Shown: positions 1 to 49,244, counted from the first letter of the stretch. The stretch is 49,244 nt of DNA from a virus (IMGVR_UViG_3300049929_000018:1-49244); one strand, 5' to 3'. Made by a program: numbers and translations. Notes: a model not told the origin generated them from the letters alone.

Positions 1-46
1 TACCAGCTACCACAAAGCCGAGGCAGTTTCGAGGGGTCTTTACTGC

Positions 47-72
47 CTTGGGACTTCACCCAAGTATTTTTT
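47..72 (+). terminator. Rho-independent terminator, left copy
   Basis: A 6-bp perfect stem (CTTGGG/CCCAAG, 47-52 and 59-64) with a 6-base loop is followed by a T-rich tract (65-72). Just upstream, AGGCAGT (21-27) can pair with ACTGCCT (42-48), overlapping the terminator stem by two bases. It would stop rightward transcription entering the RHH/iteron region. The same structure recurs at 48340-48365. Confidence 0.7.
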
Positions 73-113
73 CACCAGGGATTGACACCTCTATCCGCTT
101 TTCCGATGGGTTA

Positions 114-143
114 TGCCGTCATGTGCCGTCACTTGCCTTCACT
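114..143 (+). repeat. Three tandem 10-bp repeats (TGCCKTCAYK), distal operator-like array
   Basis: Units at 114-123, 124-133 and 134-143 read TGCCGTCATG, TGCCGTCACT and TGCCTTCACT. They lie ~25 bases after a TTGACA hexamer (82-87). The same unit type recurs as a second triple array at 407-436 in this copy. Tandem 10-bp units fit one RHH dimer per helical turn, and the RHH protein encoded at 479 is the obvious candidate ligand. That assignment is inference. Confidence 0.6.
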
Positions 144-159
144 CTCCAAGCACCTCACC

Positions 160-235
160 TAATATAAACGCGCGTGCATATCACGCACATCAACACAAAT
201 TTTAATATATATATAAGTAAGTTTATGTTTAGTAA
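160..235. other. AT-rich stretch, candidate DNA unwinding element
   Basis: An A/T-dominated run including a TATATATATA core lies between the 10-bp repeats and the 11-bp iterons, preceded by GCGTG-catat-CACGC. This order (repeats, AT-rich segment, iterons, small DNA-binding protein gene) is typical of a plasmid origin or centromere. No DnaA box was recognised with confidence. Confidence 0.4.
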
Positions 236-255
236 GGGAAAAGAGGCAAAAACGG

Positions 256-310
256 TATGATCATCTTATGAGCATCTTATGATCATCTAGTGATCACCTT
301 ATGATCATCT
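256..310 (+). repeat. Five tandem 11-bp iterons (TATGATCAYCT), left copy
   Basis: Five head-to-tail 11-bp units run without gaps from 256 to 310; three are TATGATCATCT and two are variants (TATGAGCATCT, AGTGATCACCT). Further ATGATCA half-units occur at 361-376. The right copy has only four units (48549-48592). Eleven-base spacing puts every unit on the same DNA face, as for iterons or a centromere bound by a small DNA-binding protein. Confidence 0.8.
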
Positions 311-406
311 TCCCAAGAGCCGCATGGATAGGGACTATACAGGCTGTAGAACAGGGGAACATGATCAAGATGATCATAGGTATGGCGTCAAGAGGACTTG
401 AAATAG

Positions 407-436
407 TGCCTTCGATTGCCTTCGATTGCCTTCACT
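407..436 (+). repeat. Three 10-bp repeats (TGCCTTCGAT), proximal array, allele A
   Basis: Units at 407-416, 417-426 and 427-436 read TGCCTTCGAT twice and TGCCTTCACT once. They lie ~45 bases before the RHH start codon and match the distal array at 114-143 in type. In the right copy this exact place holds a different triple repeat (CGCTTGGAGT type, 48690-48719), so this is the allele-specific operator. Confidence 0.7.
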
Positions 437-478
437 TCTTGATACACTGGATGATTACCTTCCACACCCAAGGACATC

Positions 479-727
479 ATGAAGACGACTATTAACCTAT
501 CCGACGAATTACGCGGCAGACTGGACGCCCACCTTATCCGCGCAGGATCATCACTCAATAAAATAATTTCCCTGGCTCTGGATCATTACCTTTACACCCT
601 GGAGCGTGAAGCCGCCCTAAACCGGATGGCATCGCAGCCGCTACCCGGCGACCCGGTAAAAGCAGCCGCGCTACAAGTGGTCAAAGAGTTGAACAGCGAC
701 GCGCTACCAGGTGACGACCGGATTTGA
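479..727 (+). CDS. Ribbon-helix-helix DNA-binding protein, allele A
   Basis: 82 residues. The N-terminal ~50 residues look like an RHH fold: strand TTINLSD, then two helices ending near ALDHYLYTLE. The C-terminal ~30 residues (from PLPGDP) are unlike known RHH tails. The start has a Shine-Dalgarno AAGGA seven bases upstream. The stop overlaps the next start (TGATG), so the two genes are probably co-translated. The array of 10-bp repeats in front of the gene suggests autoregulation. Role inferred as partition, copy-control or incompatibility protein; an antitoxin is less likely because the partner does not resemble a known toxin. The right-hand allele (48773) differs mainly in the RHH half. 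Confidence 0.75.
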   Translation: MKTTINLSDELRGRLDAHLIRAGSSLNKIISLALDHYLYTLEREAALNRMASQPLPGDPVKAAALQVVKELNSDALPGDDRI

Positions 728-981
728 TGGACACCGAAGCCACCAGGCTCAAAAAAATTATTGCGCTCCTGGACGAGTCCGCACCGAGCCGACTGGCCAT
801 CATCACAGACACCGCAGCCGAACCCGGCAAAGTTATCTTGACTATTGCCATTCGCCACCTTGCAGCCTTCGAGATGACTGCACCCGCCGAGAAATATGAC
901 GGCTTGCGCCTGCTTGAAATTCTCGAAGAAGGTCAGAACGGCGACGATTTATATATTTTGTCGAATAATCTTACATCATAA
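727..981 (+). CDS. Hypothetical partner of the RHH protein
   Basis: 84 residues, acidic C-terminus, no membrane segment. The ATG at 727 sits on the last base of the previous stop (TGATG), implying translational coupling. No family recognised. It could be a second component of the partition or copy-control locus, or an unrecognised toxin-like partner. A closely related copy starts at 49027 with only a few changes, in contrast to the diverged RHH N-terminus next to it. Confidence 0.7.
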   Translation: MDTEATRLKKIIALLDESAPSRLAIITDTAAEPGKVILTIAIRHLAAFEMTAPAEKYDGLRLLEILEEGQNGDDLYILSNNLTS

Positions 982-1073
982 ATCCCCACTATCCATGCTC
1001 CTCTTCAGCCATATATAGCAATCTATGCTGTAATGGCGTAGATAGAACGCAGTAAAATAACTTGCAATAAAAT

Positions 1074-1122
1074 CAAAGGTATGTAATCCTGTTTGTCGAA
1101 GGGTTTTACACCTTTGTTTTTT
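1074..1122 (+). terminator. Rho-independent terminator after the RHH operon
   Basis: CAAAGG (1074-1079) and TGTAA (1082-1086) pair with TTACA (1106-1110) and CCTTTG (1111-1116), giving an 11-bp stem with a 2-base bulge, followed directly by TTTTTT (1117-1122). It isolates the RHH gene pair from the accessory genes starting at 1243. Confidence 0.7.
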
Positions 1123-1134
1123 GGGCCAAAAATT

Positions 1135-1168
1135 CAAGGGGTATTGCGTTACAAATCAAGGGGTATTG
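1135..1168 (+). promoter_or_regulatory. Two CAAGGGGTATTG direct repeats, 22 bp apart
   Basis: The exact 12-mer occurs at 1135-1146 and 1157-1168, i.e. two helical turns apart on one DNA face. The same 12-mer is dispersed elsewhere (21268, 47986, and reversed at 46277), with shorter matches at 4724 and 2506. Likely operator sites for a regulator of this promoter region; the binding protein is unknown. Confidence 0.6.
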
Positions 1169-1173
1169 AATGC

Positions 1174-1190
1174 TGGCACGGTAACTGCTT
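1174..1190 (+). promoter_or_regulatory. Possible sigma-54-type promoter
   Basis: TGGCACG followed after four bases by CTGCTT puts GG (1175-1176) and GC (1187-1188) exactly 12 bp apart, matching the -24/-12 pattern TGGCACG-N4-TTGCW. It lies 55-70 bases before the start at 1243 and right after the two 12-mer repeats. A chance match is possible. Confidence 0.3.
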
Positions 1191-1206
1191 ATGTAATAAA
1201 TACTGA

Positions 1207-1225
1207 CCCGGCAGAACCGGGACAC
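1207..1225 (+). promoter_or_regulatory. 5'-UTR hairpin-ACAC element 1
   Basis: CCCGG (1207-1211), loop CAGAA, CCGGG (1217-1221), then ACAC (1222-1225), eighteen bases before the start codon at 1243. It is one of four copies with the same 5-bp stem, 5-base loop and ACAC trailer but different stem sequences, so base pairing is conserved by compensatory change. Confidence 0.65.
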
Positions 1226-1242
1226 TAAACGGAGAAATTGAA

Positions 1243-1524
1243 ATGGAAATGCGAGATATCAGGCATCACATGAAAGTAACCCTTGAAGGCGATAGAACCA
1301 CATACACAGTGCAGGCAACACACACCGAACGCCACGAGGTTTTTATTACCGCCCGTTTCGGAAATGACACCGTTGGACGCTGGTACGCCGTCCACCTGCT
1401 AACCGAAAAAACAAACATGACGAAAGCCTTGGCAGAGGCGCAAGCAATCGCACGCAAGGCAGCCAATGCGGAGATTAAGAAAGCAATAGCAGAGGACAGA
1501 GCCGCAGGAAGTGAAGATTATTAG
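1243..1524 (+). CDS. Hypothetical accessory protein, 93 aa
   Basis: The start is supported by GGAG at 1231-1234. The first half reads as alternating beta strands (VTLEG, TYTVQAT, HEVFITARF, VGRWYAVHLL); the second half is a long alanine- and charge-rich helix. No known family recognised. It is the first gene of the rightward plasmid-type block and carries hairpin-ACAC element 1 in its leader. Confidence 0.75.
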   Translation: MEMRDIRHHMKVTLEGDRTTYTVQATHTERHEVFITARFGNDTVGRWYAVHLLTEKTNMTKALAEAQAIARKAANAEIKKAIAEDRAAGSEDY

Positions 1525-1534
1525 TCCCTCAAGC

Positions 1535-1557
1535 AATGCGCCTATACCTGGCGCATT
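1535..1557 (+). promoter_or_regulatory. Intergenic hairpin ahead of ardC
   Basis: AATGCGCC (1535-1542) and GGCGCATT (1550-1557) form a perfect 8-bp stem with a 7-base loop just after the stop at 1524. No T-tract follows, so it is not a classical terminator. Comparable hairpins lie at the same relative place at 2495-2515 and 3357-3380, each preceding a hairpin-ACAC element. Confidence 0.55.
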
Positions 1558-1581
1558 ACTGGACGGATTACCGCACACCTA

Positions 1582-1600
1582 CCAAGAGGCACTTGGACAC
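1582..1600 (+). promoter_or_regulatory. 5'-UTR hairpin-ACAC element 2
   Basis: CCAAG (1582-1586), loop AGGCA, CTTGG (1592-1596), ACAC (1597-1600), fourteen bases before the ArdC start at 1614. Compared with element 1 the stem is changed on both strands while pairing is kept. Confidence 0.65.
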
Positions 1601-1613
1601 CGAAGGAAAAATC

Positions 1614-2483
1614 ATGACACAAGATATTTATCAAATCGTTACAGACAAAATCATTGCACAGCTTGAAGGCGGTTTAATCCCGTGGGTTAAGCCTTGGACG
1701 AATAGCGGACACGGCGGACTTCCTTTTAATGCAGCCACAGGCAAGGCGTACCGTGGAATAAATACCATGATTCTCTTTGCACCCGGCGCTGGCGAAGGTT
1801 GGATGACCTACATTCAGGCGAAGGAAGCAGGCGGACAGGTAAGGAAAGGCGAAAAAGGATCGATGGTAGTTTTTTTCAAGCCGTGGAAAATCGAAGACAA
1901 AAACGCGCCGGCAGGAAGTGAAGTTACGACCAAGACCATACCCATCTTAAAAAGCTACACAGTTTTTCATACATCGCAGATCGATAACCTGGCTGAAAAA
2001 TATCTACCGAAGGAAGCCGCGCCAGTCCCTGAAAAAATCCGCATCGAAGCCGCTGAAGCGTACATGGCACAGGCGACGATAAACCACGGCGGCGACCGTG
2101 CCTACTACCGCCTAGCAACTGACGCCATTCAACTCCCGATTCAATCGCAATTCAAATCGATAGATGACTACTACGCAACCGCATTGCATGAGCTCACCCA
2201 CTGGACTGGCCACGCTGACAGATGCGCGCGTGAATATGGGAAACGTTTTGGCGATCAAGCGTATGCGCGAGAAGAACTGGTGGCAGAAATGGGAGCCGCG
2301 TTTTTATGCGGTAAGACTGGTATCGCCGGACAGCTTCAACATGCTAGCTATCTGGCGTCATGGCTCAAGGTACTCAAGGCCGATAAGAGAGCGATTGTCG
2401 TGGCAGCAGGCGCAGCACAGAAGGCCGCCGACTTCATAACCGGGTGGAAATCTGAAGAGAAGGCGGAAGAAATAGCAGCCTGA
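1614..2483 (+). CDS. ardC: ArdC-type antirestriction protein
   Basis: 289 residues. The N-terminal domain (~1-125) has the ArdC-N ssDNA-binding pattern with IPWVKPW near residue 23 and the GKAYRGIN segment near 43. The C-terminal metallopeptidase-like domain has a zinc motif HELTH (192-196) and the glutamates of EELVAEMGAAF (220-230). ArdC proteins protect incoming plasmid DNA from host restriction. The ATG at 1614 is chosen over an upstream in-frame ATG because of GAAGGA at 1602-1607 and the leader hairpin. On a phage-plasmid it would help establishment after injection or conjugation. Family assignment is confident; activity is inferred. Confidence 0.9.
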   Translation: MTQDIYQIVTDKIIAQLEGGLIPWVKPWTNSGHGGLPFNAATGKAYRGINTMILFAPGAGEGWMTYIQAKEAGGQVRKGEKGSMVVFFKPWKIEDKNAPAGSEVTTKTIPILKSYTVFHTSQIDNLAEKYLPKEAAPVPEKIRIEAAEAYMAQATINHGGDRAYYRLATDAIQLPIQSQFKSIDDYYATALHELTHWTGHADRCAREYGKRFGDQAYAREELVAEMGAAFLCGKTGIAGQLQHASYLASWLKVLKADKRAIVVAAGAAQKAADFITGWKSEEKAEEIAA

Positions 2484-2494
2484 GTTTTTCAGGT

Positions 2495-2515
2495 AATACC
2501 CCTAGCAAGGGTATT
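2495..2515 (+). promoter_or_regulatory. Intergenic hairpin after ardC
   Basis: AATACCC (2495-2501) and GGGTATT (2509-2515) form a 7-bp stem with a 7-base loop. Its right arm overlaps a shortened copy of the dispersed motif (CAAGGGTATTG, 2506-2516). It could be an RNA hairpin, an operator, or both. Confidence 0.5.
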
Positions 2516-2535
2516 GCCGGAAGAATTTAAATCGA

Positions 2536-2554
2536 CCAGGCGACACCTGGACAC
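2536..2554 (+). promoter_or_regulatory. 5'-UTR hairpin-ACAC element 3
   Basis: CCAGG (2536-2540), loop CGACA, CCTGG (2546-2550), ACAC (2551-2554), 22 bases before the ATG at 2576 with AAGGAG in between (2562-2567). Third member of the covarying set. Confidence 0.65.
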
Positions 2555-2575
2555 CGCAACAAAGGAGAAAACAGC

Positions 2576-2905
2576 ATGGAAACCAAGGAAGCAATAGCCG
2601 CAATTAACGAAATCTCACTAAACCGCCTGCAAGCGGAGGTTTTCCCTGGTAGCACTATTTATTCAATATGCCGCCATGTATCCGCATCGAAGATCACCCG
2701 CAGTTATGCCTTCCTCATTATCAAGGACGGCGAATTATGGGAGATAACCTACATGATAGCCCGTGCCATTGGATACCACGTAAACGACGCACACGGCGGA
2801 ATTGAGACAAGAGGATACGGGAAGGAAGGCGCGCACCATCTTGTTATGGACGTAGCGCGAAAACTTTTTAATGACGCGTGCGCCTTGCACCATCGGGACA
2901 TTTAA
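2576..2905 (+). CDS. Hypothetical accessory protein, 109 aa
   Basis: A strong Shine-Dalgarno site (AAGGAG) precedes the ATG. The sequence shows a helical N-terminus, a central mixed alpha/beta part (YAFLIIKDGELWEITYMIARAI) and a histidine-rich C-terminus (AHHLVMDVARKL, LHHRDI). No family recognised. Neighbours and the leader hairpin place it with ArdC in the plasmid establishment block. Confidence 0.75.
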   Translation: METKEAIAAINEISLNRLQAEVFPGSTIYSICRHVSASKITRSYAFLIIKDGELWEITYMIARAIGYHVNDAHGGIETRGYGKEGAHHLVMDVARKLFNDACALHHRDI

Positions 2906-2907
2906 TC

Positions 2908-3096
2908 ATGAATCCATTTGCAGATATGTCCATCATGAAAACACTAAAACTACTAGAGGCACTAAGGGACATTAGGGAGGCGCTATACAACGTCCCGGAA
3001 GTTGGGGAAGTGTATGACCAGCAGCACAGCGACACTCACATGAGAGCCGCATTGCTAATTACTGATCTGATAAGACAAGCAGAAGATTTACTTTAA
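2908..3096 (+). CDS. Hypothetical small protein, 62 aa
   Basis: Mostly helical, begins two bases after the preceding stop. The Shine-Dalgarno site is weak; internal ATGs at 2926 or 2935 are alternatives. No family recognised. Position between two supported genes suggests it is translated in the same operon. Confidence 0.5.
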   Translation: MNPFADMSIMKTLKLLEALRDIREALYNVPEVGEVYDQQHSDTHMRAALLITDLIRQAEDLL

Positions 3097-3130
3097 CCCA
3101 TCCGACTAAAAAAATAACCGAGAAAACATC

Positions 3131-3346
3131 ATGAAAATGAACGCAGCAGCACGCAAAAAGATACTTGATAACCTGGTAATAGTCGCCGCCAAGTATCGGC
3201 AAATGTCCATAGAACTGAGAGGCGCAACAAATCCGCAAGTGATAGCCGCGCATCACCGCAGCGACGGACTGGCGGACGCATTCGACGCCGTACTAGACGC
3301 CATGAAAGGCGACCCGGTACTTCTCAACCTTTACGCGGAGAAATAG
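3131..3346 (+). CDS. Hypothetical small protein, 71 aa
   Basis: Helical throughout, with N-terminal MKMNAAARKKILDNL and an LADAFDAVLDAMK helix. The start is preceded by GAGAAAAC. No family recognised. It sits in the accessory block between ArdC and the DUF2958-like gene. Confidence 0.6.
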   Translation: MKMNAAARKKILDNLVIVAAKYRQMSIELRGATNPQVIAAHHRSDGLADAFDAVLDAMKGDPVLLNLYAEK

Positions 3347-3356
3347 CTTATCAAGT

Positions 3357-3380
3357 TATAGCCCCGGCACCGGGACTATA
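3357..3380 (+). promoter_or_regulatory. Intergenic inverted repeat before the DUF2958-like gene
   Basis: TATAG (3357-3361) pairs with CTATA (3376-3380), and inside it CCCGG (3363-3367) with CCGGG (3370-3374), with one C-A mismatch. The apex is only two bases, so the inner pairs would open in RNA; as DNA it is a near-palindrome. It occupies the same place as the hairpins at 1535 and 2495. Confidence 0.5.
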
Positions 3381-3397
3381 GCTGGACGAGTTACCGA

Positions 3398-3416
3398 CCA
3401 GGCGGAACCTGGACAC
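3398..3416 (+). promoter_or_regulatory. 5'-UTR hairpin-ACAC element 4
   Basis: CCAGG (3398-3402), loop CGGAA, CCTGG (3408-3412), ACAC (3413-3416), sixteen bases before the ATG at 3432. The segment upstream (CTGGACGAGTTACCG) also resembles that upstream of element 2 (CTGGACGGATTACCG). Confidence 0.65.
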
Positions 3417-3431
3417 ACTGGAGAAATGAAA

Positions 3432-3851
3432 ATGTATACCGAAACCGCAGCAATGGCAGCACTGGCACAATTATCGAGAGCGGGGTTTATTGGCGCAGCC
3501 CAACGTTCAGCAATCAAAACCGGATTCGCCAGCGAAGAGAAACAATTCTTTTTTGACAAAATTGGCGACCTTTCCGACGCGATCCAGTCTATGCCAAAAA
3601 CATATGACCAAGACGGACTTGGACAACAAGCCGTAGCGCACTTGCATTACTTTGTCGGAGGTTGTGACTGGTACATCACTGAAAAAGACATGCTGGCAGA
3701 ACAGCGTCAGGCCTTCGGACTGGCCGACCTTGGATATGGCGGCGAACTTGGCTATATCTGGCTAGGAGAAATCACGGCAGCAGGCGCAGAAATAGACCTG
3801 TACTGGACACCTACAACCCTTTCGACAATAGGAAAAACAACAGGAGCGTGA
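3432..3851 (+). CDS. DUF2958-like plasmid protein
   Basis: 139 residues. The C-terminal two thirds fit the DUF2958 pattern common on conjugative plasmids: a WYITE segment, then FGLADLGYGGELGYIWLGEI, then IDLYWTPTTLS. The N-terminal ~45 residues are less typical. ATG 3432 is preferred to ATG 3426 because TGGAG lies at 3419-3423. DUF2958 proteins often neighbour ArdC on plasmids; function unknown. Confidence 0.65.
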   Translation: MYTETAAMAALAQLSRAGFIGAAQRSAIKTGFASEEKQFFFDKIGDLSDAIQSMPKTYDQDGLGQQAVAHLHYFVGGCDWYITEKDMLAEQRQAFGLADLGYGGELGYIWLGEITAAGAEIDLYWTPTTLSTIGKTTGA

Positions 3852-3855
3852 CATC

Positions 3856-4119
3856 ATGAGATTCAATCAAATTGACGCTAAAATTGTAGCGTCCCCAAAC
3901 ATAGGAGCGATTATGGCCACATCAGAATTAGACCGACTGAAGGCAATCAATAAAACCTTACTGGAAGCGTTAAAGCTGGCGGAAGTTGAATGCCGCATAG
4001 CAGCGGAGGAATGCCAGGATAATAATGAAGTTCATGAAGGTTTTGAAAGAGCCAGCGAAATTGCACAGGCCGCAATCTTTGAGGCAGGCGGCGAACCCGT
4101 TGACTTCGGGATACAGTAA
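3856..4119 (+). CDS. Hypothetical coiled-coil protein, 87 aa
   Basis: Alanine- and glutamate-rich helix (about residues 24-70) typical of small phage or plasmid coiled-coil proteins. Two starts are credible: ATG 3856 (GGAG nine bases upstream) or ATG 3913, which has an equally good AGGAG five bases upstream and would give a 68-residue product beginning MATSELDRLKAIN. No family recognised. Confidence 0.65.
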   Translation: MRFNQIDAKIVASPNIGAIMATSELDRLKAINKTLLEALKLAEVECRIAAEECQDNNEVHEGFERASEIAQAAIFEAGGEPVDFGIQ

Positions 4120-4131
4120 TACCGCTTTCCC

Positions 4132-4175
4132 ATCACATTCATATCAAAGACACATTATAATGATATGAATGTGAT
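4132..4175 (+). promoter_or_regulatory. Perfect 15-bp inverted repeat upstream of 4215
   Basis: ATCACATTCATATCA (4132-4146) and its exact complement (4161-4175) flank a 14-base AT-rich spacer. A smaller TGATA/TATCA pair follows at 4172-4187. It lies 40 bases before the ATG at 4215. Palindromic dyad in DNA fits an operator for a dimeric repressor; as RNA it could also terminate or fold, but no T-tract follows. Confidence 0.7.
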
Positions 4176-4214
4176 AAATTAATATCACTTTACTATGAAT
4201 TAGATTAGGATAAT

Positions 4215-4682
4215 ATGTTCAACCAGCGATCTAAGAAACCGCTAGTCATGACGCACTTTCATAAAGACACAAGCCCGGAAGTGCGAAGAGTTTTGACGGA
4301 TTTACATAGAAGCGGGGAAAGAGTCCGCTTGTTTTATGGCGATCCCAAGAGCGGAAAAGCCTGGCCTGAAGTGATAGATGTTTTTGGGCGAATTGGCGTA
4401 GACCCTGGCGAGATTCAAGTACCGATTTTGAGAACTGTAGATGGTAGCGAAAAGGGCGGGAAAATCCGTGACTCGTCTATCGTTGCGATACTTGGAAAGG
4501 GCGGGCAATGGCATTACAGACACCCCTCTTTTTCCGTTGGCGAGTGGGCAGTTATACCGGCTCCCAATGAGGATTATTTAGACGCTGTTACGTTTGACGG
4601 CGGAATTATCGAACTATTCAAGAAGGTCGGGCAGGCACGGCGCTTCAAGGATTTTATGAGCGGCAGGCGGGCAAACAGGTAG
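4215..4682 (+). CDS. Conserved plasmid-type hypothetical protein, 155 aa
   Basis: The start has AGGA five bases upstream. Central region RVRLFYGDPKSGKAWPEVIDVFGRIG followed by IQVPILRT and a DSSIVAIL segment resembles a plasmid-borne protein type I have seen near replication or transfer genes, but I cannot name a family with certainty. No membrane segment. The long inverted repeat at 4132-4175 probably regulates it. Confidence 0.7.
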   Translation: MFNQRSKKPLVMTHFHKDTSPEVRRVLTDLHRSGERVRLFYGDPKSGKAWPEVIDVFGRIGVDPGEIQVPILRTVDGSEKGGKIRDSSIVAILGKGGQWHYRHPSFSVGEWAVIPAPNEDYLDAVTFDGGIIELFKKVGQARRFKDFMSGRRANR

Positions 4683-4710
4683 CAAATTATCCTGTAAGTC
4701 TGCCTTTTTA

Positions 4711-4750
4711 ATAGCCAACAATTCAATACCCCTTTTTATTGGGTGGCTAT
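4711..4750 (+). promoter_or_regulatory. Inverted repeat enclosing a dispersed-motif copy
   Basis: ATAGCCA (4711-4717) and TGGCTAT (4744-4750) flank a reverse-strand AAAGGGGTATTG (4724-4735). The structure lies 20-60 bases before the ATG at 4771, where an operator is expected. Confidence 0.5.
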
Positions 4751-4770
4751 CTATTTTAAAAGGAGGACGA

Positions 4771-5097
4771 ATGGCCGCGCGACGATTATTTACACCGGAA
4801 TTCAGGAATGAAGCTATTGCCGCATCTCTGGCAGCAGAAGAAAGCAGAGAAGAGACACAAAAACAACTTGCTGCACGGCTTGATATACACCCAAGCGTTT
4901 TGCAGAGATGGGTGAGGGATTATAGAAAAAACCCGAAAAGAGCTTATACCAAAAAAGCTATAGCCACACAAAACGCCTACCTTCCATCGCCCCCCGATAC
5001 CACCCCAACAAACGAAAGCAAAGAGCTTAAAAACCTACGCATCGAGCGCGATCTTTTAAAAGGTCTACTCGCTCATTACATGGGAGGCAAACCATGA
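4771..5097 (+). CDS. Stand-alone transposase OrfA-like HTH protein
   Basis: 108 residues. The N-terminus matches the IS3-type OrfA/HTH pattern: RLFTPEFRNEAI, then a helix-turn-helix ending LDIHPSVLQRWVRDY. The C-terminus has a leucine-rich helix (LKNLRIERDLLKGLLAHYM) as in OrfA multimerisation. No OrfB, terminal repeats or target duplication were seen nearby, and the stop overlaps the next start by 4 bases (ATGA). A very strong AAAGGAGGACG site precedes it. It therefore looks like a domesticated DNA-binding protein rather than an active insertion sequence. Confidence 0.75.
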   Translation: MAARRLFTPEFRNEAIAASLAAEESREETQKQLAARLDIHPSVLQRWVRDYRKNPKRAYTKKAIATQNAYLPSPPDTTPTNESKELKNLRIERDLLKGLLAHYMGGKP

Positions 5098-5681
5098 GCA
5101 TTACCGCTTATCCCCTGGCCTGGCCGCCTAGCATTCAACGATCCCCAAGGCGCGAACCGACACGGTTTCGCACTACGCTTACGAGCGCGCTTGGCAACGT
5201 ACAAACGAGCTTAATTCGCTTCGCAAAAGATTCGGAAATGGGACTTGAAGACCTGGTTATTTCCAGCAATGTAACGCTTGGAATGAATCACCCGCGAGAT
5301 CCTGGCGTAGCGATATGGTTCACTTGGGACTTGCACCAAGTTTGCATTCCAAACGACAAATATTCAACCGTCGAAGGCAATCTCCAAGGCATTCACCACA
5401 TCATTGAAGCGCGGCGAGTTGAGCTGAGGCATGGTTCGCTTGAGTTGGTGCGCGCGACCTTCAAAGGTTTCATGTTGGCAGCGCCGACGACTCTGCCCTG
5501 GTGGAAGGTTTTGGGAGTCAGGGAAGACGCGCCCCCGGCTGCGATAAAAGCAGCATACCGGAAACTATCATCAGCACATCATCCGGATAAGGGCGGCGAT
5601 AACTTGACCATGACGGATATAAACGCAGCATGGGAACAGGCGCAATGGATTATGGACCCGGAAACAGAGGGGCAACAATAG
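5094..5681 (+). CDS. J-domain (DnaJ-like) protein
   Basis: 195 residues. The last ~60 residues form a J domain: PWWKVLGVREDAPPAAIKAAYRKL with the HPD motif at 163-165. The N-terminal ~130 residues are a plasmid/phage-type domain of unknown function; there is no G/F region, zinc finger or membrane segment. J proteins stimulate DnaK ATPase; plasmid and phage versions may remodel replication or partition complexes (inference). Starts inside the previous gene's stop (ATGA overlap), so co-translated with the OrfA-like protein. Confidence 0.85.
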   Translation: MSITAYPLAWPPSIQRSPRREPTRFRTTLTSALGNVQTSLIRFAKDSEMGLEDLVISSNVTLGMNHPRDPGVAIWFTWDLHQVCIPNDKYSTVEGNLQGIHHIIEARRVELRHGSLELVRATFKGFMLAAPTTLPWWKVLGVREDAPPAAIKAAYRKLSSAHHPDKGGDNLTMTDINAAWEQAQWIMDPETEGQQ

Positions 5682-5700
5682 TATGGCAAAGATTGCCATA
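5682..5700 (+). promoter_or_regulatory. Inverted repeat in front of parD
   Basis: TATGGCAA (5682-5689) and TTGCCATA (5693-5700) are a perfect 8-bp dyad with a 3-base centre, directly after the J-domain gene stop and 34 bases before parD. Typical place and size for the ParD autoregulatory operator. Confidence 0.55.
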
Positions 5701-5733
5701 ACCCTGTATTGTCCTGGCAGGAGGTAACACTTT

Positions 5734-6009
5734 ATGAAAACCATGAATATTTCATTACCCGATCAGATGAAGCAGTACGTAGACGAGCAAATTTCAAAAG
5801 GCCGCTTTAGTAGCGTCAGTGAATACGTGCGCGGCATGATCCGACTAGATCAAAGAGGGCAGGCAGAATTAGTGCTTGTGCAATATCTGGCGGAAGGCAT
5901 GGAAGGGCCAAGCACTCCTTTCACAGACGCAGATGTAGCGGATATTTGCGAAAGAGGCGTAGCCCGCTACAACGCTCTGCAAGTGGAGAAAAAGGTAGCC
6001 AGTGGCTAA
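5734..6009 (+). CDS. parD: ParD-family antitoxin
   Basis: 91 residues with the ParD pattern: N-terminal RHH MNISLPDQMKQYVDEQISKG, then FSSVSEYVRGMIR, and an acidic C-terminal tail that binds toxin. GGAGG lies eight bases upstream. It overlaps parE by 8 bases, the usual antitoxin-first order. Role: neutralise ParE and repress the operon, giving post-segregational stability to the episome. Confidence 0.9.
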   Translation: MKTMNISLPDQMKQYVDEQISKGRFSSVSEYVRGMIRLDQRGQAELVLVQYLAEGMEGPSTPFTDADVADICERGVARYNALQVEKKVASG

Positions 6010-6340
6010 TGTTGAAAAAACCAGGCAGGCAGTAATTGACCTGGACGAGTGTTTTGATTACCTGGCTAAAGAGGCTGGAATTAAGAAAGCAAAGGCATTT
6101 GTAAAGAGTGCCCATGAGAGCTTTCATTACCTGGCGAAATATCCAGAAGCAGGGGCGCCTTTGCACATATATCGCCCCCAATATATGTATGTACGAAAAT
6201 GGCCGGTAGAGGCGCATGAAAAATACCTTATTTTCTATCAGCCGTGGAGTTCTGGCTGGCGTAGAGGCGTGGAGATTATCCGCGTCATCCATTCTTCTAG
6301 GGACTGGTGGCGAAATTTTGAGATCACAATCACATCATGA
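6002..6340 (+). CDS. parE: ParE/RelE-family toxin
   Basis: 112 residues. GTG start at 6002 inside the end of parD, with GGAG upstream. Shows the ParE layout: two N-terminal helices (DLDECFDYLAKEAG, AKAFVKSAHESFHYLAKYPEAG), then strands YVRKWPV, KYLIFYQP and VEIIRVIHSSRDWW at the C-terminus. ParE toxins poison DNA gyrase (family knowledge). The stop overlaps the resolvase start by 4 bases. Confidence 0.88.
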   Translation: MANVEKTRQAVIDLDECFDYLAKEAGIKKAKAFVKSAHESFHYLAKYPEAGAPLHIYRPQYMYVRKWPVEAHEKYLIFYQPWSSGWRRGVEIIRVIHSSRDWWRNFEITITS

Positions 6341-7002
6341 AAAAAGCAATCGGGTATATCCGCGTCAGCACTGACAGGCAGGCCCAGGAAGGCGTCTCGC
6401 TGGACGCGCAGCGCGACAAGATCGAATCATGGTGCAAGGCTAACGACTACACGCTGGCAGGCGTATACATCGATGCAGGATTGAGCGGCAAGAGCATGGC
6501 CAAGCGGCCGGAATTGCTAAAAGCACTGGCGACGATCAAGCGCGGCATGGTGCTAGTTGTCTACAGTCTAAGCCGCCTGGCCCGGTCTACCAAGGACACA
6601 CTTACGATGTCAGAGCATCTTGCCAAGGTAGGCGCCGACCTGGTAAGCCTGACGGAAAAGCTGGACACCACAGGGGCAGCCGGGAAAATGATGTTTAGGA
6701 TGCTGGCAGTCCTGGCAGAGTTCGAGCGCGACGTCACCAGTGAACGCACCACCGGCGCATTAGCTTACAAGAAGGCGGTAGGCGAGAAGTACAGCACAAC
6801 CCCTTTTGGCTATTCCGAAAAAAGCGGGAAACTGACGGCAGACGAATCGGAATCGCTGGTAGTCGCTGAAATGGTTGCAAGGCGGGACGCTGGCACATCT
6901 TTTGCTGAGATAGCCACCTGGCTCAATAGCGCGGGAATCCGTGGCAAAAAGGGCGGGCAATGGCACGCCTCAACAGTGCGCTATTTAATCCAAAGGCAAT
7001 AA
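6337..7002 (+). CDS. Small serine recombinase (resolvase type)
   Basis: 221 residues. Catalytic domain opens with YIRVSTDRQ (Ser11), followed by arginines in YSLSRLARS and the helix GKMMFRMLAVLAEFERDVTSERT. The C-terminal part is short (GYSEKSGKLTAD onward, ending in a QWHASTVRYLIQ HTH-like segment), consistent with a resolvase/invertase or short recombinase-domain protein, not a large integrase. It shares the operon with parDE through an ATGA overlap. Likely role: multimer resolution of the episome. Inversion or integration cannot be excluded. Confidence 0.85.
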   Translation: MKKAIGYIRVSTDRQAQEGVSLDAQRDKIESWCKANDYTLAGVYIDAGLSGKSMAKRPELLKALATIKRGMVLVVYSLSRLARSTKDTLTMSEHLAKVGADLVSLTEKLDTTGAAGKMMFRMLAVLAEFERDVTSERTTGALAYKKAVGEKYSTTPFGYSEKSGKLTADESESLVVAEMVARRDAGTSFAEIATWLNSAGIRGKKGGQWHASTVRYLIQRQ

Positions 7003-7003
7003 A

Positions 7004-7327
7004 ATGCCCCATAAAACTCTTCAAGAGATCCGGCAATTCCTTGATGAAGTTATGCCGGTCATTCGCGCAGGGAATATTCAGGACGCGGAAACGTTCCGGA
7101 AATACCTTGAGGCCAATGGCTACTACAACATCAGGCAAATGCCGGACGGCACATGGACGGCGCTAGTGGATATGATGTTCACCACGGCGCTATGCGTGCG
7201 ATTGGACGCATATGGCTACGACAAAAGGTATTGTTATGCCGACCCGAACCAGGCCGCGATCGAAATAGAAAAACTGGAAAACGGCGATCAGGAACCCGAA
7301 GGCTGGACGAGAAGACTGCCAGAATGA
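7004..7327 (+). CDS. Hypothetical protein, 107 aa
   Basis: Starts one base after the resolvase stop with AAGG upstream. Mixed alpha/beta, with aromatic-rich central segment (RLDAYGYDKRYCYADPNQA) and acidic end. No family recognised. The stop overlaps the next start (ATGA). Confidence 0.7.
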   Translation: MPHKTLQEIRQFLDEVMPVIRAGNIQDAETFRKYLEANGYYNIRQMPDGTWTALVDMMFTTALCVRLDAYGYDKRYCYADPNQAAIEIEKLENGDQEPEGWTRRLPE

Positions 7328-7698
7328 TCGAGATGTATATCCTGGAGGGCAGGACTCCAGTGCGGTGCAATGACATGATGAAGTGGAGCCAATGGTACGG
7401 CACGGTGGACCGGCATGTAGCGGAAACACTCATAGACGATGTAAGAATTAGCACGGTATTCCTTGGGCTTGATTGCAACCCGTTCGGCGGTGCGCCGTTA
7501 CTTTTTGAGACAATGGTTTCGGCCAATGAAGAATGGGGACCGATTCAACTGCGTTGCAGCACCTACATGCAGGCAGAACAAATGCACCAGTCCGTTGTGG
7601 AAAGGGTGCAAGAATCCAAGGGCAATGCGGCGACGATAACGGACGAGACTTTCGCCAGGCTCAAAGCCATAGCGACATGGACACCAAGGCCGCTATGA
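7324..7698 (+). CDS. Conserved phage-type hypothetical protein, 124 aa
   Basis: The ATG at 7324 overlaps the previous stop. The middle resembles a protein type frequent in phages and plasmids, with ISTVFLGLDCNP, PLLFETMV and a following RCSTYMQAEQMHQ segment. Function unknown. Last gene of the rightward block; it converges on the leftward gene ending at 7729. Confidence 0.7.
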   Translation: MIEMYILEGRTPVRCNDMMKWSQWYGTVDRHVAETLIDDVRISTVFLGLDCNPFGGAPLLFETMVSANEEWGPIQLRCSTYMQAEQMHQSVVERVQESKGNAATITDETFARLKAIATWTPRPL

Positions 7699-7728
7699 TG
7701 AAGCCAACAAAGAACCATCTTACAGTTC

Positions 7729-8052
7729 TCACTGTTCTATATTTAGGCCGCGCTTACGCCTTTCCTCTAGTATTTCCGTGACCATTTCCCCGTTCGGAAT
7801 GCCAAGCATGGCTTCCATCGCCCTGGCATGGGCTAGACTATTAACGTCAGCAGTTATCTCCTGCAATATCTCAAGATTGCTTACCATTGCCCTGCCTTGT
7901 TTGGTTCTCAGCATTTCGATTACGCATATAGCTCCAGCATAAAATGAGTCCAAAACAAACTGCCTATCTTTCTCTGACAGATCCTTGAACCCACGCGGCC
8001 GGCCAGTTTCAAATAACTGCCAATACGCATCAATTGATTTAAGTTTTTTCAT
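7729..8052 (-). CDS. Hypothetical protein, paralogue of the product of 17077-17382
   Basis: 107 residues from ATG 8052 (AGGAG six bases upstream). The N-terminal half (YWQLFETG, then FVLDSFYAGAICVIEML) matches the layout of the protein at 17077 (HWELFHTA, TAMKMCYYAGVRAMMLV), suggesting two copies of one family. No known function. Last gene of the leftward replication operon; overlaps its upstream neighbour by 4 bases. Confidence 0.7.
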   Translation of the reverse strand: MKKLKSIDAYWQLFETGRPRGFKDLSEKDRQFVLDSFYAGAICVIEMLRTKQGRAMVSNLEILQEITADVNSLAHARAMEAMLGIPNGEMVTEILEERRKRGLNIEQ

Positions 8053-8345
8053 TTTCTCCTGTACTCCTTTGTAACGCCCATCAGATCCATATGCTTCCGC
8101 AGGGTTTGCCGTGACACGCACAGCAGTTCGGCTACGCTGGTAAGCGACCGTGGCTCTGCCAGCAATCTATTTATCTCCCGCTCCCGCCCGGTAAGCATGG
8201 GCACCGAATACTTGGCGCCACCTTTTTTAAGACTTTTCCCGCAAGCAATTCCGCCCGCCCGCCCAACTACCTGGCGCTTCATACTCCCTTGCAGCGATCT
8301 AAGTAATGAAGCAGCCCCGCTCATTGCAAAACGTTTCTTTTCCAT
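8049..8345 (-). CDS. Helix-turn-helix DNA-binding protein
   Basis: 98 residues from ATG 8345 with AGGAGAAGG upstream. The C-terminal ~45 residues form a LuxR- or resolvase-type HTH: LTGREREINRLLAE, then SLTSVAELLCVSRQTLRKHMDLMGV. The N-terminus is basic. Could be a transcription regulator of the phage, or bind an origin or pac site. An upstream TTG (8360) is possible but less likely. Confidence 0.7.
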   Translation of the reverse strand: MEKKRFAMSGAASLLRSLQGSMKRQVVGRAGGIACGKSLKKGGAKYSVPMLTGREREINRLLAEPRSLTSVAELLCVSRQTLRKHMDLMGVTKEYRRK

Positions 8346-8389
8346 TTCCTTCTCCTTCAATCAAAGTTACATTTTTCCGGTTTCCTCTA

Positions 8390-10627
8390 TTAGTTTTCTC
8401 TATTAGCGTAGGCATTCTCTGGCCGCCAGCTTTTTAAGTGCCATTTCCAGGCGTTTTCGTTGCTGCCTATTTTTAGCGTGGCCGCTCCTATTAATGTTTT
8501 TGCCCGGCGTATGGTTATTTCCTTGTACCCAAAACTTTTTGCTTCTCTCAAGACAATATTCGATGCGACTGGACCATCTGCAAGGAGAGACAGAAGAAAG
8601 GACTTTGCGTCCTTCTTTTCTTCCCGCTCGTCCGCCGTATCGTTCCTGGTACTCATGGCCTCTTCCGCGCTAATGGTTACGGCCTCGTCTTCCCACATAA
8701 CCCGGCTCGTCTCAATTGGCCCTTCCTCAGAAGACAGTTCCACTGATTGAATAGTGAAGGCCAGGCCAGTCGTGTTTTTTGTCAGATTTGTCTTCATCGA
8801 GACGAACAGGCGGCGATCAGGATCTTCCGGATCTTCGTTGATCCCCCACACGGCACGCGCCATCGCCACCAGGCCCACCGATCCCTGGACCCGCATCAGG
8901 GCAGATCCGGCCGTGGACTTGGTAAGATGTGCGATCAGTAAAATGGCGAAGTTTCGCTCATGCGCCATATTCTGCAATGGCGTGAGCAATCCCCTCACAT
9001 CGGAATCCTTGTAACTATCGGCCGTGCCCATGTAGGCGGATATCGGATCGATTATCAGCAGGCGCACGTCTCCCATTTGATCCATCAGCGCGCCCAACTT
9101 TGCTAAGTCCGTCGATACGGAAAAGCTACGCTCTATAGGAGTTTCGTCCTGAGAGTCTTCCCTAATGGCCGTTACCAGTTCAATTCTGTCCGTATCCGCC
9201 CCGGCCGCAATTAGCCGTGGCTTTACTGTGTCGGCGGGATCATCTTCTGAAGACAAAATAATGACTGATCCCTTTTCGCACCTGGTTCGCTCATTCATGG
9301 GCACGGCATCCGGCCATAGGCCACCCGTGGTAACTATCGAAGTAATAGAGGCGCACGTTTGGCTTTTGCCCAGGCCTGGATTGCCTACCAGCAGGGATAT
9401 TTTCCCTTGTGCCAGGCGCCCCTTCCATAGCCAATGTATAGGCGTCATCTTGATATCGGTAACTCGCTGGTGTACCAGCTTCCCCGCCTTCCCTTTCCTT
9501 GAGTCCGGCAGAGACTTTTCGTACACTGGTAAATAGCTGCTTTGCGCCTTGTCGAGAGTGCCGTTCCCGTTAAAGTTTTGCCCGTTTATCTCATGCCGCT
9601 CCCCGTTCATCTTTTCCGGCACATCAGGATCTAGGGAGTAAGTTACTGCCCGTGGCTTCGCCCATTCCCGGACCTCGCTCGATGTCCACCCTTCAACTTC
9701 GGCATCAGCTATATCCCACCCGTCAATTTTGCCGGATACGTTGATTATTTTGACGGTACAACCCAACTCCAGGAGCTTCTTGGCAAGAATGAACATTGCT
9801 TTTTGGCCTGGCTGAGAGTCATAGGGGATCAAGTCCCCGACGCTGCAAGAGTAGGCATCGGCATCGCTTTTAGACTTGCACCGCTGGCAATCCGCATCCG
9901 GCCAGAGCAGGACTACCTTCCCGGCAATTATTTCCCACACATGGTTCAGCACAGAATTAGCACCACCCGACCAACTGATTGATGCGTAGGTTGCGCCCAG
10001 GAGTCTGTGCCCGGCGTCGGCTTTCTTTGGTCCTTCAGTGATTAGAACAGGCGCATCGGGTTTTTCCCCGATTCGATGCAGGCCATACAAGGAGCGCGGC
10101 GAGTTCGGGAAACCACACTGCCAGCGCGGGTTTCTGCCAGGAATGTATCCCCAGGACCACATGCGGCTCTTGTCGGTAGCGTCCGCATACCGGGTTTCAT
10201 AGCAGACAAGCGAACCATCCAGATCCTTGAACGGGAAAACCGTTACAGGTTCGCCCAGGTTGTGCAGCGCCATTGAAGGCGTCGGCTCGTCTGGAGGCGG
10301 TTTTGAAGTGATTCGATCGGGGATTTTTGGCGCTTTCGGGACCGATATGCTTGGCTCCCAATTATCGTTTGCGCCCAGGTGGGCACAGGCGGCCGGAAAA
10401 TCCATATTCAGCATTTCCATGATGAAAGAGATCACATCATGATTCCGACCGCAGCCAAAACAGTGAGCAAAACCCTTGCTTGGCGTGACTACGAAAGACG
10501 GTGTGGATTCACCGTGAAAAGGGCACAGGCCTTTATAGTTTGTACCGTTTTTTTTTAGCGGGACGTAATGCCCAATAACGGTAAGAATGTCTGTATTGCG
10601 TTTTAGAGCTTCAGCGTCAATCGCCAT
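8390..10627 (-). CDS. Bifunctional primase-helicase
   Basis: 745 residues. Residues ~10-95 are a CHC2 zinc-binding domain (CPFH at 35-38, CFGC at 56-59). Next comes a Toprim-like region (LITEGPKKADAGHRLLG, then VVLLWPDADC) with additional cysteines, then a RepA/RecA-like hexameric helicase-type ATPase (Walker A VGNPGLGKSQ, Walker B LLIIDPISAYMG), and a C-terminal winged-helix-like tail. It primes and unwinds phage DNA. ATG 10627 is chosen because AGGGG precedes it; a longer frame reaches 10705. It overlaps the VRR-NUC gene by 11 bases. Best candidate for the main replication protein. Confidence 0.9.
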   Translation of the reverse strand: MAIDAEALKRNTDILTVIGHYVPLKKNGTNYKGLCPFHGESTPSFVVTPSKGFAHCFGCGRNHDVISFIMEMLNMDFPAACAHLGANDNWEPSISVPKAPKIPDRITSKPPPDEPTPSMALHNLGEPVTVFPFKDLDGSLVCYETRYADATDKSRMWSWGYIPGRNPRWQCGFPNSPRSLYGLHRIGEKPDAPVLITEGPKKADAGHRLLGATYASISWSGGANSVLNHVWEIIAGKVVLLWPDADCQRCKSKSDADAYSCSVGDLIPYDSQPGQKAMFILAKKLLELGCTVKIINVSGKIDGWDIADAEVEGWTSSEVREWAKPRAVTYSLDPDVPEKMNGERHEINGQNFNGNGTLDKAQSSYLPVYEKSLPDSRKGKAGKLVHQRVTDIKMTPIHWLWKGRLAQGKISLLVGNPGLGKSQTCASITSIVTTGGLWPDAVPMNERTRCEKGSVIILSSEDDPADTVKPRLIAAGADTDRIELVTAIREDSQDETPIERSFSVSTDLAKLGALMDQMGDVRLLIIDPISAYMGTADSYKDSDVRGLLTPLQNMAHERNFAILLIAHLTKSTAGSALMRVQGSVGLVAMARAVWGINEDPEDPDRRLFVSMKTNLTKNTTGLAFTIQSVELSSEEGPIETSRVMWEDEAVTISAEEAMSTRNDTADEREEKKDAKSFLLSLLADGPVASNIVLREAKSFGYKEITIRRAKTLIGAATLKIGSNENAWKWHLKSWRPENAYANREN

Positions 10628-11120
10628 ACGTGCCCCTGGCGAGATATTCCATAGTCTTCCGCTTCCCGTCTTCGGCGCCCATCGCAAAGAAATGGCCGTA
10701 GCCATTGTTCAGCAGATATTGCGCCATTTCCTTTTGTTCGGTTGGTATCCTAGATCCGGATATACGCTTGAATTCTATGAACAACCTGAACGGCGGAGAG
10801 AACAGATCCGGAACGGCGGCAAGCACCCCTTCCTGTTTTAAGTGCCAGGCGACAATCGGATCTCGCAGCCCACCATTCGGAACGGCAAAGATCAGTTTGC
10901 CCGGATAGGCGGCCCGAAACCAGCGCACAAAGGCAACCTGTTCGGCATGTTCCTTTGGAGGCGCATTGATAGGGGCGACACGCTTGCGCGGCACGGGTAG
11001 CGCAGGAAAGGCCATCCGTGGCTTGCCTGACAGATGCGCGTAATAGTCCAATGCCCCCTGGCTTGCAGCCTTTTGCTCTGCAAGGGACTTAGGACGCGGC
11101 CGCTTATAGAATGTCCTCAT
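10617..11120 (-). CDS. VRR-NUC domain nuclease
   Basis: 167 residues. The VRR-NUC pattern is visible: EQVAFVRWFRAAYP, VPNGGLRDPIVAWHLKQEGVLAAVPDLF, then LFIEFKRISGS and EQKEMAQYLLNNG. Stand-alone VRR-NUC proteins in phages are structure-specific or Holliday-junction-type nucleases linked to replication. ATGA overlap with the upstream gene suggests coupled translation; no separate Shine-Dalgarno site was seen. Confidence 0.88.
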   Translation of the reverse strand: MRTFYKRPRPKSLAEQKAASQGALDYYAHLSGKPRMAFPALPVPRKRVAPINAPPKEHAEQVAFVRWFRAAYPGKLIFAVPNGGLRDPIVAWHLKQEGVLAAVPDLFSPPFRLFIEFKRISGSRIPTEQKEMAQYLLNNGYGHFFAMGAEDGKRKTMEYLARGTYGD

Positions 11121-11305
11121 GCAAGATAAAAGAACAGGAGAGCGAATACCGCCACCATGATCCCGATTGCCCTCTTTATCCGCAGATCATCGGCCCGCCA
11201 ATCCGCGCTCCTGCTACCCTTGCTGTACCGGCGCACAGTGCAGCCCACATCAGGCATATCAAGATCATGGTCCATCGCCTCGATCAATGTCCGTGGCGCT
11301 TTCAA
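11117..11305 (-). CDS. Small protein with C-terminal membrane anchor
   Basis: 62 residues from a TTG start overlapping the previous stop (TTGA), with GAGGG upstream. Charged N-terminal 45 residues, then a hydrophobic end IGIMVAVFALLFFYLA, i.e. a tail-anchored topology. Function unknown; unusual within a replication operon. Confidence 0.55.
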   Translation of the reverse strand: MKAPRTLIEAMDHDLDMPDVGCTVRRYSKGSRSADWRADDLRIKRAIGIMVAVFALLFFYLA

Positions 11306-11553
11306 TGTTTGCCCTCATTCGGGAAAGCGTCCACAACGTTTGCCATCAATGAGTCCCCTAACTTTCTAACCGCAATCAGGGCAAGTATAAGACTCTCCTG
11401 TTCCCTCATGGACGGGAGCTTTGTTTTGCCAATAGCAATGTCCCCACTATCCAAAACCATCAATTCCAGACGCAACTTGACGCCTTTGGGTAATGGGGCG
11501 TCGCCCAGGCTATTCAGGGTTTTGCATAAATCCTCGCACGTCGTTTTATCCAT
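11302..11553 (-). CDS. Hypothetical protein, 83 aa
   Basis: Starts with AGGAATAAAT before the ATG. Contains a strand-rich middle (KLRLELMVLDSGDIAIGKTKLP) and helical end. No family recognised. Part of the tightly packed leftward replication operon. Confidence 0.7.
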   Translation of the reverse strand: MDKTTCEDLCKTLNSLGDAPLPKGVKLRLELMVLDSGDIAIGKTKLPSMREQESLILALIAVRKLGDSLMANVVDAFPNEGKH

Positions 11554-11555
11554 AT

Positions 11556-11837
11556 TTATTCCTTTTTTTCTTCGTCCAAAAATCGGTTTCGGCCGAAATT
11601 GCGCTGTTCCTTGATCATTGGAATCGCTGCCAGGAAGGACAGCCGGGCAATCAAATCAAAGTCTATTTTCTTCTCCCCTGCCCGCAGGCCGCCCGGCCGG
11701 GTTTCCTCTATTGCGGCCGCAAGGAATTGCCTATAAGCAATAGTGGCGTAGTTTTTTAGTTGCTCCCGTTCTTCCTCAGATCTCCACTCGCGTCGATCGC
11801 TGCCAGGTTCACTCCTTTTTTCATCGCCAGTACTCAT
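11556..11837 (-). CDS. Hypothetical protein, 93 aa
   Basis: GGAGG seven bases upstream of the ATG; overlaps the ATPase gene by 4 bases. Charged N-terminus (many Arg/Glu), helical core AIAYRQFLAAAIEE and LIARLSFLAAIPMI. No family recognised. Confidence 0.7.
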   Translation of the reverse strand: MSTGDEKRSEPGSDRREWRSEEEREQLKNYATIAYRQFLAAAIEETRPGGLRAGEKKIDFDLIARLSFLAAIPMIKEQRNFGRNRFLDEEKKE

Positions 11838-12760
11838 ATCCGGTCCTCCTTTTTCGATTCGCCTTGTTTGGATAGGCGCTGTGCCGCGTAAACCTCACGC
11901 GCCTCGTTATGATCAGCCTCCTGCCAGTCCTCCAGCTTCTTGCCCATCAATCCTTCCACGTCAGCACGGCTCATGCCGATATCAGCGAAAGCCTGTACCA
12001 CTGCTTCCGTTCCCCCTTTTGCCCACACCGCAATGCGGCGGCCAGCGTCTTCGGTTACTTCCTTGTCCAAGGGGAAAAAGGCCATGTGTTGCCGCTGCAA
12101 TTTGATCTTTTTGGGAATGCCTGGCGCGTCGGCCGTGAACAGGAAAGAAGCCGTCAATTCAAACGGCAGGGACTTCTCGCATATCGGCATCCAGCCATTC
12201 AGCCCGGTAGGTCCGGACTTGGGCACGATTTCAGTTTTGCCGGTTTCCGGATTCTTTATGATTTCGATCTTTTCTTCGGCGCGAAAGCACAGGATCAGGT
12301 GCGCCCGCACTTGCAGCATCCTCGCTACCATGCGCTTGTGTGCCATTTTTGGCACTATCCAGGACGCAGGCCCGCAAGCCTTTTGCTTCTTCCAGTCAGT
12401 GCCGGCCATGCGCTGCAATTCCTCTTCCTGCCAGGCCAGTGCCCCGCCTTCACCCGCCCAAACGTGACTCATGGAATCCACCACAATCACCGGGTAGCCG
12501 GCATCGTCGGCGGCCTTGATTGCCTCGGTATAGGCATCCGGACGGAACGGCGGCCGCAGATCCCCGTGGTCAAAGTTAAATTGGTCGGCGTAGTGCTTCC
12601 CCCGCCCGGCTTCGGTATCGATCAGGGCGAACGGTTTATCCCCGGCCATACCCGTGGCCAGGCGCATGGCCGTGTAAGTTTTGCCGCTGCCCGTGCCACC
12701 CGCCAGGCCGATTAGTAGCCCAACGTTTTCCCGGCGTGCCCTTTTGAAAGTAAATGTCAT
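11834..12760 (-). CDS. P-loop ATPase, phage recombinase type (AAA_24/Sak4-like)
   Basis: 308 residues from ATG 12760 (AGGGAAG upstream); a longer frame from 12871 lacks such a site. Walker A GLAGGTGSGKTYTAMRLATG near residue 20, an ALIDTEAGR segment, and Walker B VIVVDSMSHVW. The C-terminal third is helical and charged. Phage ATPases of this kind act as RecA-like single-strand annealing or recombination mediators and commonly sit beside exonucleases, as here. Substrate specificity is not visible. Confidence 0.82.
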   Translation of the reverse strand: MTFTFKRARRENVGLLIGLAGGTGSGKTYTAMRLATGMAGDKPFALIDTEAGRGKHYADQFNFDHGDLRPPFRPDAYTEAIKAADDAGYPVIVVDSMSHVWAGEGGALAWQEEELQRMAGTDWKKQKACGPASWIVPKMAHKRMVARMLQVRAHLILCFRAEEKIEIIKNPETGKTEIVPKSGPTGLNGWMPICEKSLPFELTASFLFTADAPGIPKKIKLQRQHMAFFPLDKEVTEDAGRRIAVWAKGGTEAVVQAFADIGMSRADVEGLMGKKLEDWQEADHNEAREVYAAQRLSKQGESKKEDRI

Positions 12761-13614
12761 TGATCTTCCCTTTGTTCCATCATTGCCATGAATTGATTCA
12801 GAATCCAGTTTGGCGGTTCGGCGCAACAGATCCGGTTTGTGTAGGTCGGCCAGGTATCCGTGGCCATGCACTCCTGCCAGATCTCGATTGCCTGGCGCAC
12901 CTTGTCTTCGGCAATTGCCACGAAGGACGCGGAGAGCGTATGCAGGGAACAGGCATACGGCGGCTCTATCTCTTGGGCCAGAAAAATGAATTGAGCGTCT
13001 TCAGGCCCGCCTACGGCCGTCAGGCCGCGCTTATAGAAGGCGGCTTGTAGGTCGTACTGCATCGAATTGATTTGCCGATGGAACGTGTCAGGTGCGGCGT
13101 TAGGGCACGTTTTATAGTCCATGAGTACCTTTCTGTCCGCCGTCATCCAATCAGTCCGTGCGCGGCACCATATGGCCCCTTCTTGCCAGATAATCGTTTG
13201 CTCGGCTTTCCCGTCCTCCAGAATGCCGGCAAGTTCAGATCCGGCCAGGAATTCCCTGGCAGTCGTGACCATCGCAGTCAGATCCCCGAAGTGCTTGGAG
13301 AGAATCGGGTACTTGCCATCTTCCCGCGCCTGGTCCCGAATGTCTTGGGTAGCCTTTTTCCGCCAGTCGTCGGCATCGACTACCCGGACAGCGTCATTGT
13401 CACCTTCCAGCAGCAGGGCATGAGCGGCACTGCCAATGTCAAAGCGGCTTGATTCGTCTGGAGTGTGTTGCGGGTTTAGGCGGGGATGAAGTTCCCTGGC
13501 GTGGCTTGGGGACTGTGTTACCAGTATCTTGGCGATACTGTTTGAGAGCGAAGGTTCCAGGCAGGGGTCGGCGTGGTATTCGCCGGCCGGCATCCAATAT
13601 ATGCCCGGCGTCAT
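12757..13614 (-). CDS. RecE-like PD-(D/E)XK exonuclease
   Basis: 285 residues. Pattern of RecE/DUF3799-type nucleases: YHADPCLEPSLSNS near the start, DIGSAAHALLLEG, then an IWCRARTDWMTADRKVLMDYKT core carrying the Asp and the DYK catalytic pair, followed by QYDLQAAFYKRGL. Generates 3' single strands for the adjacent ATPase/annealing system. It overlaps both neighbours by 4 bases. Confidence 0.85.
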   Translation of the reverse strand: MTPGIYWMPAGEYHADPCLEPSLSNSIAKILVTQSPSHARELHPRLNPQHTPDESSRFDIGSAAHALLLEGDNDAVRVVDADDWRKKATQDIRDQAREDGKYPILSKHFGDLTAMVTTAREFLAGSELAGILEDGKAEQTIIWQEGAIWCRARTDWMTADRKVLMDYKTCPNAAPDTFHRQINSMQYDLQAAFYKRGLTAVGGPEDAQFIFLAQEIEPPYACSLHTLSASFVAIAEDKVRQAIEIWQECMATDTWPTYTNRICCAEPPNWILNQFMAMMEQREDQ

Positions 13615-13805
13615 TCGGCGCCCGGCATGATTTCAACTTCCAAACCTTTCAGGGACAAATCAAGCGCGTCCCGCGAAAGAGCTATCTGCACCAGGCAATC
13701 AAGCCTGGACTCGACAGTATCATTGCAGCAATTGCATCTCCGGATATAGGCACGGGCACCATCCAAGGCCGAAAGTGCCCGGCTTATTTCTCTTGCATGG
13801 ATCAA
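13611..13805 (-). CDS. Hypothetical small protein, 64 aa
   Basis: TTG start at 13805, overlapping the previous stop as TTGA, with AAGGA upstream. Contains CNCC in the middle. No other usable start is present. Function unknown. Confidence 0.55.
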   Translation of the reverse strand: MIHAREISRALSALDGARAYIRRCNCCNDTVESRLDCLVQIALSRDALDLSLKGLEVEIMPGAE

Positions 13806-14080
13806 TGAATATCCTTCGAGTCATCTTCATCGGGGAAAATAACGGAAACCATCATATCGTCCGGAAGCAAGCGGCCGATCTTCTCGAATGTGCTGTGCTT
13901 CATGGTTAGTACCGGATCTTCTTTCCTGACGATCTTGTTGGCCGCCACCAAAAAGGAGAGCGCGGTTTTTCGGAATGCCGGAACATCATCGATTTTCTTA
14001 AAAATGTCCTCATGAACAAAACACCCGGCAAACAGCAGCGCAGCCTGTATTTCAGCTAATTGCTCCTTTGTAATTGTCAT
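13802..14080 (-). CDS. Hypothetical protein, 92 aa
   Basis: GGAG before the ATG. Helical N-terminus (LAEIQAALLFAGCFVHEDIFKKI), acidic C-terminus ending DEDDSKDIH. No family recognised. In the replication operon. Confidence 0.7.
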   Translation of the reverse strand: MTITKEQLAEIQAALLFAGCFVHEDIFKKIDDVPAFRKTALSFLVAANKIVRKEDPVLTMKHSTFEKIGRLLPDDMMVSVIFPDEDDSKDIH

Positions 14081-14101
14081 TCTATTTCTCCGTGTCGTGG
14101 C

Positions 14102-14350
14102 TCATTCATTCGGTTTTCTCGGATCAACTTTTATTTCGGTACGAAGTAAATCGGGAAACCATTCAAGCTTGGTTTCGTAGTAATTTAATTGCTTCATCAG
14201 CATTTCTTCGTTGACCTTGCGGTGGCGGGTTTTTGTTTTTTGGGGAAACTCTTTTTTAAGTACCAAGCTGCAAGCGACGTGGTTAGTTGATTTGTCGCCG
14301 CGCCACTTGCCGCAAACAGGACATGGGAGATAAAAAACGTACCTCTTCAC
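14102..14350 (-). CDS. Hypothetical zinc-ribbon-like protein, 82 aa
   Basis: GTG start overlapping the previous stop (GTGA). N-terminal CPVCGKW and a later histidine/cysteine (NHVACSL) suggest a small zinc site. Basic middle segment KKEFPQKTKTRHRK fits nucleic-acid contact. Function unknown. Confidence 0.65.
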   Translation of the reverse strand: MKRYVFYLPCPVCGKWRGDKSTNHVACSLVLKKEFPQKTKTRHRKVNEEMLMKQLNYYETKLEWFPDLLRTEIKVDPRKPNE

Positions 14351-14685
14351 CTTCTCGGCCCGTCCCGGCGCTCAGTGTGGCGGGGATCATCCAGCCGTTC
14401 GTCTTCAGTCCTATCGTGGTTACTGATATTGCGCGTGCGGTCCCGTTCCTCGTCGGCATAGTCGGCCCGGCTTTCGTAGTGCAGCGGTTCATCGTAGGAT
14501 TCACCCTCGATGTCGGCCAGCTTGATATTGCTTTCAGGGAAGGTTTTGGCGCAGTAGGCTACATACTTTTCCCGCAGATACCGCTGCTTTGAAAGACTGG
14601 CTTGCGCGTAGCCCAACACTGCCAGCGCCCGGCCATTCTCGACTGCCACTTCAATCTTCTTTAGTTCCGCACACAGATCCAGCAT
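14347..14685 (-). CDS. Hypothetical protein, 112 aa
   Basis: AAGGGC before the ATG. The N-terminal 60 residues are helical (LDLCAELKKIEVAVENGRAL, LREKYVAYCAKTF); the C-terminal 45 are highly charged and Arg/Asp-rich, probably disordered. No family recognised. Confidence 0.65.
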   Translation of the reverse strand: MLDLCAELKKIEVAVENGRALAVLGYAQASLSKQRYLREKYVAYCAKTFPESNIKLADIEGESYDEPLHYESRADYADEERDRTRNISNHDRTEDERLDDPRHTERRDGPRR

Positions 14686-14696
14686 GGGTTGCCCTT

Positions 14697-15122
14697 TTAA
14701 TTTATCTGCAAGGATCTCTGATCCTCTTCCCCTTGCGGAATCCCTTCACCGGAATAGCGTGCCGGATCTTCGATCACTACCAGCACCGTCCCGCCCTGCA
14801 CGTCCGCCAGCTCATGACTGTATTCGCTGTTACCCATAGACAGGAGTGCCTTCACCCCATCCTTGAAAGTTACCTGGTCAACTTTCGCGCGGAATCGCGT
14901 GCGCCCATCGCTGGCAATTAGGTCCACGGCTTCAAAGATTGCCAGGCTTATGTCGTCTTGCACTTCCCGTAATACGGTTTCCTGGTGCGCCTTCGGCAGC
15001 ACAGACCAAGGCTTCTCCAGCGACCGCAATTGCTTCAAGGCCGCCTTGCTTACATTGGTAATCAGGGTTGAGCGTGCCAATTGCAGTACGGACTCGTACC
15101 TGGCGCTTTCGTCATCAGTCAT
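14697..15122 (-). CDS. Hypothetical phage replication-operon protein, 141 aa
   Basis: ATG 15122 has GGAG upstream; a longer frame from 15173 is less likely. An N-terminal helical half is followed by a strand-rich half (FRAKVDQVTFKDGVKALLSMG, GGTVLVVIEDPARY). Similar small proteins accompany phage recombination genes, but no function is assigned. Confidence 0.65.
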   Translation of the reverse strand: MTDDESARYESVLQLARSTLITNVSKAALKQLRSLEKPWSVLPKAHQETVLREVQDDISLAIFEAVDLIASDGRTRFRAKVDQVTFKDGVKALLSMGNSEYSHELADVQGGTVLVVIEDPARYSGEGIPQGEEDQRSLQIN

Positions 15123-15333
15123 GAACAATTCTCCATTTAGAGGGTTGGTTGGGTTTTTGATGCGAAATGGCATTGGCCTTGCATTCTTGGTGCAGGACAG
15201 TCAGTACAGTATTGTCGGTAGTGAGCTTTCTTATCCTGGCTTCAGATCGCCAGTCGCTTAAGGCGAACCCCCCGGCAAAGGTAATAGCAACAAGGACTCC
15301 AATGACTATTGCGACCAATGACGGGTTATTCAT
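15115..15333 (-). CDS. Small membrane protein, 72 aa
   Basis: N-terminal membrane segment LVAIVIGVLVAITFAGGFAL followed by a soluble helical tail. The ATG at 15333 gives a clean membrane-first topology; an extended frame to 15432 adds a non-hydrophobic leader. First gene of the leftward early operon. Could be a superinfection-exclusion or Rz-like membrane protein; this is not determined. Confidence 0.6.
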   Translation of the reverse strand: MNNPSLVAIVIGVLVAITFAGGFALSDWRSEARIRKLTTDNTVLTVLHQECKANAISHQKPNQPSKWRIVHD

Positions 15334-15361
15334 AATGGATTTTTTCGTTTTACAAAAGACT

Positions 15362-15537
15362 TCAATGGGTATTGATTTTTTGAGCAAATTTTCAGCACTA
15401 CACTCATAAGAGCTAGTTAGCACTATAGCCACTCTTCACCAAGAGGGATACTGTACTCAAGTCCACTTGTGTTTTGTCGGATTGTCCTTAATACTATTGG
15501 CGCCTGGAATGTATAACTGAGCAGTTATAGTCCAGGC
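15362..15537. promoter_or_regulatory. Divergent control region between leftward replication operon and rightward regulator genes
   Basis: Holds several dyads: CTCTT-cacc-AAGAG, CAAGT-cc-ACTTG, and a long operator-like repeat at 15502-15537 where GCCTGGA and TATAACTG pair with CAGTTATA and TCCAGGC around an AG centre. A variant of the dispersed motif (CAATGGGTATTG) lies near 15363. This is the natural place for the lysogeny/replication switch; the HTH gene at 15579 is adjacent. Confidence 0.55.
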
Positions 15538-15578
15538 TTGTGTGAAAAAGTGAAGATTCAAGATCATTGAGGAAACGT

Positions 15579-15770
15579 ATGGACTATGAACGATTCATGG
15601 CAGAGGTAAGAAAACGCGAAGCGGAAATGCGGGTTTTAAGAAAGAACGGCATGACACTGCTTCAGATCGGCAACAAGTACAACATCACAGCAGAACGAGT
15701 ACGACAAATCCTTCTCCGGACGCCGGCCAAAAAAACGCCATCAGCAGCAAGGCATGAGGCGCACGTTTAA
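15579..15770 (+). CDS. Small HTH protein (sigma-region-4-like)
   Basis: 63 residues. ATG 15579 with GAGGAAA upstream. The core MRVLRKNGMTLLQIGNKYNI then AERVRQILLR is the sigma-70 region 4 / HTH layout seen in small phage regulators. It lies downstream of the palindrome at 15502-15537 and is the likeliest local transcription regulator; repressor or activator cannot be told apart. Confidence 0.7.
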   Translation: MDYERFMAEVRKREAEMRVLRKNGMTLLQIGNKYNITAERVRQILLRTPAKKTPSAARHEAHV

Positions 15771-15786
15771 CAGGTAACAACCTTTC

Positions 15787-15975
15787 ATGGGAGATCCCGT
15801 AGTGAAAAATAACACCCATAAGCGTGGGTTCGGATCTCTTACGAAAGAGCAGTGCCGGGCGATTGCGTCGCTTGGTGGCAAGGCGGCTCACGCACAAGGG
15901 ACCGCACATCAATTCACCCCCGAAGAAGCCAGAGCAGCCGGCAAAAAGGGCGGTGCAAGACTTCGCCGGACATAA
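15787..15975 (+). CDS. KGG-motif (general stress/Con-10-like) protein
   Basis: 62 residues, small basic and glycine-rich. Two imperfect repeats: AIASLGGKAAHAQGTAHQF and EEARAAGKKGGARL, matching the bacterial KGG/stress-induced acidophilic repeat motif. A GTG at 15802 with GGGAG upstream is an alternative start. Usually a host-type small hydrophilic protein, so its place on a phage-plasmid is notable. Confidence 0.75.
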   Translation: MGDPVVKNNTHKRGFGSLTKEQCRAIASLGGKAAHAQGTAHQFTPEEARAAGKKGGARLRRT

Positions 15976-16068
15976 CCGCGCTTCACCCCCTGACCAAGAT
16001 TAGACTTTCCAACTCGTCAAAAATTAGCACACGTAACAACACCTGGTGAGGCCAGGGGTTAATATTGC

Positions 16069-16135
16069 TTTAATCTAAATTCTACATTAACATTGTATCG
16101 GCTTTATATCCGATTAATGTACAAGTGAGATTAAA
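16069..16135 (+). promoter_or_regulatory. parA promoter/operator region
   Basis: Three nested dyads: TTTAATCT (16069-16076) with AGATTAAA (16128-16135), ACATTAA (16084-16090) with TTAATGT (16114-16120), and ATCGG (16097-16101) with CCGAT (16110-16114). All lie directly before the ParA ATG. Fits autoregulation by the small RHH partner, as in type Ib par loci. Confidence 0.55.
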
Positions 16136-16783
16136 ATGATATTAACAGTAGGGCACACGAAGGGCGGTGTAGGGAAGTCCACACTGGCGGCACAACTGGC
16201 AATTACCCGCACCATTGCCGGCAAAAATACTTTACTGGTAGATGGGGACCGGCAAGGCTCGTCAACGATTGCCACAGCTATCAGGCATGACGCTGGACAT
16301 CAGCCATCAATACCTTGCCTCCCCTGCCAGAGCATCAGCGATTTTGCCAAGCTGGAAGCACATGCAAATGAGCTTGATTGCATTTACAGCGACTTCATTA
16401 TTGACGCTGGCGGACGTGATAACCTGGGACTCCGCAATGCGCTTGTAATCTCCCATACCATCCTGATCCCGCTAATCCCCCGCAGCGTAGACCTATGGGC
16501 ACTAGAGGATATCGCCGCTATGGTAAACGCGGCAAGGGAAGCGAACCCCGCACTGAAAGCCTACGTCATTCTCAACAAGGCAGATCCCGGCATATCGCAG
16601 GACAATGAAGACGCGATTGAAGAAGCAAAAATCCATGTTGGACTGGAGTACCTGGATTGCCCGATACTTGACCGCAAAGCATTCGCCAATGCGACAGGGC
16701 AGGGCATATGCGTTTCCGAATTGAAACGGAAAGACAGGAAGGCAGAGGCCGAATTAGACAAACTTGCCTCACTATTGTTTTAA
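16136..16783 (+). CDS. parA: ParA-family partition ATPase (type Ib)
   Basis: 215 residues without an N-terminal HTH, as in short ParF-like ParAs. The deviant Walker A KGGVGKST is at residues 9-16, LLVDGDRQGS follows, and a FIIDAGGRD segment corresponds to Walker B. Drives segregation of the episome with the RHH protein encoded next. Strong evidence that the element replicates as a plasmid. Confidence 0.92.
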   Translation: MILTVGHTKGGVGKSTLAAQLAITRTIAGKNTLLVDGDRQGSSTIATAIRHDAGHQPSIPCLPCQSISDFAKLEAHANELDCIYSDFIIDAGGRDNLGLRNALVISHTILIPLIPRSVDLWALEDIAAMVNAAREANPALKAYVILNKADPGISQDNEDAIEEAKIHVGLEYLDCPILDRKAFANATGQGICVSELKRKDRKAEAELDKLASLLF

Positions 16784-16809
16784 TATCATAATAATATTGT
16801 TTTAATATC
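16773..16809 (+). repeat. Direct repeats between parA and the RHH gene
   Basis: TATTGTTTTAATATC occurs at 16773-16787 and 16795-16809, 22 bases apart. The first copy includes the parA stop codon. Candidate centromere or operator sites for the RHH protein, or the trace of a small duplication. Confidence 0.5.
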
Positions 16810-16822
16810 GGAGTAATCTTAA

Positions 16823-17080
16823 ATGGCCCTCATACAAAGACCAAAAACCACAAGCGCACTGAACACCCCGGCCGGCAGCAAGTTCGTCAGCCAGGCACCC
16901 GATGCAGGGCACCAAAACGGATTCATGAAGGGCAGCAAGCGCCAGATCAGCCTGACCATTCCCCCGGCGCTGCTAATCAAGGTAGACGCAATTGCGGACG
17001 CCCAGGGACTCTCCAGGGCATCATGGATCAGCATGACGCTTGCCCGTTGCATCGACGAGGAAGAAAGGGAAAAAGAATGA
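16823..17080 (+). CDS. ParG-like RHH partition protein
   Basis: 85 residues. Unstructured N-terminal ~38 residues, then an RHH domain KRQISLTIPPALLIKVDAIADAQGLSRASWISMTL. Size and layout match centromere-binding partners of ParF-type ATPases. GGAG upstream of the ATG; ends in an ATGA overlap with the next gene. Confidence 0.85.
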   Translation: MALIQRPKTTSALNTPAGSKFVSQAPDAGHQNGFMKGSKRQISLTIPPALLIKVDAIADAQGLSRASWISMTLARCIDEEEREKE

Positions 17081-17382
17081 CGCCCGCCGACAAAGAGAAG
17101 TTCAAAGGAAAAACACTTGAGCAACATTGGGAGCTTTTTCATACCGCAGTCGCAAAAACGATTGTGAATGACGCGCAATTTACGGCAATGAAAATGTGCT
17201 ACTACGCAGGAGTCAGGGCCATGATGCTGGTATGCCAGGACGCTTTCCCGGATCTAGGCGCCTTAACACCCAAGCAAAGGGACTTGATGATTCGGAGTAT
17301 GGACGAAACGAAGGCGCAGTTTGGCGCGCTTGGCGAGTACCTGGATGCAGAAGCCCAGGAAAAACCAGAAACAAGACACTAG
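17077..17382 (+). CDS. Hypothetical par-operon protein, 101 aa
   Basis: ATG 17077 overlaps the previous stop. Related in layout to the protein at 7729-8052 (HWELFHTA, YYAGVRAMMLVCQDAF). Acidic C-terminus. Function unknown; co-translation with the RHH protein suggests a partition or establishment role, but the paralogue sits in the replication operon. Confidence 0.7.
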   Translation: MTPADKEKFKGKTLEQHWELFHTAVAKTIVNDAQFTAMKMCYYAGVRAMMLVCQDAFPDLGALTPKQRDLMIRSMDETKAQFGALGEYLDAEAQEKPETRH

Positions 17383-17387
17383 AAAGA

Positions 17388-17426
17388 CTTAGCCCCCTAT
17401 TGCTACGAGAGCGATAGAGGGCTAAG
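17388..17426 (+). terminator. Strong hairpin closing the par operon
   Basis: A 17-bp stem with one mismatch and one wobble (CTTAGCCCCCTATTGCT against AGCGATAGAGGGCTAAG) and a 5-base loop, beginning six bases after the stop at 17382. The tail is TGTTTCTTAG, not a clean T-tract. Likely terminator or RNA-stabilising hairpin, and the first of a row of hairpins. Confidence 0.6.
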
Positions 17427-17439
17427 ATGTTTCTTAGTT

Positions 17440-17614
17440 GCATGGCAGGACGCCAATCCTGACATGCGGCTGTGAGTTGAGAGCGACAACATCACAGTGG
17501 AAACCTCATTATAGATGACGGTTTCATTCTGTCAATAGTCTCCCATTCTCATAGCCCGTTGTCCCTGTACGTCGATACGTGAGAACGTGTTCCCGGCTCG
17601 GTACAATTGGACAA
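17440..17614 (+). ncRNA. Row of consecutive hairpins, candidate structured RNA or origin element
   Basis: H1 17440-17467: GCATG and CAGGA arms with one G-A mismatch. H2 17470-17497: CTGTGA/TCACAG plus GTTG/CAAC with one bulged A. H3 17500-17525: GAAACC/GGTTTC plus TCAT/ATGA with one bulged C. H4 17559-17614: TTGTCC and GTAC arms pairing with GTAC and GGACAA. H2 and H3 share one architecture: 6-bp outer stem, one bulged base on the 3' side, 4-bp inner stem. No open reading frame uses this stretch. Function unknown: incompatibility or copy-control RNA, cis leader of 17634, or single-strand origin. Confidence 0.45.
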
Positions 17615-17633
17615 GGAGAGCAGAGCGGGATCT

Positions 17634-17879
17634 ATGTATGACCCTCCAGCACGCCAGTACGCTTACATAGTCCGCCATTGGACGAACTGGCTACAGCACA
17701 AGAATGTCCTCAAGTGTTGCCGACTGTCCCAAGAATACTCAAGCCATACGGAGTTATTCACAGGCACGGAGAAGCCCGGAAACCATGAAAAACTGGTAGG
17801 GCTTCTTTTCCTCCGAACCCAGAAGCCTAAGCCTCCGGTAATATTAGAGGTCAAAGACTTTGTTAGGTTGATAACTTAA
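17634..17879 (+). CDS. Doubtful small ORF, 81 aa
   Basis: ATG 17634 with GCGGGA six bases upstream; an in-frame TTG lies at 17607. Composition (many Tyr, Cys, His) is unlike the neighbours and no family is recognised. It may be a real small gene following the hairpin row, or noncoding sequence. Confidence 0.35.
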   Translation: MYDPPARQYAYIVRHWTNWLQHKNVLKCCRLSQEYSSHTELFTGTEKPGNHEKLVGLLFLRTQKPKPPVILEVKDFVRLIT

Positions 17880-17961
17880 TAAAGAGGAAGTAGCGCAGTC
17901 AAGTTTTTGCTTACCAGTTAACGCTGTTTTTAATTGCTGATTAGAGCCAGGAGAACACGAA

Positions 17962-18291
17962 TTGAGCGCACTATTCGACAAAGACCGCTTGATAGAAGTA
18001 GTTACCAGGGAATCGAAGGAGTTACTTCAAGGATGCGGTAATCTGTCCCGTGAAGATCTTGTGTATGTCGCTACAGCAGCCGGCAGGCTGAAGGACGAAA
18101 GGCTGAAGGCCTGTATAGCGGAATTGATCCGTTGGGGAGACGACGAACGCGCCAGGCTGGAAACGCAAATCGCTATCGGTATCGAGTGCATGAAGCTCTG
18201 TACTCCGTCCAAGATCCGGGAAGCGGCCACCCGCGTCGAACTCCGCTACCACATCAAGATAGATACCCTGTCCCGATCAGAAAAAGAATGA
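17962..18291 (+). CDS. Hypothetical protein, 109 aa
   Basis: TTG start with CCAGGAG eight bases upstream. Helical throughout (LIEVVTRESKELLQGCG, EDLVYVATAAGRLKDERLKACIAELIRWG). No family recognised. Last rightward gene; converges on the leftward lysis genes. Confidence 0.65.
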   Translation: MSALFDKDRLIEVVTRESKELLQGCGNLSREDLVYVATAAGRLKDERLKACIAELIRWGDDERARLETQIAIGIECMKLCTPSKIREAATRVELRYHIKIDTLSRSEKE

Positions 18292-18324
18292 TCAGCAAAG
18301 CAATCATAGCGCCTGCCAGCTTAT

Positions 18325-18585
18325 TCACTTAATCGCCTTTTGATCCCGCACCCATTTCTGCAAGGCCTTTTGATTGCCGGCATTCGTCTCGCAGATCCCG
18401 TAATTCGCCACAACTGTATTAAGCGCATCCTTGGCACTGACTGGCCCCTTGCCTGGCAGCGATTCACGGGCTATCGGCTCGTCCATCAATTTTGAAGGTG
18501 GGTCCGGAAACGGCACCTGACGCGGCAAGGTCGTGGTACACCCGCCAATCATCAGACAGCAGACAAGTATCCTTAACATAGACAT
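18325..18585 (-). CDS. Rz1-like outer-membrane spanin lipoprotein
   Basis: 86 residues with a lipoprotein signal ending IGGC (Cys16). It starts inside the Rz-like gene in another frame and continues past its stop, the classical Rz/Rz1 overlap. AAGGTG precedes the ATG. Longer and less proline-rich than lambda Rz1. Works with the i-spanin to fuse the envelope membranes at lysis. Confidence 0.8.
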   Translation of the reverse strand: MSMLRILVCCLMIGGCTTTLPRQVPFPDPPSKLMDEPIARESLPGKGPVSAKDALNTVVANYGICETNAGNQKALQKWVRDQKAIK

Positions 18586-18865
18586 TCACCTTTTGGATTA
18601 TCGTGCGCGTCTTGCCTTGCACGTATTGGATACGATCGACGTACTTGACCAGGGATTCAGTGGTTATTGCCGTCTGTTCCTTGACCGCCACGGCCGTCTG
18701 TTCCTGAGACTCGATTTTAGCCTTCAGGAGCGATTTTTCGCCATAGCTGTGCCCTGAGTACCAGGCATAGGCCGATATCGCAGCAACGGCAATCGTAGCG
18801 ACAATTACCAGCACGATTGTCGGTATGGCTGCCAGCTTTGCAGCGATCATTGCCAGGAATGTCAT
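18464..18865 (-). CDS. Rz-like inner-membrane spanin
   Basis: 133 residues. N-terminal membrane segment (IPTIVLVIVATIAVAAISAYAWY) followed by a periplasmic coiled coil rich in Gln, Lys and Glu. GGAGG precedes the ATG. Overlaps the endolysin stop by 4 bases and contains the start of the Rz1-like gene. Confidence 0.82.
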   Translation of the reverse strand: MTFLAMIAAKLAAIPTIVLVIVATIAVAAISAYAWYSGHSYGEKSLLKAKIESQEQTAVAVKEQTAITTESLVKYVDRIQYVQGKTRTIIQKVNVYVKDTCLLSDDWRVYHDLAASGAVSGPTFKIDGRADSP

Positions 18866-19413
18866 GGATTGCCTCCTTTCTCGCAGAGTTCCCGTTCGGC
18901 CGCCCTTCGCTTGACCAGTCCTGGCAGCACCGGACCTTTGATCTTGTTGCCCTTCTTGTCCAGGCCTGGCGATGGTCCATGATTGAACTCACTGATACGC
19001 GCGCACGCTTCGGCATATCGCTCGGCATTGATCAGATCAATCAGGTTTGGCGGATCTCCCGGCTTCGCCTTCTTGCAGAATGCCGCCCATCCTATGTTGT
19101 ACGATAAGCTCAAGAATGCGCCCCATTCGGTCGGGTATAGCGGTGCGGTAATACACACCCGCAGCTTGTCAGCAAACTGGTTAACATCGTCATAAAGCCG
19201 ATGGAGTGCGCGTTGTGGCGTGATGGTATCGCCCTCTTTGACGCCATGCGTAGTGCCGTGGCCAAGCGTCCACACGTCCCCTTTCACCGGCCTTGTCGCT
19301 CTATGAAAATAGCCCTCATAATCGCCAATCTCGACAACCGTGGAACCCGCCACCACCAGCGCCACCACTAACATGCGGCCCTTGTATGGGATATCTGACA
19401 TTGACAGGGCCAT
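18862..19413 (-). CDS. GH24-type endolysin with N-terminal signal-anchor
   Basis: 183 residues from ATG 19413 (GGAG upstream). A weakly hydrophobic N-terminal segment (MLVVALVVAGSTVV, 14-27) looks like a signal-arrest-release anchor. Catalytic region: Glu33 in YEGYF, then VKGDVWTLGHGTT with Asp46 and the TLGHGTT threonines. The usual Asp nine residues after the Glu is absent; Asp46 is thirteen residues on, as in phage lysozymes with a PVPGD-type insert. Cleaves peptidoglycan after holin action. Confidence 0.85.
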   Translation of the reverse strand: MALSMSDIPYKGRMLVVALVVAGSTVVEIGDYEGYFHRATRPVKGDVWTLGHGTTHGVKEGDTITPQRALHRLYDDVNQFADKLRVCITAPLYPTEWGAFLSLSYNIGWAAFCKKAKPGDPPNLIDLINAERYAEACARISEFNHGPSPGLDKKGNKIKGPVLPGLVKRRAAERELCEKGGNP

Positions 19414-19430
19414 TTGTAGCTCCAACTCCA

Positions 19431-19727
19431 TCAGGGTTTAGACGGGACGGGAATATCAGCCGTCTGTTTCAAACATTCCAGCTTTTGCAAGATCGCCGTC
19501 TTCTTGTCACCCGGAGCGGATTCGCAGGGCGGAAGCGGCTTTGCGATGGTCGGAACGGGCACAATCACGATCACCGGCGCCGGCGCCTTGACTGCCCTTT
19601 TCGGCCTCGACTCCTTTTCCTCTTCCACGATCACGGCTTCAGGTTCGGGCACGGCTACGGGAACCGACACAGGGACAGGTGCAGCGCATCCGGCTATCAA
19701 CAGAAAAAGCAGAAAAATCCTCACCAT
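19431..19727 (-). CDS. Proline-rich lipoprotein of the lysis cassette
   Basis: 98 residues. Signal MVRIFLLFLLIAGC with lipobox Cys14, then a Pro/Val-rich extended region, a basic patch and CESAPGD with a second cysteine pair. Could be a second o-spanin-like or periplasmic factor. It starts inside the end of the upstream membrane protein gene. Confidence 0.7.
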   Translation of the reverse strand: MVRIFLLFLLIAGCAAPVPVSVPVAVPEPEAVIVEEEKESRPKRAVKAPAPVIVIVPVPTIAKPLPPCESAPGDKKTAILQKLECLKQTADIPVPSKP

Positions 19728-20065
19728 TTTTTCCTAAAACGGTCGGTACTCAAGAGCGTATCCACCTTGTCTATCACCAGGCTTTGAAAATGCCCTTGGT
19801 CTGTTTTTAGATGCGTAATCTCACCGGCCTGGATATCCACTTTTTCCTCCGTCCGATCCAGCTTTATAAGCAGCCGGTCATATCCCGACATCAGCGCGGC
19901 TACCTGGCTTTCCCGCAGTGTGTCGTTTTTCCACACATTCAAGGCCGCGCCGCCAGCGGCAAGACATGCGGTAAATATTCCACCAAGCGCCCAGGTCGGA
20001 ACAAAAGAGCCACGCCGCACGGCCATCGGCTTCTCCGCTACGGGTTTGTGAGCCTCTTCAGCCAC
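19721..20065 (-). CDS. Single-pass membrane protein, holin candidate
   Basis: 114 residues from GTG 20065; ATG 20026 with GGAG ideally placed is an alternative. One membrane segment (VPTWALGGIFTACLAAGGAAL) followed by a coiled-coil-like tail. Just upstream of the endolysin group, so a holin or antiholin is plausible but not shown. Confidence 0.65.
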   Translation of the reverse strand: MAEEAHKPVAEKPMAVRRGSFVPTWALGGIFTACLAAGGAALNVWKNDTLRESQVAALMSGYDRLLIKLDRTEEKVDIQAGEITHLKTDQGHFQSLVIDKVDTLLSTDRFRKKW

Positions 20066-20066
20066 T

Positions 20067-20219
20067 TCACAGCGCCTTCACGATCAGGAAAGCAACGGCC
20101 AGCGCCAGCCCTAAAATCATCCAGCCGGTCCACTTGGACGCCTTCAACTTGTCCAGCCAGGAATCGGCTTTTACGTCCAGTTTCGTATTCCGTCTTTTCA
20201 TTTCGTCTTCAAAGCTCAT
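20067..20219 (-). CDS. Tiny membrane protein, holin candidate (50 aa)
   Basis: Reads MSFEDEMKRRNTKLDV at the N-terminus and ends with the membrane segment GWMILGLALAVAFLIVKAL. GGGAGAG lies before the ATG at 20219. The stop is one base before the next start. N-in single-pass topology fits a pinholin-like or accessory lysis protein. Confidence 0.65.
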   Translation of the reverse strand: MSFEDEMKRRNTKLDVKADSWLDKLKASKWTGWMILGLALAVAFLIVKAL

Positions 20220-20284
20220 GCTTCTCTCCCAAAAAGGGCCAGGCGTTTTTAAGGCCCGGCCCTGGCACTACTACCAAGATCTAC

Positions 20285-21196
20285 TTAGCCCGCGTACTGA
20301 GCCATGCCTAAAAACTGAGGATCAGGCAGGGAAACCAGTAACTGAAAGGCCTTATCGCCGTCGCACGCTGCGTTTGGATCATAAGTGCCACGGACATCGC
20401 CGCTTGTGGCAACAGATCCGCCAGCAGTCCGGATACCAGCGACCAATGTGCCGGCAGTCGGTGCAGCGCCATCCTGCATTTCACGCACAACATTCCCCGC
20501 GTTTGGCAGGAATACCGGCAGGCCCAACACGTCACCCGTGCCGAACGTGGCCAGCGTGATACTCCCAACAGGGATAATTGATGTGATTTTCTTGAAGGCC
20601 TTCTTGCCCGTGAAAGTCGTGCCGGATGCGCTCGACTCTTTCATTGCCTGGCCGTACTCGTCAAAGCCCGTGACAGTCACCACAGATGTCCCGGTCCAGG
20701 CGCCCACCACATTGCGCGGCACGTCCAGGGTTTGACCAATTGCGCCGTCAAACGGTGCAGCGATCAGGGTAGTGACGGATTGCGATAGAGTCAGGCCATT
20801 GGCGGCAGCCGTGTCCGGAGATCCCAGGTTAACCAGGACATCGAGACAAATAGCGGAACGATTGACCTTCTTGCCAGATCCGCCTGGTACGTCCCGCAGG
20901 AAGATAGGCTTGCCCGCGATATTGAGCTCCAGGATGAAGTCCGTACCCGCCGCCCAGGTCGCACCAGACTTGTTTGTAACCGTGATGCTGGCAGTACCTA
21001 GCGTTAGGTCAAACTTGTTCGGGAAGGCGAGTACGCCCTGGCCCATGACAAGGCTGTGCGACATCGAATTATAGAAAGCGCCCTCATCGAAAACACCAAA
21101 ATCAGGGGCAGGACGTGCAGGATAATTTACGGTAAACGTGCCGGCATCGAGAACGGCAGAGGCAAGGTTTCCCTTGATGGTTAATGCGGTAGTCAT
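20285..21196 (-). CDS. Probable virion structural protein, 303 aa
   Basis: Strand-rich and low in charge, with short repeats of Thr/Gly/Ala-rich segments (ASITVTNKSGATWAAGTDFILEL, VVTVTGFDEYG), as in decoration or capsid-fibre proteins. GGAG before the ATG and an AT-rich leader with GATATC motifs suggest its own promoter. Exact role unknown. Confidence 0.6.
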   Translation of the reverse strand: MTTALTIKGNLASAVLDAGTFTVNYPARPAPDFGVFDEGAFYNSMSHSLVMGQGVLAFPNKFDLTLGTASITVTNKSGATWAAGTDFILELNIAGKPIFLRDVPGGSGKKVNRSAICLDVLVNLGSPDTAAANGLTLSQSVTTLIAAPFDGAIGQTLDVPRNVVGAWTGTSVVTVTGFDEYGQAMKESSASGTTFTGKKAFKKITSIIPVGSITLATFGTGDVLGLPVFLPNAGNVVREMQDGAAPTAGTLVAGIRTAGGSVATSGDVRGTYDPNAACDGDKAFQLLVSLPDPQFLGMAQYAG

Positions 21197-21215
21197 AGTG
21201 ATATCTCCGAGCAGT

Positions 21216-21285
21216 CAATACCCACGGCGGAATGCCGCAATTACTCTGATATCGTGACTTTCGATATCAAGGGGTATTGACTTTA
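21216..21285. promoter_or_regulatory. Operator-like cluster ahead of the 21196 gene
   Basis: Two GATATC palindromes (21248-21253 and 21263-21268) are followed by CAAGGGGTATTG (21268-21279) and TATATCAC. A reversed partial motif (CAATACCC) lies at 21216-21223. Similar GATAT/ATATC dyads occur at 24899 and 4132, suggesting a shared regulator. Confidence 0.45.
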
Positions 21286-21318
21286 TATCACTATTTTTTA
21301 CTCACCAATTGCCAATGG

Positions 21319-21900
21319 CTATTTGTCGAACATTTTCAGGATGCGCGCCTTCTCTCCAGCGACGGTTTTATTGATCCCTGCAAGTGTCTGCCTTGCATCT
21401 TCAATCGCTGCATGATGGTTCGCCAATTCGTTTTGCGCCTCCAGGATCTTCTGCGTGACTTCCGCGTGTTCAACATGGCCGGCAGCTACCAGTCCCTTGG
21501 CATGGTCGTCGGCGTGACTCATGACGGCTACGGCAGCCTTCTCCGCTTCGGCTATCGTAGTAGCCCTGGCGTCCACGGCGGCTTGCGCGGATTTCGTGGC
21601 AGTATCGATAATTACCTTGGCCTTGGCCTTGGCCTCTTTCAAGGTTGCGGCCGCAGTCGTGGTATCGGCAACCGCTTGCTCCGAGAACGCTTCTGCTTCG
21701 GCTTTCATGGCGTTGATTTGAGTCACGGTATTGATCGCATACTCATGCTTGGAGAGTACCGCCGTCATCTTTTTGATCCGGTCAATTTCGGCATCGAACA
21801 TGCCGGACAAGACCAGGTGCATGGCGATTGCTTCTTCATGCGTATCCACCAGTGCCGTGGGGCCATTACTTTTCACTCTTGATGCGAATTCTCTTAACAT
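21319..21900 (-). CDS. Coiled-coil virion-associated protein, 193 aa
   Basis: Almost entirely alanine-rich helix with heptad-like spacing (KAEAEAFSEQAVADTTTAAATLKEAKAKAKVI and onward). AAGGAAAA before the ATG. Likely a structural or linker protein of the fibre module; no family recognised. Confidence 0.65.
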   Translation of the reverse strand: MLREFASRVKSNGPTALVDTHEEAIAMHLVLSGMFDAEIDRIKKMTAVLSKHEYAINTVTQINAMKAEAEAFSEQAVADTTTAAATLKEAKAKAKVIIDTATKSAQAAVDARATTIAEAEKAAVAVMSHADDHAKGLVAAGHVEHAEVTQKILEAQNELANHHAAIEDARQTLAGINKTVAGEKARILKMFDK

Positions 21901-21910
21901 TTGATTTTCC

Positions 21911-22090
21911 TTATGGGAATGTGGCTACTACGTTCGGTTCGGGCTTGAAGCAGAGCCGTGTCATACGCGGCACAAACAAGGGAGGCGGCCGCTTGAGTTC
22001 GGTAGGGGCAACACCACCAGGCGCGCTACCAAACGACTGCCATACGAATATGTCATTACTGAAAAATACCTGGCGGGATTGCCGAATCAT
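21911..22090 (-). CDS. Small phage protein, 59 aa
   Basis: Starts MIRQSRQVFFSNDIFVWQSF and ends KPEPNVVATFP, with a proline-rich middle. The ATG overlaps the stop of the 22087 gene (ATGA), and the stop is ten bases before the next start, so it fills the gap exactly. Function unknown. Confidence 0.65.
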   Translation of the reverse strand: MIRQSRQVFFSNDIFVWQSFGSAPGGVAPTELKRPPPLFVPRMTRLCFKPEPNVVATFP

Positions 22091-23271
22091 GGAGAAGTCT
22101 TGAAGGTCACAAACAAATCATCGGCCCCGGTAGCAACCGCGCGCAATGTAACGACATCGCCGTTCAGATCCGCCGCCGAAAAACTTACCCGGTAGATCCC
22201 GTTCGATAGTCCAGTTACCGCGCCTAACGTGCCGGCCGCCAGCGCACCGCCGTCGATGGAACGGGTAGCCGTGACTGTCAGGCCCGCAGCCGGGTTGTGA
22301 TTCGTGGAATCCGTCATGACAAATTCAAAGTTTGCCAGCGCCACATTCTTGCGAATCCCGCCCTTGTCGGCCGCGCGAAGTACCACGCCACTCGTCCCGG
22401 TTTGTCCCAGGATCGCATCAATAGCAACTTTCGCCGCCGCCAGGTTTGAAGCCGTGGCCAGCAGCGCATCGGCAATGGCCGTGTCCGCTTCGGTATTGAC
22501 TTGTGCCGCGCTTAAATTATTGAGTGCCGCAATTGCGGCCAGTACAGCATCATCAGCCGTACCTAGCGCCGTGGCCAATTCAGCATTGGTTGGTAGTGCA
22601 TCGACATTTGTGAGCAGGGTAGTCACGTTACCGGCAACCGTGGATAAACTAGTAGCCGTGGCCAGCGTAGTGAGAACAGCAAGCACAGCATCATCGGCCG
22701 TTCCCAAAGCAGTTGTCAACTCCGCATTCGTGGGCACCGCGTCTACATTGGTTATCAAGGTGGCCAGGTTCGCAAGCGCCGTAACGGTATTGGCTAGAGT
22801 ACCAGCGATCGCACTTGTGACATAAGTTTCTGTTGCAAGGGTTGCCTGTAGTTCGGCCGTCAGATCAGCAGCAGCCGCAGCAGCCGTCATGGTGTTCGCC
22901 GCCATCGCGCCTACACTGGAATCCATGCGGCCAGATACCAGGGAAGTCGGAACGCGCCCCTGGAGATTCGATAGCGCCGTAGCGTTGTCCACGGTTTGCG
23001 GAAAATTCGGGTATATCTGAAGTGTGGACGGCACCGCGCCCGTGCCGATAAAGCTGAAGGCGACATGATCATAATTCGTTTCCGCTTGCGCCGGCGCGTA
23101 GACGTGGAAGCCGTTGCCCTTGTGCGTACAGGCGCCAGATCCCACGGAACCTACGGCCTGAGTGCCGCCATCGCCGGTCACGTAGGCAGTGACTGATCCG
23201 GTAAAGGCAGTGCCATCGGCAGCCGCCACCATTTCCGCGCCGATCTTTTGGCTTGCCACGTTTTTCTTCAT
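22087..23271 (-). CDS. Fibre-like structural protein with internal repeats, 394 aa
   Basis: The N-terminal ~95 residues are strand-rich. A long Ala/Thr/Leu repetitive helix region contains two near-identical units around TNVDAVPTNAEL and TALGTADDAVLA. The C-terminal ~100 residues are an Ig-like strand domain (FEFVMTDSTNHNPAAGLTVTATR, NGIYRVSFSAADLNG). Typical of phage head or tail fibres and spikes. Confidence 0.65.
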   Translation of the reverse strand: MKKNVASQKIGAEMVAAADGTAFTGSVTAYVTGDGGTQAVGSVGSGACTHKGNGFHVYAPAQAETNYDHVAFSFIGTGAVPSTLQIYPNFPQTVDNATALSNLQGRVPTSLVSGRMDSSVGAMAANTMTAAAAAADLTAELQATLATETYVTSAIAGTLANTVTALANLATLITNVDAVPTNAELTTALGTADDAVLAVLTTLATATSLSTVAGNVTTLLTNVDALPTNAELATALGTADDAVLAAIAALNNLSAAQVNTEADTAIADALLATASNLAAAKVAIDAILGQTGTSGVVLRAADKGGIRKNVALANFEFVMTDSTNHNPAAGLTVTATRSIDGGALAAGTLGAVTGLSNGIYRVSFSAADLNGDVVTLRAVATGADDLFVTFKTSP

Positions 23272-24062
23272 CTAATCGCCCCGGTTAGTATTGCGTTTGA
23301 ATTGCGTGCCCAGGAAGGGTTGAAGGTAGCAGGGGCACCAGCGCCGGGCACCCAAATTGCTTCATCGTCCGCTTCGAAAATCTGCCAGGGATTCTCCGAC
23401 CAGCTTTTAACCTGAGAGGCGTTGAATGCCCCGGCAAATCCCTGCACGGTAAGCATTGCCGCAGGCTTTGACGCATCCCCGTTCATGTAAAAAGTCTGAG
23501 GGGAAAAGATCGCCCCAGGGTCCGGTCCCCATGCGCCAGATCCCATAGAGATACCATCCAGGAAGAACTCAGCCGTCGCCGCGCTTGCATCGTAGACCAC
23601 CATAGCCGCATGAACGGTATTGTCAGTTACCCCGAATGCGCTTGTACTAGTACCGCCACCGCCCCAATAAGGAGACAGGCCCAATCGCAAAGAGCCAGGG
23701 GACCAGCTAGACGTATAGAAGGACCAGCCGTAGCCGTTGTAGGACTGCAATAAGTTTTGAACAACATCGTCGCGCAAAAGACCGTACCAGCCAATCGTCA
23801 TTGATCCCCCCTTCGGATCAAGGTCCGGTATGTTCGCCGTGTACGTGGTGGACGTAGAAGGCAAGACATACGCCTTGCCCCCAGGCCCGATAGTTGTACT
23901 CCCAATTGTGCCGGTCGGAGAAATGATTCGGCACATCTCGACAGGACTTTCGCCGCCGATCAGAGCAAAACGCGCCCTTTCACCGAGCGGGTTGCCCCGG
24001 TCAATCCCTACGGCAAAATCCGGTTGGCTTGTCCATTCGCCTGGCGTGAAAAGCAACGGCAT
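23268..24062 (-). CDS. LamG/concanavalin-like phage structural protein, 264 aa
   Basis: Strand-rich, with the lectin-like order SMTIGWYGLL, AAMVVYDASAATAEFFLDG and SENPWQIFEAD near the end, a signature of phage LamG-type surface proteins. Possibly carbohydrate-binding. ATGA overlap with the downstream gene. Confidence 0.7.
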   Translation of the reverse strand: MPLLFTPGEWTSQPDFAVGIDRGNPLGERARFALIGGESPVEMCRIISPTGTIGSTTIGPGGKAYVLPSTSTTYTANIPDLDPKGGSMTIGWYGLLRDDVVQNLLQSYNGYGWSFYTSSWSPGSLRLGLSPYWGGGGTSTSAFGVTDNTVHAAMVVYDASAATAEFFLDGISMGSGAWGPDPGAIFSPQTFYMNGDASKPAAMLTVQGFAGAFNASQVKSWSENPWQIFEADDEAIWVPGAGAPATFNPSWARNSNAILTGAIR

Positions 24063-24536
24063 TTAAACCACCACTCCAAGCGCGAAAGGCGTGATCTTGA
24101 CCGTGCAAGCCGTCGCGTTAGTTGCCTGTTGCGCCGTCCCGTTCTTCAGGTAAAAATTCACCTTCAGCACGCCCAGGAGGTTGATCGTTATCGTGCGCCT
24201 CTGTGCCGCATCCACCGCCGCGACATAGAACTGCCCGAAAAGACGCGCCCCGCCTTGGGAAGTCCCGCTTGGTGCGTCGGTATCGTCGCTGGTGCTATCC
24301 ACATCTTGCAAAACTCCCCAAAGCTCCATCACGGAACCAGCCACCGGCGCCGACGCCCAATCGTTGACGAACAAGGTAGCCACGGCCTTGGGCGCATACG
24401 GCACGGCCCCATCGCTGGTATTGTCGAAAGTTAAAGCCGGCGCACCCGTGAAGTTACCCGCCGCGAGATTCGTTGTCGTGCTGATAACCGCCTGCGCGGT
24501 CCCGAAGAACTGTTTAGCAGGGACGTTGGTAGTCAT
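24063..24536 (-). CDS. Probable virion protein, 157 aa
   Basis: Low charge, strand-rich (ATLFVNDWASAPVAGSVMELWG, RTITINLLGVLKVNFYLKNG). Directly adjoins the LamG-like gene and overlaps the upstream stop. Position in the fibre/structural cluster suggests a capsid-surface or fibre part. Confidence 0.6.
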   Translation of the reverse strand: MTTNVPAKQFFGTAQAVISTTTNLAAGNFTGAPALTFDNTSDGAVPYAPKAVATLFVNDWASAPVAGSVMELWGVLQDVDSTSDDTDAPSGTSQGGARLFGQFYVAAVDAAQRRTITINLLGVLKVNFYLKNGTAQQATNATACTVKITPFALGVVV

Positions 24537-24874
24537 TAGCCGATCGCCACCAATGTCAGCCAGATCTCTTTTGTCTGGTACGCCACGGCATCCTCCACGG
24601 TTTGCACCGCCGATGTGGGATTAGCCGCCACGTCAGAGTTCAGGAGCATGAGACTGGCGGCCGCCTTGTCGGTAAAGAGGTTCGTCCCCTTGCAGTAATT
24701 GGTAGCCAGGTTCTTGCACGCCGTAGTTGTCAGATCCACCAGCGCGTTATTCTTGATTGATCCGCCCGCCAGGGGAGCGGCCAGAATTGCAGCAGCCAGA
24801 GAAATGATTGAACCAGCGCAACGATTCTGGAAGTTTGGATCTTTTGCCGCAGCACCTATCACTTGAAATGTCAT
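24536..24874 (-). CDS. Hypothetical structural-cluster protein, 112 aa
   Basis: Helical, alanine-rich, small, with three cysteines. AGGAG lies nine bases upstream of the ATG. The dyad at 24899-24919 lies directly in front. Function unknown. Confidence 0.6.
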   Translation of the reverse strand: MTFQVIGAAAKDPNFQNRCAGSIISLAAAILAAPLAGGSIKNNALVDLTTTACKNLATNYCKGTNLFTDKAAASLMLLNSDVAANPTSAVQTVEDAVAYQTKEIWLTLVAIG

Positions 24875-24898
24875 GCTTATCTACTCCTACAAAGTTAG

Positions 24899-24919
24899 CT
24901 GATATCAAAGTAATATCAG
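24899..24919. promoter_or_regulatory. Operator-like dyad CTGATAT-N7-ATATCAG
   Basis: Perfect 7-bp arms at 24899-24905 and 24913-24919 in a 69-base AT-rich gap between two structural genes. Resembles the TGATAT/ATATCA elements at 4132-4187 and 21248-21268. Probably controls leftward expression from 24874. Confidence 0.5.
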
Positions 24920-24943
24920 TTGTAAATTAAAACAGCATTACTC

Positions 24944-25249
24944 CTACATGAAGAAGGATACGGTTATGGTCGTGTCGGCCGCCGCTATCACGCCGATACT
25001 TAGGACTCCGTTGACGTAGCGCATGGTCGGGTTGAGTTCGGACGCCGTGCCGTCAGCCACGTCCGCAGGAACGGCCGCCACCTTGTCGTAACTGGCAAAG
25101 AAATCCCCGGTACTTGCGAACATCGCGTACTTGGCGCCGGTAGGCACAGGTATGGATTCGCCCGTGCCCGCGACCAGCGTGCGCGAGTTGCAGTAATCTG
25201 AAGGCGGAAGGGCGAAGTATTCGCCTATTGATCCTGGTAGTGCTTTCAT
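24944..25249 (-). CDS. Small phage structural protein, 101 aa
   Basis: AGGAGC before the ATG. Two-part strand-rich protein: SIPVPTGAKYAMFASTGDFFASYD, then PTMRYVNGVLSIGVIAAADTTITVSFFM. This layout is common in small phage head or fibre proteins. Role unknown. Confidence 0.65.
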   Translation of the reverse strand: MKALPGSIGEYFALPPSDYCNSRTLVAGTGESIPVPTGAKYAMFASTGDFFASYDKVAAVPADVADGTASELNPTMRYVNGVLSIGVIAAADTTITVSFFM

Positions 25250-25257
25250 GGTTGCTC

Positions 25258-28200
25258 CTATCGTAGTGAGGTTTCAGGTTGCTTCTTCGGCCCGGCCAGG
25301 GGTGTGACAAACAACTTTTCCCGCACGTGGCCAGATCCGGCCGCTTGGGTAATTGCCGCAGATACCGGCGCCACAGGCGTCGAGTACAAAGCGAGATTCA
25401 CGGCAGGCTCAATAAAGATGTCCCAAACTGCCTTGGCCGCCGCACGCTCTTGCGTATTCGACTTGGGCGAGTTGTTCAGGACGGCATCGCGCGCGGCATC
25501 GAGTCCGGTTGCAGCCACGCCCGCCACGGGACCGGCAAAGGACTGTGCAGCGCCCCGCTGGTACTTTGCGCTTGAGATGTAGTTAATCAGGGGATCAAGT
25601 GGGGCAATCGGCATTCCCCGGCTGGCAGCTTTCAGCAGCTTTTCCTTGTCGGTTTCCACCTTGCGCCTGTTCGGATCTCCCAGGAGCGCGTCCCGGCCCT
25701 CTCCAATCGCGTAGGCGGCCGCAATGAGCAACGGGCTTATCACCATAGGCATGACCATCTTGGCGCGCTCCAGGCCCGTGTAGCCCTCTCCCGTGGCCGA
25801 TTCCTTGGCAAGCCGGACATTCCTTTTAATCACATTCTCGTAAAAGGCGTAATTGAAGGACTGGAGTTGGCCCACAATCGCCCCTATCGGATGTGACATC
25901 CAGGACGGTTTCGTAGTGGCGGAAGGATTCATGACGGATTGCGAGACGAATTTCCGCACGGCTACCCGGTAGAGGTTGCCCATATCCCCGTTCATATCCC
26001 CCAGGCCAGGCATACCGTCATTCTTTGAATTCACGAAGGCATTGAACGCCGCCACCTTGTCAGCCGGCACGCCCAGGTCCGCCAGGTGTCGGGCATTGAG
26101 TTTCCCGCCGTTCTCTTTCGCCAGGCGCCGGATGAAGACGCGCGCCACATCAGTAGCTCCCACCCGTGTCGCATCCGTCCATTGTGTAAGGCCCGTGCGC
26201 TTGAAAAACTTGTCGAGTACCTTGGATTCAATCTTGCCCACCGGCTCCCCGCCAGCGAAACGCGCGGCAGACAGCGTGCTATCAATGTGCCCGGCAATCA
26301 GGCCCAAGTCTTCGGCAATCGCCCGGCGCATCTTGGCGTCTTTTGTCTTTAAGGTGAGATCATTTAGGATATGGACCAGGGCGCGCCCGGCATCCAGGAC
26401 GTTACCGCTTCGCATCGCCGGCACAATGAATTCAGTCAGGGAGGACAACGTGGCTTTTTCCAGGAAGGACAGGGCGCCCCAGGTCCGCATGATTGACGCG
26501 GTACGCATTCCCCCCGGCCCTATCCCGTAGGCGCGGATACCCGCCGCCAGGCTCACGTACTCCTGTAACTTGGTTAACGCGCCTTGCCCGCCTTCATTCT
26601 CAATCCGGGTTAACAGCCCGTCCTGCTTTTTGCCCTTGGCGTCCTTGTGGTCACGCCAATGGCTGAAGTTATCCCCGAACCGCCTGGCAATCTCCGCGCG
26701 CTTGGCGGATCTCTGGAAATACTGAGTCAGGACTTCGGCCGTGCTGTGATTCAGGAATTCGTTCAAGGGGTGTGACGGGTTATCCACGGCCTTGCCGAAG
26801 GTGCGGCCTTTCAGGAATGGTGCTTGTCCGCTCCCGCCCTGGCTCTTGAAAATGTTGCCGTGTTCGCCGTACACCAGGGAGTCATGCAATTCCTTCGCCG
26901 CCAGCATCGCATTGGCGCGCGTCATCCCGGTTTCGACATAGGCCTGAGTTGCCGCATCGATGAACCGCTGGCCATGCTTAACGATTTTTTCCGCCACGTA
27001 CTCCCGTGGGAAGTAGCCCGCCTTGACTTCGCCCAACTCCACACCGGCTGAACGCAAGTAGTTCAGCTCACCATCCAGCATCTTGCGAATGGCAATCGCC
27101 GCATCGCCCATCTTCGTGCCCGCGCGTGCCGCGCCGGATCTAACCAGGTTGGCCAATTGCTGCATGGCGCCATCGTTATGGACTTGATCCCCCAGGAGGC
27201 TATGGAGCTCCACCAGGCGTGAGTTAACCTTTGCGTTAACAGCCTCGCTATAGACTTCGCCCGTGGCGCGTCCAGATCCGGCTTCGTTGTGGAATTGATC
27301 GATGACAAATTGCGCGGTTTTGGAGTTGCCGGCATTGCGAACGGCCGCCCGCGCATCGGCGGAAGACGAGTCGAATACCGCGCGCACGAACGACACAAGC
27401 GGGTTGCTGCTTGTGGCCTTGCCTAATTCCTTGATGGATTTGACGAACTCGGAAAGGCTTGCAGCCCAGGCCTTGCTATCCCCGAAACCCCAGGCCAGTG
27501 CCTTGTGGAACGGATTTGCGTACAGGCGGCCCGCATCGGATTTGCCGTCACCAGACAGCAGATCACCCTGGCCGGCAGCTTCATCCTTGCTTACTTTTGT
27601 TTCTACGGGTTTTGGCGGATCTTGCCCTAGTTCGAATTCCTTGGCGGCCGCATCGACTTCGGCTTTCTTGGCAGCTTCACGCTCGGCCAGTACGCGCGCC
27701 TCACGCTCGGCCGTTTCCTTCTTGGCCGCTTCCTTCTTTACGTCCGCTTCAGCCTTGCGCTGCGCGGATTCCTTATCTGCGTTGGCCTTCGCTTCCGCGT
27801 CGGCCTTGGCCTTTAACTCTCCTTCGGATTGTTCTTTGAGTCCGAATTCTGGCCGGCCATCTTCTTCGCCAGGTCGTCTTTCAGCCCCTTGAGCGCCATC
27901 TTGTGCGCCATCAGGTCTATCACTTCCGCCCTCTTCTCTGGCGTCAACTTGTCGAGTAGCGGTGTCTTCGTTGTAGGCATGTTCGTCCTCAATAGCACGT
28001 TTAAGTGCAGCAATGTTATCACGGTAATGCGCCTCCAGATCCTTGACGCCATCGTGCGGCTTTATCACATCGGATACGCGATCACCGATTACCGCTTCTG
28101 CTTCCTTCAAGGCGGCCGCCAACTCCACGTCAAGCGCGTCGATCCTGGCTTCCACCTTGGCGTTATGGTCGGCTATGGCTGCCTGCAATTCCTCAACCGT

Positions 28201-31134
28201 GTGAAAATCCGGGAACCGTTTTGTCTTGATCCCCTTCGCGCTTATTTCGTCTACCAGGTGCTGCTTGTAGTCCGCCTTCTCTCCCCTGGCGCTTTGTTCG
28301 GCCAGGTCGTTGGCATTGAGGATTTCTTCGCCATTGAGCGCACGGCGGATTAGGGCGCTGGCATGGTCGGCAGGATGCGTAGCCGGATCTTCCATATGAG
28401 TCTGGTCAAGAAAGTGATCCTCATACATGCGCGTCGCAATGTCGCCTAGATCCTGCCCGCCTTCCCGAAAAATCGTGCCGTGCCCCTTCGGTTGCCCGGT
28501 TATCCCTTGCCGGTACATGGGATCTATCCCGCCCCAACTACGAATCATTTGCAGCAGATCACGCGCCGGCTGTGCGCGCACGCGCGGCTCACTTGTCTTC
28601 TTTTGCTTGGGCGCCGGCTTTGGTTCTTCCTTGGGTGCCGGCGCTTCCTGTTTCACACCAGGTTCAGGTCGTGGCGATTCGCCACGCACTGCCACGGCCC
28701 CGCCTTCGCCCGCACTTTCCTGTTTCGGCCCCGCGCCTTCCTGCTTCGGCCCAGGCCCGGCTCCGTCTGTCTTGTGCGTCTCGCGCACGGTAAAGCCCTT
28801 GCCGCTCGGATGATTGGATATCTCAAATACTTGCCTGGCGGACTGCTTGTTTCCTTTCTTCAATATCCACCAGCCCGCGTCCCGCTGGTGTCCGAAGTGG
28901 ATAGGGTTGCCGTTGGTAGAGACTACGAAACCGTCAGGGTTGGTATCGAAGGCCTGATCTCGCACCGGCGCGGCATCGGGAGTGCCGTCACCCGTTTGTT
29001 TCGGTTGCGGCTGATCCGGCGCCCGTGGGTTTCGTTCGGTACGCTGCTTTTCCCTGGCAGCCCATTCCGCCTCCAGCTCGTCAATTGACGCCCTTTCTTC
29101 GGCAGCGTGCTTTTCCCGCGCCTTCGCCTCAAACATGCCCGCGTGTTCGCCTTCCTCTTTACTGAACCCACGGAACGGCCGATCGCCTTTTCCGGATGCG
29201 GATACGCTGGCCAGGTCGGATTTTTCGCCCACGCTGTAGATCTTGCTTTCCAGCTTGAAGATGGAATCGCCTAGTTTCGCGTGCTGAGACTCGTAGCTAT
29301 CCAGTTTCTTTTGCTGCTTGGCGTCCAGCGTCCCGCCCGTTTCGCGCGTGCGCTTGAGTGTTTTGAATTCATTGCCATTCGCCACGGCTTCGCGTTGCTG
29401 GCGTAGCCCCTGCAATTGGTCAATCAATACCGTTTTCTGCTTGGCCGCCTTGCCCGCTACGACCTCTTTCTGGCGCAACGTGGCTTGGGCGCCCTTGTCC
29501 CCGCCCGCCGCCTTCTCGCGTAGCGTTGTCAGGTCCGCCGCCTCTTGGTCTTGCGCCATGCGCGCGCCCTGGTCCTCATAGATGGAACGGGACTCCATGC
29601 GATCGCCTGGCACGTTCGGCTTGGACGCCGGACTTGTCTGCCCTTCGCCGCCTTCAAATGTGGTTTGGAGTGTGCCCTGACCCGCCCGCGTGTCATCGGC
29701 CGCCTTCGCCTCCATCGCCCTGGCCAGCAATCGCCGCTGATTGTTCGGCCCGTGCTGTGCCAATTCATCCGGAGGCACGCCCATGTAATGATGTACAAGT
29801 GCCACTTGTTCCGGATCAAGCTGCGCTTTCAATGTGCGCGCGGCTTCGGCATCGTCCGGACTCAAGGACTTGCGGCCCATTGCGTTGGCTTGCGAGTCCG
29901 GATTGAGGCCCGCCCGAATGTAGGCCGATCGAACCGAATCCCCCCCGGCTTGCCTGGAAACCGCCAGATCTTCCGGCTTGGTAAATACCGTGCCAGTCTT
30001 GTCGGTTGCCGGTACTGGCGCCTCACCCAACGGATGAAGCTCTTGCCCGGCATGGTCGGCTACCACGGAGTCGCGCCGAATTACCGGATCTTGCCCGCCC
30101 TTGAATGTGTCTGTTGTGGACTTGCGCGCGGCATTGCGCGTGGCGATATCCTGTTCCGGCACCAGCATCTTAAAAATCTGTTCGGCCGTAGTAGCGCCAG
30201 ATCCCGGCCGCATGTTGCCGGAAATGTCATGCACATCGTTATAGCCACCCGTGTCGCGTGTCGTCCGGACAGCCGGCGCGCGTTGCCCCAGGACCGCAGC
30301 CAAAACGCCGCCCAGCCCGCCCGCAGTGCCCAGCCGGGTAGGATCAAGAATGTCTTGCGCGTGACTGCCCTGGCCAGCGTCCCGCAGCACCTGGTTTTCT
30401 TGCATCGTGGCCGGCACGTCCATTGCCACGTTCGCCCCGGCGCCCTGTACCGTTCTTGGCAGGAGTTTTCCGGCCGCAGCAAGCGGAAAGGCAAAGCCCG
30501 CCACGTTGGTCGGGTAACTGGAGAGTGCCGCTTTTTCGGCCACATCTTTGGGCACGCCGCCCGCCTGCAATTGGTTCGACGTGGAAAATCCTTGTGTCGC
30601 CGCCATGTTTGCCGCTGAAGGGACTTGTGCCGCGAACTTGGCCAGGGCGTTTTGAATGATTGTGTGGCCAGCCTCGACAACCTTCTTGCCAGGTCCGCCC
30701 ATCACCATATCCGGCACCATGCCCGTGAGTGCGCCGGCAACATTTCCCGCCATACCAGGCCCGGTCAATTCTTCGGTAGCCGGCTTGATTGCATTGTCTT
30801 GGGCGATTTGCTCCCAGGGTGTTACAAACTTGGATTTTTGGTAATCCAGCACATCGGAATCAGGATTGCCGGTATAGGCATTCTTGAGCGCCTGAATACC
30901 CATCGCCGGCAGCGCCGTGGTAAGTACCCCGGCTTTTTGCGCCATGCTTGCCAGCGTGCTTTTCAGGTTTCGCGTGAAACCTTCGGACAGTCCTACCTGG
31001 CTTTTGCCAGCAATAGGCGATTGCCCAACTACGTCCCACTCTCCACCCCCGGCAGCAGGGGCAGGACCAGGGACAGGGCGCAAAGGCGCCCGTGCCATCG
31101 GTTGCTGATCAACTACGTCCCATTCGCCGGCCAT
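25258..31134 (-). CDS. Giant internal virion/ejection protein, 1958 aa
   Basis: Starts with two GEWDVV motifs (residues ~3-8 and ~31-36), seen in large phage internal proteins. It continues through alanine-rich, lysine/glutamate coiled-coil and proline-rich linkers, a middle domain near RSWGGIDPMYRQGI (about 900) and a low-complexity AEAKANADKE stretch (about 1110-1170). The C-terminal ~700 residues are helical (YFPREYVAEKIVKHG, MVISPLLIAAAYAIGEG). No lysozyme or transglycosylase motif was confirmed. Fits the giant polyvalent or ejection proteins of large podoviruses, packaged inside the head and injected with DNA. Contains an embedded gene at 27813-27980. Confidence 0.8.
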   Translation of the reverse strand: MAGEWDVVDQQPMARAPLRPVPGPAPAAGGGEWDVVGQSPIAGKSQVGLSEGFTRNLKSTLASMAQKAGVLTTALPAMGIQALKNAYTGNPDSDVLDYQKSKFVTPWEQIAQDNAIKPATEELTGPGMAGNVAGALTGMVPDMVMGGPGKKVVEAGHTIIQNALAKFAAQVPSAANMAATQGFSTSNQLQAGGVPKDVAEKAALSSYPTNVAGFAFPLAAAGKLLPRTVQGAGANVAMDVPATMQENQVLRDAGQGSHAQDILDPTRLGTAGGLGGVLAAVLGQRAPAVRTTRDTGGYNDVHDISGNMRPGSGATTAEQIFKMLVPEQDIATRNAARKSTTDTFKGGQDPVIRRDSVVADHAGQELHPLGEAPVPATDKTGTVFTKPEDLAVSRQAGGDSVRSAYIRAGLNPDSQANAMGRKSLSPDDAEAARTLKAQLDPEQVALVHHYMGVPPDELAQHGPNNQRRLLARAMEAKAADDTRAGQGTLQTTFEGGEGQTSPASKPNVPGDRMESRSIYEDQGARMAQDQEAADLTTLREKAAGGDKGAQATLRQKEVVAGKAAKQKTVLIDQLQGLRQQREAVANGNEFKTLKRTRETGGTLDAKQQKKLDSYESQHAKLGDSIFKLESKIYSVGEKSDLASVSASGKGDRPFRGFSKEEGEHAGMFEAKAREKHAAEERASIDELEAEWAAREKQRTERNPRAPDQPQPKQTGDGTPDAAPVRDQAFDTNPDGFVVSTNGNPIHFGHQRDAGWWILKKGNKQSARQVFEISNHPSGKGFTVRETHKTDGAGPGPKQEGAGPKQESAGEGGAVAVRGESPRPEPGVKQEAPAPKEEPKPAPKQKKTSEPRVRAQPARDLLQMIRSWGGIDPMYRQGITGQPKGHGTIFREGGQDLGDIATRMYEDHFLDQTHMEDPATHPADHASALIRRALNGEEILNANDLAEQSARGEKADYKQHLVDEISAKGIKTKRFPDFHTVEELQAAIADHNAKVEARIDALDVELAAALKEAEAVIGDRVSDVIKPHDGVKDLEAHYRDNIAALKRAIEDEHAYNEDTATRQVDAREEGGSDRPDGAQDGAQGAERRPGEEDGRPEFGLKEQSEGELKAKADAEAKANADKESAQRKAEADVKKEAAKKETAEREARVLAEREAAKKAEVDAAAKEFELGQDPPKPVETKVSKDEAAGQGDLLSGDGKSDAGRLYANPFHKALAWGFGDSKAWAASLSEFVKSIKELGKATSSNPLVSFVRAVFDSSSADARAAVRNAGNSKTAQFVIDQFHNEAGSGRATGEVYSEAVNAKVNSRLVELHSLLGDQVHNDGAMQQLANLVRSGAARAGTKMGDAAIAIRKMLDGELNYLRSAGVELGEVKAGYFPREYVAEKIVKHGQRFIDAATQAYVETGMTRANAMLAAKELHDSLVYGEHGNIFKSQGGSGQAPFLKGRTFGKAVDNPSHPLNEFLNHSTAEVLTQYFQRSAKRAEIARRFGDNFSHWRDHKDAKGKKQDGLLTRIENEGGQGALTKLQEYVSLAAGIRAYGIGPGGMRTASIMRTWGALSFLEKATLSSLTEFIVPAMRSGNVLDAGRALVHILNDLTLKTKDAKMRRAIAEDLGLIAGHIDSTLSAARFAGGEPVGKIESKVLDKFFKRTGLTQWTDATRVGATDVARVFIRRLAKENGGKLNARHLADLGVPADKVAAFNAFVNSKNDGMPGLGDMNGDMGNLYRVAVRKFVSQSVMNPSATTKPSWMSHPIGAIVGQLQSFNYAFYENVIKRNVRLAKESATGEGYTGLERAKMVMPMVISPLLIAAAYAIGEGRDALLGDPNRRKVETDKEKLLKAASRGMPIAPLDPLINYISSAKYQRGAAQSFAGPVAGVAATGLDAARDAVLNNSPKSNTQERAAAKAVWDIFIEPAVNLALYSTPVAPVSAAITQAAGSGHVREKLFVTPLAGPKKQPETSLR
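27813..27980 (-). CDS. Embedded out-of-frame gene inside the 1958-codon gene, 55 aa
   Basis: An ATG at 27980 in the +1 frame of the host gene has GAGGA five bases upstream. It encodes a hydrophilic helical protein (MPTTKTPLLDKLTPEKRAEV, then LKDDLAKKMAGQ). In this stretch the host frame has unusual third positions (19 of 56 G/C by hand count, versus 14 of 23 in a sample elsewhere in the gene) and several AGA/CGA codons. This suggests that selection acts on the embedded frame. Dual coding is inferred; function unknown. Confidence 0.5.
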   Translation of the reverse strand: MPTTKTPLLDKLTPEKRAEVIDLMAHKMALKGLKDDLAKKMAGQNSDSKNNPKES

Positions 31135-32418
31135 CTATTGCACCTGTACGGCTTGGCCGTTCTGCAAGGTCCAGGATTGGCCGTTCCCGAAGTGGGTTAC
31201 ATGATTCTCTTTTAATTGCGCCCGCGCCTCTTGCGGCAGTCCCGCTTTGGGCGCCGTGGTCCCGGTCGCAGCCGTGGTGCGCGCCCCGCCCCGTGGCACA
31301 AACTTGGCTGAAGAAAAGTACCCGGAATCATCCTTGAACCCTTCCGGAGCAGCTTCCTTCACCGCTTGCTCCATTGCCCCGAACGGATTGCGATGGTGTT
31401 CAGAGTTCGGATCTAGGGCGATATCGGCCGCCCGATTCATGAGGCCCGCGCGCGTAGGTCCATCGATGCTATCCAGGTTCGTCCCGGCCAGCGCCTCCAA
31501 TTGGCTTTGCATGGATTTCACTTCCAGGTTGGATAGCAGTTTCAGGCTCCCGCCACCACTTCCGCCCGCCCCGCCTTTAGGTGCGAACACTTTGGGCACA
31601 GGGACTTGTCTTGTACCCGCCGTGTCGCTCACTTGCCCCAGGAATTTAGGCGTCGGCACACCGCCCACGTCCACCGTGACAGCAGGCCCGAAGAAACCTT
31701 TTCCTAAATTCTTAGTCTCGGCATTCGTCTTCTCGGTACGCGAGTAACTTTCCCCGGCTTGCGCCTTGTTCTTCTTAATCGTGGACTCACCTACAGGCGT
31801 AGTAGTAAAGCTCCCTTTTTCATACTTGCCGTACTGCGTACCGTCCGCCACGCCATAGCGATCATTGCCCTTGAAGCCACCCACGGCACTGCCAAAGTCG
31901 TCGCCTGACAGCGTCCCGGCTATCACGCGGTTGTAGTCCCTTGTCTGATCCCGCGCCTGCAATGCGCCCATAAGCTGTTCAGGGTTTCCCTTTGGGTGTG
32001 CCTGGAATATGGCCGCAGCGATGCTGCCAGGGATAGACGCCGCTTGATGCTCTGGCGTGATATCGCCGTATTCAGGTATCGGGCCTTCCGGCATCTCTCC
32101 GCGTTGCAGTGCGGCCGCGCGCCGGAAAACGTTTCTTGGCAGGCCCGCCACATTTGCGCCAAAATCTTCGCCGGCATCCGGACCCGTAGCGGCATTTTCC
32201 TGGAGTTGCCCCGCCGTCTTCGCATTGGCCAGCCCCATGTTCGCCTGGTGCAGTTGGGCATTGGCGGCATCTTCCGCATTTTGCTGTTCCGTCCGCATCC
32301 GACCATAGCGCCCATAATTGCGCGCATGACCCAGGCTAAACATGGCATTGGTAATGCTTTGGATACCGGAACCGATATCTGTAGCCGGGCCGTAGGGATT
32401 CGGTAGGTTTGAAGGCAT
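31135..32418 (-). CDS. Internal virion/ejection protein, 427 aa
   Basis: Hydrophilic, Gln/Ala-rich N-terminus (EQQNAEDAANAQLHQANMGLANAKTAGQ), glycine-rich central linker (PKGGAGGSGGGS), helical C-terminus. GGGG precedes the ATG. Place between the tail genes and the giant protein matches P22/T7-type ejection proteins. Confidence 0.65.
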   Translation of the reverse strand: MPSNLPNPYGPATDIGSGIQSITNAMFSLGHARNYGRYGRMRTEQQNAEDAANAQLHQANMGLANAKTAGQLQENAATGPDAGEDFGANVAGLPRNVFRRAAALQRGEMPEGPIPEYGDITPEHQAASIPGSIAAAIFQAHPKGNPEQLMGALQARDQTRDYNRVIAGTLSGDDFGSAVGGFKGNDRYGVADGTQYGKYEKGSFTTTPVGESTIKKNKAQAGESYSRTEKTNAETKNLGKGFFGPAVTVDVGGVPTPKFLGQVSDTAGTRQVPVPKVFAPKGGAGGSGGGSLKLLSNLEVKSMQSQLEALAGTNLDSIDGPTRAGLMNRAADIALDPNSEHHRNPFGAMEQAVKEAAPEGFKDDSGYFSSAKFVPRGGARTTAATGTTAPKAGLPQEARAQLKENHVTHFGNGQSWTLQNGQAVQVQ

Positions 32419-33095
32419 TAAAGTGTCCCCGTCAAGAATGAAGCGCCGTTGCCTGGTATGACCGGCTTGGGCACTTTCGTCATCAAGCCGTAGCCCACGC
32501 CGGCATCAGCAATACCGCCCACGCCTTGCAGGATCGCCGCCATGTTTGCACCTGGCACACCAGCGCCAGAGGCGCCTTGCAATTCCTGGCCCAATATTCC
32601 GGTAGATCTCCCCGACTGGTTATTAAGTGCGCCCATTTGTTCTCCCAGGCGATTCATGCCCAGGGTATTGTTCAGCCCCACGCGACTGTAAGAGGACACA
32701 TTGGCCAGATCCTTGGCGTAGCCTTTTCCCGTGGACAGCGCCCCGGCGAGTTGGCGCGACAGCGAATCAGTCACTTCCTTGGGCGCCCCCGGATTCTGTG
32801 CCACGTATTCCGTACTGGTATCTTTTGCTGGTGGCGTCAGGTATTGCTGAATCTGATCCGCCATCGTCTTTTGCTGCAAGTCTTGCGCCGGCCGCTCATA
32901 CTTCGGCACATTGGCCGCCATCGTCGCGTCCTTTTGCTGAGTGATTTGCCGTTGCCTGACGCGCTCGGCCTCCGTCGCCTGATTCTGTTTTTTCTTGATT
33001 GCTGCTTGGCTGACCATCGTGGCGGCCGTGCCGCCCACGGAGGCGGCAGCAGAAGCGACGGCAGCGGCTATTAGCCAGGGTGAAATTGCGGGCAT
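32418..33095 (-). CDS. Internal virion/ejection protein with hydrophobic N-terminus, 225 aa
   Basis: Begins with a small-residue hydrophobic segment (SPWLIAAAVASAAASVGGTAA), then a charged helix (KKKQNQATEAERVRQRQITQQK) and a glycine/leucine end, as in podovirus core proteins that insert into the envelope during ejection. AGGAGAAAG before the ATG. Confidence 0.65.
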   Translation of the reverse strand: MPAISPWLIAAAVASAAASVGGTAATMVSQAAIKKKQNQATEAERVRQRQITQQKDATMAANVPKYERPAQDLQQKTMADQIQQYLTPPAKDTSTEYVAQNPGAPKEVTDSLSRQLAGALSTGKGYAKDLANVSSYSRVGLNNTLGMNRLGEQMGALNNQSGRSTGILGQELQGASGAGVPGANMAAILQGVGGIADAGVGYGLMTKVPKPVIPGNGASFLTGTL

Positions 33096-33436
33096 TATCT
33101 TTCTCCTATCACTAAATTAACCACGGCATCCATATCCGGCGCATCAATCAAAGCATCGTCAATCTTGTCCTCGTCTGTCTCATGGGTTGCGTGAATGCAG
33201 TACCAGACCACAGGGCGCATAAGCGCAGTAATTCGATGATGCTGGCCAGCCTTGATAGTGACCACGGCCGGCGCGCAATACCGTTCCTGCCCGCCATCGA
33301 TCTCCACAATTACCGCCCCTTGCGCCAGGAGGCTAAGATGGGTGAACTTGTGCTTGTGCGAGACGATGACTTCGCCGGCATCCAAGTGCATTTCCTTGGC
33401 ATAAACGCCATCGCTAAAATGATGGAAAATCTTCAT
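33095..33436 (-). CDS. Small cupin-like protein in the virion cluster, 113 aa
   Basis: Beta-barrel pattern: VIVSHKHKFTHLSLLAQGAVIVEIDG, then VTIKAGQHHRITAL and VVWYCIHATHE. Histidine pairs are placed as in metal-binding cupins. Cupin-fold small proteins occur in podovirus structural clusters; role not established. Confidence 0.7.
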   Translation of the reverse strand: MKIFHHFSDGVYAKEMHLDAGEVIVSHKHKFTHLSLLAQGAVIVEIDGGQERYCAPAVVTIKAGQHHRITALMRPVVWYCIHATHETDEDKIDDALIDAPDMDAVVNLVIGER

Positions 33437-33439
33437 CCA

Positions 33440-34114
33440 TCACCCCCCCACGTTATTCTTTACTGAGCCACTATTCGGCCCGTAGTAGAGCTGATTGCCA
33501 CCGTAAGCATTCAGGTTCCCGTACATATTCGCTTGGGCATAATTGGCGCCCGTTGCGGCATACTTGGAAAAGAGATCCGCAATCGGGGAGTAAGCTGGCG
33601 GCTTCGATAACGCAGCCATGCGCGCGCCCGTCTGCGTAGCGAGTGAGTCGGCATCAGTGCCGGCATTCGACATGCCGATCAGGTCCGAACGATTGTTCTC
33701 AATCGTACTTCTTTGCGTATTGGCAAAATCCAGCGACTTATCTCCTAGATTGGATAATTCCCGCGAGTAGTCCCGCTCCAGGTTCGCCGCTTGCCGCTGG
33801 TAGGCACTGCTTGAAGTGGAGGCGAATTGGTTGGGCAGCCCGCGCCTGGCCACGGCCGCCTGTTCTTCCAGTAGCGGTTTCTGATAGGCCATGTACGCAT
33901 CGGCCACATTTGCGAAATAGGCATCATCGAATCCCGGTTTGGCGACTACGCCAGGCGAAGCAGGAGTGCCATCAAACGCAAGATTGATATCCGCCGTGTT
34001 CTGTTTGATCTTGGCATTGCGCGCTTCCTCGTCTGCCCGGTTTTGTGCCGCGCCGCCATCGCCGCCCTTGTGGTAGCCGTGCAATCCAAACGGGTAAACT
34101 TTCAGTCCTAACAT
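33440..34114 (-). CDS. Probable internal virion protein, 224 aa
   Basis: AGGAGG before the ATG. Asn/Ala/Tyr-rich helical protein (FDDAYFANVADAYMAYQKPL, RRGLPNQFASTSSSAYQRQAANL), glycine/asparagine-rich C-terminus. Third small member of the ejection-protein cluster. Confidence 0.6.
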   Translation of the reverse strand: MLGLKVYPFGLHGYHKGGDGGAAQNRADEEARNAKIKQNTADINLAFDGTPASPGVVAKPGFDDAYFANVADAYMAYQKPLLEEQAAVARRGLPNQFASTSSSAYQRQAANLERDYSRELSNLGDKSLDFANTQRSTIENNRSDLIGMSNAGTDADSLATQTGARMAALSKPPAYSPIADLFSKYAATGANYAQANMYGNLNAYGGNQLYYGPNSGSVKNNVGG

Positions 34115-34122
34115 GCCGCCTC

Positions 34123-34560
34123 CTATAATTTGAACCTGACTGTTTCATAGACATGGGACCAACCGCACTCTTGCAGCATCTTGGCCATGCCCCGCGATGT
34201 CGATGCCTCAAAATACTTAACGCCGCAGGACCGCGCAAAGTCCGCGATCGCCGGCGAGTGCCTGGAAAAGAGTTCCTTCATATTCTGGCCAGCCATCACA
34301 ATCACGTTTAAAACACTCATATCGGGGTAATGCTTGATTTCCATTACCAGCGCCATCAGGATTTCCTTGTCGTCCTCGATGTAGGCAAGCAGTCCGCTCC
34401 CGCTCAATGACAACTCCAGCAGATTGGCTACAGTGAATTCGCCATGAACGGCTTTGTTTATCGCGTCCTGGAACAAGGGCGTCAACCGCTCCCACGCCGG
34501 GTAAATATTTTCCGGACGCGGCAGGAATACAAGGCGCGTCTCTGTCATGGTTTCCGTCAT
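34123..34560 (-). CDS. GNAT-like phage protein, 145 aa
   Basis: Layout of a compact acetyltransferase-type fold: SGLLAYIEDDKEILMALVMEI, VLNVIVMAG, then a conserved end VKYFEASTSRGMAKMLQECGW. Such proteins appear beside podovirus tail genes; whether catalytic is unknown. Overlaps the nozzle gene stop by 4 bases. Confidence 0.65.
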   Translation of the reverse strand: MTETMTETRLVFLPRPENIYPAWERLTPLFQDAINKAVHGEFTVANLLELSLSGSGLLAYIEDDKEILMALVMEIKHYPDMSVLNVIVMAGQNMKELFSRHSPAIADFARSCGVKYFEASTSRGMAKMLQECGWSHVYETVRFKL

Positions 34561-35975
34561 AGCTTCGGCTCCGCGCCATCGGTATGAATGGCGATTTGAG
34601 AGAGACTGGCAGCGCCCGCTCCCTGGTGTGTGAGGACCGGCGCGATGTGTGTGGTATGCGCCTCCACGGAAATGCCCTCTTCGGGAAAACTCACGCCGGA
34701 AAGCGTGCCCAGGTTGATGTATTCCGCCTCGTCATTCGGATTCACCAGCAGCTTGCATTCCCATTCGCCGGCACTGGCGATATCCATGCCCTTCACGGTT
34801 TTGAATGTGCCCGGCTTGCCACCCGACAGGAACGGCAGCCCGGCAGTCACCAGCGTCAGGGGATCATAGCTATCGTTATTGGCCCCGCCGAACAGGTAAA
34901 TCGTATCCCCGGCCCGGCAGTAGACGCGATCATTCAGCGCAACCATATCGGTGAAGGAAACGCCTGGCTCGTACCAGGACCAGGCCGCGATCTTCTTGGA
35001 CGGGAAAAACGTAAAGACAAAGATTTTTGATCCAAGCGCCAGCCAGAAACGCCCGTCAGCCGGCTCGACGACCGCCACGGCATCCTCCACTTGGGCATCC
35101 AGCAGCGTGCCGATCCATTCCCGGATCAGGGTATCGATGGGTGTGCCCACATCATTCACGCCGGCAGTATTCGTGCCACTCCGGGTACGCAGTGAGCGCA
35201 CGCCCGAATCAGACAAATAGAACGCGTCGACATCGCCAAAGCCGATCACTGAGCGCGGTGCGCGCGTGCCCGTTTCCGGCATTGTCTGGAATGGCGCGTT
35301 TAACGCATCATCGTCCTGCATACTCCAGATTTGAATAATCCGCCTGGAGAAGATTGCCAGGTAGTTTTGGAATACGCCCAGGCCCGTTACCACGTCGCTG
35401 CCAGATTGATGCGTACTCATATTGACGAAACCGCTACCCGCTTGCGTACTGTCAAAAACAGTCGGCGCGTCCGTCTCAGAAAACCACAAGATTGAACGCA
35501 CGGGAGAGTAGACCTTGCGCTTATGCGTTTTAACTATTGATCCATAGCCCACGGGTTTCGTGCCGCTATCGTCCCAAGCGGAAACCTCCACGGCATTGTA
35601 GTAATGCCTGACATCGCCGTTATCAAACTTGGCGATCGCATAAACGAAACCGTTGTAGAGATCCCAGGAGAGTATTTTTATCAGCGCCCGCGTCGGATCA
35701 GTCGGATGGATCAATTGCTGATACGTCACGCCGGCAGGAATTCCGCCAGGATTCGGCGCGCTACCAAAGACAACCAGCCCGGTTGAAACCTTGGACAGTC
35801 CTATCGTGCCGGCCGGCAGGGAATACGTGGCTACGAACGCCTTGCGCTTCTCAAAATCCCCGCCGCGTGACAAGTGCCCATTGATCCCGCTCCAGAGCGA
35901 TCCAGGCGGACCCACGTAGCGCGGCCTTGACCGATCTACGCCACCTGAGAAATTTTCAATGAGGACGTAGGCCAT
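34557..35975 (-). CDS. Tail nozzle/DNA-stabilisation protein (P22 gp10/T7 gp12-like)
   Basis: 472 residues, strand-rich blade repeats with many aromatic motifs (GVFQNYLAIFSRRIIQIWSM, DAFYLSDSGVRSLRT, DGRFWLALGSKIFVFTF). The N-terminal ENFSGGVDRSRPR is typical of podovirus nozzle proteins. AAGG before the ATG. Forms the distal tail tube that keeps packaged DNA in. Confidence 0.78.
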   Translation of the reverse strand: MAYVLIENFSGGVDRSRPRYVGPPGSLWSGINGHLSRGGDFEKRKAFVATYSLPAGTIGLSKVSTGLVVFGSAPNPGGIPAGVTYQQLIHPTDPTRALIKILSWDLYNGFVYAIAKFDNGDVRHYYNAVEVSAWDDSGTKPVGYGSIVKTHKRKVYSPVRSILWFSETDAPTVFDSTQAGSGFVNMSTHQSGSDVVTGLGVFQNYLAIFSRRIIQIWSMQDDDALNAPFQTMPETGTRAPRSVIGFGDVDAFYLSDSGVRSLRTRSGTNTAGVNDVGTPIDTLIREWIGTLLDAQVEDAVAVVEPADGRFWLALGSKIFVFTFFPSKKIAAWSWYEPGVSFTDMVALNDRVYCRAGDTIYLFGGANNDSYDPLTLVTAGLPFLSGGKPGTFKTVKGMDIASAGEWECKLLVNPNDEAEYINLGTLSGVSFPEEGISVEAHTTHIAPVLTHQGAGAASLSQIAIHTDGAEPKL

Positions 35976-35977
35976 AG

Positions 35978-36697
35978 CTACCTTATGTAGACCGGATGAC
36001 GCGGCCAGGCTGTATCAGGTCCGACACGGCCCTTGCCCATGACATACTTGGATTTACTGGCAAGATTGCCGCGTATGGACTCCAATCGGTTTTTTGCTGA
36101 TTCGCCCTTCACGCTGGCAGCTTCCATGCGTTTTTGACTGGCCAGGATCTCAGTTGAAACCCTCAAAATAACCAGAATGTCATCCATGTCCAGGCGGCTC
36201 GTATCGTCCAGCAATTGCTCTACTTTGCGTTGCCCCTGGAATGCGACCTCGTTGATGACATTGGCCACGCCGTTGCTGGCAGGCAGAGGCCATACCTCGA
36301 ATTGATCGCCGCCGTAGAAAGACCAGGAAAGGACAGGATCAGAGCGCATATCCGCGTCCGGGTTGGTCATGCTGTATTGCGGATAGCCCACGCCATAATC
36401 CAGGGGAATCCAGCCATTGCCCCACTTGATCCAGGCGCACTCGATCTTCAGGGGATTCAGCGCATCCGGCCAGTTGTAGTAACGTGACCCGGCCTGCAAT
36501 AACTTCCTGGAGTCAGGCGACTCGCGCCGGACCGCCAGATGCTGCCAGTCGAAGTCTTCCGCCAGAGTCGTGTAATGACGCCGCACCAATTGCTTGATGT
36601 TTTCCAAGTGATCCAGGTTGCGGCTGGTATTGGTGGACAACCCGCATTCAGCGCGGATTGCCTGCACCACTTCTTGAAATGTTGAGCGCAGCGCCAC
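35978..36697 (-). CDS. Tail tube/head-tail adaptor (P22 gp4/T7 gp11-like)
   Basis: 239 residues from GTG 36697, which follows the previous stop with AAGG upstream; a longer frame to 36754 overlaps the neighbour. Helical N-terminus (FQEVVQAIRAECG, NIKQLVRRHYTTLAEDFDWQHLAV), central strands (LSWSFYGGDQFEVWPLPA). Order capsid, this, nozzle fits the tail-tube A protein. Confidence 0.72.
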   Translation of the reverse strand: MALRSTFQEVVQAIRAECGLSTNTSRNLDHLENIKQLVRRHYTTLAEDFDWQHLAVRRESPDSRKLLQAGSRYYNWPDALNPLKIECAWIKWGNGWIPLDYGVGYPQYSMTNPDADMRSDPVLSWSFYGGDQFEVWPLPASNGVANVINEVAFQGQRKVEQLLDDTSRLDMDDILVILRVSTEILASQKRMEAASVKGESAKNRLESIRGNLASKSKYVMGKGRVGPDTAWPRHPVYIR

Positions 36698-36701
36698 GGC
36701 C

Positions 36702-37178
36702 TTACACCTTTTCCGCAGCCAAATCTGACCGCACTTTTGCTTCGGCCGCATCACGGGCCCGTGAAAATCGGGCAGACTCCGCTTGGGATTTCAATTGCAT
36801 TTCCTGGCGCGCGTTTTCCTGTCCGACTTCCCGCGCCTCGTTCCATTCGGTAAAGCCGTCCAGCTTGACGCCGAACACACCCTCAACCAGTTTCACCCCA
36901 GGGCGCGGATCGATATCCTTTGAATACTTCACTGCCAGGCCATAGAGTTCCTCAATTTCGTTGACATCTTTCGTGCCCACTTCCCGCACGTTGACTACAC
37001 CGGATTCGCCATGTATTGCACGTATCACCCGGATCTCGCCATTTGTAATGCCGCATCGCTCTTGGGTGTGCATGATGTCGCCACCCAATCGGATCTCGCA
37101 GTCATAAAGCTGAACAGTCGTAAACCCCGCATCGACTACCGGAGTATGGTCATTCAGTAGTGCCGCTTTTTTGGTCAT
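36702..37178 (-). CDS. Head-completion-type hypothetical protein, 158 aa
   Basis: The N-terminal half is beta-rich (TTVQLYDCEIRLGGDIMHTQE, GEIRVIRAIHGESG). The C-terminal half is charged helix (EWNEAREVGQENARQEMQLK). Lies between capsid and tail-tube genes. No family named with confidence. Confidence 0.6.
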   Translation of the reverse strand: MTKKAALLNDHTPVVDAGFTTVQLYDCEIRLGGDIMHTQERCGITNGEIRVIRAIHGESGVVNVREVGTKDVNEIEELYGLAVKYSKDIDPRPGVKLVEGVFGVKLDGFTEWNEAREVGQENARQEMQLKSQAESARFSRARDAAEAKVRSDLAAEKV

Positions 37179-37197
37179 TTGTCGCTCCTTGCCGTTT

Positions 37198-37241
37198 AAA
37201 AAACCTTGGGACGGGCAGCGCCTGTTACAGCAGGCACCGCC
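37198..37241 (-). terminator. Terminator-like hairpin after the capsid gene
   Basis: On the minus strand a ~14-bp stem with wobbles (arms 37231-37241 and 37214-37224, extendable by GAC/GTC) and a 6-base loop is followed, after a few bases, by TTTTTT (37203-37198). A partial terminator just downstream of a major capsid gene would limit read-through, as in T7. Confidence 0.5.
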
Positions 37242-37255
37242 GTCTTTGTTACTCT

Positions 37256-38290
37256 TTACAGGATCGAATACACACCGCTGGTATTAAGCTGGCCAGCGCA
37301 CAATCCACCCGTGCAAGTAATTGCGCGGTACATCACGTACTTTTCGGGAGGACGCGCAGGGGTGTGGTTTTTCATCCATTCCCCGTCCATGCCCCACAAA
37401 TTGATGCTGTTCATATCCAGGACATAGCCGTACTTGCCACGGCCCAAATCATCCAGAAGCGGCTCATAGGTCAATTCCACGCCCTTGAAAGCCAGATCCG
37501 CTACGGAAGCATCGATGCGCCCGCTTTTGCTCCAGCCTTCCATCGTGTAATTGCCCTTGCTGCGTAGCTCTTTCTCGAATGCCTCCAGGAAGTCCGACCC
37601 GGCATAAAACTTATGCTTGGGCGTCCCGAACCGGCGCAATTGGCGGAATTCGCTTTGCAGCTTTGTCACCAGGTTCTGATTGGAAGCCGTGGATGAATCG
37701 ATAGCCAGGGAAGCGCGGTTGCGCCAGTAGGACTCGATTCCTGCATCAATCCCAAAGCGCGTGCCCACCGTTGGGGACTCCACGATAAAGGACGTAATGC
37801 CGGGTATGGCCTTGGCATCCTGAGTGCCGTCACGCCAGCACATTTCCGCCAGCGAACGGGCAGCGCCTTCGTCAAGCTGGTTGAGCTTGTACTGGAGGAT
37901 ATCCACCAGCGCGACTTGCTCGGCTTCGGTATGGGTAGTGGTTTTGGCACTATCCAGGCTATCCACCACGCTAATCCCGTACATCTTGAGTTCGGTCAAC
38001 GTCATGGAAATACCGGCCGACATTTCATACCACTTGCATTTCGCTTGCTTGATGGTTGCCGGGTTTTGGTAGGCTTGCTCGTCATCGTGCGAGTATCCGG
38101 ACATCGTTACCGGAAACTGGCCATTGACGCGCATGGTTATGAATTCCTTCCCGCCAGGAAAAGTTTTCTTGGATTTGATCAGATCGTCATAGAGCGGACG
38201 CACTTGAATGGTCTGCTCTGTGATACCTTTTTTGTTAAAGTTCAGCAGGGAATTTTCCGCCTGCAATATTTCTTGCGCCGTGAATGGCAT
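37256..38290 (-). CDS. Major capsid protein
   Basis: 344 residues. Position after portal and scaffold and ahead of tail genes, plus HK97-fold-like content: extended N-arm (MPFTAQEILQAENSLLNFNK), LYDDLIKSKKTFPGGKEFITM, a long spine-like helical middle (EAEQVALVDILQYKLNQLDEG) and C-terminal strands (KGVELTYEPLLDDLGRGKYGYVLD). Call rests mainly on gene order and size. Confidence 0.78.
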   Translation of the reverse strand: MPFTAQEILQAENSLLNFNKKGITEQTIQVRPLYDDLIKSKKTFPGGKEFITMRVNGQFPVTMSGYSHDDEQAYQNPATIKQAKCKWYEMSAGISMTLTELKMYGISVVDSLDSAKTTTHTEAEQVALVDILQYKLNQLDEGAARSLAEMCWRDGTQDAKAIPGITSFIVESPTVGTRFGIDAGIESYWRNRASLAIDSSTASNQNLVTKLQSEFRQLRRFGTPKHKFYAGSDFLEAFEKELRSKGNYTMEGWSKSGRIDASVADLAFKGVELTYEPLLDDLGRGKYGYVLDMNSINLWGMDGEWMKNHTPARPPEKYVMYRAITCTGGLCAGQLNTSGVYSIL

Positions 38291-38491
38291 GATGTAACTC
38301 CAAAGAGAAAAGGTTGAATTGCTCCAGGAAACTTTCCCCGGACCACTTCGCTGGCGAGACGTGCATCAGCTCCAAGAGCCTTTGCTACAGCCATTCGGTA
38401 GCGAACCGACCTTTCCGCTTCGGGTTATCAGCCCACAGGTAATGAGATACTTTCAGGCGCCTGGCGCCCACTGCCTTACAACTAAATCGCT
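38291..38491 (-). promoter_or_regulatory. 201-base leader between scaffold and capsid genes
   Basis: No gene is seen. It opens with the dyad AATCGCT/AGCGATT (38485-38500) spanning the scaffold stop, includes GGCGCC repeats near 38460 and several further short dyads. Such a long structured leader in an otherwise overlapping operon suggests processing, translational control or a separate promoter for the capsid gene. Confidence 0.45.
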
Positions 38492-39583
38492 CTAGCGATT
38501 CATGTTTGCGAGTCCGATCCTCACCGCTTCCAACGCAGTCGTTGGTTCACGGTTAATCGAACCGCCCGCACCCGGAATCGTTACCGGATTCTTGGCGCGT
38601 TTGATTTGTTGCCCTGCTACTCTTCTATCAACTTCGCCCTTGGCTTGGTCAAGAATGCGTAGCAATTGTTCGTGCGGCATTGGCCCGCCGTTCGCCGGCG
38701 TCCCCATCTTGACCAGGACATAAGCCCGATCAGAAATCTGTTCCGCCTTCAGCCTGAAATCCGGGTCTGAGGCCATTTGCCTGCCCTGCCAATCCGCGAG
38801 AATCCGCTTAACGTCCGCCTCGTCCTTGGTAGTTTTATCGGTTGCCTGGCGCTGTTCATCCAATTGATCCTGGTATTGCACTTGCTTGGCGCGGTTGTCT
38901 TCCAGCAAGGCCCGCTGGCTTCGGTTAAAAGCGAGTTCCTTGGCCAGTTCAGGTGTCGTTCGGCCATCGTCCACCATCTCCTGCAAATCAGCCGGCAGGA
39001 GTTCCCCCATATGCCCCTGGAGATTTTCAAAGATAGGCTTCAACGCTGCGTAGGCCTTGGCGGGATCAGTCACCAGCCAGCCCATGATGTTCAGCCCCTC
39101 CACAAATTGATCCTGGCTCATGCCCGTGTTAGTCACGAACCCGGCCATTTCATCAAACATTTGCGCCCGTGGCAGGAGTGCTTCGGCCGCAGCCTTCTCC
39201 CGCTTCACTTCGCCGGCCAGCCAGCCGATCCGGGTTTTGACGCGCGTATCAAGATCCTTCCATTCCGCCTTGCTCAAGAATTCCGCCTTGGCAGGATTCT
39301 CCGCATCCGGCACCGGTTTTTTGTCCGGATCAATCTCAACCTTGGGCGGCTCGGCAGCTTCCCGCCGCTTGTCCATTACCTTGCGGACAGCTTCAAGCGC
39401 GGTTTCCGGCTTTTCTTCCGGCTTGTCTTCGGCCTTGCCTTCCGGTTTCGGATCTTCTGCAGGCGCCTCTTTAACTTCAGGTTCAGGCGTGTTATCGACT
39501 ACGCCCGACTCGATTGCCAGCGTATCCAGTGCAGCAGATTCGGCACTTGGTTCGTTCGTTGCTTCTTGGTTTTCATCAGGCAT
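38492..39583 (-). CDS. Scaffolding protein
   Basis: 363 residues. Very acidic, proline/glutamate-rich N-terminal ~80 residues (PEPEVKEAPAEDPKPEGKAED), then amphipathic helices, and a basic C-terminus (QQIKRAKNPVT) that would bind capsid. Between portal and major capsid genes, the standard place. AAGGAA before the ATG. Confidence 0.78.
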   Translation of the reverse strand: MPDENQEATNEPSAESAALDTLAIESGVVDNTPEPEVKEAPAEDPKPEGKAEDKPEEKPETALEAVRKVMDKRREAAEPPKVEIDPDKKPVPDAENPAKAEFLSKAEWKDLDTRVKTRIGWLAGEVKREKAAAEALLPRAQMFDEMAGFVTNTGMSQDQFVEGLNIMGWLVTDPAKAYAALKPIFENLQGHMGELLPADLQEMVDDGRTTPELAKELAFNRSQRALLEDNRAKQVQYQDQLDEQRQATDKTTKDEADVKRILADWQGRQMASDPDFRLKAEQISDRAYVLVKMGTPANGGPMPHEQLLRILDQAKGEVDRRVAGQQIKRAKNPVTIPGAGGSINREPTTALEAVRIGLANMNR

Positions 39584-39592
39584 TTCTATTCC

Positions 39593-41770
39593 TTATGCGC
39601 CCGGCAGTGCGGCAGCCGGGCTTGGGTTCATATTTTGACTCTGTGCCCCGGATTGCCCCGGCGCCGGCGCATTCATGGCGCCAGCCGGCGCTTGCCCAGG
39701 CCCGCCCGCTTGGGGCGCCTGGTTCGGCCCCGACATGGCATTCATAGCAACGATACTTGGCTGGCCTTCCTTCTTGAAATCATCGATATCAATGTTTTCG
39801 TCCAATTCCTGCAACATGAAAGACGCGATCTTTCCAGGATCTATATCCGGCATTTGCATGAGATACGGCGCCAGCTTTTCAATCGCCGCCAGGCGTGCAG
39901 CCTTGTTCGGCCGCCCCGAAGATCCGGCCTTGACCGACAAGATCAATTCCTTGGCCACCGCGATCCGATCCATTTCTGGCCAGGCGCCACCAGGTCCGGC
40001 TATCTCCAGCGCCTTGCCCTTCGCCATTTCCAGGAAAAGAATCTGCCCCATCGCGCGCATTACGTCTGTCAGGAATTCGTCCAGATCATCGATATTGCTT
40101 TGCAGTGTCGAGACGCGCGAAGCGTCCGCCACGGAAACCTCAGTAGCAGAGGCGCTAGACGTGCCGCCAAAATCGGCAGACTGCCCGCCGACGACCCGCT
40201 GCGTATCCATAAATACATGCTCGGTATCGTAGGCATTCGGATCGATAGGGACCGTGGGCTTGGGCACCAGGACTTTATTGATGTCGTCGGATTTGCTTAG
40301 ATTCGTCTCAATCAGTGCGTTGAATGGGTGTGAGGCAAAATCCTCTTTTACCGACTCTTCCAGCACGCCCTTGGCCGCAACCGTGGCCGGCCGGTTTGCG
40401 TATCGATGTTCCCGCAGGCCTTCCCGCGCCCGGTTGTATTCCAGCGCCATCGGCTTGATCAATTCCACGTCAGACGGCGGAAAGATCGAATCGCAATCTT
40501 CGGTATCGTTGAACGAGAGTGAAAAGTAGGGGTGAAACTGTTCCAGGAAAACGTCAGGCTCACCCGGCGCTTTCGCAAAATCGGGGTAGCCGGCGATCAC
40601 GGTAAAAGAGATTTGCCCAACCAGGTCGTATACCTCGTAGACGGAGCAGTAGCTGGAGGATTCTCTTTTTGCCTTTGTCTCTACACGGCCGTCCAGCTTG
40701 TAGGCCGAAAACTGCGTGCCCACGTCAATGCCGTAGATCTTTTGCACCTGGCGCTTGTTGAAAATATATAGCTCGGCAATCCATTCCGCGCCCACGAACC
40801 CTTTCAATTGCGTGCAATTCGGATCAACAATGATTGACCAGGCCTTCGGGAAACCAAACATCACGCCTTCTTGCAGCACAATTTCAGGCTGTGCCTGGAG
40901 TGCCGCCAGGTTCAATTTCAACTCTTCCGCTTCCTTCGATTGTGCCGTAATGACATCGTCGGCCAGATCCGCCGCCAGTGATTCCAGGTGCAGAATCCGA
41001 TCCGTTGCATCCTTGATCTTGGCGTCCACGTCCGGAGTCGGCTCCATGATCCGCTGGTAGCCCAATTTGATGTATCCCGTCTTGCACGTCAGTACCCGGC
41101 GTACCAACTGCTTGGCCTGGATCTTGAAGCGCGGTTGGGGCGCGTCCAGCGAGTATTGCGCCACTAGCTCCAGCGTCCGGCCTATCTTGGTATTGAGTTG
41201 TTTCTGTTGCGCTATGCTGGCCGCTTCCGCCACCACTTGTTGCGCCATCGCCGGGTCCATTGTCGGCGCCGGCATCAGGCCTTGGCTTATGGCCGCCACC
41301 GTATTGGGTTCGCCTTGCGCGACGGCTACGGCCATATTCGCTTGATCCAGCATTTCCTTGGTTCCGTCCCACGTTTGATACCATATTTTCTCCATGCGCT
41401 CGGCGCGCACCCGTGGGTTTTTGGCGTAGATCGAACTCACCCGCTGGTTGATGTGCCGCAGGGTTATATTCGCCACGTAGCGATCTTCTTTCTTCTTTTG
41501 CCCTGGCCATTGCCGGCCGGCAGAGAATTTCGACGAATCCCGCATTTCCGCAAAGATATCCTTCCAGTGCGTTTGCGCCTCTTCGATTCGTTGCAACCAA
41601 TCCTTGACCAGATCCGCGCGCTCAAGCGGCACGTCCGGAGGATCACGATCAATGACCTTGCCTGGCGGCAGGCCGGCAGCCATGTTCGTGGGCACCACGG
41701 CACCAGGCGGGAGTCCGCCTGGTGTAGCCTGGCCCGGTACAGCGCCTACGCCTGGAGTTATTCCTTCCAT
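39593..41770 (-). CDS. Portal protein
   Basis: 725 residues, size and layout of P22-like portals: clip/stem region with DWLQRIEEAQTHWKDIFAEM, conserved FGFPKAWSIIVDPNC, FHPYFSLSFNDTEDCDSIFPPSDVELIKPMALEYNRAREGLREHRYANRP, and Pro/Gln/Gly-rich ends. Overlaps the large terminase stop by 1 base. Forms the dodecameric DNA channel. Confidence 0.88.
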   Translation of the reverse strand: MEGITPGVGAVPGQATPGGLPPGAVVPTNMAAGLPPGKVIDRDPPDVPLERADLVKDWLQRIEEAQTHWKDIFAEMRDSSKFSAGRQWPGQKKKEDRYVANITLRHINQRVSSIYAKNPRVRAERMEKIWYQTWDGTKEMLDQANMAVAVAQGEPNTVAAISQGLMPAPTMDPAMAQQVVAEAASIAQQKQLNTKIGRTLELVAQYSLDAPQPRFKIQAKQLVRRVLTCKTGYIKLGYQRIMEPTPDVDAKIKDATDRILHLESLAADLADDVITAQSKEAEELKLNLAALQAQPEIVLQEGVMFGFPKAWSIIVDPNCTQLKGFVGAEWIAELYIFNKRQVQKIYGIDVGTQFSAYKLDGRVETKAKRESSSYCSVYEVYDLVGQISFTVIAGYPDFAKAPGEPDVFLEQFHPYFSLSFNDTEDCDSIFPPSDVELIKPMALEYNRAREGLREHRYANRPATVAAKGVLEESVKEDFASHPFNALIETNLSKSDDINKVLVPKPTVPIDPNAYDTEHVFMDTQRVVGGQSADFGGTSSASATEVSVADASRVSTLQSNIDDLDEFLTDVMRAMGQILFLEMAKGKALEIAGPGGAWPEMDRIAVAKELILSVKAGSSGRPNKAARLAAIEKLAPYLMQMPDIDPGKIASFMLQELDENIDIDDFKKEGQPSIVAMNAMSGPNQAPQAGGPGQAPAGAMNAPAPGQSGAQSQNMNPSPAAALPGA

Positions 41771-43425
41771 TACATTCCATTCCTATTTTTGAGTCGCATT
41801 TCCAGCCGTTTTTCCTGGTTACTTGCCCACTTGGTCCAGCCGAAAGTCCCGACCTTGGGGAAGTTCACGACATTGCTGCTTGGCTTTGATGCGGCAATGG
41901 TGTCTTCAAGCGCCTGGCCGATCAGCGAATTCATATCGCAAAAATCGTCCTCGGCATCGGCCCCGCTGCCGGTAAATTTCAGTAGCTGGTCTTTTGCCGC
42001 TGGCCACCAGGGAGCGAACGCGGGAAACCGTACCTTTCCTTCTCGCATTCGGCCCCGAATTGAAAGTGACCGAACTCCTTTATTGCCTGCAACGGGCAAG
42101 GAAGTGACAGAAAAATAAGCCTTCGCTTCTCGCATTGCCTTTTCCAGAAAGGGACCAATTGCCCGGTCGAGTTGCCCTTTTTCAAAGTAGGCCTCCATGA
42201 TTTTGTATAGCTTCCCGCGCTCAATAATCTCCGTCACGGATTCGTCGGACGACTTCCTTTCCCAATACAGATCCGGATGCAGCCATAGCACATCGTTTTC
42301 ATCCAGTCCCCACGTCCCGACACAGGATTTATCCGCCCACAATTCCGGGGATACGGCCAGATCGCCCGTCAGGTACATGCGCGCATTCTTGGGGAACTCG
42401 CTGGCGTTGTGATATTCGTAAATATCGTTGACCTTGTAAAAGGCGCCTTCAGGTGGAGTAGGCCGCCCCATTTGCAGGGCATTGAAGCCATACGGGTCCA
42501 TTTCGCGCGCCGTGGCCAGGTGTTCCAGGGGAAACCGGGCAGGCCATAAGGCGTCCCCGACTTTCTTTCCAAGTGCTTTTGCAATATCCGGATTGTCCAT
42601 AATCGCCGGAATATTTATGACCGTCCATTGCTTTGCAACGCTTTGCTTATAGTGCTTATTCTTGGGATCAGTCAGGCGTGCAATGACATCATCATCACTC
42701 CAGCGCGTCATGATAATCACTTGCCATGACTGGATATGACAACGGTTATTAGCTACACGGGTAAAGAAGTTCCATATGTCATTTCGTGTCGTTTTGGACT
42801 CCGCTTCCTTGGCGCCCTTAATCATGTCATCCATGAGAAAGCCGTCAGCCGGCCGCCCCGTGCCAGATCCTTCGCGCCCCAGGAATGAGATTTTTCCGCC
42901 TTGCAGCGTAACCATGTGATCTTTCGCCTTCGATCCCTGGCGCAGCCCCATTTCCGGAAAGACTTTTTTGTATTCCGGGGTATTGATCACGTGGCGCACT
43001 TCATCCCCAAACTCTTCGGCAAAGTCCTGGTTATAGGCCGCCATCAATAAATGCTTTTTCGGGAAGCGGCCCATGTGATAAGGCAGGAACATGCGCGTGC
43101 CCAACTCGCTTTTGCCGCTTTGTGGCGGCATCGATATGCACACCTTGCGGCATTTGCCATCAATTACTTCCGTCAGGACTTCGCCTAGCAATTCGTGATG
43201 CGGTTGCGTGTCGTAGTCCGTCTTGTCCGCATTCTCGTAATGGTCCGCATGTGGATGCAGATACCGCACGAAACTCATAAAATCGGTGCGCGACTCTTGC
43301 GGCACAACCGAGTTGTAGCGGCACCATTGCAGGATCTCTGCCGCGCGCTCGTCCCCGCCGAACTTGGCAATAATCTGATCAGGCGTCAGGCCTTCCAGAT
43401 CAGCAGGGGCGATATTGAGCAACAT
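41770..43425 (-). CDS. terL: Terminase large subunit
   Basis: 551 residues. Walker A PPQSGKSE (100-107), Walker B FLMDD (196-200), coupling motif MTRWSDDD (240-247) and an RNase H-like nuclease domain beginning at YLTGDLAVS (Asp355). Powers DNA packaging. It starts on the last base of the stop of the small upstream gene (TAATG-type overlap). Confidence 0.95.
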   Translation of the reverse strand: MLLNIAPADLEGLTPDQIIAKFGGDERAAEILQWCRYNSVVPQESRTDFMSFVRYLHPHADHYENADKTDYDTQPHHELLGEVLTEVIDGKCRKVCISMPPQSGKSELGTRMFLPYHMGRFPKKHLLMAAYNQDFAEEFGDEVRHVINTPEYKKVFPEMGLRQGSKAKDHMVTLQGGKISFLGREGSGTGRPADGFLMDDMIKGAKEAESKTTRNDIWNFFTRVANNRCHIQSWQVIIMTRWSDDDVIARLTDPKNKHYKQSVAKQWTVINIPAIMDNPDIAKALGKKVGDALWPARFPLEHLATAREMDPYGFNALQMGRPTPPEGAFYKVNDIYEYHNASEFPKNARMYLTGDLAVSPELWADKSCVGTWGLDENDVLWLHPDLYWERKSSDESVTEIIERGKLYKIMEAYFEKGQLDRAIGPFLEKAMREAKAYFSVTSLPVAGNKGVRSLSIRGRMREGKVRFPAFAPWWPAAKDQLLKFTGSGADAEDDFCDMNSLIGQALEDTIAASKPSSNVVNFPKVGTFGWTKWASNQEKRLEMRLKNRNGM

Positions 43426-43595
43426 TAGCCAGTCCCTTCGTCAGCCAGGATTGAAACCGCTTCGGCAAAGGACACAGGCCGATTCAGTTGGGTATTTGCC
43501 GATTCGTCCACAAAAACACCTGGAGGCCTTTCCTGAGGCGCATCAACCCAAAGGTAGCCGCCGCCAGGAAGAGGCGTAAAAGTGCCCATTTTCAT
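43425..43595 (-). CDS. Small phage protein before the large terminase, 56 aa
   Basis: Starts MKMGTFTPLPGGGYLWVDAP and ends SILADEGTG. The ATG at 43595 overlaps the stop of the upstream gene, and its own stop overlaps the terminase start. ATGs at 43601 and 43589 are alternatives. Gly/Pro-rich N-terminus, helical end. Function unknown. Confidence 0.65.
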   Translation of the reverse strand: MKMGTFTPLPGGGYLWVDAPQERPPGVFVDESANTQLNRPVSFAEAVSILADEGTG

Positions 43596-44083
43596 TACCA
43601 TCTAATCGCGTCCAATTGTTCTTGCGTTGGAGAAACCAGTGCATCGATCTGATCGCGCAGCTTTTGCCGCTTGCCCGTTGCCAGGCCATACAAAGGGGCC
43701 AGGGCGTCCGCGTTTCGGATGATCAAGGCCACCAGGTTCGGCACGTTGATCCCGCGCGAGGTACTGGCGCCATTGATCCAGGGTGTAGGGGTGTCGTTGT
43801 TGAGTAGCCAGGCCCGCGCTTCCGCTTCCTGCTTGGGCCAGCTTGCCACTTCGTCGGCAGGGTAGCCGGCAGTCAGGTCCACTATTGCAACCTGGTACGC
43901 ATCCATGATCCGCGCATGGGCGATCTCAAGCATTTGATCCGCCGTGTACACCGGCGTCCGGAGAAAGTCCGCCTCCGCTTCGGAAATAAAAGTTTGGTCC
44001 GCAGGAATATAGGCATCTTGCGAACCGTCCCCCTCATAGGCAAACACCTGGTTACTAATGCTTTTGTAATATTTCATTGTCAT
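43595..44083 (-). CDS. Tail fibre assembly/chaperone-like protein
   Basis: 162 residues from ATG 44083 (GGGAG upstream). Starts MTMKYYKSISNQVFAYEGDG followed by SEAEADFLRTP, and a helical C-terminus ending in a tryptophan. Position directly after the tail fibre gene with an ATGA overlap matches the tail fibre assembly family. Confidence 0.75.
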   Translation of the reverse strand: MTMKYYKSISNQVFAYEGDGSQDAYIPADQTFISEAEADFLRTPVYTADQMLEIAHARIMDAYQVAIVDLTAGYPADEVASWPKQEAEARAWLLNNDTPTPWINGASTSRGINVPNLVALIIRNADALAPLYGLATGKRQKLRDQIDALVSPTQEQLDAIRW

Positions 44084-46275
44084 ACTCTCAACTCCCACCA
44101 TTGAGCTAATGTTAATGTGCCGGCACTTACGCCCAAGTTATAAGTAAACCCGGCCGGTATAAGGATATCGATCGTTAGGTACAAACCGCCCGCTGAAGAA
44201 GATGATCCATACATGGTATTTCCTCCTGTGATCACCATATTAATAACCGCAGCCACGGTGCCGGTTGCGCTAACGTGAACGACAATCGGCCGTGCGCCCG
44301 TATTGGTGTACGTGATACCAGCGGCACGGCTTGCCGTTAAGTTTTGCCACACTTGACCTACACCAAGAGGAAAAAACAAAGGACTGAGCGCAGTTCCGCC
44401 CGCGCCCTGTACTTTGGATGGTGCGGCAGCCCATGTACCGGCAGCAGCCTGAGTCGATTCGATTAATCCGATAATGCGGTAAGGCAGATTAGTGCGCGCC
44501 ACCGCCGAATAAGCCACAATGCCAGAATCAGCAGCGCCGGCGCCACCTTCGGCCAGCGTAGAGAGAAAACCATCCTCATACAGACCCACAGCGCCCAGGG
44601 CATTCACCCAAGCCAACTCAACCGTTCCATTGTTATCCATCGCAAATAGGACAAGGCGGCTTAACCCCCCGTTTGTTGTGCCGGCCGTGGACCCGGAACT
44701 AATGACCGTCTGAATAGGAGCAGAAACCACGCGCCGATTTACAAGTCCGCTCCCAAGCGTCGGAGAACGAAAATCAAGGACGCACGGATAGAGCGTCATC
44801 GTCAGGGCATTGCCTGAGACGAGAGCATAAATGGGAATAATTTCGGACGGAGACAGCCGATCCACAACCTGAGAGGGCACGGTATTTACCAGCGTCGGCA
44901 CTGAAAGCCACGTGCCGGCCGTGATTTGATTGTCGGTCGTCTCACCAATCCAGACGTAAGGAACGCTTGCCCGTGCCGTGGCGGAATACATGGCCTCATA
45001 AGTATCCGCAGCCCCTGCGCCGCCTTCGGCTACGGTAGTAACCAGTCCGGAAAACCCGAAGAACAGGGAACTGGCCGCCAACTCCAGCGTGCCGGCGTTG
45101 TCGATCAGATACCAATGAATCCGGGAAGTAATGCCGTTGACATGGTATAACGTGGACCCGCTTGAAATCGTAAGCGCCAGGGCCGCCGTGATGGTGCGGA
45201 CATTGAATGTGCCCAACGTCGCATTACTCGATCGCATGGCCACTTCAATCGGCGCGCCAGGCGTCGGCGTGCTACCCGTGGCCGTGACAACCGAAGCGGA
45301 CAAGGCATTTGCGCCCACGGTAAACGCCAGGCCCAGGTTCTTGACGCCACCGGCAGCAGACGAACTTGCAGAAAGGCCCACCTGGTAAAGCGGATTGATC
45401 AATACCCACTTATCCAGGGAAATATCGTAAATAACCTTACATCTATTGCTGGCAATATCGCCGGCAAGAAGCGGGATATTGTTGCCTTTTACGATCGTTT
45501 TGGCCCCGGTTGCGGTTGATCCCAGGGTTAAGTTAAAAGTCGGCGCCGTCAGCGTATTCGTCCCAGGCGCCTCGACAATGAATTCCATGCCATCAGTCAG
45601 GACGGTCAAGCCGCTAGGCACCGTGGCCAGCATCGCGTCCGCCGTGCCCAGGCCGGTCGCAGACTTGAGCGAATTACTCTGAAGCTGCCCGGCTGAAGCC
45701 GCTTGTGTCGCTGTTGTCGCGTCCCCGATGGAAAACGGTTGCACCGCGGAACCGGCCAATGCCGCTTTTTCGCCGTCAAGCTCCTGAATGGCCGCTTGCA
45801 CGTTGACGGCCGCAATGTTGCCGGCAGGCGTGAACGAGATAACCGACGCCCCGGCCGCAGCCGTTTCGCCCAAAATAATCCATTTGCCGGCAGTAAAGTC
45901 CGTGGCAAAAGTGCCGCTGGTATGCGCGACTGAGGAAATATAGGAAGTCGTCAGGTTCTGGACAATCTGCCCAGACAGATAAGCCGTCGACGTGGTCCAC
46001 AATCCGCGAACCACACCGGCCAGGCCAGTCGCACTCCCGGCCGCTTCGATCAGAAGCAGGGTAGCCGTCGACAAAGAATCCGGGTGTACCGAATCATTTG
46101 CCAGTGCGCCATCGTCGCGCTGGATAAACGCGCGATTAGATAAAACGCCTATGAGCGTCTGCATGACGGCGTTAAATTCCGCATCATGGTCGCTTGCGTT
46201 GTAAGGATCTTCGGTATGCTGAAGCGCGAACTGAGTAAAGTTTTTCAGCCGCGCATAAGGCACTGGTGCAGTCAT
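44080..46275 (-). CDS. Tail fibre protein, 731 aa
   Basis: An N-terminal virion-attachment-like part (RLKNFTQFALQHTEDPYNASD) is followed by long strand-rich regions with two related units (TLAEGGAGAADSG-YSAVARTNLPY and TVAEGGAGAADTY-YSATARASVPY). A C-terminal domain (GVGQVWQNLTASRAAGITYTNTGARPIVV) is common to phage fibres. The start codon directly follows the dispersed motif, whose AGGGG acts as Shine-Dalgarno. Host receptor binding. Confidence 0.82.
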   Translation of the reverse strand: MTAPVPYARLKNFTQFALQHTEDPYNASDHDAEFNAVMQTLIGVLSNRAFIQRDDGALANDSVHPDSLSTATLLLIEAAGSATGLAGVVRGLWTTSTAYLSGQIVQNLTTSYISSVAHTSGTFATDFTAGKWIILGETAAAGASVISFTPAGNIAAVNVQAAIQELDGEKAALAGSAVQPFSIGDATTATQAASAGQLQSNSLKSATGLGTADAMLATVPSGLTVLTDGMEFIVEAPGTNTLTAPTFNLTLGSTATGAKTIVKGNNIPLLAGDIASNRCKVIYDISLDKWVLINPLYQVGLSASSSAAGGVKNLGLAFTVGANALSASVVTATGSTPTPGAPIEVAMRSSNATLGTFNVRTITAALALTISSGSTLYHVNGITSRIHWYLIDNAGTLELAASSLFFGFSGLVTTVAEGGAGAADTYEAMYSATARASVPYVWIGETTDNQITAGTWLSVPTLVNTVPSQVVDRLSPSEIIPIYALVSGNALTMTLYPCVLDFRSPTLGSGLVNRRVVSAPIQTVISSGSTAGTTNGGLSRLVLFAMDNNGTVELAWVNALGAVGLYEDGFLSTLAEGGAGAADSGIVAYSAVARTNLPYRIIGLIESTQAAAGTWAAAPSKVQGAGGTALSPLFFPLGVGQVWQNLTASRAAGITYTNTGARPIVVHVSATGTVAAVINMVITGGNTMYGSSSSAGGLYLTIDILIPAGFTYNLGVSAGTLTLAQWWELRV

Positions 46276-46276
46276 T

Positions 46277-46288
46277 CAATACCCCTTG
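46277..46288 (-). promoter_or_regulatory. Dispersed motif at the tail-fibre start
   Basis: Reads CAAGGGGTATTG on the minus strand, with AATT before it (16 bases identical to 1131-1146), and runs straight into GAATG or GATG at the fibre start. It doubles as ribosome-binding site, so a protein bound here would also mask translation initiation. Confidence 0.55.
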
Positions 46289-46309
46289 AATTCCATGCCA
46301 AAAAAAGGT

Positions 46310-46495
46310 TCATCCCTTCCCCTCTTCCAATTTGCTCAACCAGGCTTCGCGCCTATATTTCGTGCAGCGCCGGCCATATTTTTCGCCCATCGAGCAGGCC
46401 AATTCTCCGGTTGTGTCGATTATGAAAACGCGTATGCAGCCGGCGCACGTCTTCTGGACAATATCCTTTTCCGCCACCAACATGAGATCACCCAT
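46310..46495 (-). CDS. Small cysteine-rich protein, 61 aa
   Basis: CAGC near residue 17 and a later CSMGEKYGRRC provide four cysteines, possibly a zinc site. AAGGCG before the ATG. No family recognised. Confidence 0.6.
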   Translation of the reverse strand: MGDLMLVAEKDIVQKTCAGCIRVFIIDTTGELACSMGEKYGRRCTKYRREAWLSKLEEGKG

Positions 46496-46676
46496 TGATC
46501 GCCTTCACTGCTTGCGCCCGGCGCAAATTCCTTTTTGAAGCTGCCCTTTCGCGTACTTTCTTGCGAAGGAAAAACAAATCCGAATGCTGCTTTTGCTTGG
46601 CCTTGAAGTTCGTCCGATCCTGGTCAAGCCGGGCATCGTGATTCGCCATCAAGTGCCAGGCCTTACCGTCCATCAT
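46488..46676 (-). CDS. Small basic protein, 62 aa
   Basis: ATG 46676 (or 46673) with GAGAGA upstream. Lys/Arg-rich (FLRKKVRERAASKRNLRRAQAVK at the end). Could bind nucleic acid. Overlaps both neighbours. Confidence 0.55.
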   Translation of the reverse strand: MMDGKAWHLMANHDARLDQDRTNFKAKQKQHSDLFFLRKKVRERAASKRNLRRAQAVKAING

Positions 46677-46824
46677 CGATCTCTCGCATTTGTTGCCGCA
46701 AAAATTCTTCGTGCTTCCGCTCGTCCCGCTCATTCGCCGCTTTAGCCAGCCCGCGCCCCACCAAAAACGCGAAGAATTGCGTGATCACGAACCAGAACCA
46801 AAACCAGTCGTACTCGCCCATCAT
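46663..46824 (-). CDS. Single-pass membrane protein, 53 aa
   Basis: Aromatic-rich membrane segment YDWFWFWFVITQFFAFLVG near the N-terminus, then a charged helical tail. ATG overlaps the previous stop (TGATG), with AAGGG upstream. A holin-like role is possible, but it lies far from the endolysin. Confidence 0.6.
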   Translation of the reverse strand: MMGEYDWFWFWFVITQFFAFLVGRGLAKAANERDERKHEEFLRQQMREIDDGR

Positions 46825-47150
46825 CACCCTTGGTGCTTTTCCATGTGGGCTAATTCGCGTTGCAGCCGGTAACGTTGCTCTTTCATCAAATACCCCTGCA
46901 ATTGCCAGATCTTGTCCACCGCCTTTTCGCGCGCAATAAGCTGGCCAAGTCCGGGATCGAACTCTTCCGGGTTGACGCAATTGCTCTCGCTCGTCACGGT
47001 AAAGCCGTTCTTCAGGACCAGCGTGCAAATCGTCAGCGTCCCTAGCGACGGATGATCCCGCGTCTTAAACGCCACGGAGCCAATCGCATAGAACTCGGCC
47101 GCGATCAAATCTTCAGGGTGCGAACAGCCTTCCGGCATAGTCGGCTTCAT
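46824..47150 (-). CDS. Gp49/Sf6 gp66-like protein, copy 1
   Basis: 108 residues. Matches the phage N4 gp49 / Sf6 gene 66 family: LTICTLVLKNGFTVTSESNCVNPEEFDPGLGQLIAREKAVDKIWQLQGYLM. Function of the family is unknown. Lies in tandem with a second member; AGGAGC before the ATG. Confidence 0.8.
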   Translation of the reverse strand: MKPTMPEGCSHPEDLIAAEFYAIGSVAFKTRDHPSLGTLTICTLVLKNGFTVTSESNCVNPEEFDPGLGQLIAREKAVDKIWQLQGYLMKEQRYRLQRELAHMEKHQG

Positions 47151-47431
47151 GACGTTGCTCCTGTTTTTTGATTGACGTACCCGATAGCCTTTTCCCTGGC
47201 AACCCGCCGCCCGATTTCCGCGTCAAAATAATCAAGGCTGCCAGGGTTGCTAGTCCCGCAGGCGGCCCATCCATCGACATGGACCAGCACACAAATTGTT
47301 AGCGACGCAAGTTCCGGCCTATCTCCAAAAACATGATCGCCCGTGGTGTAATATTCCGCGACGACCCGCTCCTCGATAACCTTCCGCATTGCTTCGTTCT
47401 GCGCTTCGCCTTCCAGATCCCTTTGCTTCAT
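47147..47431 (-). CDS. Gp49/Sf6 gp66-like protein, copy 2
   Basis: 94 residues. Same family as its neighbour: LTICVLVHVDGWAACGTSNPGSLDYFDAEIGRRVAREKAIGYV. Tandem duplication followed by divergence. GGAAG before the ATG, ATGA overlap with copy 1. Confidence 0.78.
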   Translation of the reverse strand: MKQRDLEGEAQNEAMRKVIEERVVAEYYTTGDHVFGDRPELASLTICVLVHVDGWAACGTSNPGSLDYFDAEIGRRVAREKAIGYVNQKTGATS

Positions 47432-48004
47432 TTATTGACTTCCTTGTGTGGTTTCTGCTTCGATGTCTTGCGGGATATGTGGGGTACTGCCGGGTAGGTT
47501 GCGCCGTGAGAAGGCGCCGGCCAGGTGCTTGGCGACTTGGGCAATGCCGTTGTCGGATAGCGGAATCACGTCCGGCTTTGCGGCCTGTACGAATCGCTCG
47601 GAATCGAAAAGCTGTGCGGCCTTTAATCTCGTAGTGACCTGGAGGCGTGCCCACTGGATATCCTTCCCAAGCGTGCGGCCGTCCGCATCCAGCATCGGCG
47701 TGCCGTCATCGTTGCGCTGTATGTCATCGTCCGATCGCTTGATTGCTTCGTGAATCAGGGTGTCCGCCAGCATTCGCTCGGCGTCCCGGTACATCTTCAG
47801 CCGGTCCCCGTCTTGGGTTATCCACATTTGCAGCAGGCCGTAACTCACCATTTCCATATCGGCAATGGACTTTAGTGACTGGCCTTCAGCTATGCGCTGG
47901 CAAATCTCGTTCATCGCGCCGGGGTTTTCCTTGACCAGTTCCAGACGCTGCCACTTGCTGAGGCCGTCTTTTGGAAGCTGGTACGCAAGGGGTATTGTGT
48001 TCAT
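47432..48004 (-). CDS. Probable terminase small subunit
   Basis: 190 residues from ATG 48004; upstream in-frame ATGs (48016, 48028 and beyond) are possible since GGAG is rather distant. N-terminal HTH-like part (LSKWQRLELVKENPGAMNEI, AEGQSLKSIADMEMVSYGLLQMWI), then a long central helix and a flexible C-terminus, as in small terminases. First gene of the late operon, but separated from the large terminase by the fibre cluster. Its codons 2-7 contain the dispersed motif in reverse. Confidence 0.68.
   Translation of the reverse strand: MNTIPLAYQLPKDGLSKWQRLELVKENPGAMNEICQRIAEGQSLKSIADMEMVSYGLLQMWITQDGDRLKMYRDAERMLADTLIHEAIKRSDDDIQRNDDGTPMLDADGRTLGKDIQWARLQVTTRLKAAQLFDSERFVQAAKPDVIPLSDNGIAQVAKHLAGAFSRRNLPGSTPHIPQDIEAETTQGSQ
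47986..47997 (+). promoter_or_regulatory. Dispersed motif CAAGGGGTATTG inside the terminase start
   Basis: Exact 12-mer on the plus strand, overlapping codons 2-7 of the small terminase gene. It sits just inside the first late gene, suited to a roadblock or repressor site. Confidence 0.5.
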
Positions 48005-48293
48005 GGTCGGGATCATACTCCGGCGCATTTGCATAATCCAAGATTTTTGTAGAGGGGGGATAAAGGGAGGACGCGGCAACGAGTCAGGGGTGGCGGGGTG
48101 GGGGCCGCACTCCAGGAAAAAAACCAGGGCAAAGAATCTCTTCGGCCGGGCGGCGAAGGGGTAGGCAAGCTGTAGCCTTGGGCTATGACTACCCATGATT
48201 ACCCATAAATACTAAACCATGCGGTTTAGTATGGTCTAAGACGCCCTATCCATGCGGGTCTACGACCAATCTAAGGTCTAATGCGCTATCATG
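48005..48293. other. Gene-free region upstream of the late operon
   Basis: Holds a G-rich plus strand (GGGGGG at 48054-48059; GGGG, GGGG and GGGGG runs at 48087-48104), a perfect 10-bp dyad (48209-48232) and three GGTCTA units (48233, 48257, 48275). No credible gene was seen. Expected place of the late promoter and possibly the packaging site. Confidence 0.6.
48209..48232. promoter_or_regulatory. Perfect 10-bp dyad ATACTAAACC-ATGC-GGTTTAGTAT
   Basis: Arms at 48209-48218 and 48223-48232, four-base centre. Followed by GGTCTA units at 48233-48238, 48257-48262 and 48275-48280. Strong operator or recombination-site candidate just before the repeat begins at 48294. Confidence 0.6.
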
Positions 48294-48339
48294 TACCAGC
48301 TACCACAAAGCCGAGGCAGTTTCGAGGGGTCTTTACTGC

Positions 48340-48365
48340 CTTGGGACTTCACCCAAGTATTTTTT
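48340..48365 (+). terminator. Rho-independent terminator, right copy
   Basis: Identical to the hairpin and T-tract at 47-72. Confidence 0.7.
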
Positions 48366-48548
48366 CACCAGGGATTGACACCTCTATCCGCTTTTCCGAT
48401 GGGTTATGCCGTCATGTGCCTTCACTTGCCTTCACTCTCCAAGCACCTCACCTAATATAAACGCGCGTGTGCATCATGCATATCAACACAAATTTTAATA
48501 TATATATAAGTAAGTTTATGTTTAGTAAGGGAAAAGAGGCAAAAACGG

Positions 48549-48592
48549 TATGATCATCTTATGATCACCTTATGATCACCTTATGATCATCT
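48549..48592 (+). repeat. Four tandem 11-bp iterons, right copy
   Basis: Units TATGATCATCT, TATGATCACCT twice, TATGATCATCT. One unit fewer than the left copy and without its two degenerate units. Confidence 0.8.
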
Positions 48593-48689
48593 TCCCAAGA
48601 GCCGCATGGATAGGGACTCTACAGGCTGTAGAACAGGGGAACATGATCAAGATGATCATAGATAGGGTATCAAGAGGACTTGAAATAGT

Positions 48690-48725
48690 CGCTTGGAGTC
48701 GCTTGGACTCGCTTGACTTCAAGCG
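48690..48725 (+). repeat. Three 10-bp repeats (CGCTTGGAGT), proximal array, allele B
   Basis: Units at 48690-48699, 48700-48709 and 48710-48719 (CGCTTGGAGT, CGCTTGGACT, CGCTTGACTT); the last forms a dyad with CAAGCG (48720-48725). It replaces the TGCCTTCGAT array of the left copy at the same relative place with the same 10-bp period. Confidence 0.7.
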
Positions 48726-48772
48726 GCTTTTTAGCCAGTATTTGATCATCTTCAACCTTGGAAATGACCATC

Positions 48773-49027
48773 ATGGCAGCAGTAACGACTATTACCCTAT
48801 CCGACGACTTGAGAGAAAGGCTAGAAGCCCATCGAATCAGGACTGGCGCATCGATCAATAAAACGGTATCCATTGCCCTGGATCAATACCTTTTCGGCCT
48901 AGAGCGTGACGCGGCATTATTGCGCCAAGCAATGCAACCGCTACCCGGCGACCCGGTAAAAGCTGCCGCGCTACAAGTGGTCAAGGAATTGAACAGCGAC
49001 ACGCTACCAGGTGACGACCGGATTTGA
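48773..49027 (+). CDS. Ribbon-helix-helix DNA-binding protein, allele B
   Basis: 84 residues from ATG 48773 (ATG 48764 and a TTG at 48758 are alternatives). The RHH half (VTTITLSDDLRERLEAHRIR) is clearly related to, but strongly diverged from, allele A. The last ~28 residues, from PLPGDP, differ by a single residue. The strand residue at the DNA face changes from Asn (TINL) to Thr (TITL), in step with a different operator array. Confidence 0.75.
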   Translation: MAAVTTITLSDDLRERLEAHRIRTGASINKTVSIALDQYLFGLERDAALLRQAMQPLPGDPVKAAALQVVKELNSDTLPGDDRI

Positions 49028-49244
49028 TGGACACCGAAGCCACCAGGCTCAAAAAAATTATTGCGCTCCTGGACGAGTCCGCACCGAGCCGCCTGGCTAT
49101 CATCACAGACACCGCAGCCGTACCCGGTCAAGTTGTCCTGACTATTGCCATTCGCCACCTTGCAGCCTTCGAGATGACTGCACCCGCCGAGAAATATGAC
49201 GGCTTGCGCCTGCTTGAAATTCTCGAAGAAGGTCAGAACGGCGA
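49027..49244 (+). CDS. Partner of RHH protein, right copy, cut by the window end
   Basis: Starts MDTEATRLKKIIALLDESAP like the gene at 727 and differs by only a few substitutions (for example TAAVPGQVVLT instead of TAAEPGKVILT). The last ~12 codons lie outside the window. Confidence 0.7.
   Translation, partial: MDTEATRLKKIIALLDESAPSRLAIITDTAAVPGQVVLTIAIRHLAAFEMTAPAEKYDGLRLLEILEEGQNG

Follow-up and report, generated by a model that had tools for sequence, protein, structure and literature searches.

Phage mRNAs very rarely contain regulatory pseudoknots, and one common to several different genes is rarer still. The pseudoknot operator of T4 gene 32 was described in 2010 as possibly the sole viral case of its kind (PMC3014915). 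In the gene 32 mRNAs of T4, T2 and RB69, a coaxial H-type pseudoknot lies in the phage leader and is followed by an unstructured stretch with the SD and the start codon (PMC535899, PMC3014915). It is present as one copy before one gene, ~67 nt upstream in T4. The SAS and ESAS elements of the Cluster K mycobacteriophages are repeated in one orientation directly before many non-structural gene starts, half with inverted repeats (PMC3203893). SAS is a near-fixed, GGGATAGGAGCCC-like 13-bp sequence that contains the SD and lies 3-7 bp from the start. In ESAS, imperfect 17-bp repeats are separated by variable spacers, and neither a pseudoknot nor compensating changes have been described. A common upstream sequence on anti-restriction or establishment genes is also known from EGeRS1 of pLS20 (PMC8708921), the CUP elements of IncN plasmids (PMC6289460) and Frpo (PMC9849209). 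EGeRS1 is structured and located upstream of ardC but is 400-600 bp long, the CUP elements bind the repressor ArdK as DNA, and Frpo are ssDNA promoters.

The leaders described here are found in a 49,244-nt complete virus record of IMG/VR, the whole of which is called the window. It comes from a phage or phage-plasmid: genes for a terminase, a major head protein and a primase-helicase lie on the minus strand, and the first 7 kb consist of accessory genes on the plus strand. An earlier note on this DNA had pointed out four hairpins with a 5-bp stem, a 5-nt loop and a following ACAC, placed before four different genes including ardC and a DUF2958-like gene. The hairpins are real, each with a perfect stem (1207-1221, 1582-1596, 2536-2550 and 3398-3412), and no others of this form occur on either strand of the window. 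Dinucleotide shuffles (300) gave 0.26 hairpins per window on average and 2 at most, versus the 4 observed. The four genes are likewise as stated, both named identities being confirmed by Pfam or profile scores (ArdcN 3e-34 and MPTase-PolyVal 1e-46 for ArdC; 22.4 bits versus a cut-off of 21 for the DUF2958-like gene). A search for relatives of the 93-aa protein encoded after the first leader found none.

The plain hairpin, on the other hand, does not stand; stem, loop and ACAC are as described, but the loop also pairs with the 5' flank, which makes the fold an H-type pseudoknot. In all four leaders, loop positions 1-3 can form perfect Watson-Crick pairs, across one A, with the trinucleotide one base 5' of the stem (CUG/CAG, CCU/AGG, UCG/CGA and CCG/CGG for W1 to W4). 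This second helix, S1, is an independent test, since the hairpins were picked without regard to it; S1-complementary hairpins numbered 0 in the 300 shuffles. The consensus is a 24-nt element, A-NNN-A-CCNNG-NNN-MA-CNNGG-ACAC, consisting of S1 (3 bp), L1 (one A), S2 (5 bp, CCNNG/CNNGG), L2 (0 nt) and L3 (MA), then ACAC and the SD. Because L2 is 0 nt, S1 and S2 are able to stack coaxially. The pseudoknot lies 1-4 kcal/mol below the hairpin alone by a crude nearest-neighbour estimate in which the pseudoknot penalty is assumed. A scan of the whole window with the leader criteria returned only W1-W4, all on the coding strand, with ACAC ending 17, 13, 21 and 15 nt before the start codon (W4 measured to ATG 3432). 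W1-W4 are almost certainly RNA elements, and the RNA very probably folds as a pseudoknot.

Table 1. Leaders, genes, H1 hairpins and promoter in the window, and leaders of IncL/M plasmids
Feature	Position	Strand	Details
Sigma-54-like promoter	1173..1190	+	CTGGCACGGTAACTGCTT; near-perfect match, upstream of W1
Pseudoknot leader W1	1202..1225	+	A-CUG-A-CCCGG-CAG-AA-CCGGG-ACAC, SD GGAG, ATG 1243
CDS, 93 aa, no assigned function	1243..1524	+	downstream of W1
H1 hairpin after stop of 1243-1524 gene	1525..1567	+	UCA-[10 pairs]-GGACGGA
Pseudoknot leader W2 (ardC)	1577..1600	+	A-CCU-A-CCAAG-AGG-CA-CUUGG-ACAC, SD AGGA, ATG 1614
CDS, ArdC anti-restriction protein (ArdcN + zincin)	1614..2483	+	downstream of W2
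H1 hairpin after ardC stop	2484..2525	+	UCA-[11 pairs]-GGAAGAA
Pseudoknot leader W3	2531..2554	+	A-UCG-A-CCAGG-CGA-CA-CCUGG-ACAC, SD AGGAG, ATG 2576
CDS, 109 aa, phrog_12365, no assigned function	2576..2905	+	downstream of W3
H1 hairpin after 3131-3346 gene	3347..3390	+	UCA-[12 pairs]-GGACGAG
Pseudoknot leader W4 (DUF2958-like gene)	3393..3416	+	A-CCG-A-CCAGG-CGG-AA-CCUGG-ACAC, SD GGAG, ATG 3432
CDS, DUF2958-like / phrog_5203	3432..3851	+	downstream of W4
IncL/M leaders	L123 2815-9861 (pCTX-M3); L124 7243-14289 (pOXA-48-like)		eight genes, SD-abutting

The search for covarying copies elsewhere, proposed in the earlier note, succeeded. The contig L006, found through its ArdC (92% identical to that of the window), has five further copies (R1-R5) in front of different genes; the one at 7669-7692 is without ACAC, and one copy has a 3-nt L3. 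L037 and L048 have one copy each, and nothing in common between the proteins of these two and those of the window phage was detected except a distant terminase. A scan of 2.9 million IMG/VR contigs, with the S1 pairs and the inner S2 pairs left free and CC..GG and ACAC fixed, gave 39 sites among the loci examined. Seven were fully paired; these came from the window, L006, L037 and L048, and each is an SD-ATG leader. Conservation of CC..GG and ACAC in L037 and L048 is by construction, since the patterns already fixed those letters. The other sites resemble background combinations, many of them coding-like. Hairpins in L038, L041-L043 and L108 were dismissed because S1 is unpaired, and L046 (no clear RBS) and L044 (2-nt L1) are uncertain as further copies.

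The alignment contains 11 elements (4 from the window, 5 from L006 and 1 each from L037 and L048), and all 8 pairs are formed in each of them (100% of cells). Two-sided changes are seen at 5 of the 8 pairs, including all 3 of S1. Pair types are CG/UA, CG/UA and GC/UA in S1, and AU/CG/UA and GC/AU/GU at the varying positions of S2; S2 is invariant at its outer pairs and at the closing G-C. On four of five measures none of 500 shuffles equalled the observed covariation; the fifth, further pair types, was reached by 111 of the 500. When the register was shifted, two-sided changes were absent at 5 of 6 positions and limited to one cell at the sixth. The compensating stem changes claimed earlier are thus real, and the two-sided compensation places the RNA fold under selection. 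A real cis-RNA pseudoknot is common to several genes of these phages.

The same data bear on two explanations at the level of DNA. An inverted repeat that lies at or close to promoters and binds a repressor dimer would fit the palindromic stem and the ribbon-helix-helix genes, one present at 479-727 and one at the end of the contig. Such an operator is hardly credible, because the loop pairs with the flank and covaries, both arms vary with compensation that DNA readers do not tolerate, the SD distance is fixed, most copies are without a promoter, and all copies lie on the coding strand. Boundary sequences might instead be conserved to permit gene shuffling by homologous recombination: the elements recur while the genes between them differ, and L006 is without the 2576-2905 gene, its pseudoknot there now preceding a 13-codon remnant. 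Compensated stem divergence, however, lowers homology, whereas a linker would need it to be preserved. Recombination may still apply as a side effect, but as the reason for the element it is very unlikely. A CRISPR-repeat mimic, tandem type III antitoxin repeats and boxB were set aside for wrong placement or the lack of a tandem array. With regard to a riboswitch, the marked genes are without a common metabolic theme, and 24 nt is very small.

Over the known copies, the element ends 13-23 nt upstream of the start codon with the SD outside it, unlike SAS. It shares with gene 32 an H-type pseudoknot 5' of the RBS, but it is smaller and precedes four or five genes, and no gp32 gene was identified. 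Whereas the gene 32 operator controls the gene of its own ssDNA-binding protein, the genes downstream of the phage leaders encode ArdC, a DUF2958-like protein and proteins without assigned function; by analogy, the two may at most work alike. In Frpo, the folded strand presents the -35 and -10 boxes; no promoter-like site was detected at the four window copies, and in L006 an ordinary promoter lies upstream of R1. Judged by defining features, the phage element belongs to none of these groups: the gene 32 operator, SAS/ESAS or establishment-gene leaders of the EGeRS1 type.

Rfam gave 0 matches in the window at the gathering threshold and nothing convincing at relaxed thresholds. The W3 region (2478-2578) has a weak full-length match to freshwater-2, another structured leader with SD-ATG; identity with that family was dismissed as probably chance (20.4 bits versus a gathering threshold of 49.9, mostly from the SD). 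In ~85,000 bacterial and archaeal species genomes, the pattern with S1 = YYG was found nowhere beyond background. Only one (L058) of its 24 matches pairs fully, with G-U and no SD after it, and was taken as chance. Among 399 genomes from the order that includes Duganella, with S1 free, there were 8 pattern matches, fewer than with the reversed-pattern control, and by eye the full fold was in none. A link to ardC as such fails as well: the element is not tied to this gene, since it is absent from the phages L007 and L008 with 59-62% identical ArdC. As far as could be searched in literature and databases, the element has not been described before and has no Rfam family.

Window positions 1-6400 showed no DNA similarity to phages and, against plasmids, a single weak 4% match in a metallopeptidase gene; among IMG/VR viral contigs, TerL relatives were found only on the L006 contig. 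Positions 1-944 and 48294-49244 form a 950-bp direct repeat of 87% identity, containing a ribbon-helix-helix gene and its neighbour, of which a single version lies in L006, flanked by the terminase side and ardC. Therefore, the genome is probably circular or permuted, and the gene pair tandem-duplicated and diverged. A pair resembling ParD/ParE (an RHH-like protein and a phrog_2455 protein) and a serine resolvase are located at 5734-7002; together, in a phage record, they make a phage-plasmid possible. The resolvase is nearest to those of Polaromonas plasmids (59%), a weak hint of a Burkholderiales host.

The pseudoknot occurs in two genomic contexts, after a promoter or, between cistrons, after another hairpin, H1. 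Six intergenic sites contain H1, UCA-[10-12 pairs]-GGA(C/A)GR; its paired bases differ from site to site, and it begins no more than a few bases away from the upstream stop codon. It precedes the pseudoknot in W2-W4 and in R2-R3 of L006, but the sixth H1, in L006, is without a pseudoknot downstream; H1 is thus part of the upstream gene's 3' end. It was dismissed as an intrinsic terminator because it has no U-tract and no terminator-like match was obtained on the + strand at the three window positions. In L006, the intergenic hairpins at 7632-7665 and 8003-8040, ahead of R5 and R4, represent another H1 subtype (CYUAGC...CAGUAGG). Transcription from the sigma-54-like promoter would start at about 1200, 2 nt before W1; a near-perfect promoter of this class upstream of the first pseudoknot gene is unusual for an early phage operon. 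A TTGACA-18-TAATAT promoter ends 12 nt upstream of R1 in L006, and the L037 and L048 copies lie, by eye, downstream of promoter-like sequences. The accessory region thus appears to read as units of pseudoknot-SD-gene(s)-H1.

One explanation of this arrangement is a 5'-end protector or processing unit: H1 would be cut or trimmed (by a T7-like RNase III or by RNase E), and the pseudoknot would cap the new end, giving stable monocistronic mRNAs. The placement of H1 at the stop codon with the pseudoknot immediately ahead of the next SD is consistent with it, as are the promoter-proximal copies near predicted 5' ends in L006 and (by eye) L037, and an H1 that is not a terminator. But unpaired A's and ACAC would not have to be kept for pure protection, the predicted start in L048 lies ~25 nt upstream of the pseudoknot, and cleavage remains putative. 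On balance, protection or processing as the sole role is rather unlikely.

We favor, as the fairly likely reading, a cis-acting pseudoknot leader at each translational unit of the early/accessory region. The RNA would fold during synthesis and, in cis at the 5' border of the 30S binding site, set the level of translation initiation and/or shield the mRNA 5' end unit by unit; its counterpart at the 3' end, or for processing, would be H1, each unit being carried whole. The fold (before ACAC) ends 17-27 nt upstream of the start codon, which coincides with the upstream edge of the 30S footprint. S1, with only 3 bp, counts against this reading, as do the L006 copy without ACAC and the failure to find a candidate binding protein common to the phages. 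A cis effect on translation or on the 5' end, taken by itself, is likely; that it is translational control rather than pure stability comes close to an even call, leaning slightly to no. No consistent SD-hiding alternative pairing was found by eye. An SD-sequestering switch via S1 is possible in some leaders and absent in W3, R4 and L037 (by eye), and was rejected as inconsistent; switch behaviour is therefore a candidate at most, next to a role as enhancer or stabiliser.

The leaders could also be translational operators in the manner of gp32, with a phage or host RNA-binding protein reading the pseudoknot and the invariant unpaired A's and ACAC and repressing or activating all of the marked genes. 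The layout is that of the gene 32 leader in T4/RB69, where the pseudoknot lies on the 5' side and an unstructured stretch with the SD comes next; A1, A5, mostly A15 and ACAC are kept in the 9 copies of two related phages; and one element stands before several different genes, as it would in a regulon. However, the window phage and L037/L048 have no protein in common, the distant terminase aside, and with so few carriers a widespread host regulator would be odd. An operator of this type is a tentative alternative, and a dedicated protein or sRNA partner is similarly somewhat doubtful. Thus, of the shared post-transcriptional switch with a binding partner that the earlier note envisaged, a selected RNA fold adjoining the RBS of several accessory genes, including anti-restriction, survives; the partner protein is not borne out, no candidate trans-acting protein being common to the carrier phages. 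As compensating mutations leave the fold intact and unrelated phages carry it too, it is probably an RNA element, as yet uncharacterised, that controls host-takeover and anti-defence genes. If it acts on translation, it would provide a testable RNA rule for fast expression of ArdC-like anti-restriction proteins upon entry of a mobile element, and at 24 nt it could serve as a very small RNA control part.

A parallel architecture was reached by chance in IncL/M plasmids, when BLAST of one phage leader against plasmids matched inside hha; the hha match itself is not the element. Run on these plasmid loci, the pseudoknot finder used for the phages detected the leader CGG-YA-GCGCC-CCG-(ACT/ACC/ATT/CAT)-GGCGC-AGGAG immediately ahead of 8 genes in the leading region of pCTX-M3 and of a pOXA-48-like plasmid. 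An antirestriction gene and a DUF1380 gene are among them, and the copies lie near promoters as well as between cistrons. A ninth, degenerate copy is located ahead of the gene annotated at L123:10727. By BLAST, the IncL/M leader matched 1,302 plasmid records, usually at 6-10 sites per record, and no published description of it was found in the literature searched. The IncL/M and phage elements are alike in topology next to the SD, but they have no sequence similarity, the IncL/M stems are invariant, and the IncL/M fold abuts the SD. Since only loop positions vary among intact copies, the predicted IncL/M fold rests on complementarity and not on covariation. Common descent is not claimed. Compact H-type pseudoknot leaders might be a recurrent, unnamed tag of mobile elements (phages and IncL/M-like conjugative plasmids) that puts early anti-defence and establishment genes under common post-transcriptional control or boosts them on entry, a speculative and on present evidence unlikely generalization. 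The question is a practical one because IncL/M leading regions include those of widespread carbapenemase plasmids.

The same scan found no repeated compact pseudoknot in R46, F or R64 (leaving out the ardA-ssb stretch of R64, L120). In R46 (L117), the CUP leaders of ccgAI, ardA, ccgC, ccgD and ardB have the form CGGG[AT]GGC-AATACC-GCC[AG]CCCG..ATTGCCGGTAT, with a loop AUACC that is complementary to a downstream GGUAU. A larger RNA pseudoknot may overlap these CUP elements, which are known as repressor sites at the DNA level.
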